The notes under the pieces: model-generated | What the model saw: the letters and a program-made list of their open reading frames with translations, nothing else | What the model was told of the DNA's origin: nothing | Database searches by the model: none | Made by a program: the position numbers and the translations under genes | Origin: Clostridiaceae bacterium | GTDB taxonomy: Bacteria; Bacillota; Clostridia; Acetivibrionales; DULL01 | NCBI GenBank assembly: GCA_012840395.1 | Contig: DULL01000063.1 | Coordinates: 1-62,055, forward strand | Length of the DNA: 62,055 nt | Direction: 5' to 3' | In this document: positions 1 to 62,055 of the stretch, in pieces | How the letters are laid out: each line of letters starts with the position of its first letter | Numbering within the stretch: the stretch's first letter is position 1

Positions 1-7
1 ATACATA

Positions 8-72
8 GAAGATGTCATCCTTTCTGTTAAATATTTTTTTAATCAACTATATCTTAACAGGATGCCATCTTC
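8..72. repeat. Imperfect inverted repeat at window start
   Basis: Arms at 8-30 and 54-72 pair as gaagatgtcatcc with ggatgccatcttc (12 of 13) and ctgttaa with ttaacag (7 of 7), with a short bulge in the left arm and an AT-rich loop. It lies downstream of the leftward gene ending at 267 and upstream of nothing visible. It could be a terminator of a gene beyond the window edge or an operator. No gene is seen in 1-266. Confidence 0.4.
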
Positions 73-266
73 TTTTCCAATTTACTGGAATTTTATCCCT
101 CTATCCCTACAGTAATTTTACGCTAACCATAAAACCATTTTACCAAACATAAAAAAGGCAGCCATTGGGCCACCTTTTTCATGCTTTTATAGAATCAACT
201 CTACTATCACATGCTTATAAATTTTTACTTTTTATTTATGCTTCTTTATTTGGAAATACTTCTTTA

Positions 267-1742
267 TTACCACATGCTATTGATTGTCTCAACGGTCTTT
301 CTTACCAAGAGTTCGCCACCTTGATGTCCTGTTATGCCACTGGAAACATATGCACTGTAGTGGCCTCCCTTTTCTGCTTTTTCAGTGGGCAAATATCCCT
401 GACTGCCACAAGCCAGCTGAATTAAGAAAGTCTGTTTTGCCTTGCTTCTGGCTCTGATTTGATTGCCGTAATCTAAAAAGAGCTCAAAGGGATTGGTTGC
501 AATAGCCACATCATCCAATCTGACTATATGCATTTCTATAGTCTGAATATCCTTTGTCTGCTGCTCTTCAAAACGTGCAATGGTTCCGGCGCAAACATGC
601 ATATATGCGCTGTCTTCATAATTAAATTCATTTTTTGAGCTATTCTTAACATAATCTTCAAGGATTTTCTTAGCCTGGTTATATTCCTGGATAGTTACAC
701 GTCTTACCGGTAAGTCCAGGTTAACTACATGATGTTTTAGGAAAGCATCATCTTTTAATTCCGTTATTTCTTCATAAACATCAATAATTTCATTTGCTAC
801 ACGCTTTCCTACTTTCCATGCCCCTTTAATATCAAACATGGAAGGGTCTGCTTTTCTTTCAATTACATGCTCTCTTTTTATATTCGGATCATCAATGGGA
901 GTTTCAGGTTCCACCCATCTGATTAGGTCTACCGGGCACTGGTCACCTGCTGCGCTGCATAAGCCTAAAACATATAAATCTTCGCCAAATTTCTCTCTGA
1001 GCAGTATTTTAATTTTCCCCCAGAAATCAGAGGAGATAAAACTCCTATGCTGGACGGCCTGAGCAGGACAGGCTATATTAGCAACAACACCTGTCAGTTT
1101 TTTATTTTTATCGAAAGTATACAAAAGCTCAATACCAGAATCATTTCCACCCTCAAGGTGTGTAAAATTAGCGGTGTTTGTATCTCCCCACATTTTTGCG
1201 CTTCCATCATCATAACAAGCTCTGCGGCACATCCCAACAACAGCACGGCCGAATTCATTGGCATAATATGCTTCTTTCCTTGAGTTCCATGCAGCTTTTA
1301 CAGCCTTGGTAATTTGATTAACCAAATAGTGAAGTGCTTCATCTGATGTCATTACGTCACCGGTAACTTTCTCCTTATATTCTTTACCTTCAGGTAAATA
1401 TCGTTTTAATACCTCAAGGGAAGAAATACGGTCAGTCCCTTCTCTGCTATAAACATGGGATGTATGGGTGTGAGTTGCACTTATAATAATTTTTTCAGGG
1501 GATAAGCTTGAATCAAAGTCTTTCAGCATTTCCCTGACTCTTGCCAACAGGTTTTCACCAATAGATACCAAGTCACAGGAACATATAACCATATGGTCTT
1601 GATCTGTTTCAACTGCCATTGCAGTTACTGTTACAGGAGATTCAACGTATTCTGAAATTCTTTCAACAAACTGTCCTGCAAGTTTTATTTTTTTATTTGG
1701 TGTTATAGTTTCTTCTGCCCAGCCAATTTTTAAATTACCCAT
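267..1742 (-). CDS. Neutral/alkaline ceramidase-like hydrolase
   Basis: 491 residues. The N-terminal half matches the neutral (non-lysosomal) ceramidase domain in layout: GWAEETITP near residue 7, the acidic strand ICSCDLVSIG near 53, and a metal-binding type THTH motif at residues 90-93 (SATHTHTSH). A second conserved-looking block, CPAQAVQHRSF, follows near residue 225. Eukaryotic and Pseudomonas ceramidases are longer and secreted; this one has no signal peptide and lacks the C-terminal immunoglobulin-like domain, so it is more likely a cytosolic amidase or hydrolase of unknown substrate. The start is ATG 1742, preceded by GGGAGGC. It stands alone, divergent from the lipoprotein gene. The family call is firm; the substrate is not known. 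Confidence 0.75.
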   Translation of the reverse strand: MGNLKIGWAEETITPNKKIKLAGQFVERISEYVESPVTVTAMAVETDQDHMVICSCDLVSIGENLLARVREMLKDFDSSLSPEKIIISATHTHTSHVYSREGTDRISSLEVLKRYLPEGKEYKEKVTGDVMTSDEALHYLVNQITKAVKAAWNSRKEAYYANEFGRAVVGMCRRACYDDGSAKMWGDTNTANFTHLEGGNDSGIELLYTFDKNKKLTGVVANIACPAQAVQHRSFISSDFWGKIKILLREKFGEDLYVLGLCSAAGDQCPVDLIRWVEPETPIDDPNIKREHVIERKADPSMFDIKGAWKVGKRVANEIIDVYEEITELKDDAFLKHHVVNLDLPVRRVTIQEYNQAKKILEDYVKNSSKNEFNYEDSAYMHVCAGTIARFEEQQTKDIQTIEMHIVRLDDVAIATNPFELFLDYGNQIRARSKAKQTFLIQLACGSQGYLPTEKAEKGGHYSAYVSSGITGHQGGELLVRKTVETINSMW

Positions 1743-2132
1743 TATACTATGCCTCCCTTAATAAAGTTTTCTTAATAAAGGTTTAATGGTATGTTTTACT
1801 ATTTTGCCAACAGTCATTGCCAGACCTGTCAACATTAATAATATAATTCTAGCATAATAAATACAAAATGTATTAAATATGTTCAAGGAGAAGAAAATAT
1901 TTTTATAAATGTTATTTTTTCGGACTATTGAGTTATAATATTATAAGACAGAGTTATATAATTCTTAGTAAATGCGTTGTACTTTTTCAGGAAATAGGCA
2001 ATAAATATTTACAATATATGAAACTAATTTCAAACAAATTCGTCTTTTATATAGTAAGGTTTTTTACCAAGACTATATAATTGTGCTTTTGAAATATGAT
2101 TGCATGTGGTATTCTTTGGGGGGAAAACTCAA
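1743..2132. other. Divergent intergenic region with hairpin
   Basis: 390 AT-rich bases between two divergent genes, so it should hold both promoters. I see no confident promoter pair. A hairpin at 2048-2079 (tatatagt with actatata, inner ggt with acc, T5 loop) sits about 50 bases before the lipoprotein start. Confidence 0.4.
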
Positions 2133-3890
2133 ATGAAGAAAGTAAAAATGAATTTTACGGTTCTGTTAAAAGCGGTGCTCTTTATTATACTCCTCACTAC
2201 CACTTTGTCTGGCTGCAGTAATGTGGACAGCAACCAAATAGTATCATATAATAACCTTGATTTTAATGGTGATTCCCGTATAGAAAAGCTTTTAATTTAT
2301 ATGGCGGATGGCAAATATCAGGTTACTGATGACTCCGGTTCTCAAACAGCATGGAACTGGGAAGGGCAGTTTTCCCTTCAGCTCTTTGACAGCAGGGATA
2401 ATCTAATATCAACACTAAATATAAATAAAGCACTTAATATTAGTAAAATGAATTTTAATGGAAAATTTACATTGGAATTTGATGATTATAATGGAGACGG
2501 AAATTATGATTTTTCCTTGGGACAGTTTTCATCAAATAATATGTTCTATTATTATCTGTTTACAATAAAAAGTAATGGAATAATAGAATTACTGCCTGTA
2601 GAAGTTGGCAGTATTCCCAGTTACTATGAAGGATATTCCAGAAAATTTGAAAAATACGGTAATAAGGGATTTAAGACAGTTTATTTTAACAGTTTTTCCG
2701 GAAATAATGTTGAAGTAACATACGAATGGCAAGATAACAAATTTGTTTTGTTAAGAACGGTAGAATTTGAATTAGGGAAGGATGCCCCTGACAACGTGGA
2801 GGAAGTAGTTGAAGACGGCAATCAAAATACAAAAGAGACAGAAGATGGGGATAAAAATGTAAGTGATGGAGACAAAACAGAGGATAATATTGTAGATGTA
2901 ATAACAATTCCCAATATGAATTCAGATGAAAATCAGGAAATCTCTCTTCCATTAATTGAAGGAATGAAAGCAGTGAGATCGGCTTGGGAAATGTCTCAGG
3001 GTTTTAAATTTAAACAGCAAAAAAATAAAGAATTAAAGGAGATTTATCAGTATCAAATTATTGATTCAGAAGGTAATGAAATTGGATGGTTTGGCTTGAT
3101 AGAAAGACAGCAGGGTGAATATGAATTTGCTTTGCCTGAGAATTTGCAGTTTGAAGATTTAAGGTATAAGGGGCCTACAAAACTAGGCCAAGGAAAAGTA
3201 TTTCTCTTATGGTTGGACTTGCCTGAAGATGAGATAAAAGATAATACAGAGGAAGGACTTGAAGAAGAAATAGAGGAAAATATCGAATATATACAGGAAT
3301 ACTTTGCATATATTCCCGTGGAGAATGAAGACCTGGCATATAATTTTAGGCTAAAGGTGACGGATAGCGAAAAACTTGGAGAAATATTCGATTATATGAG
3401 GAAAATTATTATTACAGATGAAGATGTCGAACAAAAAATTCACGAAATGTTTGAAAATGCTGAACCGGAAAAAATAGAAGAAATACTTTCATTGCTTCCA
3501 TACCTGGACTGGGTAAAACTTGCAGGTATTAGCAATTATAGTTTTAATAATTTAGTTCAGTGGTTGAGTAATTATAAATTTGATAACCCGGATCAATTGG
3601 CTGTACTACTGATTAGTACAAATGGCCTTGATGGAGTTTATGCAGAAGCATTCAGTTTTATGCTAAAAGATGTTTTTATAAAAAACGAGCCGGAATTTAT
3701 AAAAGCTTTGCTGAATATCGATGAAGACCAGAGAGAACTCATCAGCTTTTATATTGTTTATGCTCTGGAAGCTAATAGAGATGAAGCTACGATTAATTAT
3801 TTTAAAGAAGGACTTCAATCCGGAAGATACCGGCAGGAGGAAAGGCAGGTCATTGAATTTATTCTTGATGCCCTTGGAATTGGAATGTAG
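2133..3890 (+). CDS. Lipoprotein with acidic linker and helical C-terminus
   Basis: 585 residues from ATG 2133, chosen because GGGGGGAAA (2118-2126) lies just upstream; an in-frame TTG at 2100 has no such site. A lysine-rich start, hydrophobic segment and lipobox LSGC (Cys 28) mark it as a membrane-anchored lipoprotein. The extracellular part has calcium-loop-like DFNGD and DYNGDGNYDF stretches in a beta-rich N-terminal domain, then an acidic low-complexity linker near residues 225-265. A central domain follows. The last 150 residues are strongly helical and could be an armadillo/HEAT-like repeat. I do not recognise a named family and assign no function. Confidence 0.75.
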   Translation: MKKVKMNFTVLLKAVLFIILLTTTLSGCSNVDSNQIVSYNNLDFNGDSRIEKLLIYMADGKYQVTDDSGSQTAWNWEGQFSLQLFDSRDNLISTLNINKALNISKMNFNGKFTLEFDDYNGDGNYDFSLGQFSSNNMFYYYLFTIKSNGIIELLPVEVGSIPSYYEGYSRKFEKYGNKGFKTVYFNSFSGNNVEVTYEWQDNKFVLLRTVEFELGKDAPDNVEEVVEDGNQNTKETEDGDKNVSDGDKTEDNIVDVITIPNMNSDENQEISLPLIEGMKAVRSAWEMSQGFKFKQQKNKELKEIYQYQIIDSEGNEIGWFGLIERQQGEYEFALPENLQFEDLRYKGPTKLGQGKVFLLWLDLPEDEIKDNTEEGLEEEIEENIEYIQEYFAYIPVENEDLAYNFRLKVTDSEKLGEIFDYMRKIIITDEDVEQKIHEMFENAEPEKIEEILSLLPYLDWVKLAGISNYSFNNLVQWLSNYKFDNPDQLAVLLISTNGLDGVYAEAFSFMLKDVFIKNEPEFIKALLNIDEDQRELISFYIVYALEANRDEATINYFKEGLQSGRYRQEERQVIEFILDALGIGM

Positions 3891-3930
3891 TTATAGACGA
3901 ATAAATATTATTTGTTTATTATTATAATTA

Positions 3931-4347
3931 CTATTTACTATAATTGTTTTTAAGTATATCTCTGATTTCTTTTAGAAGCTCTTCTTCTTTTGAAGGCTCG
4001 GCAGGTCTTACCGGCACCGGCTCCTCTTTTTTCATGTTGCGCACTTTATTTAATAGCTTTATTATGAGAAAAATAGAAAATGAAATAATTAAAAAGTCTA
4101 TAACATTCTGAAGAAACTGGCCATATTTTATAGACAGTTCAGTTATTGATTTTTCAGCATCTTCGTGCCTTATTACATGCTTAAGGTTTGTAAGGTCTAT
4201 TTTGCCTGAAACAAATCCGAAAACAGGCATTATAATATCATTAACAAGAGAGGTGACTATTTTTCCGAAAGCACTTCCTATGATTATACCTACTGCCATG
4301 TCAATAACGTTGCCTTTTATTGCAAACTCTTTAAATTCCTTAAACAT
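3931..4347 (-). CDS. mscL: Large-conductance mechanosensitive channel MscL
   Basis: 138 residues, typical of MscL. It opens a large pore when membrane tension rises after hypo-osmotic shock. The start [20 protein letters not shown] is the family's N-terminal amphipathic helix and first transmembrane helix, including the [14 protein letters not shown] pore-lining stretch. A periplasmic-type loop follows, then the second transmembrane helix ([18 protein letters not shown]) and the charged C-terminal bundle helix ([14 protein letters not shown]). It converges on the lipoprotein gene with 40 bases between stops. No clear regulatory site is seen upstream. Confidence 0.97.
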
Positions 4348-4535
4348 AAAGATACCTCTTTCACTATATTATTTTAAAGGCTGTATTAAGATAAGGATAT
4401 AATATCTGTAAATACATTAGTTGTTTACTATTTCTAATATTATTTTATCAATGTTTTAAGAACATGTCGATAGACTATGTGACGCAATTCATGCTATTTT
4501 TTCATAACAAGGTGCATATTTAACTTGAAGTCAAT

Positions 4536-4588
4536 AAATTTATAAATTATAATATTTATAAAATATAAATATTATAATTTATAAATTT
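4536..4588. repeat. Perfect 25-bp AT palindrome with 3-base loop
   Basis: Arms 4536-4560 and 4564-4588 are exact reverse complements around an AAA loop. It consists only of A and T and lies about 120 bases before marR, in the 364-base divergent gap between mscL and marR. It could be an operator, a cruciform or a structured leader. No other feature is seen in this gap. Confidence 0.7.
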
Positions 4589-4711
4589 TATATTATATAA
4601 ATCTTTCATGGAAATATAATAATATAACTTTGAAAAAAGCACCGTGTAATAATTTTATCAATATTTTTATCACATAAAAATTTCCACAAAAATTGAAAGG
4701 AGAGCCGCATT

Positions 4712-5143
4712 ATGAGTCATAATGATCTGAGACTGGAGTGTCATAGCGAACTTATGAAACTAGCCTGGAAAATTATCAGGAAATCACGCCAGAACTTAAG
4801 TGAATTGGGTTTTACATGGGGCCAATATAACATAATGAAGAACATTATGCCAGGTGAGAGTATTACATTATCTGAATTAAGTTCCCGGGCTCTCAAAGAA
4901 AACAGTAATGTTACACCTCTGGTAGACTATCTTGAGGAAAAAGGAATAATAATGAGGGCAAACGATCCTCAAGATAGGAGGATAACCAGAGTTAGACTTA
5001 CAGAAAACGGAAAAAATATCCGCGAGATGGCAATTTCAAGTCACCAGGAATTTATAAAAGAAGTATTTAAATATGTACCATATGAAGATATGGAGAGATT
5101 TTTAGAAATTATCAAAGTTTTTCAAACTTATATAATGCCGTGA
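4712..5143 (+). CDS. MarR-family transcriptional regulator
   Basis: 143 residues, a usual MarR length. It has an N-terminal dimerisation helix, the winged helix-turn-helix with LSELSSRALKENSNVTPLVD as recognition region near residues 50-72, the wing signature DPQDRRITRVRLTENG (near 88-103) and a C-terminal dimerisation helix. The start is ATG 4712 after GAAAGGAG. It is followed closely by two ABC exporter genes on the same strand, the standard setting for a MarR-type repressor that senses a drug and controls its own efflux operon. The perfect AT palindrome upstream is a candidate but untested site. Confidence 0.93.
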   Translation: MSHNDLRLECHSELMKLAWKIIRKSRQNLSELGFTWGQYNIMKNIMPGESITLSELSSRALKENSNVTPLVDYLEEKGIIMRANDPQDRRITRVRLTENGKNIREMAISSHQEFIKEVFKYVPYEDMERFLEIIKVFQTYIMP

Positions 5144-5266
5144 CTATTGAATTTCTTGAATTATCCGGCTTTTATCAGCCGCATATACGCATATAAATGT
5201 ACGCTTTTGCTATTAACGAAATATATACACTTAATATATTTGGAAGTTAATAATGGGGGGAATTCC

Positions 5267-7063
5267 TTGACAGATAAAGAAAGAAAAAAGAGCAGCGGAA
5301 TGTTCTTCAGTTCCTTCATTAAGACAAATAAATGGAGATATTTAAGCGGCATAATACTTTTAATTGGAGTTAACATATTACAGCTTATGCTTCCGCGCAT
5401 TACAGGAAATGCAGTGAACAGTATGGTTTACAGCGGCGGAAACCAGAACATGTTAACTTATTCTGGGATAATAATTGCTATCGCCTTACTGGCATTTGTA
5501 CTGCAATACCTCTCAAGAATACAGCTGATAGGAGCTTCAAACCTGTTTGATTTCATCCTTAGAAATAAAATGTTCATGCATCTCACATTATTACCTCAGA
5601 GGTTTTTTGATAAAAATGGTGTCGGAGATCTCATGGCTTTACTTGTTAATGATGTAAGAGCCGTAAGAATGGCTTTGGGAAGAGGAATAATAATTACTAT
5701 CAATACTATAGTACTCTCAACTGCAAGTGTCATAATTATGAGCAAAACCATGAGTTTAAAAATGGCATTATTTTTACTGGCTCCTTTTCCATTACTGATA
5801 TTAATAATTTTAAAAACAGGTGTAGTAATCAACAAGAGATTTAAAAAGGTACAGGAGTCTTTTGCAGCACTTACACGAAAAGTCCAGGAAAATATATCAG
5901 GTATAAGGATTATAAAGGCTTTTGTACAGGAAGAGGCTGAAATATCTAACTTTAGCAAGCTGAACAATGAGAATTACAGAATAAATATGAATCTGGTAAA
6001 AGTGCAAAGTGCATTTTCACCATTTATACAGCTGATACTTAACCTGTCGTATCTGGCAGTCCTCTATTATGGAGGGCTTATGACCATTGAAGGAACAATT
6101 ACCATAGGAGACTTCGTGGCATTTAATAGCTATATTGCAATCATCTTAAGGCCGGTAAGAAATATAGGGGCTTTAGTGTCTATTATACAGAGGGCAAGAG
6201 CTTCTTACAGCAGGATAAGTGAACTTCTCAGTGAAAAAACCATTGATGAGCAGGAATGTTTACATAATAACCAAAACAAGGGAGATCAGCAGAATATAAC
6301 TACAGGATTGAAAGGAAAGATAGAGTTCAGAAACCTAAGTTACAGATATAATAATGGAGGACAGGAAGTATTAAAAAATATAAATCTCACAATTGAACCG
6401 GGAAAAACCTTGGGAATAGTTGGAAGAATTGGATCGGGAAAAACTACACTTGTAAATCTACTGCTAAAACTTTATGAAGTTGAAGAGAGGGGAAAGCTAT
6501 TTATAGACGGTAAAGATATTAAGGATATACCTCACAAGGTAGTCAGGGACAGTATAGGTTATGTACCCCAGGATAACGTGTTGTTTTCCCGGAAAATAAA
6601 AGACAATATAGCTTTTTCCCCCAAGAAATCAAGCATAAAGGAGATAGAAAAGGCTGCCAAGATAAGTAAAATATATGATGATATAATGGACACCCATGAC
6701 AAGTTTGATACCATTCTTGGAGAACGTGGAATAAATATATCCGGAGGCCAGAAACAGAGGATTTCTATAGCCAGGGCACTAATCAAGGATCCATCTATAC
6801 TGATATTAGATGATTGTTTGTCTGCTGTTGATACCAATACAGAAAAAGAAATAATGAAGAATTTAAAAAGTATAATGAAGGGACGCACCTGCATTATTAT
6901 TGCTCATAGAATATCTGCCGTAATGGATGCAGATGAAATCATAGTACTTGAAAAAGGAAAAATTGCTGAGAGAGGAACTCATGAGGAACTTATTGATAAA
7001 ATGGGAATCTACTATAAAATGTACCTGAGGCAACTTCTGGAAGAAAAAGTGATTAATTTATAG
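5267..7063 (+). CDS. ABC exporter half-transporter, degenerate-site subunit
   Basis: 598 residues from TTG 5267, chosen for GGGGGGAA six bases upstream; a longer frame from 5147 adds an unlikely tail. Six transmembrane segments (residues about 15-300) are followed by a nucleotide-binding domain: Walker A GRIGSGKTT at 386, signature ISGGQ at 491 and Walker B ILILDD. The residue after the Walker B aspartate (Asp 516) is Asp, not the catalytic Glu. That substitution, with the altered signature in the next gene, is the known pattern of heterodimeric exporters such as TM287/288, LmrCD and BmrCD. The substrate is probably a drug or lipid; this is inferred from family and the MarR neighbour. Confidence 0.93.
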   Translation: MTDKERKKSSGMFFSSFIKTNKWRYLSGIILLIGVNILQLMLPRITGNAVNSMVYSGGNQNMLTYSGIIIAIALLAFVLQYLSRIQLIGASNLFDFILRNKMFMHLTLLPQRFFDKNGVGDLMALLVNDVRAVRMALGRGIIITINTIVLSTASVIIMSKTMSLKMALFLLAPFPLLILIILKTGVVINKRFKKVQESFAALTRKVQENISGIRIIKAFVQEEAEISNFSKLNNENYRINMNLVKVQSAFSPFIQLILNLSYLAVLYYGGLMTIEGTITIGDFVAFNSYIAIILRPVRNIGALVSIIQRARASYSRISELLSEKTIDEQECLHNNQNKGDQQNITTGLKGKIEFRNLSYRYNNGGQEVLKNINLTIEPGKTLGIVGRIGSGKTTLVNLLLKLYEVEERGKLFIDGKDIKDIPHKVVRDSIGYVPQDNVLFSRKIKDNIAFSPKKSSIKEIEKAAKISKIYDDIMDTHDKFDTILGERGINISGGQKQRISIARALIKDPSILILDDCLSAVDTNTEKEIMKNLKSIMKGRTCIIIAHRISAVMDADEIIVLEKGKIAERGTHEELIDKMGIYYKMYLRQLLEEKVINL

Positions 7064-7089
7064 CACAAGCACTTAAGGGAGGAAATTTG

Positions 7090-9021
7090 ATGCCTAAAAG
7101 ATACAAAGCCCATAAGGACAAGACAGAACAGGGCAAAACTGGTCATGATAAAACAGTTCAGGATAAGACAGAACGAGACAATTCGGCACAGGATAATACT
7201 ATGCCGGGAAAGGACACAATATTCAATTTAATGAAATATGCATTCCCATATTGGCATCTTTTTCTATTATCACTGCTGTTAATCTTGGCTATATCTGCAT
7301 CAAATCTTATGCGTCCTTATCTTATAAAAGTAGCCATTGATGATTATATACATAAAGCTGCCGAGGGAACAGTCAGTGTTGAGGCAGCTAAAAATGGCGT
7401 GAAAACTATAAGCATTTTTTTTGGAATACTGGTGATATTTGAATTTGTATTCAGCTTTGCTCAGACATATATATTACATACAGCAGGAAACAAGATCATA
7501 TTAAAAATGAGGGAAAAGATTTTCAGCCATATTCAGAAACTGCCCATCACCTTCTTTGATAAGAATACCGTGGGAAGGATAGTAACAAGAGTCATCAATG
7601 ATGTAGACGCTATTAATGAAATGTATACTAATGTTCTTATTAGTTTTATTCAAGATATATTTATTATGGCAGGAATAGTTTTTGCAATGTTTAAGATGAA
7701 TAAAAAGCTTACTTTGATAAGTCTTACCCTTGTGCCTGTGATGGCAGTGGTTACCATAAAATTTAGGAAAAAGGCCAGGGAAATATTCGATGTAATCAGA
7801 ACAAAGCTGGCTTTAATAAATGCATTTCTTTCAGAACATATATCAGGCATGAAAATAATACAGGTTTTTAATATGCAGGAAATAACACAAAAAGAATTTG
7901 AGGATATAAATAAAGAATACTATGTTGCCAATGACAGGCAGGTTATGCTGTTTGGCATATTCAGGCCTGCCATTGATTTTATTACATCGTTTATTTTGGC
8001 AGTTCTTCTGTGGTACGGGGGCAGAAATATTTTGAAAGGGCAACTTGAAATAGGCACTCTATATGCCTTTATTAATTACATTAACCGTTTTTTTCAGCCG
8101 ATAATGGATCTGACGGATCAAATCAACACTCTCCAGTCTTCTCTGGTATCTTCTGAAAGGATTGAAAGGCTTCTTGAGGAAAAACCAGAATCGGAGCCCG
8201 GGATAAATTTTGAGGGTAATATAAATTTTATGGATAGCCAAAATTTTGAGGAAAATAAGAAGAAGGAATATAAATTCAATACTAATAAAGCTTCCGGAAT
8301 GATCGAGTTTAAAAATGTATGGTTTGCTTATTCCGGTGAGGACTGGGTTTTAAAAGATATATCCTTTAAAATTGAACCAGGTGAAACAGTTGCTTTTGTT
8401 GGAGCCACCGGAGCAGGAAAGACAAGTATAATCAACCTTCTTTGCGGTTTTTATGAAAACCAGAAAGGAGAAATACTCATAGATGGCATAAACATAAAAA
8501 ACCTGAGAAAGAAAGAACTGAGAAAGAATATTGGTTTGGTTTTACAGGATGTTTTTCTTTTTTCCGGCGACATTAAAACTAACATAGGGTTATTTGATAA
8601 TGAGGTGTCTTTCAGTCGGATAAAAAAGTCGGCAGAGTATCTGGGTGCTGATGATTTTATAAATAAACTGCCTGAAGGATATGACAGCCCGGTAAATGAG
8701 AGAGGAACAACTTTATCATCAGGACAGCGGCAGCTATTGTCATTTGCAAGAGCTTTAGCCAGAGATCCTGCGATACTTCTCATGGATGAAGCTACATCCA
8801 ATATCGATACAGAAAGTGAGATTCTCATACAGGAGTCATTGAGCAAGCTGATGGAGGGAAGAACAAACATTGCAATAGCTCACAGGCTTTCAACAATACA
8901 GAAAGCTGATAAGATATTTGTAATACATAAAGGAGAAATCAGGGAATCCGGAACACATCAGGAATTGCTTGATAAAGAAGGTATATATTATAATTTATAT
9001 AAGCTTCAGTATCAAACTTAA
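7090..9021 (+). CDS. ABC exporter half-transporter, catalytic subunit
   Basis: 643 residues from ATG 7090, seven bases after AAGGGAGG. The membrane domain (residues about 55-335) precedes an ATPase domain with Walker A GATGAGKTS at 438, signature LSSGQ at 542-546 and Walker B ending in the canonical catalytic Glu 567 (LLMDEATSNID). The signature deviates from LSGGQ, which together with the Asp in the partner would disable one of the two composite sites. The N-terminus is odd: a 40-residue charged tail with repeated DKT units (KDKTEQ, HDKTVQ, QDKTER) before the first membrane helix. It is 26 bases after the first subunit and surely in the same operon. Confidence 0.93.
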   Translation: MPKRYKAHKDKTEQGKTGHDKTVQDKTERDNSAQDNTMPGKDTIFNLMKYAFPYWHLFLLSLLLILAISASNLMRPYLIKVAIDDYIHKAAEGTVSVEAAKNGVKTISIFFGILVIFEFVFSFAQTYILHTAGNKIILKMREKIFSHIQKLPITFFDKNTVGRIVTRVINDVDAINEMYTNVLISFIQDIFIMAGIVFAMFKMNKKLTLISLTLVPVMAVVTIKFRKKAREIFDVIRTKLALINAFLSEHISGMKIIQVFNMQEITQKEFEDINKEYYVANDRQVMLFGIFRPAIDFITSFILAVLLWYGGRNILKGQLEIGTLYAFINYINRFFQPIMDLTDQINTLQSSLVSSERIERLLEEKPESEPGINFEGNINFMDSQNFEENKKKEYKFNTNKASGMIEFKNVWFAYSGEDWVLKDISFKIEPGETVAFVGATGAGKTSIINLLCGFYENQKGEILIDGINIKNLRKKELRKNIGLVLQDVFLFSGDIKTNIGLFDNEVSFSRIKKSAEYLGADDFINKLPEGYDSPVNERGTTLSSGQRQLLSFARALARDPAILLMDEATSNIDTESEILIQESLSKLMEGRTNIAIAHRLSTIQKADKIFVIHKGEIRESGTHQELLDKEGIYYNLYKLQYQT

Positions 9022-9116
9022 AATAAACAGAGGAACATTCCTTAACGCAAAAGAAACTCTCCTTGTCCGAGCAAGGGATGTCCCTTAACATTAAACATCT
9101 TGAGAGGCAGTGACTG

Positions 9117-9941
9117 TTGAATATGAGTAGCATAAGAAATGAAGTAGAAAGGGCTGTTAAAGAGGCAGGCAGAATAATCCTGGAAACAGAACTGGATGAA
9201 AAGTTAATTGAAAAAAAAGGCTCAAAAAACTTTGTAACTCATGTAGACCTGGAGGTACAAAAGGTACTTAGCAGAAGTCTGAAAGAAATAATTCCTGAAT
9301 GCAGTTTCTTAAGAGAAGAATCTGTAAGTGATACTTTGAATACAAATAAACCTACGTGGATTATTGATCCAGTGGATGGCACGACTAATCTAATGAGAGA
9401 TTATAAATGGTCGGCAATCTCCGTTGCTTTATTTGTTGAAGGAAAGCCTTTTGTAGGAGTAGTATATAATCCATACTTAAATGAAATGTTTTCGGCTCAG
9501 GCTGGAGAAGGTACATACTTGAATAACAAGAAGGTGAAAGTTACGACACGGAGCCGTTTTGAGGAATGTCTTATTGCTTTTGGAACCACTCCCTATGACA
9601 GGACTCAGGCTCATCGTACATTTGAATTAGCCGAAAAAATATTTGTGGATTGCCTGGAGATTAGACGTGGTGGTGCGGCATCAATTGATCTTGCCTATGT
9701 GGCGTGTGGCAGACTGGATGGATTTTTTGAGATGGGACTTCAACCCTGGGATTATGCAGCAGGACTGTTGTTAATCCAGGAAGCTGGTGGAAAGATTACT
9801 AATTGGGAAAATAATAACTTATATAATTTACAACCAAGCAGTATCCTAGCTACCAACGGACTTATTCATGAGCATATGCTCAGCTACATTAGGAAATACT
9901 CATTAAGAAAAGATAATAAAGGGAATAATTTTAAAATATAA
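9117..9941 (+). CDS. Inositol monophosphatase family protein
   Basis: 274 residues from TTG 9117, nine bases after GAGAGG; ATG 9123 is possible but further from the site. It has the magnesium-dependent phosphatase motifs: the Glu pair LREES near residue 65, DPVDGTTN (Asp 84 and Asp 87) and WDYAAG (Trp 211, Asp 212), plus the C-terminal GG turn. The substrate could be inositol phosphate, 3'-phosphoadenosine phosphate or a sugar bisphosphate, which the sequence alone does not separate. It follows the exporter genes by about 95 bases that contain a small palindrome (aagggatgtccctt) and precedes the MEMO-AMMECR1 gene. Confidence 0.93.
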   Translation: MNMSSIRNEVERAVKEAGRIILETELDEKLIEKKGSKNFVTHVDLEVQKVLSRSLKEIIPECSFLREESVSDTLNTNKPTWIIDPVDGTTNLMRDYKWSAISVALFVEGKPFVGVVYNPYLNEMFSAQAGEGTYLNNKKVKVTTRSRFEECLIAFGTTPYDRTQAHRTFELAEKIFVDCLEIRRGGAASIDLAYVACGRLDGFFEMGLQPWDYAAGLLLIQEAGGKITNWENNNLYNLQPSSILATNGLIHEHMLSYIRKYSLRKDNKGNNFKI

Positions 9942-9999
9942 GGTGCACGTTAACTCATAATGAATGCACTTACCCCAATCTTAGTAAGGAGGCGGTTGT

Positions 10000-11409
10000 A
10001 TGGGTGGAATAGCGGCTGCTTATGTTTTTCCTCATCCTCCTCTGGCAGTACCCGGAGTAGGAAAGGGAAGTGAGAAAGGTGCTCAAAAAACAATAGATGC
10101 AATGGTAAGAGCTGCTGAATCTATTAGAAAAGACAACCCGGATACAATTATTGTCACTACACCTCATGGGCCTGTATTCCAGGACTTCATATATATAAAC
10201 ACTTCAAAAAGATTAGCTGGTGATTTGAGCAGGTTCGGAGACAGGAATACAAGGTTGGAATTTGAAAACAACCTGGATCTGGTACAGAGAATTATAAACC
10301 GCGCTCAGAAAGAAGGCTTACCTGCAGGGGGTCTGGATGACAGCATTGCCAGGAAATTTCATATTTCTGGAGAATTAGACCACGGAGTATTAGTTCCTTT
10401 GTATTTTGTAAGCAATGTACTAAAAAATGTGAAGCTGGTGCAAATATCTATTGCAGGCCTTCCTTTTGAAGAACTCTATAAATTCGGAATATGTATAGGA
10501 AAAGCTGCGGAGGAAACAGAGGGGAAAACAGTATTTATTGCCAGTGGTGATCTTTCTCACCGCCTGTCAAAGGATTCTCCTTATGAATACAGCCCTAAGG
10601 GAAGGGAATTTGATAATCTGGTTGTAGAAGCTTTTAAAAATCTGGATGTGGAAAAACTATTAACTTTAAAAGAAAGTTTTTGTGAAGAAGCAGGAGAATG
10701 TGGCTTAAGGTCTTTTCTTATGATGTTTGGAGCCCTGGATGGATACGAATTAAAATCTGAAGTTTATTCTTATGAAGGACCATTTGGAGTAGGATATTCA
10801 GTGGCAAGCTTCAATGTATTGGGGAAAAATGATTCGGATAGTGTTTTAAAAAGAGTGAGAGAGAAGTATTTCCATGAAATTGAGAAAATCCGGGAAGCGG
10901 AGGATTTCCGGGTACGACTGGCAAGATTAGCTCTTGAAGAATATGTGAGGAACAAAAAGGTTATAAAAATACCTGATTGGATTCCAGATGAATTGTTAAA
11001 TGAAAAAGCAGGTGTGTTTGTATCTATAAAGAAGCAGGGACAGTTAAGAGGATGCATAGGCACAATTGCTCCTACGAGAAAAAATATAGCTGAAGAAATT
11101 ATTTACAACGCCATAAGTTCCGGAACCCGTGACGGGAGATTTTATCCGGTTGAAGAGGAAGAACTGGACAAACTGATATACTCGGTTGACATTTTAAAGG
11201 AACCGGAACCAATCAGATCCATAGATGAACTGGATGTTAAAAAATATGGAGTTATTGTGAGATCCGGCTATAGGACGGGACTCCTGTTGCCGAATTTAGA
11301 AGGCATAAACACTCCTGAGGAGCAGGTTGAAATAGCTCTTAAAAAAGCGGGTATAAAGCCTCACGAAAAATTTGATATGGAGAGGTTTGAAGTTGTAAGA
11401 TATAAATAA
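10000..11409 (+). CDS. AmmeMemoRadiSam protein: MEMO-like plus AMMECR1 fusion
   Basis: 469 residues from ATG 10000 after AAGGAGG. Residues 1 to about 270 form a MEMO1-like domain of the class III extradiol dioxygenase (LigB) fold, with VFPHPPLAVPGVG near the start, TTPHGP near 50 and SGDLSHRLS near 185. Residues about 285-465 are an AMMECR1 domain with the family motif LRGCIGTI (Cys 352) and SSGTRDGRFYPV. The two domains are separate proteins in many genomes and fused in others. The next gene is the matching radical SAM enzyme. The system is conserved across archaea and bacteria, but I know of no settled reaction for it. Confidence 0.93.
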   Translation: MGGIAAAYVFPHPPLAVPGVGKGSEKGAQKTIDAMVRAAESIRKDNPDTIIVTTPHGPVFQDFIYINTSKRLAGDLSRFGDRNTRLEFENNLDLVQRIINRAQKEGLPAGGLDDSIARKFHISGELDHGVLVPLYFVSNVLKNVKLVQISIAGLPFEELYKFGICIGKAAEETEGKTVFIASGDLSHRLSKDSPYEYSPKGREFDNLVVEAFKNLDVEKLLTLKESFCEEAGECGLRSFLMMFGALDGYELKSEVYSYEGPFGVGYSVASFNVLGKNDSDSVLKRVREKYFHEIEKIREAEDFRVRLARLALEEYVRNKKVIKIPDWIPDELLNEKAGVFVSIKKQGQLRGCIGTIAPTRKNIAEEIIYNAISSGTRDGRFYPVEEEELDKLIYSVDILKEPEPIRSIDELDVKKYGVIVRSGYRTGLLLPNLEGINTPEEQVEIALKKAGIKPHEKFDMERFEVVRYK

Positions 11410-11443
11410 AGATGTAATTAATAATATAAATAATATAGTAATA

Positions 11444-11479
11444 ATGTAAGTAACGATGTAAGTATAGATGTAAATAAAA
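11444..11479. repeat. Three 12-bp degenerate tandem repeats
   Basis: Units beginning atgtaa at 11444, 11456 and 11468 (atgtaagtaacg, atgtaagtatag, atgtaaataaaa), with a further atgtaa at 11412. They fill the space just before the radical SAM start, where an ordinary Shine-Dalgarno site would be expected and is not seen. Confidence 0.6.
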
Positions 11480-11489
11480 TATGTGATTA

Positions 11490-12392
11490 ATGAATGAAAA
11501 TTTTTATCTGGGAGCTGATACTATCAATACAGGATATAAGGAAGCCAGATATTTTGAAAAAGCTGGCGAAAGCAGTGTGCGCTGTTTTCTTTGTCCTCAT
11601 AATTGCTTAATTAAACCTGGAGCTGTTGGTATTTGTCAAGTTCGAAAGAATATTGACGGTATACTTTACTCATTGAATTACGGCAAGATTGCTTCAATAG
11701 CGCTGGATCCTATTGAAAAAAAGCCTCTGAAAATGTACAGGCAAGGATCCATGATATTATCGGCAGGAACCTTCGGCTGTAATCTGAAGTGTTCATTTTG
11801 TCAGAATTGGAGTATATCCCAGGTAGAACCCGACACTGTTTTTGTTCCACCAGAGGTTTTAGTAGAAAAAGCAGAAGAAAGTACAAAATATGGCAATATT
11901 GGAATAGCATATACTTATAATGAGCCTTCCATATGGTTTGAATATGTTCTTGAAACATCAAAACTGGCCAAAGAAAACGGACTTGACAATGTTCTTGTAA
12001 CAAACGGATTTATAGAAAAAGAGCCATTAAAGGAACTGATTCCTTATATTGATGCTTTGAATATTGATGTTAAGTCCTTTTCCGAGGATTTTTACAAGAA
12101 AATTTGTAAGGGCAGGCTTTTAAATGTAAAGGAAATTGTGGAACTGGCAGCAGAAAATTGCCACGTGGAAATCACTACTCTTGTTATACCAGATTTAAAT
12201 GATTCTCTTGAAGAGATTGCTGAGCTTTCTAAATGGATTTCCTCAATTTCAAATAAAATACCGCTCCATTTAACGAGATTTTTTCCGAATTATAATATGA
12301 GGGATATAAATCCTACTCCAAGAGAAACCATACTAAAAGCAAAATCAATAGCTTCAGAATATCTTTTATATGTATTTGCAGGCAATATGTAG
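11490..12392 (+). CDS. AmmeMemoRadiSam system radical SAM enzyme
   Basis: 300 residues from ATG 11490. The 4Fe-4S/S-adenosylmethionine motif is CNLKCSFC (Cys 97, 101, 104). A conserved N-terminal cysteine block, CFLCPHNC to GICQVR (residues 32-52), is typical of this PflA-like subfamily. The protein should cleave SAM reductively and act on an unknown substrate together with the MEMO-AMMECR1 product encoded 80 bases upstream. No clear ribosome binding site precedes the ATG; the intervening DNA is a run of 12-bp repeats, so translation may be weak or coupled. Confidence 0.94.
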   Translation: MNENFYLGADTINTGYKEARYFEKAGESSVRCFLCPHNCLIKPGAVGICQVRKNIDGILYSLNYGKIASIALDPIEKKPLKMYRQGSMILSAGTFGCNLKCSFCQNWSISQVEPDTVFVPPEVLVEKAEESTKYGNIGIAYTYNEPSIWFEYVLETSKLAKENGLDNVLVTNGFIEKEPLKELIPYIDALNIDVKSFSEDFYKKICKGRLLNVKEIVELAAENCHVEITTLVIPDLNDSLEEIAELSKWISSISNKIPLHLTRFFPNYNMRDINPTPRETILKAKSIASEYLLYVFAGNM

Positions 12393-12394
12393 AG

Positions 12395-12898
12395 CTAATA
12401 GAACCACTTTGTTGGTAATAGAAATGTCCAGGGCATGGTAATAATGGCTAAAGTAATTGCCACCTTAAATCTTAATTTCCTGTCATCCATTTCTCTAAGG
12501 GTAATTTTATAATTAAAGATAAATATAAAGATTGCTGCAATGAGCATTGATAATACTATGATTACTATTGCCCAGGGATAACTATAGGGATCAAAGTTTA
12601 TTCCATTTGCCATTTCATAGGGAAGGCCGAAGTAGTCTCCAAACATACCAAACAGAAACAATATGGTAGCACCAATTATATCTGATATAAATCCAAATAT
12701 CCAAACTTGAAATACACTTTTAGTGTAGAATGTTTTTAAATTGTTTCCGGTACCAGCAAGTTTATAAATAAAAAAGCAAGCCACAATAACCAGAGAATCA
12801 ATAATGAAGTTACCTGCAAGGGTTATGAAAACAACCGGTGGAAAGAACATAATAAACCATAATGGGAAAATCACGTTGTATAGCTTTAATTGTTTCAT
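12395..12898 (-). CDS. Small integral membrane protein
   Basis: 167 residues, ATG 12898 with GGAG ten bases upstream. Five hydrophobic segments are visible (about residues 9-28, 30-47, 66-87, 105-130, 145-163), with a short basic loop REMDDRKLRF before the last. I recognise no family. It converges on the radical SAM gene with only two bases between stops and lies downstream of the SanA-like gene on the same strand. Confidence 0.7.
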   Translation of the reverse strand: MKQLKLYNVIFPLWFIMFFPPVVFITLAGNFIIDSLVIVACFFIYKLAGTGNNLKTFYTKSVFQVWIFGFISDIIGATILFLFGMFGDYFGLPYEMANGINFDPYSYPWAIVIIVLSMLIAAIFIFIFNYKITLREMDDRKLRFKVAITLAIITMPWTFLLPTKWFY

Positions 12899-12997
12899 GA
12901 TATTTTTCTCCTTTTAATTATTTTTACCTTTAATAATTCAACAAAAATAATTCCACTTTAAAAACGCCACTATAATAATGCTACTGTAATAATGCCA

Positions 12998-13705
12998 CTA
13001 ATCGTTTGTAAGATCACCGTTCCCGCTTACAGGTATTGTTTCACCAAGAAAGGTAGGTTCTGGTTTTATAATCACATAAAAGAAATCCTTTACTCTCGCA
13101 AGTAATTCTCTTAACTCTCTTATTTCCTGCCCGATATATTGCCGTGGATCAGAGGCTACGCCGTAGGCATCAAGGCCTAGTTTTTCGGCAGTATACAGAG
13201 CCCGGTATAAATGATATTTCTGTGTTACTATAATTATCTTATTCGCCAGAAAAATATCTCTTGCACGATAAATGCTTTCATAGGTGGAAAAACCAGCGTG
13301 ATCCATAAAAATGTGTTGTGAAGGTATTCCTCTTTCAATAGCAAATTTTTTCATAACATTGACTTCATCATATTCCTTGCGGCCATGGTCACCACTCATC
13401 AGCAACCTATCAGAAGCTCCTCTTTTATATAATTCAATACCTTGAAGCAGCCTGTCCTCAAGCATATGACTAGGTCTTCCTCCATCCCAAACGCCTGCTC
13501 CAAGAACAAGAATGCAATCAGCATCAATAGAAGCCGCTTCATCTACAGTAATGATTCTATGTTCAACTGATGATTTAATATATTTATTTATAATTACTAT
13601 TGATGCAAACACTGACATGCAAAATAGTACTAGAATATATATGGCAATAATTATTCTTCTTTTATGTCTTACCATTTTATTATTTAAAGCAGCTCCTTTG
13701 TCCAT
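12998..13705 (-). CDS. SanA/YdcF-like DUF218 membrane protein
   Basis: 235 residues. One N-terminal transmembrane helix (about residues 17-39) is followed by a DUF218 domain with the family blocks DCILVLGAGVWDGG, LLMSGDHGRKEYDE, DHAGFSTYES and IIVTQKYHLYRAL. SanA-type members affect envelope permeability and vancomycin exclusion in enteric bacteria; YdcF-type members bind SAM. The C-terminal tail TFLGETIPVSGNGD fits SanA-like proteins better. The biochemical role is unknown. The ATG at 13705 lacks a strong ribosome binding site, so the start is moderately sure. Confidence 0.85.
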   Translation of the reverse strand: MDKGAALNNKMVRHKRRIIIAIYILVLFCMSVFASIVIINKYIKSSVEHRIITVDEAASIDADCILVLGAGVWDGGRPSHMLEDRLLQGIELYKRGASDRLLMSGDHGRKEYDEVNVMKKFAIERGIPSQHIFMDHAGFSTYESIYRARDIFLANKIIIVTQKYHLYRALYTAEKLGLDAYGVASDPRQYIGQEIRELRELLARVKDFFYVIIKPEPTFLGETIPVSGNGDLTND

Positions 13706-13865
13706 AATGCCAATATAATATTAATATTCTGTTGCTTTAATATTATATTTAGTATGCAGGCAAGTCAAGCGCAACCTGAGCATCAGCCTATGCAAACTCG
13801 CTTCGCTTGCTGGTTCAGAGGGCACCTTGCAATCCCCCACTGAACAAGGTTGTTATTATAGTTCG

Positions 13866-13908
13866 CATCAATTCAGCTCCGCTTATATAAGCGATAGCTG
13901 AACTGATG
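13866..13908. repeat. Long imperfect stem-loop
   Basis: The arms catca-a-ttcagct-cgctta and taagcg-agctgaa-c-tgatg pair across a two-base loop. It sits between two leftward genes in a roughly 300-base gap that otherwise holds only the hydrolase terminator and a stretch (13790-13850) of higher GC that I do not recognise. Confidence 0.5.
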
Positions 13909-13913
13909 TTTGG

Positions 13914-13952
13914 TTAAAACAAGGGGAAGGTTTCTTTAAAGATACCTTCCCC
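13914..13952 (-). terminator. Rho-independent terminator of LysM hydrolase gene
   Basis: Read on the minus strand, a nine-pair stem (ggggaaggt with accttcccc, 13923-13931 and 13944-13952) is followed by ttgtttt. It lies about 60 bases after the hydrolase stop. Confidence 0.8.
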
Positions 13953-13982
13953 AAAAAGTTATTAACAGGTGTAATACATTTT

Positions 13983-14028
13983 AATAAGTCTAACCTTTAA
14001 TAAGTCTAACCTTTAATAAGTGTAAACC
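13983..14028. repeat. 16-bp tandem repeat across a stop codon
   Basis: Two exact copies of aataagtctaaccttt (13983-13998 and 13999-14014) and a third partial copy (14015-14028). The repeats run from the intergenic region through the stop codon and last codons of the LysM hydrolase gene. Confidence 0.85.
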
Positions 14029-14810
14029 ATTTTGCCTGATCTTAATGCTATAGGTCTTGACCAAAGCCATTTGTTTGTTGCACTGTCATCAAAGTAATAT
14101 ATTGCACCTTTAGTAGGGTCATGACCGTTTAAAGCTTCAAGCGCTGCTTTTCTTGCTGTATCTGTTGCGGGTTTGTTTATCCAGCCGTTTTCAACAGGTG
14201 TAAACTGATAGAATTTACTATCCTTCTGATAAATGACACTGGTAATGGTGTTTGGGAAACGCGGATCCTTCACTCTGTTTACTACAACCGCGCCAACTGC
14301 TACCTGAGCCAGGTAAGGTTCACTGACTGCTTCTGCAGTTATTAACCTTGCAAGTAAATCCAATTCATATGAAGAATAAGGAATAACGGCATTGCCAGTG
14401 TAACCGGTTTGCGTGCTGCTATTTGTGCTTGAGGTATTTCCTCCGTTTACTTCCGGTATAATCAGTTTTTGTCCAACATAAATCATATCATCCCACTTGT
14501 TATTTGCTTTTCTCAGTGACCAGAGAGAGATACCAGCCCTTTTTGCAATAAGGTACAGAGTGTCTCCGCTTTTAACAGTATAATCTGTAGCAGGGACTTT
14601 CAGTTTCTGGCCCGGGTAGATTATATCACTTGTAAGGTTATTGGTATTTTTGATTGTAGCTACACTGGTGTTGAATGTTTGACTTATTAAATAAAGAGAA
14701 TCATTCTTCACCACAGTGTAAGAGCCCGCATACGCTGGGAAAGACAGCGTTAAAAATAATAATATGGCAATAATAAAGGCTGATGCCTTTTTCCTATTAG
14801 TAAGAAACAT
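14013..14810 (-). CDS. LysM-domain cell-wall hydrolase, SleB type
   Basis: 265 residues. A signal peptide (residues 1-28, ending AYA) leads to two LysM peptidoglycan-binding repeats (YTVVKNDSLYLISQTF... at 31-74; YTVKSGDTLYLIAKRAG... at 77-121), a Ser/Thr/Asn linker, and a hydrolase_2 (SleB) domain from about 145. The domain starts LLARLITAEA, with Glu 160 in the position of the family's catalytic glutamate, and continues VGAVVVNRVKDPRFPNT. SleB enzymes are lytic transglycosylases that cut spore cortex or vegetative peptidoglycan. The start is ATG 14810 after GGGGGAA. A cyclic-di-AMP riboswitch lies directly upstream, a known pairing for wall hydrolases in Firmicutes. Confidence 0.94.
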   Translation of the reverse strand: MFLTNRKKASAFIIAILLFLTLSFPAYAGSYTVVKNDSLYLISQTFNTSVATIKNTNNLTSDIIYPGQKLKVPATDYTVKSGDTLYLIAKRAGISLWSLRKANNKWDDMIYVGQKLIIPEVNGGNTSSTNSSTQTGYTGNAVIPYSSYELDLLARLITAEAVSEPYLAQVAVGAVVVNRVKDPRFPNTITSVIYQKDSKFYQFTPVENGWINKPATDTARKAALEALNGHDPTKGAIYYFDDSATNKWLWSRPIALRSGKMVYTY

Positions 14811-14826
14811 TTTGATTCCCCCTTTT

Positions 14827-14928
14827 GCCTCCGAGGTTAGTTGACGGGTTCGGGTTGAGGACCCCTACTCAAAAGAGATTCACCCCATTTATTTCATCCC
14901 CCGTACTCCGTATGTGGAGATTCGGCAT
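14827..14928 (-). promoter_or_regulatory. Cyclic-di-AMP riboswitch (ydaO/yuaA type)
   Basis: On the minus strand the aptamer's conserved blocks appear in order: gccgaatc, then ggag with gggggatga, then ggggtgaatc, then acccgaacccgtc, then aactaacctcggaggc. These are the ydaO-yuaA class blocks that bind cyclic di-AMP and normally switch expression off. The closing strand ends only a few bases from the GGGGGAA ribosome binding site of the hydrolase gene, and no separate terminator hairpin fits in between, so control of translation initiation is more likely than attenuation. Confidence 0.92.
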
Positions 14929-15039
14929 TTTTTGTGTATTTTAACATAGGGGTATGGGTAAACTCCAGGCTAAATATGTGGAAATGCAGGCATATGATGG
15001 AGAAAAGGGGGTTCATTAGGTATATATCCCGTAATATAT

Positions 15040-15735
15040 TTATCCCGCAATAAGATCAGTCTCTTCTGGATACAAATTGTCACAGTATTTTGTTATTAAA
15101 GGCTTAAGCTCAGGGAATTGATAATTGTTCAAAGGTATTTCCTGCAATATCTGTATGCTTTTGTTAAAATCCGATACAAGGTTTACATTGTACTCCATAA
15201 GTATATGCTTTAAATTGGTATTTTCCCAATTTACCCATCTTGCGTATCTGGAACGTTCATCAATGTAAAGTTTTGAAACTTCCGATGAATCGGCTCTGTT
15301 ATATAGTTCTTCACAAACAAAAGTGTTGCATATTATATTTCTGTAACGGGGAGGAATGGTACATCCATAACCGCTTTTTACAAATGGACATACTCTGAAG
15401 AATATTGTAAAGTCCTTTATGTTATCTAATTCCGGCAGATTTCCATTATTCTTATATTCATTATATAAAGACTCGTCAAAGAAACCCTTTGTTTGCAAAC
15501 AATAAGGCTGAGTAGTTGTACCAGGATGTGAGAGGATAGTATCAAGTACTATAAGCCCTTCAGTTGTTTTAACCATTCTTTGTATATCAAGAAGAGAAAA
15601 TTCAGGGAAATAGAAACAACAGCCTCTGTTCTTTATGCTACAAAGGCTTATTCCAAAGGTACTGGTACAATTGGAACAATCGGTGCAAACATAACGAGGA
15701 TTGCCTTCTTCAATTTCGATATATATTTTTCCCAT
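15040..15735 (-). CDS. Cysteine-cluster protein, YkgJ-like
   Basis: 231 residues rich in cysteine. An N-terminal cluster CTDCSNC (residues 17-23), then C, then NRGCCFYFP, and a C-terminal block CPFVKSGYGCTIPPRYRNII followed by CNTFVC, match the spacing of the YkgJ (zinc- or iron-chelating) family. No membrane segment or signal peptide is seen, so it is probably cytosolic and binds metal or an iron-sulphur cluster. It has its own gap on both sides and is upstream of, and co-directional with, the riboswitch-hydrolase unit. The function is unknown. Confidence 0.65.
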   Translation of the reverse strand: MGKIYIEIEEGNPRYVCTDCSNCTSTFGISLCSIKNRGCCFYFPEFSLLDIQRMVKTTEGLIVLDTILSHPGTTTQPYCLQTKGFFDESLYNEYKNNGNLPELDNIKDFTIFFRVCPFVKSGYGCTIPPRYRNIICNTFVCEELYNRADSSEVSKLYIDERSRYARWVNWENTNLKHILMEYNVNLVSDFNKSIQILQEIPLNNYQFPELKPLITKYCDNLYPEETDLIAG

Positions 15736-15864
15736 ATATAAACTCCTTATTTTGAGAAAATTTGAAAGTTTACAAAAAACAATTATATATTCATTTAACT
15801 TTTATACACAAATATGCAGGTTGATGATTATAAGCCATTTAAAGTTAATTTTGTCAATTAAATC

Positions 15865-15884
15865 AAGTGATAATTTTATCACTT
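15865..15884. repeat. Short perfect palindrome, operator-like
   Basis: aagtgataa and ttatcactt form nine-base arms around a two-base centre in the 271-base divergent gap between the cysteine-cluster gene and the Mrr-like gene. It is a candidate operator; nothing else is recognisable in that gap. Confidence 0.4.
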
Positions 15885-16006
15885 AACAGGGGATTATTTT
15901 TTAAAATCTTGCTCATTATTTTTCATACTTCTTTTATTTTCCATGCTTCATACCTGTTTATTTAATATCATTTCTAAGCAGAATAAATAGAGGAGATGAT
16001 TTAATT

Positions 16007-16513
16007 ATGATACTTTTGCTGATAGTGCAGTTTCTGGTCGCAATGCTGCTGTATGACATATTTTTAGTAGTATATTACGTATGTTACAAGACTAAAATAA
16101 ATCGCCTTCTTGAAGAAATAAATTCACTGGAAGATTTGCTATATTTACATACTATGGATTTCCAAAACATAGTGGTGGAAATTCTTCGAAGAAAAGGGAA
16201 TAAGGTAAAATTTACAGACAAGTGTGGAGAATATAATAATGGATATATAATTAATAATATTAAGTATGCAGAAATATGGAAACACGGCCTGAATCATCTG
16301 GTAGAAATAGAGGCTGCTTTAAAGCTATTACATTGTATGGAAACAAATTCAATTTACAGGGGAATATTAATTACACTGGGTGATTATAAGCAGAATACTA
16401 TAAAGTTTTGCTTTAAAAATGCAATTGAATGTATCAATGGAGAACAGCTATTAAAAATGTGCAAGGAAGTTCAAAGAAAGAAGGCAGCTTTGCAAACTAC
16501 AATAATTAATTAA
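16007..16513 (+). CDS. Membrane-anchored Mrr-like protein, probably catalytically dead
   Basis: 168 residues from ATG 16007 after AGAGGAG. An N-terminal transmembrane helix (2-27) and a short coiled-coil (30-45) precede a domain laid out like Mrr-cat restriction-endonuclease folds: MDFQNIVVEILRRKGNKVKF, then the beta hairpin, then AEIWKHG, then a long helix and the RGILITLGDY strand. Active members have D...(E/Q)XK; here the aspartate region reads GEYNNGYII and the second motif reads EIWK, so the catalytic set looks lost. This is inference from pattern only. It stands alone between two gaps. Confidence 0.55.
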   Translation: MILLLIVQFLVAMLLYDIFLVVYYVCYKTKINRLLEEINSLEDLLYLHTMDFQNIVVEILRRKGNKVKFTDKCGEYNNGYIINNIKYAEIWKHGLNHLVEIEAALKLLHCMETNSIYRGILITLGDYKQNTIKFCFKNAIECINGEQLLKMCKEVQRKKAALQTTIIN

Positions 16514-16659
16514 AATGCCAGAGTTTTCAGACAACTAAAACTTTTTGCCCCGAAACGATTTTAAATTTTAAATAGTAAAAAATGTTGAAAAAACAACTTG
16601 ATTATGGCAACTTGATTATGATAGAATATCACAGACAAAAAAATATAGTAAATAATATC

Positions 16660-16751
16660 TTTAAGTTTGGTACCGTGATGCCTACAAGATATTGTACTGA
16701 AATTTAGGTATAAAGTAATGTGTGTATACTTTATGCCTAGTATTAAGGTCG
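16660..16751 (+). promoter_or_regulatory. Structured leader before nucleobase permease
   Basis: A hairpin at 16706-16738 (aggtataaagta with tactttatgcct, one wobble) precedes a terminator-like hairpin and the permease start, the layout of an attenuator. I compared it by eye with the purine riboswitch and PyrR-binding consensus sequences and it matches neither. Confidence 0.45.
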
Positions 16752-16787
16752 AATCTTGTCTGCATTTATCAGACAAGATTTTATTAT
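16752..16787 (+). terminator. Attenuator-type terminator in permease leader
   Basis: A perfect 11-pair stem, aatcttgtctg (16752-16762) with cagacaagatt (16770-16780), a seven-base loop and a T-rich tail (ttatta). It lies just before the AAAGGGG site of the permease, so it would stop leader transcription unless an upstream structure prevents it. Confidence 0.6.
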
Positions 16788-16805
16788 GTGCAAAGGGGTG
16801 TTTTT

Positions 16806-18191
16806 ATGGAAAAAACTCAAAAAGTAATCGGCTATTTACCTGATGAACGACCACCAATATGGCAACTACTATTATATGCAATTCAGCAGGTTATTGTAAT
16901 GTTCCCTGCAACAGTTGCTGTCGCAATTATAACAGGCTTTCATATTTCAACAACAATCTTTGCAAGTGGTTTTGCCACATTATGTTTTATCTTTGTTACA
17001 GGAAGAAAAATACCATTATATTACGGCTCGAGTTTTTCTTATATTGCAGCAATAGGAAGCTTGATGGCTTCAGAATCACTGGCAGCCTATACACTAAATG
17101 AAAAGATATCTTATGCACAATTCGGTATAGTCATGTCAGGTTTTGTATCAATAGCTGCAGGACTAATTATTAACCGTTTTGGAAAAGATTCAATTGAGAA
17201 AGTTCTTCCTGCGTCTATCACCGGCCCTATAGCAATGGTAATTGGACTTACCCTTGCAGGAACAGCTTTAAAAGATGCTTCTTCAATTGCAATTGACACT
17301 TTGGGTACGGTTACTGTTGGAGAATCCCAGGTAGCTTTAGCTCAAAATATGGCTTGGATAATATCCCTTGTTACTTTAATTTCAACTATATTATTTTCAG
17401 TATATTTAAAAGGCGTAATAGGGCAGCTTCCATTAATTTTAGGACCAATTGTTGGATGTATTGTTGCATTTATTATTAAACTTGCAACAGGAATTGATCT
17501 CTTTAGGGTTCTTCCCGATACCGCAAAAAGTGGGATTTTCGCACTTCCGATATTTACTTTACCCAGGCCATCCTGGGCAGCAGTTGCGGCCATCATGCCG
17601 ATAGCAATTGCAACTATTCCAGAATCAACAGCTCATGTATACCAACTTGATATATATGTTAATGACTTTGCAAAGAAAAAAGGCTCAAGCAAAGTTTATA
17701 ATATTGCGGACAAGCTGGGGCTTAACCTAATTGGTGATGGTATCGGAGACATAGTTTCAGGCTTTATTGGAGGACCTGCAGGTACAAACTATGGAGAAAA
17801 TATCAGTGCTATGGCAATTACAAAAGTTTTCTCCATATCGGTTCTCATCGCAGCTTCAATTATTGCTATGATAATATCCTGCTTTACTCCCTTGGTAAAT
17901 GCAATCTATGCAATACCGACAGCAGTTATAGGCGGCCTGGAAATATATTTGTTCGGTGCTATAGCAGCACAAGGTGTTGCAATTATGGTTGAGAAGAAAG
18001 TAGATTTGTTCAGTTCAAAAGTTATTGCGACTATTGCAACCATTATGATTATCGGTCTCGGCGGTCAGTATGCATTCGGAGGCAATATTCCTTTCTTCGG
18101 AATAGAAGTACCTTGTATTGCCGGAGCTGCAATATTTGGAATTATTCTCAACCTAATTTTGAGCATTGGAAATAAGAAGACAGCTAAATAG
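16806..18191 (+). CDS. Uracil/xanthine permease, NCS2 family
   Basis: 461 residues from ATG 16806 after AAAGGGG; the frame opens earlier (16722), but those codons fall in the leader hairpins. About 12-14 transmembrane segments. The NCS2 signature block runs from IPESTAHVYQLD to GFIGGPAGTNYGENISAMA, close to the UraA form GGPxxTxYGEN, so uracil is the likeliest substrate, taken up with protons. Xanthine cannot be excluded. The gene is alone, with an attenuator-like leader before it and its own terminator (18233-18275) after it. Confidence 0.92.
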   Translation: MEKTQKVIGYLPDERPPIWQLLLYAIQQVIVMFPATVAVAIITGFHISTTIFASGFATLCFIFVTGRKIPLYYGSSFSYIAAIGSLMASESLAAYTLNEKISYAQFGIVMSGFVSIAAGLIINRFGKDSIEKVLPASITGPIAMVIGLTLAGTALKDASSIAIDTLGTVTVGESQVALAQNMAWIISLVTLISTILFSVYLKGVIGQLPLILGPIVGCIVAFIIKLATGIDLFRVLPDTAKSGIFALPIFTLPRPSWAAVAAIMPIAIATIPESTAHVYQLDIYVNDFAKKKGSSKVYNIADKLGLNLIGDGIGDIVSGFIGGPAGTNYGENISAMAITKVFSISVLIAASIIAMIISCFTPLVNAIYAIPTAVIGGLEIYLFGAIAAQGVAIMVEKKVDLFSSKVIATIATIMIIGLGGQYAFGGNIPFFGIEVPCIAGAAIFGIILNLILSIGNKKTAK

Positions 18192-18232
18192 TATTAAGGT
18201 ATTAATATAGCAAATTAATAATAAAATATAAA

Positions 18233-18280
18233 GATATAGAAAGTTTGCAGATCACGGCTGCAAGCTTTCTATATCTTCAT
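18233..18280 (+). terminator. Terminator after nucleobase permease
   Basis: An 18-base stem (18233-18250 with 18258-18275, one G-T wobble) around atcacgg, followed by ttcatt. The T tract is weak but the stem is very strong. Confidence 0.7.
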
Positions 18281-18307
18281 TGATGATAATATACTGCTGC
18301 TTTACCA

Positions 18308-18336
18308 TTGACAATTCAATAAAATTCTTGTAATAT
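18308..18336 (+). promoter_or_regulatory. Sigma-A promoter of tRNA-Ser
   Basis: TTGACA at 18308, a 17-base spacer and TAATAT at 18331. It ends 18 bases before the mature tRNA. Confidence 0.8.
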
Positions 18337-18353
18337 TGTTTTTGTGACCATGT

Positions 18354-18447
18354 GGAGAGATGGCTGAGCTGGTCTAAGGCGCACGACTGGAAATCGTGTG
18401 TACTCATAAAAAGGGTACCGAGGGTTCGAATCCCTCTCTCTCCGCCA
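18354..18447 (+). tRNA. tRNA-Ser (anticodon GGA)
   Basis: The acceptor stem ggagaga pairs with tctctcc, with discriminator G and encoded CCA (18445-18447). The anticodon stem cacga/tcgtg holds loop ctggaaa, giving GGA, which reads UCC and UCU. There is a long variable arm (gtac...gtac type) as expected for a class II serine tRNA, and the T arm ggttcgaatcc is intact. Confidence 0.97.
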
Positions 18448-18455
18448 CAATTTGT

Positions 18456-18490
18456 CTGAAAACCCTGATGAAATCAGGGTTTTCAGCGTT
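18456..18490 (+). terminator. Terminator of tRNA-Ser
   Basis: A perfect 14-pair stem (ctgaaaaccctgat with atcagggttttcag) with a GAA loop directly after the tRNA. Confidence 0.8.
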
Positions 18491-18509
18491 TTAGAGGATA
18501 AAACTGTGT

Positions 18510-18572
18510 GAAGCATAGGGACGGTTCTTCTGCTTCCTTCTAATGGAAGCAGAAGAACCGTCCCTATGCTTC
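18510..18572. repeat. REP-like palindrome, copy A
   Basis: Perfect 28-base arms (18510-18537 and 18545-18572) around ttctaat. The arm contains gggacggttcttctgcttcc. It lies between the tRNA-Ser terminator and the first germination operon, and belongs to the same family as the copies at 29.4, 35.6, 36.8 and 43.2 kb. Confidence 0.9.
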
Positions 18573-18689
18573 TTAAAGCTTTCGGCTGGGTTTTCTCAGC
18601 ATTTTCATAATTTATGTATAAATTGCCGTTGTATGTAAAAAATAAATAAAAACTAAGAAACAAATAAAAACTTATGGGAAGAATTATAC

Positions 18690-20303
18690 ATGTTTAAATT
18701 TATCTCAAAAAAAATTCGCCAGTTATCTCAAAAAAGTAAAAATATATATGAAAATACTCCACCAGGTAAAAATAATTATGGACCAGTATTGCCTGATTTA
18801 AGAAGAAACCTGGAGATTATTAAAGGTATTTTTAACGAAAGCAGTGATGTGATAATTCATGAGTTTAACTTTGGGCATGACAGAAAATTTAAAGGGGCAC
18901 TGATTTTCATCAACAGCTTGGTAGATAAAGAAAAAATCCATAAAAATATCCTGAACCCTTTGATGTATGGAGCATTACTGCTTAAAAAGGATATTGATAT
19001 GGATTTTACCAACATTGATAATATTAAAAAGAACTTAATATCTGTAACAGATACTAAAAAAGTGACACTGTTGGACGATCTGATTGATAATCTATTAACA
19101 GGAGCAGCCATTCTATTGGTAGATGGAGCAAAAGAGGCTTTAGCTATTGACACCGAAAAACGGGAATCCCGCAGTATAGAGGAACCGGGAACAGAGGCAG
19201 TTGTACGTGGGCCTAGGGAAGGCTTCAATGAAAATGCTAATGTAAGCATTTCACTTATCCGCCGGAAAATAAAAGCTCCTGATTTATGCGTAGAAAAATT
19301 TGTTATAGGTGAAAAATCAAAAACAGATGTATATATTGTATACCTGAAAAGCGTTGCTAATCCGAAACTGATTGAAGAAATCAGAATAAGGCTGAACAGA
19401 ATAAAAATCGATGCGGTTCTGGAATCAGGCTATATTGAACAGTTTATAGAGGATGCTCCATTCTCTATTTTTCCTACAGTTTCAAACAGTGAAAAACCTG
19501 ACAAGATTGTGGCAAAAATACTGGAAGGCCGAGCTGCAATTTTGGTTGACGGTACACCTTTCGCTTTGGTAGTGCCCATGCTTTTTATTGAAAGTTTCCA
19601 AAGTGGCGAGGATTATTATACCAGGCCTTTTCTTGCAAGCTTTATGCGTATAGTCAGGTTTTTGTCCTATATAATAAGCACTTTGGGTCCAGCTATTTAT
19701 GTAGCATTAACTGTATTCCACCAGGAGCTAATACCTACCCAGTTGTTGATATCTATTGCAGCAGGGCGTGAAAGAGTGCCTTTTCCAGCATTATTAGAAG
19801 CTTTATTGATGATTTTTACCTTTGACATTTTAAGAGAAGCAGGAGTACGGTTACCGAAAGCGGTGGGACAAACAGTAGGTATCGTTGGAGCTCTTGTATT
19901 GGGTCAAGCCTCAGTTGAGGCCGGCCTTATAAGCCCAATCATGGTAATTGTTGTATCTTCAACTGCTATCGCGAGTTTTGCTGTACCGGCACAGACCGAT
20001 TCAGGAACGGTATTAAGATATTTATATCTTGCACTTGCAGGGCTTGCAGGTGGCTTCGGCATAATTATGGGACTTTTGGTAACCTTGTTGCATCTTGCCT
20101 CTTTAAGATCTTTCGGAGTGCCATATTTATGGCCTATTATACCCCTTAATATTTCCGGTTTGAAGGATGTTTTTATAAGAATGCCTCTTTGGACTATGCA
20201 GAAGCGTCCTAGGGCTATAGTTTGGGGTGATAGCAACTCCTATCTCCAAAGTCCGGGTTTAATGCCATCACCATATAAAGAAGACTACGACGGTTCCAAA
20301 TAA
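18690..20303 (+). CDS. Spore germinant receptor A subunit (GerA/GerKA family)
   Basis: 537 residues, typical length. A soluble N-terminal domain with the two conserved blocks of the family (VDGAKEALAIDTEKRESRSI and EPGTEAVVRGPREGFNE near 145-185) leads to a C-terminal part with about five membrane segments (residues 310-480) and the motif FDILREAGVRLPKAVGQTVG. A subunits sit in the inner membrane of the dormant spore and form the channel-like core of the nutrient receptor. First gene of an A-C-B-small operon; spacing to the C subunit is 16 bases. The ribosome binding site GGGAAG is modest. Expression should be in the forespore, but I do not see a convincing sigma-G promoter. Confidence 0.96.
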   Translation: MFKFISKKIRQLSQKSKNIYENTPPGKNNYGPVLPDLRRNLEIIKGIFNESSDVIIHEFNFGHDRKFKGALIFINSLVDKEKIHKNILNPLMYGALLLKKDIDMDFTNIDNIKKNLISVTDTKKVTLLDDLIDNLLTGAAILLVDGAKEALAIDTEKRESRSIEEPGTEAVVRGPREGFNENANVSISLIRRKIKAPDLCVEKFVIGEKSKTDVYIVYLKSVANPKLIEEIRIRLNRIKIDAVLESGYIEQFIEDAPFSIFPTVSNSEKPDKIVAKILEGRAAILVDGTPFALVVPMLFIESFQSGEDYYTRPFLASFMRIVRFLSYIISTLGPAIYVALTVFHQELIPTQLLISIAAGRERVPFPALLEALLMIFTFDILREAGVRLPKAVGQTVGIVGALVLGQASVEAGLISPIMVIVVSSTAIASFAVPAQTDSGTVLRYLYLALAGLAGGFGIIMGLLVTLLHLASLRSFGVPYLWPIIPLNISGLKDVFIRMPLWTMQKRPRAIVWGDSNSYLQSPGLMPSPYKEDYDGSK

Positions 20304-20319
20304 AAGGAGTTAGGATATA

Positions 20320-21507
20320 ATGAAGAAAAAAATGCATTTAGCAGTTAAAATATTAATTTTGTACCTCATTATGTCGTTTATTCTATCCGGATGTTTAGGA
20401 GCAAGAGAAATAAATGATTTGGAAATCGTCATAGGAATGGGAATTGATAAAGATATGGACACAGGAAATATTTTACTAACAGCACAGATAGTTAAAGAAG
20501 GGGAAATGGGGAAAATATCAGGAGGCGGTGGAGGCGGAGAAGAAAGTAAGGCCTACTGGAATGTCACAAGTACAGGAAAAACTATTTTTGATGCAGTAAG
20601 GCAAGTAACACATAAGACAGGAAACAGGCTTTTTGTATCACACAATCAGGCTGTAATATTTGGTAATGATATAGCCTCAGAAGGTTTGCAAAAATATATT
20701 GACTTTTTTTTACGAGCCCACGAAATGAGGCCTACTACATTGATCCTTGTTGCCGAGGATAAGGCTTCAGATATTATGAATGCCAAACCGGAAACCGAGA
20801 GGCTCCCTGCAATGAATATTACAAAACTGGTTAAGTCCTATGGATTTACATCCTATTTTTATAAAGTGAACATGAAAGATTTTACTTCATGCACAATGAG
20901 TGCTACTACATCTCCGGTAGCACCATTAGTTAGTATATTCGGGGACATGGAGAACAAGGATGTTTATATATCAGGTATGGCTGTCTTCAAAAATGACAAA
21001 ATGATAGGCAAACTAAGCCAGGAGGAATCCCGGGGAGTTTTATGGGCATTAGGTAAAGTGAAAAGTGGTGTAGTACTTGTTTCTTCTCCCGATAAACAAG
21101 GAAATGTTGCTTTAGAAATTTTAGAAGCTAAAAGCAAAGTAACACCAGAAATAAATGATGGCAAAATAGTAGTGCATATAAAAATCAAAGTGGAGTCTAG
21201 CCTTTCAGAACAAACTACCACCGAAAACCTGGCAGATATTTCGACCTTTGAAAAAATACAGAAAGCCCAGGATGAAGTTATCCGGCAGGAAATAATGGCA
21301 TCCTTTAATAAATCCAAGGAATTAAACGCTGATGTTTTTGGTTTTGGTGAAATGGTGCATAAAAAATATAAAAATGAATGGAAAGTTTTAAAGGATAATT
21401 GGGATGAAATATACCCAACTATAGAATTAAATATTAACGTTGAAACAAAGATACAAAAGACTGATTTATTAAAAAAAACTGCATCACGAGATGTAGAGGA
21501 GAAATAA
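20320..21507 (+). CDS. Spore germinant receptor C subunit (Ger(x)C lipoprotein)
   Basis: 395 residues from ATG 20320 after AAAGGAG. Signal peptide with lipobox LSGC (Cys 25), then the family opening AREINDLEIVIGMGIDKD. A glycine run (GGGGGG-like, residues 67-72) follows the first strand. The three-domain C subunit is lipid-anchored on the outer face of the spore inner membrane and works with the A and B subunits. The C-terminal FGFGEMVHKKYKNEWKVLKD block is characteristic. Confidence 0.95.
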   Translation: MKKKMHLAVKILILYLIMSFILSGCLGAREINDLEIVIGMGIDKDMDTGNILLTAQIVKEGEMGKISGGGGGGEESKAYWNVTSTGKTIFDAVRQVTHKTGNRLFVSHNQAVIFGNDIASEGLQKYIDFFLRAHEMRPTTLILVAEDKASDIMNAKPETERLPAMNITKLVKSYGFTSYFYKVNMKDFTSCTMSATTSPVAPLVSIFGDMENKDVYISGMAVFKNDKMIGKLSQEESRGVLWALGKVKSGVVLVSSPDKQGNVALEILEAKSKVTPEINDGKIVVHIKIKVESSLSEQTTTENLADISTFEKIQKAQDEVIRQEIMASFNKSKELNADVFGFGEMVHKKYKNEWKVLKDNWDEIYPTIELNINVETKIQKTDLLKKTASRDVEEK

Positions 21508-21508
21508 T

Positions 21509-22615
21509 ATGAGTATCGAGAAAGGGAAAATCACAACTTCACAATTACTTTTCTTAATTACTGGTTTTGTACAGGGCTCAGCTTTATTAATAGATTTTAC
21601 TGTAGGAATAACCAAAAACCAGACATGGATGATTGTATTAGCAGGATTGGTTTTGGCAGCTCCCATTATTATATCCTATGTAGCGCTAGCAAAAAGGTTT
21701 TCTGGAATGAATGTAATTCAAATTAACGATATAATATACGGCCGTTTTCTGGGCAAAGCCGTATCTATATATTACATATTCTTTTTTTTAATGACTTTGT
21801 CTTTTAATATTCGTGATGTAGGTGAATTGTATGTAACTTTTTTAATGCCGGATACACCTTTTATATTCTTGCTTGCAGTTTTTGCGGCAACTTGTTCCTA
21901 TGCAGTTATTAAAGGCATAGAAGTATTGGCGAGGGTGAGCCATTTGTTTGTGGCTGTTGGGATATTTTCACCGGTTATTACCTTCATACTTTTGATTGAC
22001 CAAATGGATTTCTCCAATTTTCTGCCATTTTTTGAATTGCCATCGGTAAAAATATTACAGGGAATTCATATCATGATGGCTATTCCTTTTGGAGAAACGA
22101 TTATTTTTCTTATGATTATGGGATCTCTAAATAAGACTGAACATGCAGTTAAAAATACTCTTATTGGACTATTAATTGGCACCTTAAGCCTTCTTCTTGT
22201 AGCTGTCAAAAATACAGCGGTATTAGGTAGGACACAAACCATATGGACTGCTACGTCCTTTCAGTCAATCAGGCTAATTGATATTGGGACTGTATTAACA
22301 AGGATGGATTTTGTAATCGGCATTGCACAGACACTATTAACTTTTTTAAAATGCAGTCTTTTCTTTTATGCATTAGTAACAGCAATTTCTCAGTTGTTTG
22401 GTTTAAAGTCATATTTGCCTTTGGTTTTACCTTTAGCCGGCATCGAGGTCATAATTGCTGCCACTGTTTTCCAATCGCCGGTTGATCATGCTGTCATTAC
22501 GCAAAATGCGGGTATTATTTATTCTGCTCCACTTATGTTTATTATTCCGCCGGTTTCGTTATTGATTGCCAAAATACGAGGTTTACCAAAGCATGAAAGG
22601 GGTAAAGATGCATGA
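21509..22615 (+). CDS. Spore germinant receptor B subunit (GerB permease)
   Basis: 368 residues, about ten transmembrane segments, from ATG 21509 after GAGGAGAA and one base beyond the C-subunit stop. It belongs to the endospore germination permease group of the amino acid/polyamine transporter superfamily. B subunits bind the germinant. The block PFGETIIFLMIMGSLNK near 190 is typical. It overlaps the small protein gene by four bases, so the two are translationally coupled. Confidence 0.95.
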   Translation: MSIEKGKITTSQLLFLITGFVQGSALLIDFTVGITKNQTWMIVLAGLVLAAPIIISYVALAKRFSGMNVIQINDIIYGRFLGKAVSIYYIFFFLMTLSFNIRDVGELYVTFLMPDTPFIFLLAVFAATCSYAVIKGIEVLARVSHLFVAVGIFSPVITFILLIDQMDFSNFLPFFELPSVKILQGIHIMMAIPFGETIIFLMIMGSLNKTEHAVKNTLIGLLIGTLSLLLVAVKNTAVLGRTQTIWTATSFQSIRLIDIGTVLTRMDFVIGIAQTLLTFLKCSLFFYALVTAISQLFGLKSYLPLVLPLAGIEVIIAATVFQSPVDHAVITQNAGIIYSAPLMFIIPPVSLLIAKIRGLPKHERGKDA

Positions 22616-22830
22616 TATTTCTCTTAATTATTTATGCTTTAATTTTAATATTAAATGTTCCAGGCCTTATAAAGAGAAAGGAATGGAGAGAACTCACGGC
22701 TTTTCTCATTCTATATGTTTTTGCTTTTATCTTAGGTATATTATATGTTCTTGACGTACCTATACCAAGTCCGATGAAAGGCTTGCAACATCTTATTGCT
22801 GATATATTAGGTATAAAATACCCGCAGTAG
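22612..22830 (+). CDS. Small two-helix membrane protein of ger operon (D-like subunit)
   Basis: 72 residues from ATG 22612, overlapping the B-subunit stop, with AAAGGGGT eight bases upstream. Two transmembrane helices (3-17 and 30-47) are followed by a PIPSPMKGLQHLIADILG tail that looks like an amphipathic helix. A protein of the same size and layout is encoded in the second ger operon of this window (54380-54592). Small two-helix D subunits that tune receptor activity are known from Bacillus ger operons; assignment here rests on size, layout and position. Confidence 0.8.
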   Translation: MIFLLIIYALILILNVPGLIKRKEWRELTAFLILYVFAFILGILYVLDVPIPSPMKGLQHLIADILGIKYPQ

Positions 22831-22965
22831 CAGATAGATATTAGCAGGTAGGAATTGAGATTCACGTATTTATTCTAATCCCCGGTCGAAGCGAGTTTGT
22901 TGCATGTTGGAAATGTGCTGTCTACACTATAAACATTGTCTCTGTTTTGAGTTTATAAATATCAA

Positions 22966-22973
22966 CGTTAACG
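22966..22973. promoter_or_regulatory. LacI-type operator-like site downstream of lacI gene
   Basis: cgttaacg, within caacgttaacgc, repeats the core found in the lacI upstream region (24135) and resembles the operator at 24379. It lies in the 226 bases between the ger operon and the 3' end of the LacI gene, where no gene is seen. Confidence 0.35.
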
Positions 22974-23056
22974 CATACTTATAAACAACAAATGATTCTG
23001 TTAATAGAACTCTTCTTACATATACAAAAGGTCTTCTAAGTCATCAAATGAAAATA

Positions 23057-24115
23057 CTATCTATAGCCTCTGCCATCATTATAATAATCTAAATAATGAA
23101 CATTTCCTTTGAGTACTACATTTATATTTGTGTAAATCTTTTTTTCAGATGGAAGAGTACCCTCCACAAGGTATTCGAAAAGTAGCTTCACAGGATAATA
23201 ACCCTGGCAGAACCTTTCCTCGCAGAGCAGTGCAGTAATATATCCTTCAAGAAGTAGTTCTTTTGAAAGTGCATTAATTTCATGGCCAATCAGTACTATT
23301 TCTTCAATGTTCATCTCCTTAAGATGCTTGCCAAATATGCCGGCGCCTCCGCCGTCCATAACATATATACCGCTTAATGATGTTTGAGATAGGGCCTTTT
23401 CCAGAATTTCATTTTCATGATCGACCTCATAGGTGTAAATATCGGATATGTTTATGTAGGGAGAATTTTTCTGTATATATTTGCAAAAGCCCTGAAGCCT
23501 CTCAGAAAAGTATATAAGATCTACCTTACGCACCATAACACAGATGTTGCCGCGATGATTCATAAACTTAGACAGTAATTCACCTGCCATCATGCCGGAG
23601 AGGTTATCGTCAGGACCGTAATAAAAAAGTACATCGCTGTTCTCAAAATGTGCACTGACAATTGCGGTGGGAATGGAGTGTGTTTTGGTATATTCTATAA
23701 GCTGGTCTAATTTATAAATATGAAGAGGCACTATTGCAAGACCGTTTATCTGTTTTTCCTCAAGAATTTTAATTATTTCAAGATGTATATCAGGGTTATA
23801 TGTGACATTTACAAAATAGGTTATGATTTCAGTACCAAAATCAGCCAGTTCCTTTTCAATGCATTTAAGTCCTTTATGGACATCATTCCAGAAAAATTCA
23901 GGCTCCTCAGGCATTACAACCAAAATCTTAAAGTTGCTTCGAAGAGCGAACTTCCTGGCTATAGAATTAATCGAATAATTAAGCTCTTTGGCTTTTTCGA
24001 TAACCTTTTGTTTTGTTTCCGCCTTTATTCGTCCTTTGTTATTCAGCGCCCTATAAACTGTGCCTACTGATATATTCAGTTCCCGTGCAATATCTTTAAT
24101 TGTAGCCTTCTTCAC
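23057..24115 (-). CDS. LacI-family transcriptional regulator
   Basis: 352 residues. The N-terminal helix-turn-helix is textbook: TIKDIARELNISVGTVYRAL, then the hinge helix region NYSINSIARKFALRS. A periplasmic-binding-protein-like sensor domain follows from about residue 62. It is divergent from the sugar ABC operon and almost certainly controls it; operator-like palindromes are visible over its own leader and over the operon's transcription start. The ligand is unknown, probably a glycan or sugar derivative. Confidence 0.95.
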   Translation of the reverse strand: MKKATIKDIARELNISVGTVYRALNNKGRIKAETKQKVIEKAKELNYSINSIARKFALRSNFKILVVMPEEPEFFWNDVHKGLKCIEKELADFGTEIITYFVNVTYNPDIHLEIIKILEEKQINGLAIVPLHIYKLDQLIEYTKTHSIPTAIVSAHFENSDVLFYYGPDDNLSGMMAGELLSKFMNHRGNICVMVRKVDLIYFSERLQGFCKYIQKNSPYINISDIYTYEVDHENEILEKALSQTSLSGIYVMDGGGAGIFGKHLKEMNIEEIVLIGHEINALSKELLLEGYITALLCEERFCQGYYPVKLLFEYLVEGTLPSEKKIYTNINVVLKGNVHYLDYYNDGRGYR

Positions 24116-24134
24116 GGTGCATTTGCTCCTCTTG

Positions 24135-24142
24135 CGTTAACG
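24135..24142. promoter_or_regulatory. Operator-like site in lacI leader
   Basis: Palindrome cgttaacg, 20 bases before the LacI start and just after a minus-strand TATAAT-like sequence. This fits autorepression. Confidence 0.45.
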
Positions 24143-24342
24143 ATTACTTTAATTATATAGCATTCACTTTCACAATATAGCATTAATAATTTAAGGTGTC
24201 AATCACGTAACTAATACAATTTTAAGTCATTTAGCAGCAGTTTACAAAAATAAACCCAATCCCTGTTATTAGAGGCATTTTGAGGATTTTAACAAAATGT
24301 TTGAAGTTACAAAAATATAATATTCTGGTTTGTTTTTTTCTA

Positions 24343-24392
24343 TTGACTCATCAAAAAAGTAGTAATATAATAAATTTGTGTCAACGTTGACA
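24343..24392 (+). promoter_or_regulatory. Sigma-A promoter with LacI-type operator at start site
   Basis: TTGACT (24343), 17 bases, TATAAT (24366), then the perfect 14-base palindrome tgtcaacgttgaca (24379-24392) at the expected transcription start. Binding there would block initiation. The site also differs from the CcpA cre consensus at one position only, so carbon catabolite control is an alternative. Confidence 0.8.
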
Positions 24393-24715
24393 TTTTTCCT
24401 GATAAAATAAATACGCAGATTAAGTTACTAGAGATGTAGCAAATGCACATGATCATTTTGAAAAGCACAACCTTACTTTTTGTGGTTTTACATCTTTGAA
24501 ACTATTCCCCGGCACCGCATATGTTTCAGAAACGTATATGTTGCTGAAACGATTGCATAACCCTTTGAATACCGGGAAGTGTTGAGAAGTATAAAGTTGA
24601 ATTAATATTCTATTTTGTAGTTTTATAAGAGTAAAACTTTTTATGGTGTTTCTAGGTTTGGATGAAGTAATATCACTTCATCAATAAATAACAAAATTAT
24701 AAAGGAGGCTTAAAA
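24393..24715 (+). other. Long structured leader of sugar ABC operon
   Basis: About 320 untranslated bases. Visible pairings: ttccccgg (24505-24512) with ccgggaa (24572-24578), enclosing gtttcag (24523-24529) with ctgaaac (24544-24550); and gatgaagt with acttcatc (24661-24682) near the ribosome binding site. I match it to no known riboswitch class. Confidence 0.45.
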
Positions 24716-26149
24716 ATGAAGAAAGTAATCGCAATTCTGCTTACGCTTGCATTGCTAGTCGCTTTCGTAGGATGTACATCTAATCAACAAAAGGGAAGCG
24801 ACACGAAGACAACAGAAACAACTGCTGCAGATCAAGGGGATAAGCAGACAGAAAAAGAACCTGAGCCAGTAACACTTAAATGGGTTGGCGCAGGTTGGCT
24901 TGCAGGTGAAAAAGCTGATACACTTATTCAAAGATGGGAAGCTCAAAACCCGCATGTAAAAGTTGAATACACAGAACTTGGAAGTTTAGTTAATGATGAA
25001 TACCTTAAGAACCTCGATGTTATGATTGCATCAGGAGAGCAAATCGACCTGACATATCTTGGCGTCACAGATTTACTTGTAAGAGCACTTAATGGTGCAG
25101 CACTTCCAATTAATGATGCAATTGCACAAAACGGTCATGATTTTGAAAAAGATTACACTGGTCTTGCAAAAAGCATGCTGACTGTTGATGGCAATATCTA
25201 TGGTGTACCTTATGCCAATAATACATTTAAGGTTTTCTACAACAAGACCATGACTGATGCAAAGGGTATCACAATACCTGAAAAATGGTCCATAGATGAA
25301 TTCACAGATATCGCAAAGAAGCTTAATGATCCTGATAATAAAGTATGGGGCTGTATATTCCCATCTACTTGGTCGGATCTTTGCTACGCACCTGCAGAAG
25401 TAGCAGGCTGGACTATGGCAAAGAAGGATGCATCAGGAAAGTTTGTACCAAACTTTGATGATGAAATATTCAAAACAAGTATGAAATGGGTATACGATCT
25501 CGGAATGACTCATAAAGTTTCACCTTCAATTGCAACAATCAAGGCAGAATCACTGAACCGCCGTGTTGCACTTGCAAATAAACAGACTGCAATGATCGTA
25601 GATGGACCATTTACTTTGGTATTCTTACAAACCTATATGTTTAATGATCCTGGTACAGGACCACTTGATTTTGAACTTGGTATAGCAGACCTTCCGTATA
25701 TTACTAAAGAAGCAGGAGACAACGCTTCATTCCTTTCACTTGTTGGTGCTTTCTGGTTCCCGAAAACATGTGCTAATATAAATGAAGCATACAAATTAGC
25801 CCGCTTTATTTGTAATGGTAACTTTGATAAGGGTACTTACATGCCTGCTTATACAGGTGCCGATATGAAAGCAGCAACAGATGTATTATTGAATTTTACA
25901 GATTCAAAGGGACAACTGCATAAAGATATTTATCCCTATGATATTGTTCTTAAAGCTGTTACAGTTCCCAATGAATCCCATATAAGCTACTGGAAGATGG
26001 ACCCGACAATATTTGCAAAATATGTTCCTGCATTGTATACATTATTTAACGAGCAGTACACTACTTACCTGACCGGTGAAGTAACTCTTGAGAAGTTTGT
26101 TGAGAATATGCAGAAACTTGGAGCGGCTGAAATTGCTAATGTAAATTAA
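24716..26149 (+). CDS. Sugar ABC transporter substrate-binding lipoprotein
   Basis: 477 residues from ATG 24716 after AAAGGAGG. Signal peptide with Cys 20 (FVGC), a Thr/Glu-rich tether, then the extracellular solute-binding protein family 1 fold (LKWVGAGWLAGEKAD... and YGVPYANNTFKVFYNKT). It captures a sugar or oligosaccharide outside the cell and delivers it to the two permeases encoded next. The strong ribosome binding site and the hairpin after the gene fit the usual high expression of the binding protein. Confidence 0.95.
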   Translation: MKKVIAILLTLALLVAFVGCTSNQQKGSDTKTTETTAADQGDKQTEKEPEPVTLKWVGAGWLAGEKADTLIQRWEAQNPHVKVEYTELGSLVNDEYLKNLDVMIASGEQIDLTYLGVTDLLVRALNGAALPINDAIAQNGHDFEKDYTGLAKSMLTVDGNIYGVPYANNTFKVFYNKTMTDAKGITIPEKWSIDEFTDIAKKLNDPDNKVWGCIFPSTWSDLCYAPAEVAGWTMAKKDASGKFVPNFDDEIFKTSMKWVYDLGMTHKVSPSIATIKAESLNRRVALANKQTAMIVDGPFTLVFLQTYMFNDPGTGPLDFELGIADLPYITKEAGDNASFLSLVGAFWFPKTCANINEAYKLARFICNGNFDKGTYMPAYTGADMKAATDVLLNFTDSKGQLHKDIYPYDIVLKAVTVPNESHISYWKMDPTIFAKYVPALYTLFNEQYTTYLTGEVTLEKFVENMQKLGAAEIANVN

Positions 26150-26218
26150 TGAAAAATATGCTAAGATAATTTCAGAGAAGTAATTGTAATATAAATACAG
26201 AGAAGTAATTGGAATAGA

Positions 26219-26246
26219 GAGTGAGCCGGCCTGAAACCGCTCACTC
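26219..26246 (+). repeat. Hairpin between binding protein and permease genes
   Basis: gagtgagc pairs with gctcactc. It has no T run, so it is more likely an mRNA-stabilising or partial-attenuation hairpin than a terminator. Before it lies a direct repeat of cagagaagtaattg (26173 and 26198). Confidence 0.6.
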
Positions 26247-26309
26247 CTATACCCCAATATAGAACAATAGTAATATTGTTTTACTAGAATTAAAAGAGGG
26301 GGAAATTCT

Positions 26310-27275
26310 TTGTCAAATAATGAATATGTGCTCAATGGCAAAGTTAATAGGCATAATAATGCCCAAAGGAAAAAAGGATCCGGCTTAAGAACCCAGAAAG
26401 CAAAAGATAATTTCTGGGGTTATGTCTTTATTTTGCCTAACTTGATTGGTTTTTCTGTTTTTACAGTATTCGGTATAGTTTTTTCTCTATATATGAGCTT
26501 TACAAATTGGAATCTCGTAAAGGGATTTGAAGTTGCCCAGTTTGTAGGACTAAATAATATAAAAAGTATGTTCGGGGATGTATATTTAGGTGCTTCTTTA
26601 AGGAATAATTTATTGTTATTGCTTGTTATTCCCATAACAGTTGCTTTAGCGGCAATTTTTGCTTCTATTATGAACTTCGGAATTTATGGGCGTTCGCTCG
26701 CAAGATCGCTCTTTTTTCTGCCATATGTAACTAATGTAGTAGCTATTGCCACAGTATGGCAGGCACTACTGCATCCGACGTCAGGTCCCATTAATAATTT
26801 TTTAACGGCAATTGGTATTCCAAAGGATAATCTCCCAAGGTGGCTTTCCGATATGAAATGGGCATTGCCTGCTCTTATGATAATACTTATCTGGAAAGAC
26901 CTTGGGTATAATATATTGATGTATAGTGCAGGATTGCAGAATATTTCAAGTGATTATTATGAAGCTGCAGATATAGATGGAGCAAATGCAATCCAAAAGT
27001 TTTTTTACGTTACGGTACCCATGCTTACACCAACAACGTTTTTATTAACAACACTTGGAATAATTTCAAGTCTTCAAATGTGGACAATAGCGCAAATCAT
27101 TACAGACGGGGGTCCGGGAACGGCTACCTATACACTGGCGCTTTATATTTACCGCAGTGCCTTTATCACTTACCGTACAGGTTATGCTTGCGCTTTGGCA
27201 TGGCTACTATGCATAATGATTCTTACAATTACGCTGATCCAATGGAGAGGCCAGAAGAAATGGGTAAACTACTAA
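26310..27275 (+). CDS. Sugar ABC transporter permease (MalF-like)
   Basis: 321 residues from TTG 26310 after AGAGGGGGAA. Six transmembrane segments and the binding-protein-dependent transport signature with EAADIDGANAIQKFFYVTVP, where the EAA loop contacts the ATPase. Forms the membrane channel with the next gene product. A polar N-terminal tail of about 40 residues precedes the first helix. Confidence 0.94.
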   Translation: MSNNEYVLNGKVNRHNNAQRKKGSGLRTQKAKDNFWGYVFILPNLIGFSVFTVFGIVFSLYMSFTNWNLVKGFEVAQFVGLNNIKSMFGDVYLGASLRNNLLLLLVIPITVALAAIFASIMNFGIYGRSLARSLFFLPYVTNVVAIATVWQALLHPTSGPINNFLTAIGIPKDNLPRWLSDMKWALPALMIILIWKDLGYNILMYSAGLQNISSDYYEAADIDGANAIQKFFYVTVPMLTPTTFLLTTLGIISSLQMWTIAQIITDGGPGTATYTLALYIYRSAFITYRTGYACALAWLLCIMILTITLIQWRGQKKWVNY

Positions 27276-27291
27276 GAAAGGAGATTGAACG

Positions 27292-28158
27292 ATGACTTCC
27301 AGGAGAAAAAAACATGGCAAAGTAAATAAGATATTACGGGAGGCTTGGAAAATCTTACTTTCGGTTATTATAATTGTGGCAGGTTTTGTAATGATATTTC
27401 CGTTTCTTTGGATGATTTCGGCCTCTTTCAAGGGTATAAATGATGTATTTGAATTTCCGATCCGATGGATACCAAACCCAATAACAACAAAAGGATATGA
27501 GCTTTTGTTCAGTGGGAAAGTTCCATTCCTTGTTTTTTATAAGAACTCTATAATAGTTGCTGTTTTAGGACTAGCCGGTACATTCTTTTCCTGTACTATG
27601 GCCGGTTACGCATATGCAAAAATAAACTTTGTTGGACGGGATAAGATATTTCTTCTTAAACTGTCAACAACAATGATACCTTCAATGGTTACAATACTGC
27701 CGACCTTTATGATATACTCAAAACTCGGACTTATAAATACACGTACTGCATTATGGCTTCCGTGGACTTTTGGCGGAGCAATGGGTGTATTTATTATGAG
27801 ACAGTTTTTTGTATCGCTACCTAACGAGCTTGTTGAGGCAGCCAGGATAGATGGTGCAAGTCATCCGCGCATATATTGGAATATTGCAATTCCTAGTGCG
27901 AGACCAGCTATTTCTACACTTTTGTTCCTGTACTTTATTTCAATTTGGAATGATTATGAAAGACCTCTCCTGTACCTGCGCAACAGAGAACTGTTTACAC
28001 TGCCTTTTGCAGTAAAATACTTTGCTGATGATCAGTTTCAGAATTATCCTGCAATAATGGCAGCAAACGTATGTATGCTTATTCCAATAATCATATTGTT
28101 CTTTGTGGCTCAAAAGAGTTTTGTACGGTCAATAATTACAACAGGAATAAAGGGTTAA
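27292..28158 (+). CDS. Sugar ABC transporter permease (MalG-like)
   Basis: 288 residues from ATG 27292 after AAAGGAG. Six transmembrane segments, EAA loop ELVEAARIDGASHPRIYWNI, and the C-terminal tail ending in TGIKG typical of MalG/CUT1 partners. No ATPase gene is in the operon or the rest of the window next to it; CUT1 systems in Firmicutes often share one MsmK/MsmX-type ATPase encoded elsewhere. Confidence 0.94.
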   Translation: MTSRRKKHGKVNKILREAWKILLSVIIIVAGFVMIFPFLWMISASFKGINDVFEFPIRWIPNPITTKGYELLFSGKVPFLVFYKNSIIVAVLGLAGTFFSCTMAGYAYAKINFVGRDKIFLLKLSTTMIPSMVTILPTFMIYSKLGLINTRTALWLPWTFGGAMGVFIMRQFFVSLPNELVEAARIDGASHPRIYWNIAIPSARPAISTLLFLYFISIWNDYERPLLYLRNRELFTLPFAVKYFADDQFQNYPAIMAANVCMLIPIIILFFVAQKSFVRSIITTGIKG

Positions 28159-28256
28159 GAGAATGAAAAGTGGGCTGATCCTGTAAGAATATTGCAGGAC
28201 AGCTCATTTTTATTTCATTATTTTATATCAATAATTGTTACTGAGGAGAATATGAT

Positions 28257-29378
28257 ATGCGAATTTTGGAACACAGGACAATATATCGCGATGGCGAGTA
28301 TGCTGCTTTTCCCAATCTTGCATTCCTGCCTGACAGACGCCTTATGTGTGCTTTCCGCCATGCAAAGGAACGTCAGAAGGAATACGGGAGGGTAACTCAT
28401 GTAGATCCCACTGCAAAATGTGTTTTTGTTATTTCAGAAGACAATGGCAAAACTTTTTTGCCGGAGATTCATGTTATTATCGATGATGCTGATATGAGCA
28501 ATCAGGATCCAATTGTCAGCGTTTTATCTGATGGGCGGATCATAGCCACATATTTCAGATGGGCTCTGGTTCCTGCAGGAGAAGGAGCTAAAACCTGGGG
28601 TGAAGATTTCTTCAGACGGTTTGGACGTACCTTGTTTGGAAAATATGACTGTTTTTCCGATGGTATAACCTGCAGCATTTCAGATGACTGCGGAAAGACC
28701 TGGAGACATATGCCTGTTATTTCACCTGAAGGTTATATAAAGGGATCTGCGGTTCGGGGGAATATAGTGGAGCTGCCTGACGGGACACTGCTTCTTCCTT
28801 TTTATGGGATAAAGAATTTCAATGAACTTAGCAGAGCAGGTCTGATGAGGTCAGATGACAGGGGAGAAAGCTGGTACTACTTCAGTGAAATGGCTTTTGA
28901 CCCGAAATGCGAAAAGCATTTTCTTGAGCCCATGCTTTTTCGTACGGATAGCGGACGTCTTATAGGCTTGCACCGTACACAGAGTGACTATTTGAAAAAG
29001 GGTGTTGATTTTGAACAAACATACCTGAATCTACATATATCTGTCTCAGAAGATAACGGAAAAACATTTGGGCCTGTTTTTGAAGTAGATACGCTATGGA
29101 GCTCTAATCCATTCCATGCACTTAAGCTTAGAAGCGGTAAAGTGCTTGTTACTTACGGCTATCGCCGCAAACCCTTTGGAATTCGTGCCCGTTTGTGTAA
29201 CGGGGAATTATCGGACATTAACGAGGTGCCTGAAATTATTCTTCGTGATGATGCTCCAAATGGTGATTTAGGTTATACTCACTCAGTACAGCTTCCGGAT
29301 GGCACTATAATGGTAGCTTACTATATTTCAGGTGATGATGGCATTAGAAAAATTGAAGCAACATTGCTTCAGGAATGA
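28257..29378 (+). CDS. Sialidase-like (BNR/Asp-box) hydrolase
   Basis: 373 residues, with no signal peptide, so cytosolic. Four Asp-box repeats mark a six-bladed beta-propeller: SEDNGKTF (60), SDDCGKTW (142), SDDRGESW (199) and SEDNGKTF (264). FPNLAFLPDRRLMCAFR at the start resembles the FRIP region of sialidases, without the exact motif. It closes the sugar-uptake operon, about 100 bases after the permease, so it probably trims the imported glycan. Whether it removes sialic acid or another sugar cannot be told from sequence. Confidence 0.8.
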   Translation: MRILEHRTIYRDGEYAAFPNLAFLPDRRLMCAFRHAKERQKEYGRVTHVDPTAKCVFVISEDNGKTFLPEIHVIIDDADMSNQDPIVSVLSDGRIIATYFRWALVPAGEGAKTWGEDFFRRFGRTLFGKYDCFSDGITCSISDDCGKTWRHMPVISPEGYIKGSAVRGNIVELPDGTLLLPFYGIKNFNELSRAGLMRSDDRGESWYYFSEMAFDPKCEKHFLEPMLFRTDSGRLIGLHRTQSDYLKKGVDFEQTYLNLHISVSEDNGKTFGPVFEVDTLWSSNPFHALKLRSGKVLVTYGYRRKPFGIRARLCNGELSDINEVPEIILRDDAPNGDLGYTHSVQLPDGTIMVAYYISGDDGIRKIEATLLQE

Positions 29379-29391
29379 TAAATGAAGTAGG

Positions 29392-29471
29392 AGCACAGGG
29401 AAGCACAGGGACGGTTCTTCTGCTTCCGCCAAAATGGAAGCAGAAGAACCGTCCCTGTGCTTCCCTGTGCT
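29392..29471. repeat. REP-like palindrome, copy B
   Basis: Perfect 36-base arms (29392-29427 and 29436-29471) around gccaaaat. The largest copy of the gggacggttct family, with an extra repeat of the agcacaggga unit at its outer ends. It may also serve as the terminator of the sugar operon. Confidence 0.9.
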
Positions 29472-29569
29472 TCTGCCATTTATTGCATGCTGGAAATGTG
29501 CTATAATTTGATATACTAATACTTTTTTTGATAAACTAAAACTTTGATAAGAAAGATCCTGAGGGTAAA

Positions 29570-29725
29570 ATGAGTAAAGTTGAGTACGGGTTTGATCTGG
29601 ATATGCATGGTTTTGACGCTGAACTCTCTTTCTTAAAACTCAAAGTTTTCTGGAATCATAAGGAGCAGGCAAATCCAAGTTGGATAATATCTAAATCGGA
29701 TATCGAAAGGAGCGGAGGGCAATGA
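29570..29725 (+). CDS. Small ORF coupled to URO-D-family gene
   Basis: 51 residues from ATG 29570, eight bases after GAGGG. The product begins MSKVEYGFDLDMHGFDAE and ends DIERSGGQ. Its stop (29723-29725) overlaps the next start in an ATGA arrangement, and its last codons form the AGGAGCGGAGGG binding site of that gene. It could be a real small protein, a leader peptide that couples translation, or the remnant of a longer gene. I recognise no family. Confidence 0.5.
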   Translation: MSKVEYGFDLDMHGFDAELSFLKLKVFWNHKEQANPSWIISKSDIERSGGQ

Positions 29726-30918
29726 CTCATAAAGAGAGGATATTAGCAGTAATAAATGGGCAACCTGTCGACAGAATACCTTTTATACCAAGGCTTGACA
29801 TCTGGTATAATGCTAACAAACGCAACGGTACTCTTCCTGAAAAATATAAAAATGCAACCTTTAAAGAAATAACAGAAGACCTTAACCTTGGGTATCATGC
29901 AGTTGTTCCTGATTTCAGGGATTATGGGGGAGAAGAAGGAGACCGTGACCTGGGATTGGGTATACACCGTTTCAGGGCACTGCCGTATAAAATTACTTTT
30001 CATAATATAAAGCAAAACATAACCAGGACTCCTGACGGATTGCTGAAATCAGAGTACATAACACCAAAGGGGACTATAAAAACATGCATCAAATATGATG
30101 AGGAAATGAGAAAATCAGGTGCTACTCTTCCTGTTACTCTTGAGCATGCAGTAAAAGGAATAGAAGACTTTGAAGCCCTTGCTTATATTTTTGAAAATGT
30201 TGAGATTGAGCCAAACTATAAATATTATGCTCAGTTCAAGGAAGAAGTAGTGGGCGAAAACGGAGTAGCGGTAGCCACTTGCAGCCTTTGGGCTTCACCA
30301 ATGTACTATCTGCTAAAGGAATTAATGTCGGTGGAAGACTTTTTCTTCACTTTAGTTGATTATCCGGGAGAAATGGAATGGCTGTCAGAAAGACTTATGC
30401 CATTTGCCAGAAAGATTTTTGATGTTACGGCCAACTGCCCTGCAGAGCTTATACTCTCGGGAGCAAATTACGACAACTCAATTACCACCCCTCAGTTTTT
30501 TGGTAAATATATTGCCCCTGAAATTAAAAGGCAGTCTGAAATTCTTCATGAAAAAGGTAAATTTCTTGTTACTCATACTGATGGTGAGAATACCGGGCTA
30601 TTAGAGCATTTTGTTGACTCAGAAATTGATGTGGCTGATTCAATTTGCCCTTATCCGCTAACCAGATTAACTCTGGCAGAAGTCAGAAAGGTATTTGATG
30701 GCAGGATTACAGTCTGGGGAGGAATACCTTCCACTTCAGTCCTTGAGAATTCAATGAGTGATTTTGAGTTTGAAAAATACCTTGATGATATGTTGCAGAG
30801 TATTGGTAGAGGAGATCACTTAATTTTCAGTATAGCCGATACAACTCCTCCCGGCGCAAAACTTGAAAGGATACTAAAAATAGAAGAAAAAGTGAAAGAA
30901 TTCGGCCCTGTTTTATAA
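29722..30918 (+). CDS. Uroporphyrinogen decarboxylase-family protein
   Basis: 398 residues from ATG 29722. URO-D superfamily TIM barrel, with the blocks RIPFIPRLDIWYNANKRNG near the start, THTDGENTGLLEHF near 290 and WGGIPSTSVLE near 335. No heme pathway gene is nearby, and clostridial members of this superfamily are often methyltransferases (MtaA/CmuA-like) acting on corrinoid proteins or O-methyl compounds. A substrate cannot be named. It overlaps the 51-residue ORF. Confidence 0.85.
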   Translation: MTHKERILAVINGQPVDRIPFIPRLDIWYNANKRNGTLPEKYKNATFKEITEDLNLGYHAVVPDFRDYGGEEGDRDLGLGIHRFRALPYKITFHNIKQNITRTPDGLLKSEYITPKGTIKTCIKYDEEMRKSGATLPVTLEHAVKGIEDFEALAYIFENVEIEPNYKYYAQFKEEVVGENGVAVATCSLWASPMYYLLKELMSVEDFFFTLVDYPGEMEWLSERLMPFARKIFDVTANCPAELILSGANYDNSITTPQFFGKYIAPEIKRQSEILHEKGKFLVTHTDGENTGLLEHFVDSEIDVADSICPYPLTRLTLAEVRKVFDGRITVWGGIPSTSVLENSMSDFEFEKYLDDMLQSIGRGDHLIFSIADTTPPGAKLERILKIEEKVKEFGPVL

Positions 30919-31053
30919 TCAGCCATGCTTTATAAAATAAATAATATATCATATGATTTTAATTAATTATGAGTGAATATTATGAGTCAATAGAATTTGC
31001 TTTACTTAATTTACTTTACTTAGCTTTTGTATAAGAAAGGTGATAATCAAATT

Positions 31054-32274
31054 ATGGATGGTATTGGTCTTGTGCTGGAAGGCGGGGGAGCCAGGGGTTC
31101 ATATCAAATAGGTGCATGCAAGGCATTGAAAGAAATGGGTATTGAGTTTAGCGGAGTGGCAGGTACTTCTGTAGGTGCTCTTAATGGTGCTATGATAGTA
31201 CAGGATAACCTTGAAGAGGCTTATGATTTTTGGAGTATCATAAGTCCTGACAAAATAATTAATTTTACAGATGAGGAAGTACAGGAACTAGGACACGGAG
31301 GAATTCGCTTTGCCGGTTTCAGTTACAAAATCAACAGATTTAAAAAAATAATAGCAGAAAGAGGAATAGATATAAGACCTCTGATAGATTTGCTTAAAAG
31401 TGTTATTAATGAAGAAAAAATAAGAAAATCAAGATTGGATTTTGGTATTGTGGCTTTCGATATTACCAGTGTAAAGCCTGTAGAAGTGTATAAAGAAGAT
31501 ATTCCTGAAGGTAAATTGGTGGATTACTTGATCGCGAGTTCTACTTTTCCCGGATTTAAACCCAAGGAAATTGACGGCAGACTATATGCTGACGGGGGAA
31601 TATATAATGTGCTTCCTATTAATTTAATGTCAAATAAGGGATACAAGAATATTATTGCTGTCAGGACATTTGGAATAGGCCGAAGAAAAAAATTTGATGA
31701 AAAAGAATTAAATATTACATACATCGCTCCTGCGGAGAATTTAGGACCTATTCTGGATTTTAGCAACGAAAGGGCGAAAATCAATCTTCAGCTTGGCTAT
31801 TACGACGCTATTAGAGTTTTTAAAGGACTGAAAGGTAAAAGATATTATATAAAACCCTACAATGATGAAGACTTTTTCCTGGAATATCTGATGGGCTTAA
31901 GCAAAGAGAAAATTGCAAAGCTGTGCAAGCTTTTTGGTATTGAGAAATCTTCCAGCAAAAGAGTGCTGTTTGAGTACATAATACCCAAAATTGCCAGCCT
32001 TTTGGGAGCATCTGAAAACGCTTCCTATGAAGACATATCCATTGCATTAATAGAAAAAATTGCAGATATTTCAGGTGTTGAGAGATTTAAAATATATGAT
32101 CTGGCAGATTTGATCTCTGAAATCACAAGAAGGTATGTGCCGGTTAAAACTGACTTTTTAAACGAGATACCTGGATTTTTAATGAGTATTGATATTGTGA
32201 CAAAAATAAATAGAGACAAGATTCTGGGAAGTATAGCAAACGAATTATTTATGGATTTAGCAGGTGCAGGCTGA
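31054..32274 (+). CDS. Patatin-like phospholipase
   Basis: 406 residues from ATG 31054 after AAAGGTGAT. The patatin catalytic dyad is clear: oxyanion loop EGGGARGSYQIG (9-20), nucleophile elbow GTSVG with Ser 39, and DGG with Asp 180. Cytosolic, with no signal peptide. A C-terminal region of about 120 residues beyond the patatin domain (from LFGIEKSSSKRVLFEYI) is helical and unassigned. Predicted serine hydrolase acting on phospholipid or acyl glycerol. Confidence 0.93.
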   Translation: MDGIGLVLEGGGARGSYQIGACKALKEMGIEFSGVAGTSVGALNGAMIVQDNLEEAYDFWSIISPDKIINFTDEEVQELGHGGIRFAGFSYKINRFKKIIAERGIDIRPLIDLLKSVINEEKIRKSRLDFGIVAFDITSVKPVEVYKEDIPEGKLVDYLIASSTFPGFKPKEIDGRLYADGGIYNVLPINLMSNKGYKNIIAVRTFGIGRRKKFDEKELNITYIAPAENLGPILDFSNERAKINLQLGYYDAIRVFKGLKGKRYYIKPYNDEDFFLEYLMGLSKEKIAKLCKLFGIEKSSSKRVLFEYIIPKIASLLGASENASYEDISIALIEKIADISGVERFKIYDLADLISEITRRYVPVKTDFLNEIPGFLMSIDIVTKINRDKILGSIANELFMDLAGAG

Positions 32275-32312
32275 GTTTTAACATGACTTTAGCGGCAAAT
32301 AAGCAACAATAA

Positions 32313-32364
32313 CGGCAAAAAATAATGGCAAATAGTAACGGCAAATAGTAATGGCAAATGATAA
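32313..32364. repeat. Four 13-bp tandem repeats
   Basis: Units cggcaaaaaataa, tggcaaatagtaa, cggcaaatagtaa and tggcaaatgataa in direct succession after the patatin stop. Confidence 0.85.
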
Positions 32365-32365
32365 G

Positions 32366-32414
32366 AGAAACCTCTGTAGCTATTAATAATAGCGAATTAC
32401 AGAGGTTTCTTTTA
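32366..32414 (+). terminator. Terminator after patatin gene
   Basis: A 13-pair stem, agaaacctctgta (32366-32378) with tacagaggtttct (32398-32410), containing an inner gctatta/taatagc hairpin, followed by ttta. It is strong in both directions. Confidence 0.8.
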
Positions 32415-32519
32415 TTAAAGATGCATTTTAGATACTCATTATAGATACCCTTTAACATTTTCACATGCCCAACCAACCGTAAAGGAGAGACGGGCAGGAT
32501 TGAAAGGAGTAGGCTTTAG

Positions 32520-35165
32520 CTATCGGCGGATGATGGCAGAGAGGAACGCAGCGATCACTTTTGCACCTTCTGCTCTGGTAGCGCTGTCAAGGGGTACAAA
32601 TATATTGCCGGGCCTGCCTGATATAATACCGGCCTCTTTCATCATTTTAACCGCCTCTAAGGCGTAGGGGCTGATATCCGCCTGGTCTAAAAAAGTCGCC
32701 TGACTCTCCGTCCTTACTCAGGGATATGTTCTTGGCCTGAGCAAAACGGGCAAGAATCGTTGCCATCTGCTCTCAGGTGATGTTTACGTTTGGCTCGAAT
32801 GTTTTTTCTTCGTTCACTCCAAGGACGTAGCCTCCGGCAGCCGCCCATGCTATATAGGTAGCATACCAGGCATCCGGGTCGACGTCCTCAAAAGTTGTTA
32901 TGCTGTCTTCCGGAATGGGTTCGCCCGACATCATGGCCAGCATTTTTACAAACTCGGCTCTGGTTACATGCCTGTCTGGTTCAAACCTTCTATCACTTAT
33001 ACCGTTCACAATGCCTCTGGCGGCAAGATAGCTAATGAAACTCTCAGCCCAGCCTGCTGCATCTGTAAATGACTTTTTGTTATAACCGACACCGAATTTT
33101 GATAGATGATTGGTCCGGAAGATGACATAGCCGTCCCGGTATTCACCATTAATGACCATCCTGAGGTCGTCGCCGGCGTCGATGTAATATACCACCACAG
33201 CGTTCGGATCTTTGTCCTTCTTCAGAACGTAGGGTACCCTTATGAAGAGCTCCTCACCGCCGAAATTGGTGATCCGCTTGCCGCCCGTGGTGATAGTTAT
33301 TTCAAAGACCGGCCTGCCGTCCAGGTCTCCGGCCTTGTTCAGGCTGAATATGGTATCGCCTTCAGTGTCTGCCGTGATGTTCTTTAAAACTTCCGGTGGG
33401 AGAGTTATTTCTCCGCCTTCCAGAGAAAGGCGCAACTGAGATCCGCTATCGGCAAGTTCCTCCAGCGCTGCTTTTTCAAATCCGATGCTGCCACCCTGTG
33501 CGGTCAGTTCAAGAGATTCTCCGGGGTCTCCTGAATCTTTAAGTACTTCCTTAAGCTCATCTAAGGTCACTACCTTAACGTCTGAGTCAAGGGAGCCGTC
33601 CTCTTTGTTTTGATCCGTGGACTTCTCTCCTCCCCCGGGAGCAGGCCGCGTTTCGGGGACCGTGTCGTCCTCATAGGAACCCAACAAATATACGGTGATG
33701 ATTTTTGACAGCACAACTTTGGAACTTTCATCTCCCTTGGTGAGGTTTATCGGTGTTCCGTCAGCTTCTAACTCCGTAAGGGTGCCGTCTGGCCGGTATA
33801 TGCGGTTGCCTGCGGTCATTAGATATATGTTTTCATGTTTCACAGCCTCAATAATGATTTGTGTCTTACCAGGCCTCTTTGCCTTGATTATGCCGCTGGA
33901 AGAATCCACTTCGGCAATTTCCGGATTCCGGTTACGGTAGTGCAGAGCATAGGATCTTCCCGCTTCATGTGGGACGGTGCTAATATCCGGTTGCCACTCT
34001 GTTCCCTGATACATGGAGACAGTTTCCGCCTCCACCCAGATATCCGTAAGCTCAATATCGGACGCTTCGTCCTTGTGCAGTACTACCTGCCTGGTATATA
34101 CCGTTGTTTCCTTTGTCACGCCCTCGCCGACATCAACCGGCATCTTCAGGTTTATTGATAACTCAATGTCTCCGTCATCATCGAAAAGCTCTTCTGAAAC
34201 TGTGATGAGCTCGTCAATTTCAAATTTGTTCCCGGCATCCATTGAAGTGAATTCAATTGTCTTAAGAATTACGGGTTCGGGCGGATTCTCGTCACTAATC
34301 AACGCCCTCATAATGGCATCCTCATCTGATTTTCAATGGTGAGCTTTACATTTTCTGCCGTTGTGTTGCCGAGATTAAGTACAGTGGCGGTTAAGCGTAT
34401 GGTGTCGTTGGAGAAGAAGTATCCCCTCTGGTTTTCGATAACGAGATTATGGTTTAATGGAATTTTATAATATTTCACCGTGGCAGTGTTCTCCATATCT
34501 TCTTCCAACGCCTTGATTCTGATCAGTTTATCAGCAAAATTCTCCGGCACCACGAATTCAGTGGTTGCAGTTATTTCAGCTCCAGATGAGATGTGTGAGT
34601 CAATTACGATATAGTCGCAGAGAGGTACGGCAGTTTCATCTTCATCGGGATAATCGTCTTCTTCATCAAGATTATAGTCCTCATCATCATCAGGATAATT
34701 ACCTTCCTCATCGCTAGTATCGTCAACCAGGTCAAGTTGGAAGGTGACCTGCTTCGACGGTTTAAATCCGGCATTTACCGCCTTGATGGTAAGAACCGCA
34801 TTCTCTCCCGGCATCGGGTATTCCGGATAGATCTGGATATCCGCATCCTCGATTGAAAGAGTAGACATGGGTTCAAAGCGGCGGACTATGAGGTCGGAGA
34901 CATCCGATTCCTTTGTGCCGTCACCGTCTTCCACGGTTTTATATCTGCGGTTTACGATTGTCACATTGCCAGCTGAGTCCACAGCCACGGTCTGTTCATT
35001 GTTGTTCTCAAAGGGATTTCTTGTAAGCTGCCATTTGCTTCCCCATCCGCCCTGATAGACTGGAACAGGGCTTATGTTATCATCCCCGAAATTGGTCACG
35101 TCTACCTGACAATAATTTGGGTCGTACATGGTGGCAAATAACTGGCGGTTGTTAACGAAATTTTT
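32520..35165 (-). pseudogene. Decayed S-layer (SLH) surface protein gene
   Basis: Two open stretches (34308-35129, 273 codons; 32773-34311, 512 codons) and a closed tail form one broken gene. Domains in order: two CARDB-like beta domains with an acidic Asp/Glu linker, a Big_2-like domain (AEVDSSSGIIKAKRPGKTQI), then SLH repeats (FTDAAGWAESFISYLAARG, FEDVDPDAWYATYIAWAAAG). Damage: no start or signal peptide, with an in-frame stop at 35166-35168; a one-base loss near 34315-34325; a TGA at 32773-32775 replacing an expected Arg codon (T-stop-EQMATILARFAQ); and a one-base gain in the A6 run (T6 on the coding strand) at 32689-32694, after which SLH coding resumes to 32520. It is visibly GC-richer than its surroundings (for example 37 of 60 bases in 33601-33660). 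Confidence 0.85.
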
Positions 35166-35199
35166 TCAGAGGTTGTGTCACATATGTTTGACTTCTCTA

Positions 35200-35598
35200 G
35201 AGTTTCAGCCTGATAATAAAATGATGGGGCTTGACTTTTTGATGCTTCTCCAAAGGGCCATAGGAATAACCCCTGATGACCTGTTTGTTTATACGGAAAA
35301 AACTATTCCATTTGGACCTGAAGAACCTATTACAAGAGGCCAGGCCATGTCCATACTGGCAGATGTCATGACATTAGCCGGCTTTGGAGCTGACCTTACC
35401 GCAGAAGAAGAAAGTGCATTAATAAAAGATTTTTCCGATTTAGAAGGAATTGATGAAAAGCTTAAATCTGATGCGGCGTTGCTGATAAAACTTGGGGTTT
35501 TTCAAGGAAAAGACAATAAGCTTATGGCGCCTGATGATATTATGACTAGTGCGGAAGCAGCTGCAACGCTTTTGAGATTGTTAAAGAGCATTCAGTAG
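35200..35598 (+). pseudogene. 3' fragment of another SLH-domain gene
   Basis: The frame reads FQPDNKMMGLDFLMLLQRA at its start, the interior of an SLH repeat, then a second SLH-like unit (FGPEEPITRGQAMSILADV; LIKLGVFQGKDNKLMAPDDI) to a stop at 35598. There is no proper start, signal peptide or ribosome binding site. Base composition is that of the chromosome, unlike the neighbouring minus-strand fragment. The two fragments meet head to head near 35165-35200, the likely rearrangement point. Confidence 0.6.
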
Positions 35599-35636
35599 AT
35601 TATAACAAGGCGGGAGATATGCTTATTGCCTCATTG

Positions 35637-35700
35637 GAAGCGCAGGGAGGGTTTTTCAGATTCCGTCAAAACGGAAGCTGAAGAACACTCTCTGCGCTTC
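35637..35700. repeat. REP-like palindrome, copy C (decayed)
   Basis: 28-base arms (35637-35664 and 35673-35700) around gtcaaaac, with four mismatches. Same outline as copies A and B (gaagc...ttcc). A further agtccctgcgcttcc lies at 35723-35738. Confidence 0.75.
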
Positions 35701-35745
35701 TGGCTGTTTTAGTGCAGTCTGCAGTCCCTGCGCTTCCATGATATA

Positions 35746-36078
35746 TCAAAAAACAGTCTGAACCAATATCATATAGATAATAGTTCCTGCACCGATACTT
35801 AATAGAGTATTCTTTTTCCACATGTGCAAAACTATAATAACGAGAATAGATATAAGTTCCGGAAGGCCGTGATTTCCGGATATAAAAGAAACATCTTTTA
35901 AAGAATACACCACGAGAAGCCCTATTACGGCATAAGGAAGAACCTGTCCCAGATACTGAATGTATTTGGGAGGTATTTTCTTTGCCGGGAAAAGGATGAA
36001 TGGCAAAAACCTTGTAATCATCGTTCCTAATACTACAACCACGATGGTTATGATACTTTGCTGAGTTGTCATAATCAT
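35746..36078 (-). CDS. azlD: Branched-chain amino acid exporter subunit AzlD
   Basis: 110 residues, four hydrophobic segments, with the family opening [25 protein letters not shown] split over residues 19-43. Partner of AzlC; the pair exports branched-chain amino acids or analogues (AzlC confers azaleucine resistance in Bacillus). The start overlaps the AzlC stop, so the genes are coupled. Confidence 0.92.
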
Positions 36079-36767
36079 TGCCTACTCTCCTCCCTCTTTT
36101 TAAGAATAATGAAACTAATAAGAATTAATACCATAGAGGGAATGATAAAGTTATCAGCCCCGAATAACAGCAGGCATATAGCCGAGGATAGAGCTCCTAC
36201 CAACGCAGGAATATGGTTTTTGGTTTCCATCCACTGATTTAGAAATATAACCACAAATAATGCAATTAATACGAAATCCAAGCCTTTGGTATTTATCCTA
36301 ATAATATTCCCAAGCAGGGCACCTAATGTGGTGCCAATTACCCAATAGGCATGGTTTAATAAAGTGACAAAAAACATAAACCAGCCTTTATCAACACCAT
36401 CGGGGATTTTTGCCGAACAGTTTATGGAGAAAGATTCATCACACATTCCAAATATTAAATACGGCTTTTTCTTTCCAGTATTCTTGAATTTTTCCAGCAT
36501 GGAAATACCATAAAATATATGACGGGCATTTACCGTCAAAGTCAATAAAAAAGCATAGACCGGATTAAAAGTGGATAATAACAGATTCATCGCAACAAAC
36601 TGCATGGAGCCGGCGAAAACGAATATGCTTATACAAACAGGATATATAATTGGAAAGCCTTTGCTGCTCATGAGAAAGCCGTAGGACATTCCCAGGAAAA
36701 TAAAAGCTGTAAGTATTGGTAATGTATGTGGAAATGCTGCTTTAAGTGCTTGTTGCTTTATACTCAA
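36075..36767 (-). CDS. azlC: Branched-chain amino acid exporter subunit AzlC
   Basis: 230 residues from TTG 36767, chosen because GGAGGC lies six bases upstream; the longer frame from 36815 runs through a repeat. Membrane protein with [19 protein letters not shown], the [11 protein letters not shown] block and MCDESFSI, all typical of AzlC. Works with AzlD. Confidence 0.94.
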
Positions 36768-36836
36768 TTTTATGCCTCCATCCGCGCCACCACACGTCCC
36801 ACCTGTTTCATGCACGTCTCCGCGTCATGTCTCCTG

Positions 36837-36897
36837 GAAGCGATGGGACGGTTCTCGTGCTTCCACCTACGGGACAAGGAACCTGCCCTCTTGTCCC
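36837..36897. repeat. REP-like element, copy D (half-type)
   Basis: One gaagc...gggacggttct...gcttcc arm (36837-36864) followed by a different hairpin, gggacaag with cttgtccc (36871-36878 and 36890-36897). Copy E has the same composite order. Confidence 0.7.
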
Positions 36898-37005
36898 TCC
36901 ATAATTAAATCTATTTTAAGTTGGCAAACTTTGTTTGTCAACATCATGCAGCAATACATACAGAGATAAAAATATATACCTCATAGGTTTATGTTGTTAT
37001 TATTT

Positions 37006-38013
37006 TCACACTGTACACTTATAAAAACGCACAGTAAAACATGCGCCGCCATTATTACAGTTTTCCACCTTAATAGTTCCATTTTGAGCTGTAACAATCA
37101 TCCTTGAAAGTGCCAGGCCAATGCCAATGTTGCTATCCTTTGAGCTTTTACCTTTATAAAACCTTTCAAAAAGATGGGGCAGATCTTCAGGCGCAATGCC
37201 AGTCCCGGTATCGGTTATGGTCAGTTCAGTAAAAATCGGCGTTTCTTTTACTTTCACTGTAATTGTGCCTCCGGGTGGTGTATGTTCCATACAGTTCTTA
37301 AGAATATTTTCAACTGCTTCTGCTGTCCATGAAAAATCACCAATAAAATGCTCATCGCCTTTTGCCTTGACTATCAGCTTTTGGTTACGCAAATCCATTG
37401 GTATGGCAAGAGGTTCTGCGGATTTTCGGATAAGGTCGGAAACATTCACCGGATTTTTAGCAAACCTGACTGTCCCTGTATCAAGCTTTGATATTTTCAA
37501 CAAAGTAGAGATCAGCCAGTCTATACGGGAAAGTAGACGCAGCAGGTCTTTAGCCAGTGTAATACGGCGCTCATCTGATAAATCCTCATCAGTAAGAAAA
37601 TTAGCAATCAAATTAATAGATGTGAGGGGCGTACGGATCTGGTGCGAGATATCCGCAATGGAGTCAGCAAGATAGGTTTTATCCTTTTTCAGTGCATCTG
37701 CCTGTTCCCGTAGCCGCACAGTCATTTTATAAATTTCACTGTGCAGGATAGAAAGCTCTCCCTCTGCAAAACGATTAAGGTCAAATTTGCTGCTATCATG
37801 TAGTATTTTATCAATTTCATGGCTCAACTCTGCAATATGCCTGTATCTTTTAAATGTAGAAATAAAATGAGCAAAGTCAAATATTATGCAGTAAAAGACA
37901 GCTATCATCCCGTATTTTATATCTATGACTGAAGAAATAGAGATCAAACTTATATTCAGCAGGAACCAGAGCCATGCACTCTTTCGTATTTCAGGGTTTC
38001 GGAAAAAATCCAT
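37006..38013 (-). CDS. Sensor histidine kinase, short-loop membrane type
   Basis: 335 residues. Two N-terminal helices (14-30 and 35-52) with almost no extracellular loop, so it has no external sensor domain. Then the HisKA region with phosphoacceptor His 124 in DISHQIRTPLTS, the N box (NILKNCMEH), G1 (DTGTGIAPEDL) and the ATP lid (FERFYKG). This is the architecture of kinases that take their signal from a neighbouring ABC transporter, and an FtsX-type transporter lies divergently next to the regulator gene. Its start is two bases after the regulator stop. Confidence 0.92.
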   Translation of the reverse strand: MDFFRNPEIRKSAWLWFLLNISLISISSVIDIKYGMIAVFYCIIFDFAHFISTFKRYRHIAELSHEIDKILHDSSKFDLNRFAEGELSILHSEIYKMTVRLREQADALKKDKTYLADSIADISHQIRTPLTSINLIANFLTDEDLSDERRITLAKDLLRLLSRIDWLISTLLKISKLDTGTVRFAKNPVNVSDLIRKSAEPLAIPMDLRNQKLIVKAKGDEHFIGDFSWTAEAVENILKNCMEHTPPGGTITVKVKETPIFTELTITDTGTGIAPEDLPHLFERFYKGKSSKDSNIGIGLALSRMIVTAQNGTIKVENCNNGGACFTVRFYKCTV

Positions 38014-38015
38014 AG

Positions 38016-38687
38016 CTAGTCACCAACCTTGTAGCCAAGGCCGCGGACTGTCCGGATTATAGAAGGATTCTGCGGGTCATCTTCAATTTTATCGCGAAGT
38101 CTTTTAATATAAACGGTAAGAGTATTATCGTTCACGAATTCTCCTGCGATATTCCAGATTTCTTCAAGGAGCTTATTTCTTGAGAGTACGGCGCCTTTAT
38201 TATAAAAGAATACTAAAAGCAAGCGGTATTCAAGGGCAGAGAGAAATAAATCCCTGCCGTTTTTCATTGCGATTCCCTTTTCAGTATCTATGGTAATTCC
38301 TTTATATTCAATGGTTGAACCAAACTTATTACTGCGGCGCAACACATTTTTAATACGGGAGATCAGTTCTCTTGGTCTGAATGGTTTCCCTATATAATCA
38401 TCAGCACCTAAATCAAAACCGGCAACCACACTATATTCATCATCAGAGGCTGTGAGAAATATAACAGGTATATTGAAGTTTGATTTTACCGCAGAACACA
38501 CAGAAAAGCCATTTCCGTCCTTCAAGGATATATCCAGCAGCAAGAGGTCATAGGAAGAATTACTCAATTTGTCCATTGCAGCCTTCTGACCTGTAGCCAC
38601 ATCCACATCAAAACCTTCGTTTTTTAGAAAAACAGACAGGTTATTAATAATGTTATCATCATCTTCAACAAGCAATATCCTGGTCAT
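38016..38687 (-). CDS. OmpR-family response regulator
   Basis: 223 residues from ATG 38687 after GGGGG; the frame opens 45 bases earlier, but that stretch lacks a site. Receiver domain with Asp 52 as phosphoacceptor (LLLLDISLKDG), Thr 79 and Lys 101, then a C-terminal winged helix (LSALEYRLLLVFF... RGLGYKVGD). First gene of a regulator-kinase operon, divergent from the ABC genes it probably controls. Confidence 0.95.
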   Translation of the reverse strand: MTRILLVEDDDNIINNLSVFLKNEGFDVDVATGQKAAMDKLSNSSYDLLLLDISLKDGNGFSVCSAVKSNFNIPVIFLTASDDEYSVVAGFDLGADDYIGKPFRPRELISRIKNVLRRSNKFGSTIEYKGITIDTEKGIAMKNGRDLFLSALEYRLLLVFFYNKGAVLSRNKLLEEIWNIAGEFVNDNTLTVYIKRLRDKIEDDPQNPSIIRTVRGLGYKVGD

Positions 38688-38784
38688 TCCATTTGCCCCC
38701 ACGAGAATTAAGATGCTGTAATTATACCACAAAAAAGTAAAAGATTCATATTATTCATATTATCTAGCTATCTAAGGTGATAAG

Positions 38785-38798
38785 TGACGTTTTTGTAA
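38785..38798. promoter_or_regulatory. Possible response-regulator binding site
   Basis: tgacgtttttgtaa fits the BceR-type pattern TNACA-N4-TGTAA at all fixed positions but one. It lies between the divergent regulator and ABC operons, upstream of a TATAAT at 38832 that has no good -35, as expected for an activated promoter. Confidence 0.4.
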
Positions 38799-38879
38799 TA
38801 TTGGTGTCACCTGAATATCACATTTACAAAATATAATATAAGTATAAATTATTAAGGAGCCTTGAAGTACCTTGCTAAA

Positions 38880-38917
38880 CAAACTTACATTGCTTTTGTT
38901 ATGGAAAGCAAAGTTTG
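38880..38917 (+). repeat. Leader hairpin before ABC genes
   Basis: caaactt and tgcttt pair with aaagca and aagtttg around tgttatgg. It lies about 40 bases before the ATPase start. Confidence 0.5.
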
Positions 38918-38957
38918 CTACTAATAGTAAAGAACCATAAATTAGAGGAGTTTAAAA

Positions 38958-39641
38958 ATGGAAATTCTAAGAGTTGAAAATTTAACAAAAATCTATGGTA
39001 AAGGTGAAAATGAGGTCAGAGCTTTGGATGGTGTGTCATTTACAGTGGAAAAAGGTGAATTCATTGCAATTATAGGACCGTCAGGGTCAGGCAAATCCAC
39101 CCTTTTACATATTCTGGGCGGTGTGGACAGGCCTACTACCGGTAAGGTTTATTTGGACGGACAAGATGTGTATGCACAAAATGATGAGCAGCTGGCTATT
39201 TTCCGCCGGAGGCAGGTTGGACTTATTTATCAGTTTTATAATCTTATTCCTGTTCTTAACGTTAAAGAGAACATTACTTTGCCTGTTTTGATGGATGGCA
39301 GAAAGATAAATGAGGAAAGGTTTAATGAATTAATTTCTACTTTAAAATTAAATGATAGAGTAAATTATCTGCCCAATCAGTTATCCGGGGGGCAGCAGCA
39401 GCGTGTGTCTATTGGAAGGGCATTAATGAATGCGCCGGCAGTAGTGCTTGCCGATGAGCCTACCGGAAATCTTGACTCAAAAAACAGCCAGGAAATTATT
39501 GAACTTTTGAAGCTTTCAAATAAGAAGTATAATCAAACCTTGCTCATTATTACCCACGATGAAAACATTGCTTTGCAGGCAGAGCGCATAATTGCTATTG
39601 AAGATGGCAAAATCACCCGTGACGAGGTGATAAATAGATGA
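38958..39641 (+). CDS. ABC transporter ATPase (MacB/LolD type)
   Basis: 227 residues from ATG 38958 after AGAGGAG. Walker A GPSGSGKST (39-47), Q-loop, signature LSGGQQQRVSIGRAL, Walker B VVLADEPTGNLD with the catalytic Glu, and the H-loop ITHDE. Members energise FtsX-type permeases that act on peptides or envelope components instead of moving small molecules. Overlaps the permease gene by four bases. Confidence 0.95.
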   Translation: MEILRVENLTKIYGKGENEVRALDGVSFTVEKGEFIAIIGPSGSGKSTLLHILGGVDRPTTGKVYLDGQDVYAQNDEQLAIFRRRQVGLIYQFYNLIPVLNVKENITLPVLMDGRKINEERFNELISTLKLNDRVNYLPNQLSGGQQQRVSIGRALMNAPAVVLADEPTGNLDSKNSQEIIELLKLSNKKYNQTLLIITHDENIALQAERIIAIEDGKITRDEVINR

Positions 39642-42367
39642 ACATTTTAAATAAAGTAACAATAAAATTTCTTGTCAAAAACAAAACCCGTACCATAGTA
39701 ACAATTATAGGCATAATTCTGTCTGCTGCCATGTTTACGGCAGTAACCACTTTTATATCAAGCTTGCAGGACTATATGCTGGATAATGCCATTTATAATA
39801 ACGGTGACTGGCATGGTGCATTTTATGACATAGACAGCAATACAGCCAAAAGATTCAGAGAGAATAAAAGAATTGAAAGTGCCGCTTATGCCCATAATTT
39901 AGGATATGCGGATATTGGCAGTTCTAATGAGTATAAACCCTACTTGTTTATTATGGGAGCTGATGATTTGTTCATGGACAGGATGCCCATCCATCTTATT
40001 GATGGAAAACTTCCTGATACACCTGAAGAAATAATCCTGCCTGAGCATCTTGCATATAACGGCGGCGTATCCTATAAAATAGGGGATATTGTAAAACTTG
40101 ATATTGGAGACAGGTATTATGAAGGATATAAGTTAATGCAGAACAATCCATATGTACATCCTGATGATATTAAAAGTGATGATGTAAATAATACAGAAAA
40201 TGATATGGGAAATGAAGCAGATAATAAGGCAGATAATAGCATAAACTCAAATATAAACTCACAAACAAAAGGTGAAGTATTAACTATAAAAGAAACAAGG
40301 ACATATACAGTTGTAGGTTTTTATGAACGTCCGTCTTTTGAGGATTTTTCAGCTCCAGGATATACGGCAGTTACAAAAATGGATCCTGCTTATGATTTTG
40401 AATCATTTGCAGTATATTTCAAAATGAAAAACCCAAAAGAAACTTTTGATTATGTAAATCAAAGCGGTTTTGAAGGAACCACAAATACAGATGTTCTTAT
40501 GTACAGCGGTGCTGCACGGTATGACACTTTTTATTCTGTTCTTTACAGCCTTGGAGCTATACTTATCGGGCTTATAATGTTTGGCTCTGTTTCGTTGATT
40601 TATAATGCTTTTGCAATTTCGGTCAGCGAGCGCACCAGGCAGTTCGGGCTTTTGGCATCAATTGGTGCAACAAAGAGGCAAAGCAGAAAAATGGTGTTGT
40701 TCGAGGCTCTGGTTTTAAGCAGTATAGGCATTCCTCTTGGAATACTGAGTGGAGTTCTTGGTATCGGTGTAACTCTAAGCTTTATAGGAGACAAGTTCTA
40801 TGCTTTTTATGGCACTGAAGGCCTGACACTGGATCTGGATGTTTCCTTTGCATCAATTGTAATAGCCGCTACTGTGGCATTAGTTACCGTACTGATATCT
40901 GCCTGGATTCCATCAAAAAGAGCCGCGAAAGTAGCACCAATAGATGCGATACGCCTTTCAAACGACATTAATGTCAAAGCCCGAAGTGTCAAAACATCAA
41001 AATTAACCTATAAGTTATTTGGATTGGAAGGTATGATTGCCAGAAAACACTTTAAGCGGAACAGAAAAAAATACCGTGCAACAGTTTTTTCACTCTTCAT
41101 GAGTATTGTTCTGTTTATTTCTGCAAGCAGCTTTTGCACCTATTTGTCTGACGCTGTGTCATCAACATTCCAGGATACTGATTATGATATTGTTTATTAC
41201 TTTACCAGTGCAAATGAAGAGGATATAAGTCCTGGCAATTTGGAGGCAATTTACAGGGGGCTATCTGACCTGGACGAAGTCACTTCATTAAGCTATGCTT
41301 TATCAGTAGGTTTTGAATGTAATGTCCCTATTGAAAAGTTTTCAGATAATTATCTTGAATACTATGGCTTGTATGAAGAAATGACTGAAGAAGCAATTAC
41401 TGTTATGGTATATGGAGTCGGTGACGAAGTATACAGACAGTATCTTAAAAATAATAACCTCAGCGAGGCAGTATATATGGATGTAGATAATCCAAGAGGC
41501 ATTGCAAAGGCAGTTTTCAGCAAATTTGACCAAAATTTGGGGAAGTACGTTAATTTTCCTATTCTTAAAGACCGTTCTATGTCCATCAACTATCAGGAGT
41601 ACGATTATGAAAAGCTTAATGCCCTTACAAAGGAAGAGCGGCAACGAGTGTTTAACTCCGGCAATGACAGCGAATATAGCGAGTATATTATAAAAAAGCC
41701 TCTTACCTTTGATGTGACAGAGGGGGATTTGGTATTAGGTTTGAATGAGTCTGTTAATTATTATATTAAAATTATGTATCCTATAAGTATCTATCAGAAG
41801 TTATTTCATATAGATTATTGCAACTTCTTTTTCAAGGCTAAAAACCCTGAAAAAGCATATATTCAAATTGACGATTATCTCACGGAAAACAACCTTAAGA
41901 GAGGGAAATATTCATTATTAAATTTATATGAAATGAATGAAACCGACCGTAATATGGTTACCATAATTAAAGTGTTTTCCTATGGGTTTATTACATTAAT
42001 TTCCCTTATAGCCCTTGCCAATGTATTTAATACCATATCAACAAACATTATGCTGCGCCGCCGTGAATTTGCAATGCTTAAATCAGTAGGCATGACGACA
42101 GGTAGCTTTAACAAAATGATGAATTTTGAATGCCTTCTATATGGATTTAAATCTTTATTGTGGGGCATACCAGTAGCATTTGGTGTTACATGGCTTATTT
42201 ATCAGAGTATAAATGAAGGCTATGAGACAGGATTTTATCTTCCGTGGACTGCAGTTGTTGTAGCCATATTAAGTGTATTTGCTGTGGTATTTGCGACCAT
42301 GATTTACTCTATGAGAAAAATAAAAAATGACAACCTTATTGATGCTTTGAGAAATGAGAATTTGTAG
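39638..42367 (+). CDS. FtsX-type ABC permease, two-unit
   Basis: 909 residues. Each half has one helix, a large extracellular domain and three helices: helix near 15-37, outside domain about 40-290, FtsX core about 295-440 (SERTRQFGLLASIGATKRQSRK); then helix near 480, outside domain about 500-755, and a second core (RRREFAMLKSVGMTTGSFNK). This duplicated MacB-like plan differs from BceB, which has one outside domain. An Asn/Asp-rich insert (NTENDMGNEADNKADNSIN) near 190 looks like a disordered loop. The likely role is antimicrobial peptide sensing or removal with the adjacent two-component system. Confidence 0.9.
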   Translation: MNILNKVTIKFLVKNKTRTIVTIIGIILSAAMFTAVTTFISSLQDYMLDNAIYNNGDWHGAFYDIDSNTAKRFRENKRIESAAYAHNLGYADIGSSNEYKPYLFIMGADDLFMDRMPIHLIDGKLPDTPEEIILPEHLAYNGGVSYKIGDIVKLDIGDRYYEGYKLMQNNPYVHPDDIKSDDVNNTENDMGNEADNKADNSINSNINSQTKGEVLTIKETRTYTVVGFYERPSFEDFSAPGYTAVTKMDPAYDFESFAVYFKMKNPKETFDYVNQSGFEGTTNTDVLMYSGAARYDTFYSVLYSLGAILIGLIMFGSVSLIYNAFAISVSERTRQFGLLASIGATKRQSRKMVLFEALVLSSIGIPLGILSGVLGIGVTLSFIGDKFYAFYGTEGLTLDLDVSFASIVIAATVALVTVLISAWIPSKRAAKVAPIDAIRLSNDINVKARSVKTSKLTYKLFGLEGMIARKHFKRNRKKYRATVFSLFMSIVLFISASSFCTYLSDAVSSTFQDTDYDIVYYFTSANEEDISPGNLEAIYRGLSDLDEVTSLSYALSVGFECNVPIEKFSDNYLEYYGLYEEMTEEAITVMVYGVGDEVYRQYLKNNNLSEAVYMDVDNPRGIAKAVFSKFDQNLGKYVNFPILKDRSMSINYQEYDYEKLNALTKEERQRVFNSGNDSEYSEYIIKKPLTFDVTEGDLVLGLNESVNYYIKIMYPISIYQKLFHIDYCNFFFKAKNPEKAYIQIDDYLTENNLKRGKYSLLNLYEMNETDRNMVTIIKVFSYGFITLISLIALANVFNTISTNIMLRRREFAMLKSVGMTTGSFNKMMNFECLLYGFKSLLWGIPVAFGVTWLIYQSINEGYETGFYLPWTAVVVAILSVFAVVFATMIYSMRKIKNDNLIDALRNENL

Positions 42368-42422
42368 ATGAACACTCTGACCTTAGTTGAGCATGAATGC
42401 TTCAACTGTTAAAGATTAATAA

Positions 42423-43115
42423 TCATAAATCTACTCTATAAAGACTGTACATTTCATCTTCACTCTTCTCGGCTCTAAGAATAAAATTGAACCTGTCAAT
42501 ATCCGTACACAAGTAGAAATCTCTTTCAGGGCACCAATCTGAATTGGCAGGGTCAAAGAATCTCCTGCCGCTACTGTTTTTTAGCGAAGCAATTTTAGTA
42601 TTTATATCATAATATGTTTCTTCTAATAAACTCTTTATGTATTCAGCACAGAAAATATCTTCATCTGACAAATATCTTCCTTGAAGTCCCATACAGACTA
42701 AAGATACTGTTTCAGGATTCACAGATTTAATGTATCTGGCTATCGCTTTCGAATTAACAAGACTTCCGGAAATAACTTCATCTGCCTTTATTGCATTAAC
42801 TATTCCCTGTGTCCCGGCACTTGTTGTCTGCACAATAGTTTTCCCGGAGAAATCAATATTTTCAATATGTGTAGGAGAATTGCCATAATCGAACCCAGGC
42901 TGAATTTTTCCTTTCCGCTCTCCAATAAGTATATAATCCGGGTTTTCTTCCTTCAGCCTGTAAGCAATATCAATGTTACCTACAGGTATTATTTTTTTGG
43001 CACCATTATTTACAACATAACAAGCAACAGAAAATGCTCTGAAAACATCAATTATTACGGTTAAACCTCTGGCTTCTCTTGCTCCTTCAATAAATTGAAG
43101 TATATTAATTTTCAT
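42423..43115 (-). CDS. comB: ComB-family phosphatase (2-phosphosulfolactate phosphatase-like)
   Basis: 230 residues. Matches the ComB family: VIIDVFRAFSVACYVVNNGA near the start, IGERKGKIQPGFDYGNSPT in the middle and VQTTSAGTQGI. In methanogens ComB makes sulfolactate for coenzyme M. Clostridia do not make coenzyme M, so the natural substrate here is probably another phosphorylated hydroxy acid. It stands alone, leftward, between two ABC systems. Confidence 0.88.
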   Translation of the reverse strand: MKINILQFIEGAREARGLTVIIDVFRAFSVACYVVNNGAKKIIPVGNIDIAYRLKEENPDYILIGERKGKIQPGFDYGNSPTHIENIDFSGKTIVQTTSAGTQGIVNAIKADEVISGSLVNSKAIARYIKSVNPETVSLVCMGLQGRYLSDEDIFCAEYIKSLLEETYYDINTKIASLKNSSGRRFFDPANSDWCPERDFYLCTDIDRFNFILRAEKSEDEMYSLYRVDL

Positions 43116-43160
43116 AATTTTGAGCTCCTTTGCTTTATAGAATCATGGAGACCGTTCTCG

Positions 43161-43220
43161 GAAGCACAGGGACGGTTCTTATGCTTCCATCTATAGGGCA
43201 AGAAATCTGTCTCTTGGTCC
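43161..43220. repeat. REP-like element, copy E (half-type)
   Basis: Arm gaagcacagggacggttct...atgcttcc (43161-43188) followed by gggcaag...cttggtcc, the same composite order as copy D. Similarity to D continues about 80 bases further as ttttaagttngca and tgtttgtcaa. The rest of the gap (43221-43467) holds no gene. Confidence 0.7.
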
Positions 43221-43467
43221 TTTTTCTTTACTATCTTGTTTGTCATTAAGCATAGTTAGTTATAGTTCATTTTAAGTTTGCATATTGTGTTTGTCAATAA
43301 TATTACTGCTGCACATTTGCTGACAATATGGATTGAAAACATTATAAAAATATTCTGCGAACAAAACCTATATGTGGTATATTAAGTATTAAGAAGTGAT
43401 AAATCATTATATGCGATGAATTAGTATAAAAATTGAAAGATACAGAGATGTCAAAGGAGACAAATCA

Positions 43468-44337
43468 GTGGATACCATTCAAGCAACCAGCCTGAAGAAA
43501 TATTATGGTAAACATCTTGGGATTGAAGATGTATCATTTTCGGTTAGAGAAGGCGAAATTTTTGGATTCGTTGGGCCAAATGGTGCTGGAAAATCAACTA
43601 CCATAAGAATACTCCTGAATTTTATTTTTCCTGATGGAGGTCATGCTGTAATATGCGGCAAGGATGTTGTAAAAGAAAGTCAGGAAATTAAAAAGTTTAC
43701 AGGATATGTTCCAAGTGATGTGAGATTTTATGTAGATTTGACAGTAAAGGAATTAATTCAGATCAATAATAGGTTTTACCGCAAAGAATTTGATGAAGAA
43801 GCAGAGCGGTTATGTAATCTTTTTGAACTGGATATAACAAAAAAGTTCTATGAACTATCCATGGGAAATAAGAAAAAGGCAGCAATTGTTTGTGCTCTGG
43901 CACCGAAACCAAAAATATTGATATTGGATGAGCCAACCAATGGACTTGATCCCATGATGCAGAAGCGGTTATTTATAGAATTAAAAAATCAATCCGCTAA
44001 CGGAGTTTCTATACTACTATCCAGTCATAATCTTGTAGAGGTGCAGGAATACTGCCATAGAGTTGCTTTTATTAAGCAAGGGAAAATTTTGGTAGTAACA
44101 GATTTAAAGGAAATGGGTAATCCCAGAAAAATAGTAAGCATTTGGGGGAAAAAGGAAATCACACACCCCGCTTTTAAGTTGTTGGAAAGAGTTGGATCAA
44201 AGAGTAGCTTCATATATCAGGGTGATAGTAATCTCTTATTGAAGTTATTGCAGGAAGCTGAGCCGGATGATTTCACCATTGAAAACGAGAGCCTGGAAGA
44301 ACGTTTTATGGATCTCTATGAAAAGGAGGAACAGTAA
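43468..44337 (+). CDS. ABC-2 type transporter ATPase
   Basis: 289 residues from GTG 43468 after AAAGGAG. Walker A GPNGAGKST, a signature region reading LSMGNKKKAAIV in place of LSGGQ, Walker B ILILDEPTNGLDP, and the H-loop SSHNL. The LSMGNKKK form is common in this ATPase subfamily and not a loss. The C-terminal tail (EESLEERFMDLYEK) is standard. Paired with the ABC-2 permease, start codon overlapping the stop. Confidence 0.94.
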   Translation: MDTIQATSLKKYYGKHLGIEDVSFSVREGEIFGFVGPNGAGKSTTIRILLNFIFPDGGHAVICGKDVVKESQEIKKFTGYVPSDVRFYVDLTVKELIQINNRFYRKEFDEEAERLCNLFELDITKKFYELSMGNKKKAAIVCALAPKPKILILDEPTNGLDPMMQKRLFIELKNQSANGVSILLSSHNLVEVQEYCHRVAFIKQGKILVVTDLKEMGNPRKIVSIWGKKEITHPAFKLLERVGSKSSFIYQGDSNLLLKLLQEAEPDDFTIENESLEERFMDLYEKEEQ

Positions 44338-45146
44338 TGAATGCTTTTAGATTAGAGATAAAAAATAACTGGAAAGGTACTTTAAAATGGACTATTGCTC
44401 TTTGCATTATTACTTTTATGCTCCTTGCCTTTTTTCCCTCCATGCAAACAGAATCTATGAAGGCACTTGCCGGTGCCAAGTTGGAAGGAATCGATCCGGC
44501 ATTACTGGAAGCACTGGGATTAGGAGAACTTATGGATTTTACAGTAATTACAAATTTCTTTGGCTATATACTCCAATATATAACTTTAGCTATTATGGTG
44601 TTTGTTACACAAGTAGCAGTAAATATGCTTGTTAAAGAAGAAACAGAGGGAACTATTGAATTCCTATATAGTAAACCAATCTCTAGAAGCGCAATATTAA
44701 TACAGAAAGTGCTGGCAAACATTTTATCTTTTATTCTCTTGCTGGCTGCTCTTAGTGTTATAACATTAGTTGGTTATATCTCTTTTAGTGAATATAATAT
44801 CGCTGAAAGTATAGAAGAAGTAGGAATATTTTATGGCTCCGTCTTATATATTGGTCTTGTTTTTATGAGCCTGGGAATACTGCTGTCTACTTTGCTAAAA
44901 AGCAGCAAAGGATCTTCCGGTGTTGTAATTGCTATTGTTTTTGGCACATTTATTCTAGGAATCATGGGGGTATTAATCGATGAATTAAGTTTTCTAACCT
45001 ACTTTTCTCCAATGGACTGGATAAAAACCAAGAAACTAATGACAGAGGGAATCCGCAATGAGGAGTGGGTGATTGGGATATTGGCTTTCCTTATCTGTTC
45101 TGTTGCATCCCATGAAATATATAAAAGAAGAGATCTGCGATGCTGA
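44337..45146 (+). CDS. ABC-2 type transporter permease
   Basis: 269 residues, six hydrophobic segments. Its ATG overlaps the ATPase stop (TAATG). The motif KEETEGTIEFLYSKPISR between helices 2 and 3 is the hallmark of the ABC-2 permease family (ABC-2_3 group). The substrate is unknown; similar pairs export bacteriocins, drugs or lipids. Confidence 0.92.
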   Translation: MNAFRLEIKNNWKGTLKWTIALCIITFMLLAFFPSMQTESMKALAGAKLEGIDPALLEALGLGELMDFTVITNFFGYILQYITLAIMVFVTQVAVNMLVKEETEGTIEFLYSKPISRSAILIQKVLANILSFILLLAALSVITLVGYISFSEYNIAESIEEVGIFYGSVLYIGLVFMSLGILLSTLLKSSKGSSGVVIAIVFGTFILGIMGVLIDELSFLTYFSPMDWIKTKKLMTEGIRNEEWVIGILAFLICSVASHEIYKRRDLRC

Positions 45147-45223
45147 TTTTTCATGCATTATATTAATTGACTGGCAGACAGAGATTATCAATAATACTAA
45201 AGGAATATTAGTATACTCAAAAC

Positions 45224-45264
45224 AAACAGTAGTTGAACATAAACAATTCAACTACTGTTTTTAT
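45224..45264. terminator. Bidirectional terminator between convergent genes
   Basis: A perfect 14-pair stem, aaacagtagttgaa (45224-45237) with ttcaactactgttt (45247-45260). A T run follows on the plus strand and ttgtttt on the minus strand. Confidence 0.85.
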
Positions 45265-45278
45265 GAGTTAAATACTTT

Positions 45279-46895
45279 TTATTTATAAAGTCCAAATAGT
45301 TTTAATAATTTTTGCCAGATATTTAACCGAACAGGTTTTGGGGCATCAGGCTCCTGAATTTCCGGAGGCTCTATAGAAGCCGTTTTTAGCACGAACTGGA
45401 CAGAGGATACATAAGTGTTTTTATCAGAAACAAAGGAGATTACTTCACCATTTCCACCGGAAATTCCGGCAAGGATCTCATTAATTTTATTATCTATTTC
45501 TGAACTCATGCCTGATGTACCCTTCCTTAATTCATTCATACCTCCTTTATATGAAGAAAGGCCGTCCCTCAGTTTTTTTATTGCACTATTTATTTCTGCC
45601 CCTCCATTATATAGTTCATTTGCTGATTCTGCTATTATAAAGGAAGAAGCTTTAAACTCAGAAATACCTATTGCCAAATCTGAAGAGGCATTGCTGAGCT
45701 GCAATACTCCGTCCATATAACTTTTTAATCCCTGGACGAACTGTACCACTCCGTCAAGTTGCTTCTTGACATCAGCAAGTTGGGGAGCAAGGTGAGAAAT
45801 AGAGGATAATACCTCACTATAATTTTCAGGTGTAAGAACAGGTAATCCTAATTTCATGCTGCCAAGCTGCGCATTTACTGAATCAAAGGTAGCTTGCTGT
45901 ATTTCTAAAGCGCCGTTTATTATTAGGTCGTTTTGCATTGTTAACTGTGATAACCCGCTATTTAATAATGCTGCCCCTTCATTTAACCTGCCTGCTCCGC
46001 TGATTAGCTGCCCCAGGCCATCTTTATAAGCCTTTATACCGTCAAGGTATTTTTCCATTCCAGTTGACAACTGATTAAGACCTTTCTGTAATTCAGAAGC
46101 ACCGTCGTCCAGTTCCTTTATGGCATCAATTAGTTCTGATATCTTCTCTGTTAACTCGTTACTGTCAACATCTATATCTAGAGATAACCTGATACCGTTT
46201 ATTGTTATTGGATCCATTTCAAAATCATGAATATCAGCCGTAACGGCAATATCAATACTATTACCTGGCAAAACTGTGTAAGTAAGCTGTTTTTTGCTTC
46301 CTGCTTCGGCAATGGTGGCGCCGTCAGCCCTAATGTTTTTGCAAAGTTTGGTGTCAAGAGAAAATGTAATTTGCATGGCGTAATTATCGAAGAAAATAGG
46401 GTTGACTTTTTCATTCTGTTTTACTGACATCCCTATTTTTAATGTACCGCTTTTTCCGCCGAGCTCTTCTCCCGGAATTTCTTTGCCGTCCAAGTAATAT
46501 TTTATGGCTATATGCCAGGGGAGTTCCTTACTCTCAAGAGTTCCCTGGTAGTAGAATCTCTCTGCTCTGGTATTTATAGTTATTTTATCTCCTTCTTTAT
46601 TTAGCTCTTCAGCGGTAGTCATATTCCGGATATCAGAATAGTTTCCATAATCGACAATTTCACCGCCGTTTAAGATATTAACCACATAAAGATTATTTAT
46701 GCTTCCATCCAGATTAAGTATGCCATAGACAACTTCTTCTTTCTGTGAAGAATTATCTTGGGCCAAAACCGGTGAAACCTGAATACAAGAGGTAAATAAT
46801 AATATAAATGTTACAAGGAAGGTAAGCAATTGTTTCATTTTATTATTGTTCTTTTTCATTTTATCATTTTTCATTTTAATTTTTTTCATATCCAT
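45279..46895 (-). CDS. YhgE-like secreted protein with Leu-Gly heptad repeats
   Basis: 538 residues from ATG 46895 after AAGGAGTG. A very basic start rich in Lys, Met and Asn, then a signal peptide ending VLA (about residue 45). An N-terminal beta-rich domain (50-245) is followed by a long helical region (245-480) with xxxLxxGxxxLxxG heptads (DDGASELQKGLNQLSTGMEKY, here split as DDGASELQKGL and NQLSTGMEKY), the pattern of YhgE/Pip-type proteins. A short C-terminal tail (LNIWQKLLKLFG) is amphipathic. It follows the MMPL exporter gene by nine bases, so it is probably an extracellular accessory of that exporter. Confidence 0.82.
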   Translation of the reverse strand: MDMKKIKMKNDKMKKNNNKMKQLLTFLVTFILLFTSCIQVSPVLAQDNSSQKEEVVYGILNLDGSINNLYVVNILNGGEIVDYGNYSDIRNMTTAEELNKEGDKITINTRAERFYYQGTLESKELPWHIAIKYYLDGKEIPGEELGGKSGTLKIGMSVKQNEKVNPIFFDNYAMQITFSLDTKLCKNIRADGATIAEAGSKKQLTYTVLPGNSIDIAVTADIHDFEMDPITINGIRLSLDIDVDSNELTEKISELIDAIKELDDGASELQKGLNQLSTGMEKYLDGIKAYKDGLGQLISGAGRLNEGAALLNSGLSQLTMQNDLIINGALEIQQATFDSVNAQLGSMKLGLPVLTPENYSEVLSSISHLAPQLADVKKQLDGVVQFVQGLKSYMDGVLQLSNASSDLAIGISEFKASSFIIAESANELYNGGAEINSAIKKLRDGLSSYKGGMNELRKGTSGMSSEIDNKINEILAGISGGNGEVISFVSDKNTYVSSVQFVLKTASIEPPEIQEPDAPKPVRLNIWQKLLKLFGLYK

Positions 46896-46904
46896 TTACA
46901 CTCC

Positions 46905-48971
46905 TTACTGCTTTTCATGATGAAATTTGGTTGATAGTGTTGTCTTTTGAATTACTTTATCAAACAATACAAGTAGTGCCGGTAATACGCAGGCTACCAT
47001 GGCTAATGATAATAGTGTGCCTCTTCCAAGTAATGTTCCAAGATCAGAAATTATGGAATTGCTTGAAGTTAAGGCCAATGCAAATCCTGAAGTGGCAAGA
47101 ATTGCGGCAGATATAAGGACTGCCACTAAATTGTTTTCCAACGTTACTCTCATGGCATCTTTTTTAGAAAGAGTTTTCCTGTTATTTAAATAAGTATTGG
47201 TGAGCAATATTGCATAATCCACCGTTGCGCCAAGCTGGACTGTATTTATTATTAGGTATCCAACAAAGCTTAATGGCCTGTCAGTAAAGTAGGGGAAGGC
47301 CAGGTTAATCCATATTGCTGTTTCAATTGTAAATAACAAGAGCAATGGAATGGTAAGTGAACGGAAAGTAATAAGCAAAATTAGAAATATGCCGATTATG
47401 GCTACCAGGTTAATAACTCTTGTATCCATTGTAATTATGTTTTTCATGTCATACAGAGAAGCACTCTGTCCTGCCATATAATATTTACTGTAATACATGG
47501 ATGCAGTATTTAGAATTTCCTGAACGGCATTGAAGGTGTCTTCTCCTTCTTCTTCTAAATCGGTGTAAATGACAATACGTGAATAATTATCTGAATAAAA
47601 CTGCCTGACAACTTCTTCCGGAACAAATTCCTGAGGTATTTCAGCTCCTACTGCTGTTACATAAGAAACAACACTTGTTACATGAGGGATTTTTGAAAGT
47701 GAATGGCAGAGTTCTGACTCTTTACCCGGATTTTCTTTTGGTAACAGCAATACAAGTATATTCTCTTCACCAAACTTTTCTTTAATTTGTAGTGTGTCTT
47801 TTTCTACTCTCGATGCATTTGCAATACTGCTTGTTCCATATAAAAACTGAGCCCTGGATTGGGCAAGAAAGCTTGGAATTACAACTAATAATGCAACTAA
47901 CAAAAAGGGTATTCTTGATCTCATTAATATATTTGATGTTTTTTTAAATTCCGGTATAAGTTTCCTGTGCCTGGTTTTATCAATGGCCTTATAACTCATA
48001 AGCGTGATAACAGGCAGTAGTACAATAACTGATATAAAGCCTAATAAAACCCCTTTAAACAAGTTAAGGCCCAAATCTGCACCGATACCAAAACGCATGA
48101 AAATTAATGCCGCAAATCCTACTACTGTTGTTGCAGCACTTGCAGCCACAGTTGGCAGGGATTGTTTCATGGCTAGTACCATTGCTTTTTGTGGATCCTG
48201 TGACAGACGATGCTCATTAAAGCTATGAAGCAAAAATATGGCATAATCAAGTGATACAGCAAGCTGCAAAATAGGGCTGACAGTCTGCGTAATAAATGAT
48301 ATCTCTCCGTATATAATGTTTGTTCCCATATTAATGATTACTGCAATACCAATAGTAAACAAGAACAATAAGGGCTCCAACCAGGAGGTAGTTGAACCTA
48401 TCAGGATGATTACAATAACCGGAAGCAATATTACCATTGCATTTAATACTTCTGTAACCGACATTTCTTGTGTCTTCGCAGCATTAACTGCTTCCCCTGC
48501 TGCAGCGTTGTTTTCTCCAATTAATTCGTAAATGGCGTTTACTGCACTTATTTCTTTTCCACTTTCAATAGACAAGGTCATCAAGGCGCAATTATCTTTG
48601 TAATAGTTTTTTACTATTGAAGTATCTAAAAATTCAAGAGGTGTGGTTTTTAAAGTACCCAGACCAATTACATCATCAAGCCAGCTTACAGATGTAACTC
48701 CTTCTATTGCAGATAATTTCGCTTTGTATTCTAAAGCTTGTTGTATTGATACATCTGTTAGCATTACTCTAGTATTAGGCATTTCTCCTTTAAATTCATC
48801 TTCTATAATCTTTATAGCGGTGGTAGATTGTGCGTCTTTAGGAAGATAATCCACTATATTGTAGTTAACCTTGACCTGCAAAGAAAATATTATGCACAAT
48901 ACCGCTGCTGTTATAAATATAGTTAATACAATTTTTTTGTGTTTCAATAAAGCATATGAGATTTTTTCCAC
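46905..48971 (-). CDS. MMPL/RND-family exporter
   Basis: 688 residues from GTG 48971, chosen for GGAGGAG six bases upstream. Twelve transmembrane segments in two repeats, each opening with one helix and an outside loop (about 40-165 and 385-500). Sterol-sensing-like cores include SLDYAIFLLHSFNEHR and TVDYAILLTNTYLNNR, where the Asp-Tyr pairs carry protons. MMPL proteins export lipids or drugs. The divergent TetR gene and the co-transcribed YhgE-like protein form the usual trio. Confidence 0.93.
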   Translation of the reverse strand: MEKISYALLKHKKIVLTIFITAAVLCIIFSLQVKVNYNIVDYLPKDAQSTTAIKIIEDEFKGEMPNTRVMLTDVSIQQALEYKAKLSAIEGVTSVSWLDDVIGLGTLKTTPLEFLDTSIVKNYYKDNCALMTLSIESGKEISAVNAIYELIGENNAAAGEAVNAAKTQEMSVTEVLNAMVILLPVIVIILIGSTTSWLEPLLFLFTIGIAVIINMGTNIIYGEISFITQTVSPILQLAVSLDYAIFLLHSFNEHRLSQDPQKAMVLAMKQSLPTVAASAATTVVGFAALIFMRFGIGADLGLNLFKGVLLGFISVIVLLPVITLMSYKAIDKTRHRKLIPEFKKTSNILMRSRIPFLLVALLVVIPSFLAQSRAQFLYGTSSIANASRVEKDTLQIKEKFGEENILVLLLPKENPGKESELCHSLSKIPHVTSVVSYVTAVGAEIPQEFVPEEVVRQFYSDNYSRIVIYTDLEEEGEDTFNAVQEILNTASMYYSKYYMAGQSASLYDMKNIITMDTRVINLVAIIGIFLILLITFRSLTIPLLLLFTIETAIWINLAFPYFTDRPLSFVGYLIINTVQLGATVDYAILLTNTYLNNRKTLSKKDAMRVTLENNLVAVLISAAILATSGFALALTSSNSIISDLGTLLGRGTLLSLAMVACVLPALLVLFDKVIQKTTLSTKFHHEKQ

Positions 48972-49265
48972 TAAATCTCCTCCCTGGTCATTACTAGTTA
49001 TTATACGTCGTGTTGACAAATTTCTTCATGTATAGTTTAATAACACTATGAATATAATGCAACAAACAGATACTTTTTAAATGTTAGTTGTTAAACATTG
49101 AAAGCAGAAGTGCATAATACATAACATTTTTTTAAAAATTGATAGTTATTAGATAATTTCATAAATTTTGTAACTTATGCGACTGGATTTATTTGACTGA
49201 ATTTATTTAACTGAGTTTATTTAATTGAATTTTATTGTTAAATTTACATGGTTGGAGGGTTATAC

Positions 49266-49838
49266 ATGGAAAACACTAAAGTAGACAGGCGGGTAAAGTA
49301 TACCAAGATGGTGTTAAAAGAAAGTTTTATAAAATTACTTTCCCAGAAAGATATATCCCAAATAACCATCAAAGAAATCTGCGAAGATGCCGATATCAAC
49401 CGTGCGACTTTTTATTCCCATTATAGTGACCAATATGACCTGCTCCGGAAAATAGAGAATGAATTCCTTGATAATATAAAGGCCCACCTTAAAGAGTTGG
49501 ACCATAAAAATAATAATGTAGATGCAGTATCGCTGGCAGAAAAGATTTTTGAGTATATAAAGGATAATGCGAAATTGTGCAAGCTGCTGCTTAGTGAACG
49601 GGGAGGTTTAAATTTTCAAAAACAGGTAATGGTTCTTGTATATGATACAATTATTAATGAATTGACAGGCAGCAACAAAATTACCAAGGAAGATGCTGAG
49701 TATGTTTACTCATTTGCTATAACTGGATGCGTCGGTATAGTACAAAAGTGGCTTGACGAAGATTTGAAGAAATCCCCCCGTTTCATGGCGGAAATGGTTA
49801 TAAAGCTCACAATGGGTTTGATAAATTTAGTGAAGTAG
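49266..49838 (+). CDS. TetR-family regulator
   Basis: 190 residues from ATG 49266 after GGAGGG. N-terminal helix-turn-helix ITIKEICEDADINRATFYSH (about 31-50), then a C-terminal ligand domain with the TetR_C group 7-like tail. Divergent from the MMPL exporter across about 290 bases that hold no other gene; a short dyad atagt...actat near 49032-49049 may be its operator. It probably represses the exporter and itself. Confidence 0.93.
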   Translation: MENTKVDRRVKYTKMVLKESFIKLLSQKDISQITIKEICEDADINRATFYSHYSDQYDLLRKIENEFLDNIKAHLKELDHKNNNVDAVSLAEKIFEYIKDNAKLCKLLLSERGGLNFQKQVMVLVYDTIINELTGSNKITKEDAEYVYSFAITGCVGIVQKWLDEDLKKSPRFMAEMVIKLTMGLINLVK

Positions 49839-50079
49839 CCGATCCTGTACCGCATTTTATTATCATGTATTGTAATAACACCGTTCATAATGAGGTATAC
49901 CGATACAATAATCGAACCACATAAGTCCACGCACCTTTTTACTGCCATGAATTATTTTTATTTTTCTTTATCAGCAAAGATAAAACTGATATAATATTGA
50001 AAAATCAATTCATTAAAATACTTCAGAAATTAGCAGTCACATTTACAGAATTAATGATTTAGTAAAAAGGAGGAACAGG

Positions 50080-51426
50080 ATGGCTTATTCTGAATTTGAA
50101 GAAAAAGATCCACGTTTGGGAAACGGACTTGGAGACCGGAATGGCCTTTCATGGCCACAAGGTTATTGCAGTGTTGTGGGTAAGCAGGAACCGGTTATTT
50201 CTGAAAGAGATAAGGCGTTTTTGCGGGAATTAGCAAAAAAGGTCTCAGAAATCGCATCTCAACCTCAACAGGAAGAAAAGAAGCAATTATGGATGAAGCA
50301 CAATGCATTGCAGGAAACCCGGCCGTTGATTTTTATTGATCCTGAACACGCCTGGTATGAACTTATTACAGCTGATGAATTAAAATGCAGTGGAAATCTG
50401 GCAAGATTATGGGAATTCAAACTCCTGAAGGAAATATATTGGGCTGAAAAGATAAAAGATGACAGGGTTATTGAACCAACATTCAAAGTATATTATGTGC
50501 ATAAGACAAGTGGCAGGGGACTGGATACCAAGATTATTGGGGACGAAGGTATTGGTGCATACACCTGGAATGCTCCTGTCAGAGATTTCAGTGATGTTGA
50601 TAAGATGCATTTCGATGAGATAATTGTGGATTACGATAAAACCCAAAAGCTGGTTGCACTCGCCAAGGAGGTTTTTGACGGAATTTTAGAGGTCAGGCTT
50701 GAGGGTACCTGGTGGTGGTCCCTGGGGATGACAACCGACCTCATTTATCTTAGGGGCTTTGAACAGGTCATGTATGATATGTATGACGAACCCGATGGGC
50801 TGCACAAGCTGATGGCCTTCCTTCGGGATGAAACCATGGCCAAACTTGATTTTCTTGAAAAGAATGGATTACTTTCGCTCAACAATGGCGGTGATTTCAT
50901 TGGAACAGGTGGTTATGGCTGGTCATATGAACTTCCGCAACCTGACTTTGACGGAACCCATGTCAGATTGTGTGATATGTGGGGGTATAGTGAAAGTCAG
51001 GAAACAGTCAATGTTTCACCGGAGTTTTTTGAAGAGTTTGTCTTTGCGTACCAATTGCCCATTCTTGAAAGATTTGGTTTAAATATATATGGCTGTTGCG
51101 AACCTTTGGACAAACGCCTGGATATTGTTAAACGAATTCCCAGGCTGAGAAGGTTGAGTGTATCACCATGGTCTGATGCAATCGCTATGGCTGAAAGAAT
51201 TGGGAAAGATTACATTTACAGCAGAAAAGTCAATCCTGCAGACATTGCAGTACCTGTAATCGATGAAGACCATATCAGAAAGGAATTGAGAGAGACCCTT
51301 AAGGCAGTATATAAATACAACTGCCGTGCCGAGTTCCTTATGAGAGACATCCGCACACTTGCTTGTAATCCCTATAATGCAATCCGCTGGACGGAGATTG
51401 CCAGGGAGGAGTCAGAAAATATCTGA
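50080..51426 (+). CDS. URO-D-like protein, divergent member
   Basis: 448 residues from ATG 50080 after AAGGAGG. The barrel core resembles the uroporphyrinogen decarboxylase superfamily (EGTWWWSLGMTTDLIYLRG near 208, NIYGCCEPLDKRLDIVKRI near 340, SRKVNPADIA near 385), with an extended N-terminal part of about 110 residues. CCEP in the position where the 29.7-kb paralogue has HTDGE suggests a different metal site. A methyltransferase or corrinoid-linked role is possible but unproved. Single gene with its own terminator. Confidence 0.75.
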   Translation: MAYSEFEEKDPRLGNGLGDRNGLSWPQGYCSVVGKQEPVISERDKAFLRELAKKVSEIASQPQQEEKKQLWMKHNALQETRPLIFIDPEHAWYELITADELKCSGNLARLWEFKLLKEIYWAEKIKDDRVIEPTFKVYYVHKTSGRGLDTKIIGDEGIGAYTWNAPVRDFSDVDKMHFDEIIVDYDKTQKLVALAKEVFDGILEVRLEGTWWWSLGMTTDLIYLRGFEQVMYDMYDEPDGLHKLMAFLRDETMAKLDFLEKNGLLSLNNGGDFIGTGGYGWSYELPQPDFDGTHVRLCDMWGYSESQETVNVSPEFFEEFVFAYQLPILERFGLNIYGCCEPLDKRLDIVKRIPRLRRLSVSPWSDAIAMAERIGKDYIYSRKVNPADIAVPVIDEDHIRKELRETLKAVYKYNCRAEFLMRDIRTLACNPYNAIRWTEIAREESENI

Positions 51427-51513
51427 ATAGGCATCCTTAATAAGCATTCACTGAGTTTTATGCTTATACCCATGATGTTCACAATTTCATATAAAAGTAA
51501 CAATAAAAATAAT

Positions 51514-51540
51514 AAAGCTCTGATTTCAGAGCTTTTTTTA
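51514..51540 (+). terminator. Terminator after URO-D-like gene
   Basis: aaagctctg and cagagcttt form a nine-pair stem with an ATTT loop, followed by a T7 run. Confidence 0.92.
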
Positions 51541-51565
51541 TGGGCGTATTTCTTGAAAGCTCTTT

Positions 51566-51580
51566 TTGTGAATTTCACAA
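51566..51580. promoter_or_regulatory. Palindrome before second germination operon
   Basis: ttgtgaa-t-ttcacaa, perfect seven-base arms, 40 bases before the A-subunit start and just before a TATAAT. It may be a regulator site or coincidence. Confidence 0.35.
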
Positions 51581-51619
51581 GCTAATAATGGATATAATGT
51601 AAAACAAGGTGATAAGGAA

Positions 51620-53194
51620 ATGGTTAAAAGAATAAGAAGAAAACGAAGAAAAGCACGAAACCAAAATATTGAACATGATAATATACATACCGGATCATAC
51701 GATGTTATACCCGATACAGTTGATGCTGTTGAGACCAGGCTTAGCGAAATATTTTCCGACTGTAATGATTTCATGCATCGCAAAATTTCATGTAGTGGAA
51801 AAAGTCAGACAAAAATACTTGTAGCATATATAAATGGTTTTGTTGACAAAAGGCTATTAAACCAGGATGTAATTCATCCTATTCTTGAATTCTTGTCAAA
51901 TACAGAAATGTGCGAAGCACACATATATGAGATGCTAAAAGAATGTATAGTCATAAATAATGACATAAAAGAAATCAATAATATGCAGCAGGCCATAGAC
52001 GGCATCATATCCGGTGAAGCCCTGCTTTTTCTTGACGGGGAAAATAAAGCTCTGATGATTGGAGTAAAAGAACCCAAGGGACGGCAGGTGGATGAACCTG
52101 TTACAGAAACTTCCATCAGGGGTTCAAGGGAAGGCTTTGTTGAGAACCTGAATACGAATATAGCTCTTATTCGGAAAATGATCAAAAATCCCAATCTTAA
52201 ACTGGAGAAAGTGCAGCTCGGGAAGCAGACAAAAACTGATATTTGCATTTGCTATATAAAGGGAATCGCCAATGAGAATATTGTCAGGGAAGTGAGGGAG
52301 AGACTTAAAAAGATAAAAACTGATGCAATACTTGATACCGGAATTATTGAACAATACATTTCCGACAGCCGCTTGTCGGTATTTCCTACAGTTGGGAATA
52401 CAGAAAGAAGTGACAAGCTGGCGGGGAAGTTACTGGAGGGGCGTGTAGGTATATTATGCGATGGTACTCCCTATGTCCTAACTATCCCGTATCTTTTTAT
52501 AGAATCCATACAAAATACGGATGATTATTATGACCATGCCTATTTTGCATCCTTTATGCGCTTGCTGCGCCTTCTTGCACTTTTGGTATCAAATTTGCTG
52601 CCAGGTATATATGTAGCCCTGGTTGGCTTTCACCACACGTTAATTCCCTTTAAGCTGATGATAAAACTTGCGGCTTCACGGCAGGGAATTCCTTTTTCTC
52701 CTTTTACTGAAGCAGTATTAATGATTGTAGCTTTTGAGTTCCTCCGTGAGGCGGGTGTCCGTATGCCAAGACCTATAGGAGAGGCATTAAGCATAGTGGG
52801 TGCAATTGTATTGGGTGAAGCATCGGTTTCAGCAGGAATTGCCAGCAATTTAATGGTGATCATAATTGCTCTTACTGCCATTTGCAGTTTTGTTGTCCCT
52901 CCGCTTATCCGGGCAACCATGCTGCTGCGCTTTGTATTTTTGGCTGCAGCTAATTTTTTAGGCTTTCTTGGAATTTCCTTTGTGGGTGTGGCTGTTATTA
53001 TACACCTCTGTCAGCTACGTTCTTTTGGAGTTCCTTATATGGCTCCCTTTTCACCGCTTACAGCCAACGATCTTAAAGATTCCATTGTTGTGGTGCCCAT
53101 CTGGGCCATGGTTACAAGGCCGAAAATATTGAGGCAGGAATACTCAAGAAGTAAGAAAGGGACAAAACGCCAGGAGGTGAAAAAACCACAGTGA
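51620..53194 (+). CDS. Spore germinant receptor A subunit, second operon
   Basis: 524 residues from ATG 51620 after AAGGTGAT. Same family and layout as the product of 18690-20303: the EPVTETSIRGSREGFVEN block near residue 163, GTPYVLTIPYLFIESIQN near 288, and C-terminal helices with FEFLREAGVRMPRPIGEALS. The basic start (KRIRRKRRKARNQ) is typical. It overlaps the C-subunit start. Confidence 0.96.
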   Translation: MVKRIRRKRRKARNQNIEHDNIHTGSYDVIPDTVDAVETRLSEIFSDCNDFMHRKISCSGKSQTKILVAYINGFVDKRLLNQDVIHPILEFLSNTEMCEAHIYEMLKECIVINNDIKEINNMQQAIDGIISGEALLFLDGENKALMIGVKEPKGRQVDEPVTETSIRGSREGFVENLNTNIALIRKMIKNPNLKLEKVQLGKQTKTDICICYIKGIANENIVREVRERLKKIKTDAILDTGIIEQYISDSRLSVFPTVGNTERSDKLAGKLLEGRVGILCDGTPYVLTIPYLFIESIQNTDDYYDHAYFASFMRLLRLLALLVSNLLPGIYVALVGFHHTLIPFKLMIKLAASRQGIPFSPFTEAVLMIVAFEFLREAGVRMPRPIGEALSIVGAIVLGEASVSAGIASNLMVIIIALTAICSFVVPPLIRATMLLRFVFLAAANFLGFLGISFVGVAVIIHLCQLRSFGVPYMAPFSPLTANDLKDSIVVVPIWAMVTRPKILRQEYSRSKKGTKRQEVKKPQ

Positions 53195-54375
53195 TGAACA
53201 TAAAGAGGAAGATAAGGTCTGGAATGGCAGTAGTTGCCTTTCTGCTTATATTTCCTTCACTGCTAACCGGCTGCTGGAACAATCGGGATCTGGTTAATAT
53301 AAATATTGTGGCAGGTCTGGGACTAGACAGGACAGAAGATGGCAAAATACTTTTGACCATACAGGTAGTGGAACCTGCCGCAATTCAGTCTACAGTTTCT
53401 AATAATAGAGAAGGCAATGGTTCGCAGCAAAAGCCCGTGTTTGTTGTGTCCTATGAAGGCGAAACGGTTTCTGAGGCTCTAAGAGGTGTACTTGCTATTG
53501 CTGGCAAAAAGATGTTTCTTAGCACAGCCCAAGTCCTTATTTTCGGAGAAAGGCTTTTGCAAGATGGCATTGAAGAGGTTCTGGATTTTTTTCAGAGAGA
53601 GAATGAAATGGATTACGGAATGGACATTCTAGTTGCAAAAGATGCAACACCGAAAGAAATTCTTGAAATAGAAACTGATATAGATTCTATACCTATCTTG
53701 TATATAAAAGGAACGATAGATAACACCAATTTACGTGGGACAGTGAAAAAAACTATACTGGTTGATTTGCTTAAAGATATTGGCGAAAGAGGGATAGTAC
53801 CTGTCATTGGAGGAATATCTATAGCTGGGGAAAAAGAGGTCAGGACAGAAGGCATCGCTGTCATTAAGGATGGAAGACTGGCGGGATGGCTGGGACAACA
53901 TGAAACAATGGGATATATGTTTGCAACTGATAAAGTGAAAAGTGCCATTGTTAATGTTCCTGCAGACAATGGCAAAGCAGCGATTGAGATTATAGGGTCA
54001 AAAGGGAAAGTCAATGTGGTATTTAAGAATGGTAAACCGTACATGCTCACAGTAAAGGTGAAAACTAAGGCCAGTGTAGGAGAATACAAGGGAAAAGGAA
54101 AATTGGATTCTCCGGATAAGCTTTATGTACTGGAGAAGAACCTGGAAGAAGAAATAAAAAAAGAAATAATGATGACGGTGGAGAAGGCCCAAAAAGAGTA
54201 TTCCAGCGATATATTTGGTTTTGGTGTGTATGTGCGCAAATACCACCCGCAGTATTGGAAAAAAGTAGAGAAAGACTGGAATGATATTTTTAGCAAGCTT
54301 CCTGTAGATATTCAGGTGACTGCGAATATAATGCGGACAGGTATTATTAAATGTCCTATAAATAAGGATGAATGA
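53191..54375 (+). CDS. Spore germinant receptor C subunit, second operon
   Basis: 394 residues. Start GTG 53191 or ATG 53194; AGGAGGTGA at 53172-53180 slightly favours the first. Lipobox LTGC (Cys 28), then WNNRDLVNINIVAGLGLDR, the family's opening. C-terminal FGFGVYVRKYHPQYWKKVEK block. Overlaps the A-subunit stop, so translation is coupled. Confidence 0.95.
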   Translation: MMNIKRKIRSGMAVVAFLLIFPSLLTGCWNNRDLVNINIVAGLGLDRTEDGKILLTIQVVEPAAIQSTVSNNREGNGSQQKPVFVVSYEGETVSEALRGVLAIAGKKMFLSTAQVLIFGERLLQDGIEEVLDFFQRENEMDYGMDILVAKDATPKEILEIETDIDSIPILYIKGTIDNTNLRGTVKKTILVDLLKDIGERGIVPVIGGISIAGEKEVRTEGIAVIKDGRLAGWLGQHETMGYMFATDKVKSAIVNVPADNGKAAIEIIGSKGKVNVVFKNGKPYMLTVKVKTKASVGEYKGKGKLDSPDKLYVLEKNLEEEIKKEIMMTVEKAQKEYSSDIFGFGVYVRKYHPQYWKKVEKDWNDIFSKLPVDIQVTANIMRTGIIKCPINKDE

Positions 54376-54379
54376 CATA

Positions 54380-54592
54380 ATGATAGTAGTTATAGTATTG
54401 TTTGCAATTTTAGTTTTTAAAGACTTTCAAAGGTTTATACGGGAAAAGGAACAGGCAAAGGTATATGTAATATATATTTTATTTTTAGCAACAAGCCTGG
54501 CAATCAGTTTGCTTCTGGCAGCAGGGATAAGACCTTCAAGTCCCCCACAATGGATAGAAGCAGCATTAAAGATGATGGGAGTTTTGAAGTAA
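54380..54592 (+). CDS. Small two-helix membrane protein of ger operon (D-like), second operon
   Basis: 70 residues from ATG 54380, chosen because AAGGATG lies about nine bases upstream; ATG 54368, inside the C-subunit gene, would add four residues. Two helices (about 1-13 and 29-48) and a tail with PSSPPQWIEAALKMMG, matching the PIPSPMKGL... tail of the small protein at 22612. Here it lies between the C and B genes, not after B. Its TAA overlaps the B start as TAATG. Confidence 0.8.
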   Translation: MIVVIVLFAILVFKDFQRFIREKEQAKVYVIYILFLATSLAISLLLAAGIRPSSPPQWIEAALKMMGVLK

Positions 54593-55674
54593 TGGAAAAA
54601 GTTAGAATATCTAGCATTCAGCTATCTATGCTTTTATCGGGTTTTCTTTTTGGCAGTACGGTAATATTGAGTCCTGCACAGGGAGCGAAAAATGATGCAT
54701 GGCTGGCCATACTCCTTGGAGGAGCAACTGGCACTTTGCTGATGCTGTGTTATGCCACTATAACATCCTTGAATCCATCAAAAACTCTGGTAGATATTTT
54801 GAAGGAAAAGATGGGAAAAGTTGCCGGCAATTTTTTTGCCCTTTTGTATATATGGTATTTCATACATCTTGCTTCCCTGGTATTCAGGGATTTCGGCGAG
54901 TTTATTTGCACTACGACATTTCCGGAAACGCCCATGGTTGTGGTAATAGGATTATTTGCAGTTGTTTTGGTATATGCAGTCAACAGTGGAATAGAAGTGA
55001 TGGGAAGGTTAGGCGAACTGCTGGTGCTTATAATACCTTTAATAGTAATCGTTATAAGCCTGTCGCTTATAACTACCCATGATTTCACAGCTTTCCTTCC
55101 TGTTCTGGGAAACGGCATAACACCTGTGATTAAAGCCTCTTTTGATTATTTATCCTTTCCCTTTGGGGAAACCGTTGCATTCCTAATGCTGTTTCCACAT
55201 TTAAATAAAAAGGAAAAGCTAAAAAAAGTTGTGTTTGTATCGGCAGTAATATCAATATTATTGGTACTTGTCACATTTTTTAGAGATATCTTTGTTCTGG
55301 GAAGCGATTTGATGGAGCGTTCTATTTTTATTCCTCATTTGACTTCACTGCTTATACCTGGTTTGAATGTAGAGCCGTTGGTAGACATAAACCTGTTAAT
55401 TGGAGGAGGAATTAAAATTTCAGTTTGCATATACGCAGCCGCAAGAGCTTTAAGCCAGATCGCAGGAATTGGTGATTATAGGAAACTGACCGGAGCAATC
55501 ACTATTTTTTGTATTGTACTTTCAATATGGTCATTTGAAAGTGTACTTGAGCTTTTCACTTGGACTGAAAAGGTATGGTTTTTGTATTCTATTCCCTTTC
55601 AGATTGTGATTCCATTGGCACTGCTTTTTTTATCATTAAAGAAAAAGAAAGCATCTAAAAGAAAGAATGTATAA
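54592..55674 (+). CDS. Spore germinant receptor B subunit, second operon
   Basis: 360 residues from ATG 54592 after GGGAG; the frame opens at 54550, but that stretch overlaps the small gene. About ten transmembrane segments, with SFPFGETVAFLMLFPHLNKK corresponding to the PFGETIIFLMIMGSLNK block of the first operon. Germinant-binding permease-like subunit. The different sequences of the two B subunits suggest the two receptors answer different nutrients. Confidence 0.95.
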   Translation: MEKVRISSIQLSMLLSGFLFGSTVILSPAQGAKNDAWLAILLGGATGTLLMLCYATITSLNPSKTLVDILKEKMGKVAGNFFALLYIWYFIHLASLVFRDFGEFICTTTFPETPMVVVIGLFAVVLVYAVNSGIEVMGRLGELLVLIIPLIVIVISLSLITTHDFTAFLPVLGNGITPVIKASFDYLSFPFGETVAFLMLFPHLNKKEKLKKVVFVSAVISILLVLVTFFRDIFVLGSDLMERSIFIPHLTSLLIPGLNVEPLVDINLLIGGGIKISVCIYAAARALSQIAGIGDYRKLTGAITIFCIVLSIWSFESVLELFTWTEKVWFLYSIPFQIVIPLALLFLSLKKKKASKRKNV

Positions 55675-55730
55675 CTGAAACGATGAAGAAGGCTCTTTAA
55701 TATACAAAAAACACGGCAGTATATTCAAGA

Positions 55731-55770
55731 ATAAGTTAAAGCTGAATTATAGAATTCAGCTTTAACTTAT
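55731..55770. repeat. Perfect 18-bp hairpin between convergent genes
   Basis: ataagttaaagctgaatt pairs exactly with aattcagctttaacttat around atag. It has no T run on either side, yet its place between the convergent ger and hsp20 genes suggests a terminator role. Confidence 0.7.
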
Positions 55771-55845
55771 ACACTAAAAACCGCAGATTTTAATATTTCC
55801 TGTGAATCCCTGAACGAAGGAAATAGCTTCATGTTTGTTTTTACA

Positions 55846-56274
55846 CTAATTAATATTAATTCTTCTTCCTTTAGCTTTTGTCGGTTCTACTTTAGGAACT
55901 GTTATTGATAAAATACCATCTTTATATTCGGCTTTTGCCTGCTCAGATTTTATTTCCACAGGCAAAGGGATAGTTCTGGAGAATTTTCCATAGTATCTTT
56001 CCGACCTGAAAATATTTTCATCCTTGAATTCATTGTCTCGCTTATACTGCCCCGACAACCTTATGGAGTTTTCGTCAACATATACATTCAAATCTTCTTT
56101 GGATATACCAGGAATTTCAGCTTTAACCACTACCTCAGTATCTGTCTGAAATACATCAACTCTCGGTGAACTCATCCCACCCAAAAATCTTAAGGATGAA
56201 AAATCGGTAAAATTGCTTATATCTCTGCTGAAATTGTCAATTTCCCTGAATGGATTCCATGGCACAAGACTCAT
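55846..56274 (-). CDS. hsp20: Small heat-shock protein Hsp20
   Basis: 142 residues from ATG 56274, where GGGGAG sits seven bases upstream and the product starts MSLVPWNPF as in many Hsp20 proteins; ATG 56307 with AAGGAAAA is a possible longer start. Alpha-crystallin domain from about residue 40 (PRVDVFQTDTEVVVKAEIPG) to the conserved AEYKDGILSITVPK, with C-terminal extension. An ATP-independent chaperone that holds unfolding proteins. No CIRCE element is seen. The next 300 bases to the right hold no gene. Confidence 0.93.
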   Translation of the reverse strand: MSLVPWNPFREIDNFSRDISNFTDFSSLRFLGGMSSPRVDVFQTDTEVVVKAEIPGISKEDLNVYVDENSIRLSGQYKRDNEFKDENIFRSERYYGKFSRTIPLPVEIKSEQAKAEYKDGILSITVPKVEPTKAKGRRININ

Positions 56275-56571
56275 ATCATCACTCCCCATAATATGATTTG
56301 TGTTCATATTTATGTTTTCCTTACGAAAAAATTTTATTCTTTATAGTTTGGCTAAGAAATTATTCCTCTATTATCATTGTATTAACAGACAATTTTGGAA
56401 AAGTTTTTTTATAAATCATTCCTTGACTGATTGAAGACGTTTTTGGCCAAATCCTTTCTGTGAGGCTAAGTCATTATTTAAAAATTATTTAAAAAATTAA
56501 GCCATAAAAAATAATAGCTTTCACATCGGACAGCAAAGATTATGGAAAAGTCTTTGCCTCTTAAAAAGATA

Positions 56572-56602
56572 GGAGCTGCTAATGTTTAGTATTATCAGCT
56601 CC
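56572..56602 (-). terminator. Terminator of the interrupted tRNA-Ser gene
   Basis: On the minus strand, ggagctg and cagctcc form a stem followed by tatcttttt. It lies just after the CCA end of the tRNA fragment and marks the left side as original chromosome. Confidence 0.75.
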
Positions 56603-56606
56603 ATGA

Positions 56607-56662
56607 TGGCGGAGGGTTAGGGATTTGAACCCTAGATACCTTGCGGTATACTGGTTTTCGAG
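56607..56662 (-). other. tRNA-Ser(CGA) 3' fragment, attachment-site remnant
   Basis: On the minus strand it reads the anticodon loop ctcgaaa (anticodon CGA), stem accag, variable arm taccgcaaggta, T arm gggttcaaatccc, acceptor strand accctcc, G and CCA. The anticodon stem's 5' strand (ctggt would be needed) and everything before it are missing. A break in the anticodon loop is a classic crossover point of tyrosine integrases. The intact tRNA should be at the element's other end. Confidence 0.88.
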
Positions 56663-56827
56663 AGCTCCGATAAACTTAGAACTTAGTGGAGGTTGGCAGT
56701 AAATGCATGTAGATAAAAACACCGGAAAACCTTGGTAGATAAGAGCCTCAGGGAGTTTTCTTTGTGCTTGCAATGAAAATCAAGCATGACGAAAAATCAC
56801 AAAAATTTGTTATCCGAAACCTGTTTT

Positions 56828-56849
56828 GGATAGAACTCGGATAGAACTC
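56828..56849. repeat. 11-bp tandem repeat near element end
   Basis: ggatagaactc twice in direct succession, followed by agttct as an inverted partner. Possible integrase or excisionase arm site. The region 56664-56927 holds no gene. Confidence 0.5.
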
Positions 56850-56927
56850 AAAAGTTCTATAATCTTTAAGGACTAAAACATACTTCACCACTTGCCGTTG
56901 ATAAATTTTAGAAAGTGAGTGAAGTAA

Positions 56928-57505
56928 ATGAATTATAATGAATATTGTCGTTCGGTAATTGACCATTATCCTGAATATGTCACGCAAAAAGAGATGTGCA
57001 AAATCTTGGGTATTTGCACATCAACTGCCTACTCAATTCAAAAAAAGGCCTTATTCCCTTTGAATATGTAAATACACCAGAAGGAAGAAGACAACGGATA
57101 AAGATTACAGACATCCTTCTATACCAATATAAAAAGATGTGTTTTTGTGAATTGGAAAATGAGTTTGTTAAAAATTTACGCAATTATTATCAAAAGCAAC
57201 TACGTGACTTTCCTCAATTGCTTTTGGTTTCTGATATAGTGCGTTTTACCGGGTATGGAAAGACGACAGTGAACAATTGGATATTACGTAATGAACTGAA
57301 GCCTCTTACTTATAAAAATAAGCGGATACAATCACTTAACCGAGGTAAAGGGTCTCTTATAACGAAAGATGCATTTCTTGATTTTTTAACCAGCACATAC
57401 TATCGAAGTATAACAAGGAAATCAAGCATACATAAAGAGCAAGCCAAACAGTACGAGCAGCTCTTTGACATGCTTATGGTGAAGCGAGGTGCTCGGAATG
57501 CCTGA
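56928..57505 (+). CDS. Double helix-turn-helix protein, expressed by -1 frameshift or broken
   Basis: From ATG 56928 the zero frame gives 47 codons to a stop at 57069. At 57041-57047 lies A_AAA_AAG in the zero frame; a -1 slip there continues as GLIPFEYVNTPEGRR to 57505, giving 192 residues. The joined product aligns with the next gene along its length (HYPEYVTQKEMCKILGICTS with KYPEFVTKDQFYRICHISK). Two DNA-binding modules: residues about 13-65, and a second around DFPQLLLVSDIVRFTGYGKT. Either a programmed frameshift of the dnaX type or an A8-to-A7 loss. MerR/excisionase-like regulator of the element. No clear ribosome binding site beyond a weak GTGAGTGAAG. Confidence 0.65.
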
Positions 57506-58046
57506 TTATAGCTTCCTATTAAGTAAGTATCCTGAATTTGTAACGAAAGATCAGTTTTATAGGATATGTCATATAAGTAAAAACACAGCACTATATTATA
57601 TAAAAAATGGTTTCATCCCTTGCATTGATTCTGGAAAAAAGACACGCAGATACAAAATTGCAATAAAAGATATTATTTTCTTTTTAGAAGACAGAGACAA
57701 AAATCCTGAAAAATATTACTTACCTAATCACTATAATAACCCATTTTTGCCAGGCTCAATTAGAAGATATAAGTTTAAATCGCGACTTGACCAATATAAA
57801 AACCATTACAAACTAAAAGGCATAAATGAGGTTAAAGATTATAAGCAATATCTTGAAATGCAATTTGCAGATTATCCAGATATGCTAACAAGTAAATATA
57901 TACAACAAGTTACCGGTCACTCAGCAAGCACAATAATTTCATGGTGCAAGTCCGGCAACTTAAAGTATATAAAACACCATAGCAAATACCTTTTCCCCAA
58001 AAAGAGTGTTATTGATTATTTGTACAATCGTGAATTGCAACTATGA
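57498..58046 (+). CDS. Double helix-turn-helix protein, intact paralogue
   Basis: 182 residues from ATG 57498, overlapping the previous stop, with GAGGTG upstream. Two similar modules: KYPEFVTKDQFYRICHISKN with NTALYYIKNGFIPCIDSGKK (about 7-60), and DYPDMLTSKYIQQVTGHSAS with IISWCKSGNLKYIKHHSKYL (about 122-175). The spacing of helix, turn, helix, wing and 'I/L-P/K' resembles helix_turn_helix_17 and excisionase proteins. A tandem duplicate of the preceding gene. Probably regulates the element; no annotated family is claimed. Confidence 0.7.
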   Translation: MPDYSFLLSKYPEFVTKDQFYRICHISKNTALYYIKNGFIPCIDSGKKTRRYKIAIKDIIFFLEDRDKNPEKYYLPNHYNNPFLPGSIRRYKFKSRLDQYKNHYKLKGINEVKDYKQYLEMQFADYPDMLTSKYIQQVTGHSASTIISWCKSGNLKYIKHHSKYLFPKKSVIDYLYNRELQL

Positions 58047-58053
58047 AGATAGT

Positions 58054-58088
58054 GCCGTTTGTTCTCTTATAGAGCAAATGGCTTTTTT
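58054..58088 (+). terminator. Terminator after HTH genes
   Basis: gccgtttg pairs with caaatggc (one G-T), with an inner ctc/gag pairing, followed by ttttttatt. Confidence 0.88.
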
Positions 58089-58280
58089 ATTGAATAAATA
58101 ATCATTTTGAATTGCAAAGAAGATGGATAATAATGGGGGTATGTATGTTAGCCAACGCTCATTTAAATATTACCTTTCCTTCCCTTTAAATACATAAAAA
58201 CAGTTTGTATAAATGATATAATTAAATTAAATCAATTAATCATTTTGGGAATTGGAGAATTGCAGAGGTGAATAACAGAA

Positions 58281-59414
58281 TTGAGGGATATTAACAGTAT
58301 TCAAGAACTCAGTGAATCTGATATTTTTGAATTATTAAAGTTAAATGAAAAAGACAAGATTTTTGCTGAAAATATTAAAATAAATCGGATGTCAGGAAAA
58401 GATCCTTATGCTAAAGGAGATTTTCGCTTGAATTTTTATAAAGAAGTTATGTCTGACATGTATACTGACGGGTTTATGATGGTATATCCACATGGAACTG
58501 TAGTGCGGCAAGCAAGAAGAAGTTTCTATTATCGCGGTGAGAACCAGCTATATCCTTCTACATCGCCATCACTGTGCAGGTTTTTAAATAATATAGAGAA
58601 TGAAGAAGAAAGAGCTGTTGAACGTTTTGTTGCTGATATGAAAATAGCTGAATTTAATACATTGCTTTTCAAATTTCAACATACCGCTGATTTTTTGGAA
58701 AAAGGTGTTAGCGTCCTATCAGAGCAACTTGCTCAACACTATGGCCTGAAAACCCAGTGGTTGGACATTACAAATGACTTTGAAGTAGCTTTGTTTTTCG
58801 CCTGTTGTAAATATAATAAAAATTACAATATGTGGTCTCCGTTAACGAAATCAGATTTTAATAGAAATGAAAATACTCAGTATGGTATCATATTCAAAAA
58901 GAATACAGAATTAACAGATTTGTTACTTGGATGTGATTTATCATTGGAGGGCAATATACTTCCTATTGGTTTTCAGCCTTTTATGAGAAGTCATATGCAA
59001 ACAGGTTATGCAATACTAATGAATGATCACATGGATTTACAAGACGACATGGATTTTGAAATGTATAAATTTAAGCATAGTGAAAAATTATGCAGTCTTA
59101 TATACAAAAGAATGGATTGTGGTAGAAAAATATATCCTCACGAGGGATTAGTCTCGGTAAAAGATCAAATTGAATTAATTGAACAAAGTCGGGAGTTTAG
59201 TCGTAAAGCATTTGAATATGCTTATAACAAAACAGATTATAAGGTTAAGGATTGGGAACAACTATTGAATAAATATCAATATTACATAGGAAAGACTCCA
59301 ATTAATTTGTCTCGACAAAGAATCAGAGCTGTAAATCGAGCCTATAAAAAGTTTGATATTGAAAAAATATATAACATCAGATTTGTATCTCGCCTATGTT
59401 ATATACCTACATAA
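58281..59414 (+). CDS. FRG-domain protein
   Basis: 377 residues from TTG 58281, eight bases after AGAGGTGA. The FRG domain is clear: YYRGEN (Arg 85, Gly 86) near the start, then LAQHYGLKTQWLDITND (150-166) and ALFFACCKYN (170-179). FRG domains are found in many uncharacterised proteins linked to mobile elements and defence loci, with proposed nucleotide or ADP-ribosyl chemistry not proved in general. The remaining C-terminal 190 residues have no recognised domain. It has its own gap and terminator upstream and is followed within 60 bases by a predicted nuclease gene, so the two form a probable operon. Confidence 0.85.
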   Translation: MRDINSIQELSESDIFELLKLNEKDKIFAENIKINRMSGKDPYAKGDFRLNFYKEVMSDMYTDGFMMVYPHGTVVRQARRSFYYRGENQLYPSTSPSLCRFLNNIENEEERAVERFVADMKIAEFNTLLFKFQHTADFLEKGVSVLSEQLAQHYGLKTQWLDITNDFEVALFFACCKYNKNYNMWSPLTKSDFNRNENTQYGIIFKKNTELTDLLLGCDLSLEGNILPIGFQPFMRSHMQTGYAILMNDHMDLQDDMDFEMYKFKHSEKLCSLIYKRMDCGRKIYPHEGLVSVKDQIELIEQSREFSRKAFEYAYNKTDYKVKDWEQLLNKYQYYIGKTPINLSRQRIRAVNRAYKKFDIEKIYNIRFVSRLCYIPT

Positions 59415-59473
59415 GTGCTTTAAAGACATTAGTTTTTGGCAAAGAACAGTTTGCGTGGTAAGGTGAAGTGGGG

Positions 59474-59932
59474 TTGAATAGTATGGAAAAATGGAAACCT
59501 AAAAATTTTGAAGATAAGTTACTTTATCAATACTGGAGTACTTCAAAGGGAAGTTTGTTTTTAGAAGTACCTATTGGTAATAGAGGACTTGGGAACTGGC
59601 CGCTTGAATCAAAAATCCGTCGGATTGATGGGATTATCGTGAGCAGTGAAAAAGACTATGAAGAACCTAAAGTTTTTAATTCCAAAGAGTATACTCTTAA
59701 TGAACTTCTTAACCTGTTTCAGAAAAAAACAGTTGAGTTAATTGAAGTAAAAAAGAATCTCAATCGATTAGTGATTGGCCAGGTAATAGCAGGTATGGAT
59801 ATGTTTGAAAGGCAATATCAAGCAAACATAATAGTCCCTGTAATTTTGTGTCAGAACGGAGATCCAGCGTTAGAATGGGTTTGTAGAAAAAGAAATATTA
59901 AAGTACAGATTATTCGATGCACTAATTCCTAA
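59474..59932 (+). CDS. Predicted PD-(D/E)XK nuclease-like protein
   Basis: 152 residues from TTG 59474 (AAGGTGA seven bases upstream); ATG 59483 after GGGG is also possible. Pattern: an early helix with Glu (NFEDKLLYQYW), SKIRRIDGIIV with Asp as metal ligand, then VELIEVKKNLNRLVIGQVIAG with the E-x-K pair, followed by a helix and the strand ANIIVPVILCQ. This is the order expected for the PD-(D/E)XK fold. The family assignment is by motif only. Short, with no other domain, so a partner such as the FRG protein may supply targeting. Confidence 0.6.
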   Translation: MNSMEKWKPKNFEDKLLYQYWSTSKGSLFLEVPIGNRGLGNWPLESKIRRIDGIIVSSEKDYEEPKVFNSKEYTLNELLNLFQKKTVELIEVKKNLNRLVIGQVIAGMDMFERQYQANIIVPVILCQNGDPALEWVCRKRNIKVQIIRCTNS

Positions 59933-60020
59933 TATGTCATATATGCCTATAATGAGTTCAGAATTCCAGCTACTACCACTATTTTTTAACATAACCTAAA
60001 TAAATAATGATTATAAGAAA

Positions 60021-60062
60021 AAAGCCGTTTTCTTTATTCGATGATAAAGCAAGCGGCTTTTT
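60021..60062 (+). terminator. Terminator before parA
   Basis: aaagccg pairs with cggcttt, with an inner ctttat/ataaag stem and T5. It ends the FRG-nuclease transcript. Confidence 0.88.
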
Positions 60063-60083
60063 GCGTGAAAGGAGGAGTTTTAA

Positions 60084-60908
60084 GTGTCAAAAGTAATCGC
60101 CCTTGCCAATCAGAAGGGTGGCACAGGCAAAACGACCACAACAGTTAATCTTGGCATCGGTCTTGCTGCACAAGGAAAGAAGGTGCTCCTGGTAGACGCT
60201 GACGCGCAGGGTAATCTGACGGATTCACTGGGTTACCAGGAACCAGACAATCTGCCCGTTTCATTGGCCACTATCCTTACTAAAATCATGATGGAGGAAC
60301 CGTACAACGCAGATGAAGGCATCCTTCATCATGCGGAAGGTGTGGATCTTATGCCGGGCAATATAGAACTGTCTGCCATTGAGGTTTCACTGGTTAATAC
60401 CATGAGTCGTGAAACAGTACTTCGCACATATATCAATACGGTAAAAGACAAATATGATTATGTGCTGATTGATTGTATGCCGAGTTTGGGCATGTTGACA
60501 ATCAATGCTCTTGCTGCAGCAGACAGCGTTATTATTCCCGTACAGGCTCATTACCTGCCAGCCAAAGGAATGACACAGCTTCTACAGACTATTGCCAGGG
60601 TAAGGCGGCAAATCAATCCAAATCTGACTATCGACGGCGTTCTGCTCACAATGGTAGATAATCGTACCAACTTTGCAAAAGATATTTCCTTTATTTTACG
60701 GCGGGACTACGGCGACAAGTTACGAGTGTTCCAAACGGAAATTCCCTTATCAATCCGGGCAGCTGAAACGAGTGCCGAGGGGAAAAGCATCTATATGCAT
60801 GATCCACACGGTATTGCTGCTAAAGCTTATCAGGCCTTTACAAAGGAGGTGCAGAACATTGGCAAAGAGCAACACAAGAGACAGTATAAAACTGACATCA
60901 GTAGATGA
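60084..60908 (+). CDS. parA: ParA/Soj-family partition ATPase
   Basis: 274 residues from GTG 60084 after AAAGGAGGAG. Deviant Walker A KGGTGKTTTT (11-20), with the signature Lys 11; Walker A' LLVDADAQGNLTDSLG; Walker B VLIDCMPSLGMLT. It binds DNA as an ATP dimer and positions the element's DNA with ParB. On an integrative element it stabilises the excised circular form. Overlaps parB by 50 bases. Confidence 0.95.
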   Translation: MSKVIALANQKGGTGKTTTTVNLGIGLAAQGKKVLLVDADAQGNLTDSLGYQEPDNLPVSLATILTKIMMEEPYNADEGILHHAEGVDLMPGNIELSAIEVSLVNTMSRETVLRTYINTVKDKYDYVLIDCMPSLGMLTINALAAADSVIIPVQAHYLPAKGMTQLLQTIARVRRQINPNLTIDGVLLTMVDNRTNFAKDISFILRRDYGDKLRVFQTEIPLSIRAAETSAEGKSIYMHDPHGIAAKAYQAFTKEVQNIGKEQHKRQYKTDISR

Positions 60909-61791
60909 CCTGTTTTCCACGGAGGAAAGCCGCGTAGATAGTCAACGTGAAAAAGTGTTGGAAATACCTCTGTCGGAAATCAGTGATTTTCCTAATCATC
61001 CTTTTAAGGTAAAGGCGGACGAAGCTATGCTGGAGATGGCTGATAGCGTAAAACAGTATGGAGTATTAGTTCCCGGTCTTGTGCGACCAAAGGCAGACGG
61101 TGGCTATGAAATGGTAGCCGGACACCGGCGCAAAAAGGCAAGTGAGCTTGCAGGCCGTGAAACCATGCCGTGTATTGTCCGGAACCTGAATGATGATGAG
61201 GCGACAATTATCATGGTTGACAGCAATCTGCAAAGGGAAAACATTCTTCCGAGTGAAAAAGCTTTTGCATATAAGATGAAGCTAGAGGCTATGAACAGAC
61301 AGGGACAGCGAACAGATTTAACTTCCCGACAACATGTCGGGAAGTTGGAAAGCGCAGATATAATAGGTAAGGAAGTAGGGGAGAGTGGCAGACAAATTCA
61401 GCGTTACATCCGCTTAACCGAGCTTATACCATCTATTCTTGAAATGGTGGACGATAAACGAATCGCCTTTAACCCTGCGGTTGAAATTTCTTACCTGACC
61501 GAAAATGAACAGCAAGACCTATATAAGACCATGCAATCGGAGGATTGCACTCCATCACTCTCACAAGCCCAGAGAATAAAAAAACTAAGCCAGGATGGCA
61601 GACTGAATATTGATGTCATATTTTCCATCCTTACTGAGGAAAAGCCTAACCAAAAAGAAAAGTTCCACATTCAGCGTGAGCGTATAGACCGATTTTTCCC
61701 TAAAAACTTTACCGAAAAGCAAAAGGAAGATTTGATAGTCCAATTACTTGAGAGTTGGTACAAAAAACGGCAAAGGGAACAGGAAAGATAA
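60859..61791 (+). CDS. parB: ParB/Spo0J-family partition protein
   Basis: 310 residues from TTG 60859, chosen for AAAGGAGGTG seven bases upstream inside parA. ParB/sulfiredoxin nuclease-like N-terminal domain with IPLSEISDFPNHPF, then YEMVAGHRRKKASELAG (the GxRR CTP/DNA-binding box reads GHRRKKA) and DSNLQREN, followed by a KorB-like helix-turn-helix (IIGKEVGESGRQIQRYIRLT). Pairs with ParA. The linker RTDLTSRQHVGKLES is encoded by a perfect DNA palindrome. Confidence 0.94.
   Translation: MAKSNTRDSIKLTSVDDLFSTEESRVDSQREKVLEIPLSEISDFPNHPFKVKADEAMLEMADSVKQYGVLVPGLVRPKADGGYEMVAGHRRKKASELAGRETMPCIVRNLNDDEATIIMVDSNLQRENILPSEKAFAYKMKLEAMNRQGQRTDLTSRQHVGKLESADIIGKEVGESGRQIQRYIRLTELIPSILEMVDDKRIAFNPAVEISYLTENEQQDLYKTMQSEDCTPSLSQAQRIKKLSQDGRLNIDVIFSILTEEKPNQKEKFHIQRERIDRFFPKNFTEKQKEDLIVQLLESWYKKRQREQER
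61320..61346. repeat. Perfect 12-bp palindrome inside parB
   Basis: aacttcccgaca and tgtcgggaagtt around aca. It lies in the codons of the linker before the DNA-binding domain. Confidence 0.85.
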
Positions 61792-61800
61792 AACAGGATG

Positions 61801-61850
61801 CGGCCATTGTGTAAGATAGCCATTTTACAAACAAGGGAGGCCGTTTTTTT
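61801..61850 (+). terminator. Terminator after parB
   Basis: cggcc pairs with ggccg, enclosing a weaker ttgt/acaa pairing, followed by T7. Confidence 0.75.
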
Positions 61851-61877
61851 ATGCCCTTTTTGAAAGGAGGGACTCCT

Positions 61878-62051
61878 ATGTACTTTACAGAAGGGCAGTT
61901 GCGGGAGTATGAGCGCATTATGCAGGAGAAACCGGGATATAACCGAAGAGTCATCAAAACGATGAAAGAACGGGATTGCAGGAACTGTAAGCATTTTGAT
62001 GAGTCCTGTAATAAGTGCAGCAAGGATAAGTGCGATATATTTGATGATTAA
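61878..62051 (+). CDS. Small cysteine-rich protein
   Basis: 57 residues from ATG 61878 after AAAGGAGGG; the frame opens at 61851, but those codons fall in the terminator tail. A helical N-terminal half (FTEGQLREYERIMQEKPGY) and a C-terminal CRNCKHFDESCNKCSKDKC zinc-knuckle-like cluster (five cysteines and one histidine). Small proteins of this kind are frequent near parAB in clostridial elements. The function is unknown. Confidence 0.75.
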   Translation: MYFTEGQLREYERIMQEKPGYNRRVIKTMKERDCRNCKHFDESCNKCSKDKCDIFDD

Positions 62052-62055
62052 GTAC

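Follow-up and report, generated by a model that had tools for sequence, protein, structure and literature searches.

Proteins with an FRG domain are widespread candidate defence effectors whose biochemistry is unsettled. In the window analysed here, which means the whole stretch of 62,055 nucleotides and is the entire contig C63 of a 2.8-Mb genome, one such protein is encoded next to a compact nuclease-like protein and to the genes parA and parB. The locus raises the question whether the two genes act as partners in a single defence system or travel together as cargo of a mobile element. An earlier, sequence-only reading had proposed a two-gene defence or toxin module. We put the probability at about 0.6 that the locus is a defence cassette of ~1.9 kb, composed of an FRG gene and a nuclease-like gene, in an exchangeable slot left of parA on a mobile element of the Bacillota. 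With just one further gene, such a cassette offers a small test bed for FRG function.

Layout and boundaries of the locus

The following features were delimited, all given for the + strand:

57489..58046, +, HTH_17 protein (PF12728, E 1.5e-13), outside the left hairpin and excluded from the module
58054..58088, +, left boundary hairpin/terminator (58054-58082, followed by a T-run; z -3.6), sharing its sequence type with the parA-side hairpin
58281..59414, +, gene 1, FRG-domain protein of 377 aa with TTG start (ORF list, PF08867)
59483..59932, +, gene 2, compact PD-(D/E)XK-like protein (ORF list, alignment with relatives)
60019..60062, +, right boundary hairpin/terminator (z -4.3), conserved before parA in sister elements
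60084..60908, +, parA, ParA-type ATPase, element backbone adjoining the cassette
60859..61791, +, parB, ParB/Noc-type, element backbone

The ORF content between 57 and 62 kb is limited to the HTH gene, genes 1 and 2, parA and parB. Both gene 1 and gene 2 are real, as open frames of their length are not expected by chance: a length of 150 codons was reached in two of 500 shuffled copies of the region, and one of 370 codons in none. Gene 1 is preceded by a ribosome-binding-like sequence, AGAGGTG, at 58264-58270. For gene 2, which ends at 59932, candidate starts exist at 59468 (GTG), 59474 (TTG) and 59483 (ATG); the alignment with relatives, whose N-terminus reads MWKP, favours the ATG and thereby a predicted product of 149 aa.

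The physical description given in the sequence-only reading was borne out in several respects. The two frames are adjacent and co-directional, with the start of gene 2 lying between 59468 and 59483, the hairpins on both sides are real, and the pair is AT-rich relative to parAB (GC content 0.316 for gene 1 and 0.336 for gene 2 versus 0.458 for parA and 0.433 for parB). Since the intergenic gap of 53-68 bp contains no terminator-like hairpin, genes 1 and 2 are probably transcribed together.

Variable cargo left of parA in sister elements

Related elements were found through parAB, the DNA of which is 90-93% identical in G792, G112 and G025 (three genomes, same order) and 73% identical in a Cohnella plasmid. 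In blast comparisons of the window with these three sister elements, homology begins only at about 60010-60024 and extends rightwards, and the genes to the left of parA differ. An AriA/OLD-like AAA_15 ATPase together with an HD-CE/HSP90-like protein is encoded there in both G792 and G025, Lamassu-like LmuA/LmuB ABC-3C genes plus others in G112, a type III restriction-modification system in G812, and an HSDR_N P-loop protein (ATPase) in G775. G803 lacks cargo at this point, so that the parA hairpin directly adjoins the element's left-end segment; a type I restriction-modification system lies further left. The view that the pair occupies a cargo slot is thus upheld by variable defence cargo at the same position.

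The boundary of this slot is marked by a hairpin, GCCGTTTGYTTTATT...AATAAAGCAAGCGGCTTTTT, which stands before parA in the window and in all sister elements compared. The window contains a second copy shortly before gene 1, at 58054, so that the pair lies between the two copies. A pattern for this hairpin, built after both copies had been seen, occurs exactly twice in the 62 kb, whereas 100 shuffles gave no match. From the differing cargo of the sister elements and from the position of the pair between two hairpin copies, it is therefore very likely that genes 1 and 2 constitute an exchangeable defence cassette. Its function is probably that of defence cargo, because sister elements carry other phage-defence genes in the same slot. 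The cassette would extend from about 58087 to 60023, just left of parA, on an element that may be ICE-like or plasmid-like, and in the simplest reading it would have been inserted or swapped at the hairpin boundary.

This arrangement resembles the defence slots of integrative elements, in which one position holds different modules among related elements and one state is empty. It differs in that the left boundary in the window is unlike that of the sister elements and the contig end cuts the element. A search between 53000 and 60030 for the segment that forms the left end of sister elements was negative, and the earlier placement of the pair next to an attachment site was accordingly not confirmed. 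The element is incomplete in the window because the contig ends at 62055.

The hairpin-marked slot beside parA provides a handle for collecting uncharacterised defence genes from sister elements. Varied defence modules lie left of parA across genomes (L093-L098) and can be mined for this purpose; candidates in the slot include proteins of 551 aa and 460 aa in G112 and a protein of 1086 aa in the Cohnella plasmid (L061). As a separate observation, the source genome itself carries JetA/JetC-like Wadjet genes (L103:1370-8102; G000:C103), and a copy of the left-end segment known from the sister elements lies ~8 kb away from them.

Gene 1 encodes a divergent FRG protein

The assignment of gene 1 to the FRG family, proposed from the letters, holds: residues 81-181 match PF08867 with E 1.8e-13 and 51.7 bits (gathering cut-off 25). 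In addition, many PADLOC models of the candidate class PDC-S15 match gene 1 (E 3.9e-13). The family-invariant residues are retained (YRG, AQHYG, D162, T164, FFA, GxQPFxR and Q240). Gene 1 is the sole FRG gene of the source genome, and close-relative scans of genome contigs and viral contigs with gene 1 as query gave no match. Its close relatives form a subgroup of long proteins with GxQPFxRP (L042, L110-L113, L013, L016, L038 and the truncated L018). This subgroup is divergent, with lengths of about 310-450 aa, and the nearest relative is 31-32% identical. A structure model (AF2) computed from a five-sequence alignment reached a mean pLDDT of 37.2, too low for conclusions on the fold.

The neighbourhoods of FRG relatives are of the defence type. 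Close relatives follow type I hsdR genes (G827 and G834; L112 and L113, with a PDDEXK_4 gene downstream), another follows a DEAD-box helicase (L013), and a further one is located in an integron-like array (L016). Elsewhere, hsdS genes precede the FRG gene (L044, L045, L049, L052) or a reverse transcriptase gene adjoins it (L017, L020). The direct adjacency in the latter two loci (L017:2751-4811 and L020:2027-4530) is a side observation which suggests retron-like or other reverse transcriptase systems with an FRG partner.

Published work assigns Frg to the ADP-ribosyltransferase (ART) superfamily and proposes for Frg an antiviral, possibly NADase, role (PMC9503650); the CoCoNuTs paper mentions neither FRG nor HNH. 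With regard to the earlier statement that FRG proteins recur in defence-linked loci without a settled role, the domain is better described than was claimed. The product of gene 1 is most likely an effector of the ART superfamily, which upon infection would consume NAD+ or ADP-ribosylate a target of the host or the phage.

Gene 2 encodes a putative compact nuclease

Gene 2 matches no family in Pfam, PADLOC, NCBIfam or PHROG and no sequence in the PDB. Among 398 genomes searched in the phylum, two contain a relative (G395 and G594; E 6e-25 and 7e-24, 38-39% identity); 391 genomes of the class gave nothing above chance matches. The weak matches at class level (E 0.001-0.008) were rejected as chance, being located in frames that overlap transposase or ABC-transporter genes or outside any ORF. 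Close-relative scans of genome contigs and viral contigs with gene 2 as query gave no match, and the plasmids and phages searched contained no relative (one match with E 8 was disregarded).

In the alignment of gene 2 with its two relatives, the motifs ED.LL, LEVP.G, RRIDG, E-x-K and LNR.VIGQV are retained, and D49, E88, K90 and Q100 (numbering from 59483) are invariant. This D...E-x-K pattern is the one expected of a PD-(D/E)XK nuclease. The assignment to this fold, made in the sequence-only reading, is thus favoured by the conserved D and E-x-K motifs but found no counterpart in any family match or profile-profile comparison: a profile of only three sequences gained no support against PD-(D/E)XK proteins, and hhalign against a PDDEXK_4 protein was negative. 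The single-sequence AF2 model has a mean pLDDT of 32.5, again too low for conclusions on the fold.

Both relatives are located in restriction loci. In G395 the gene lies amid genes for an EVE/AAA McrB, McrC, an HNH protein, a coiled-coil protein and a helicase, and in G594 McrB and McrC follow directly. Gene 2 is thus related to proteins that accompany McrBC-type restriction genes as accessories. Judged from motifs and context, its product would be a metal-dependent nuclease of compact, PD-(D/E)XK-like build that probably cuts invading DNA.

One system or two genes in one cassette

The foremost alternative to a cassette of gathered genes is an obligate two-gene system, in which the FRG enzyme and the nuclease act jointly, for example as sensor or signal maker and effector or with one restraining the other. 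The layout is in keeping with this, as the genes are adjacent on the same strand, have a terminator-free gap and are jointly enclosed by the two boundary hairpins. A profile of gene 2, run over all six frames of all loci collected to that point, had matches in the window, in G395, in G594 and, as a remnant, in G441, but nowhere else. In these small samples, all nine close FRG relatives were without it, and no FRG gene was found near either of the two full-length gene 2 relatives (G395 and G594). A conserved two-gene system is therefore unsupported; homologues that rarely occur together were the very outcome that the sequence-only reading had named as speaking against its pair. What stands of the proposed module is cargo of the defence or toxin type, in agreement with the slot contents of the sister elements and with the location of relatives in defence loci. 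What does not stand is the conserved pairing.

One further locus bears on this point. In G832, a distant FRG relative (L111) adjoins a gene for a 146-aa protein (L111:5225-5665; G832:C1, minus strand; about 3337-3777 of the reverse complement) in which a D...E-F-K pattern was seen by eye. This protein has no Pfam match, and in hhalign its probability against gene 2 is 0.8%, a relatedness that is not detectable; it serves as a lead rather than as evidence.

Taken together, two defence genes gathered in one cassette are more likely than an obligate two-component system, which we regard as a tentative possibility. The specific proposal of a new system, in which an FRG enzyme of the ART type and a compact PD-(D/E)XK nuclease derived from McrBC loci would act jointly from a swappable, hairpin-bounded cassette beside parAB, appears doubtful.

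A second alternative concerns the integrity of gene 2. Both relatives possess a C-terminal domain of about 55-75 aa that ends near THANMGNxFG. Gene 2 lacks this domain, and the DNA downstream contains no remnant of it; a third genome, G441, carries merely a leftover of the same domain. Because this conserved domain is missing, gene 2 might descend from an McrBC-linked nuclease and be in decay, with the FRG gene alone being functional. Against such decay, the nuclease-like core of gene 2 is full length in an open frame and retains all motif residues, and we consider this explanation unlikely.

Stabilisation of the element by a toxin-antitoxin pair, with the FRG protein as toxin and gene 2 as antidote, would fit the compact two-gene layout next to parAB and a Klebsiella plasmid with an FRG gene near sopAB, but is very improbable given that gene 2 retains nuclease-type residues and has its relatives in restriction loci and not beside toxins, that the toxin-sized gene comes first in order, and that most FRG relatives are without a small constant partner.

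Comparison with known systems

The preferred reading, an exchangeable defence cassette of two genes, was compared with known defence systems that share parts of it. The likeness to PF08867/PDC-S15 consists in the score of gene 1 above the curated cut-off, the invariant residues of the family and the defence-type neighbourhoods of its relatives; the differences are its membership in a divergent long subgroup and the lack of a cyclase, reverse transcriptase or type I restriction-modification partner alongside. To type IV McrBC systems, the locus is linked by the only two full-length relatives of gene 2, which adjoin EVE/AAA McrB and McrC, whereas no McrB or McrC is encoded at 57-62 kb of the window and gene 2 is without the C-terminal domain of these relatives.

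A likeness to Pycsar exists in gene position only: in G741 (L042), a PycC cyclase gene (PycC E 1.1e-118) lies upstream of a close full-length FRG relative at a distance of ~530 bp, while no cyclase is found among the ORFs of the window at 55-62 kb. In that genome, only a 76-aa DUF2321 fragment lies between the PycC and FRG genes (L042:2419-4951; G741:C42), which points to a possible combination of Pycsar with an FRG protein.
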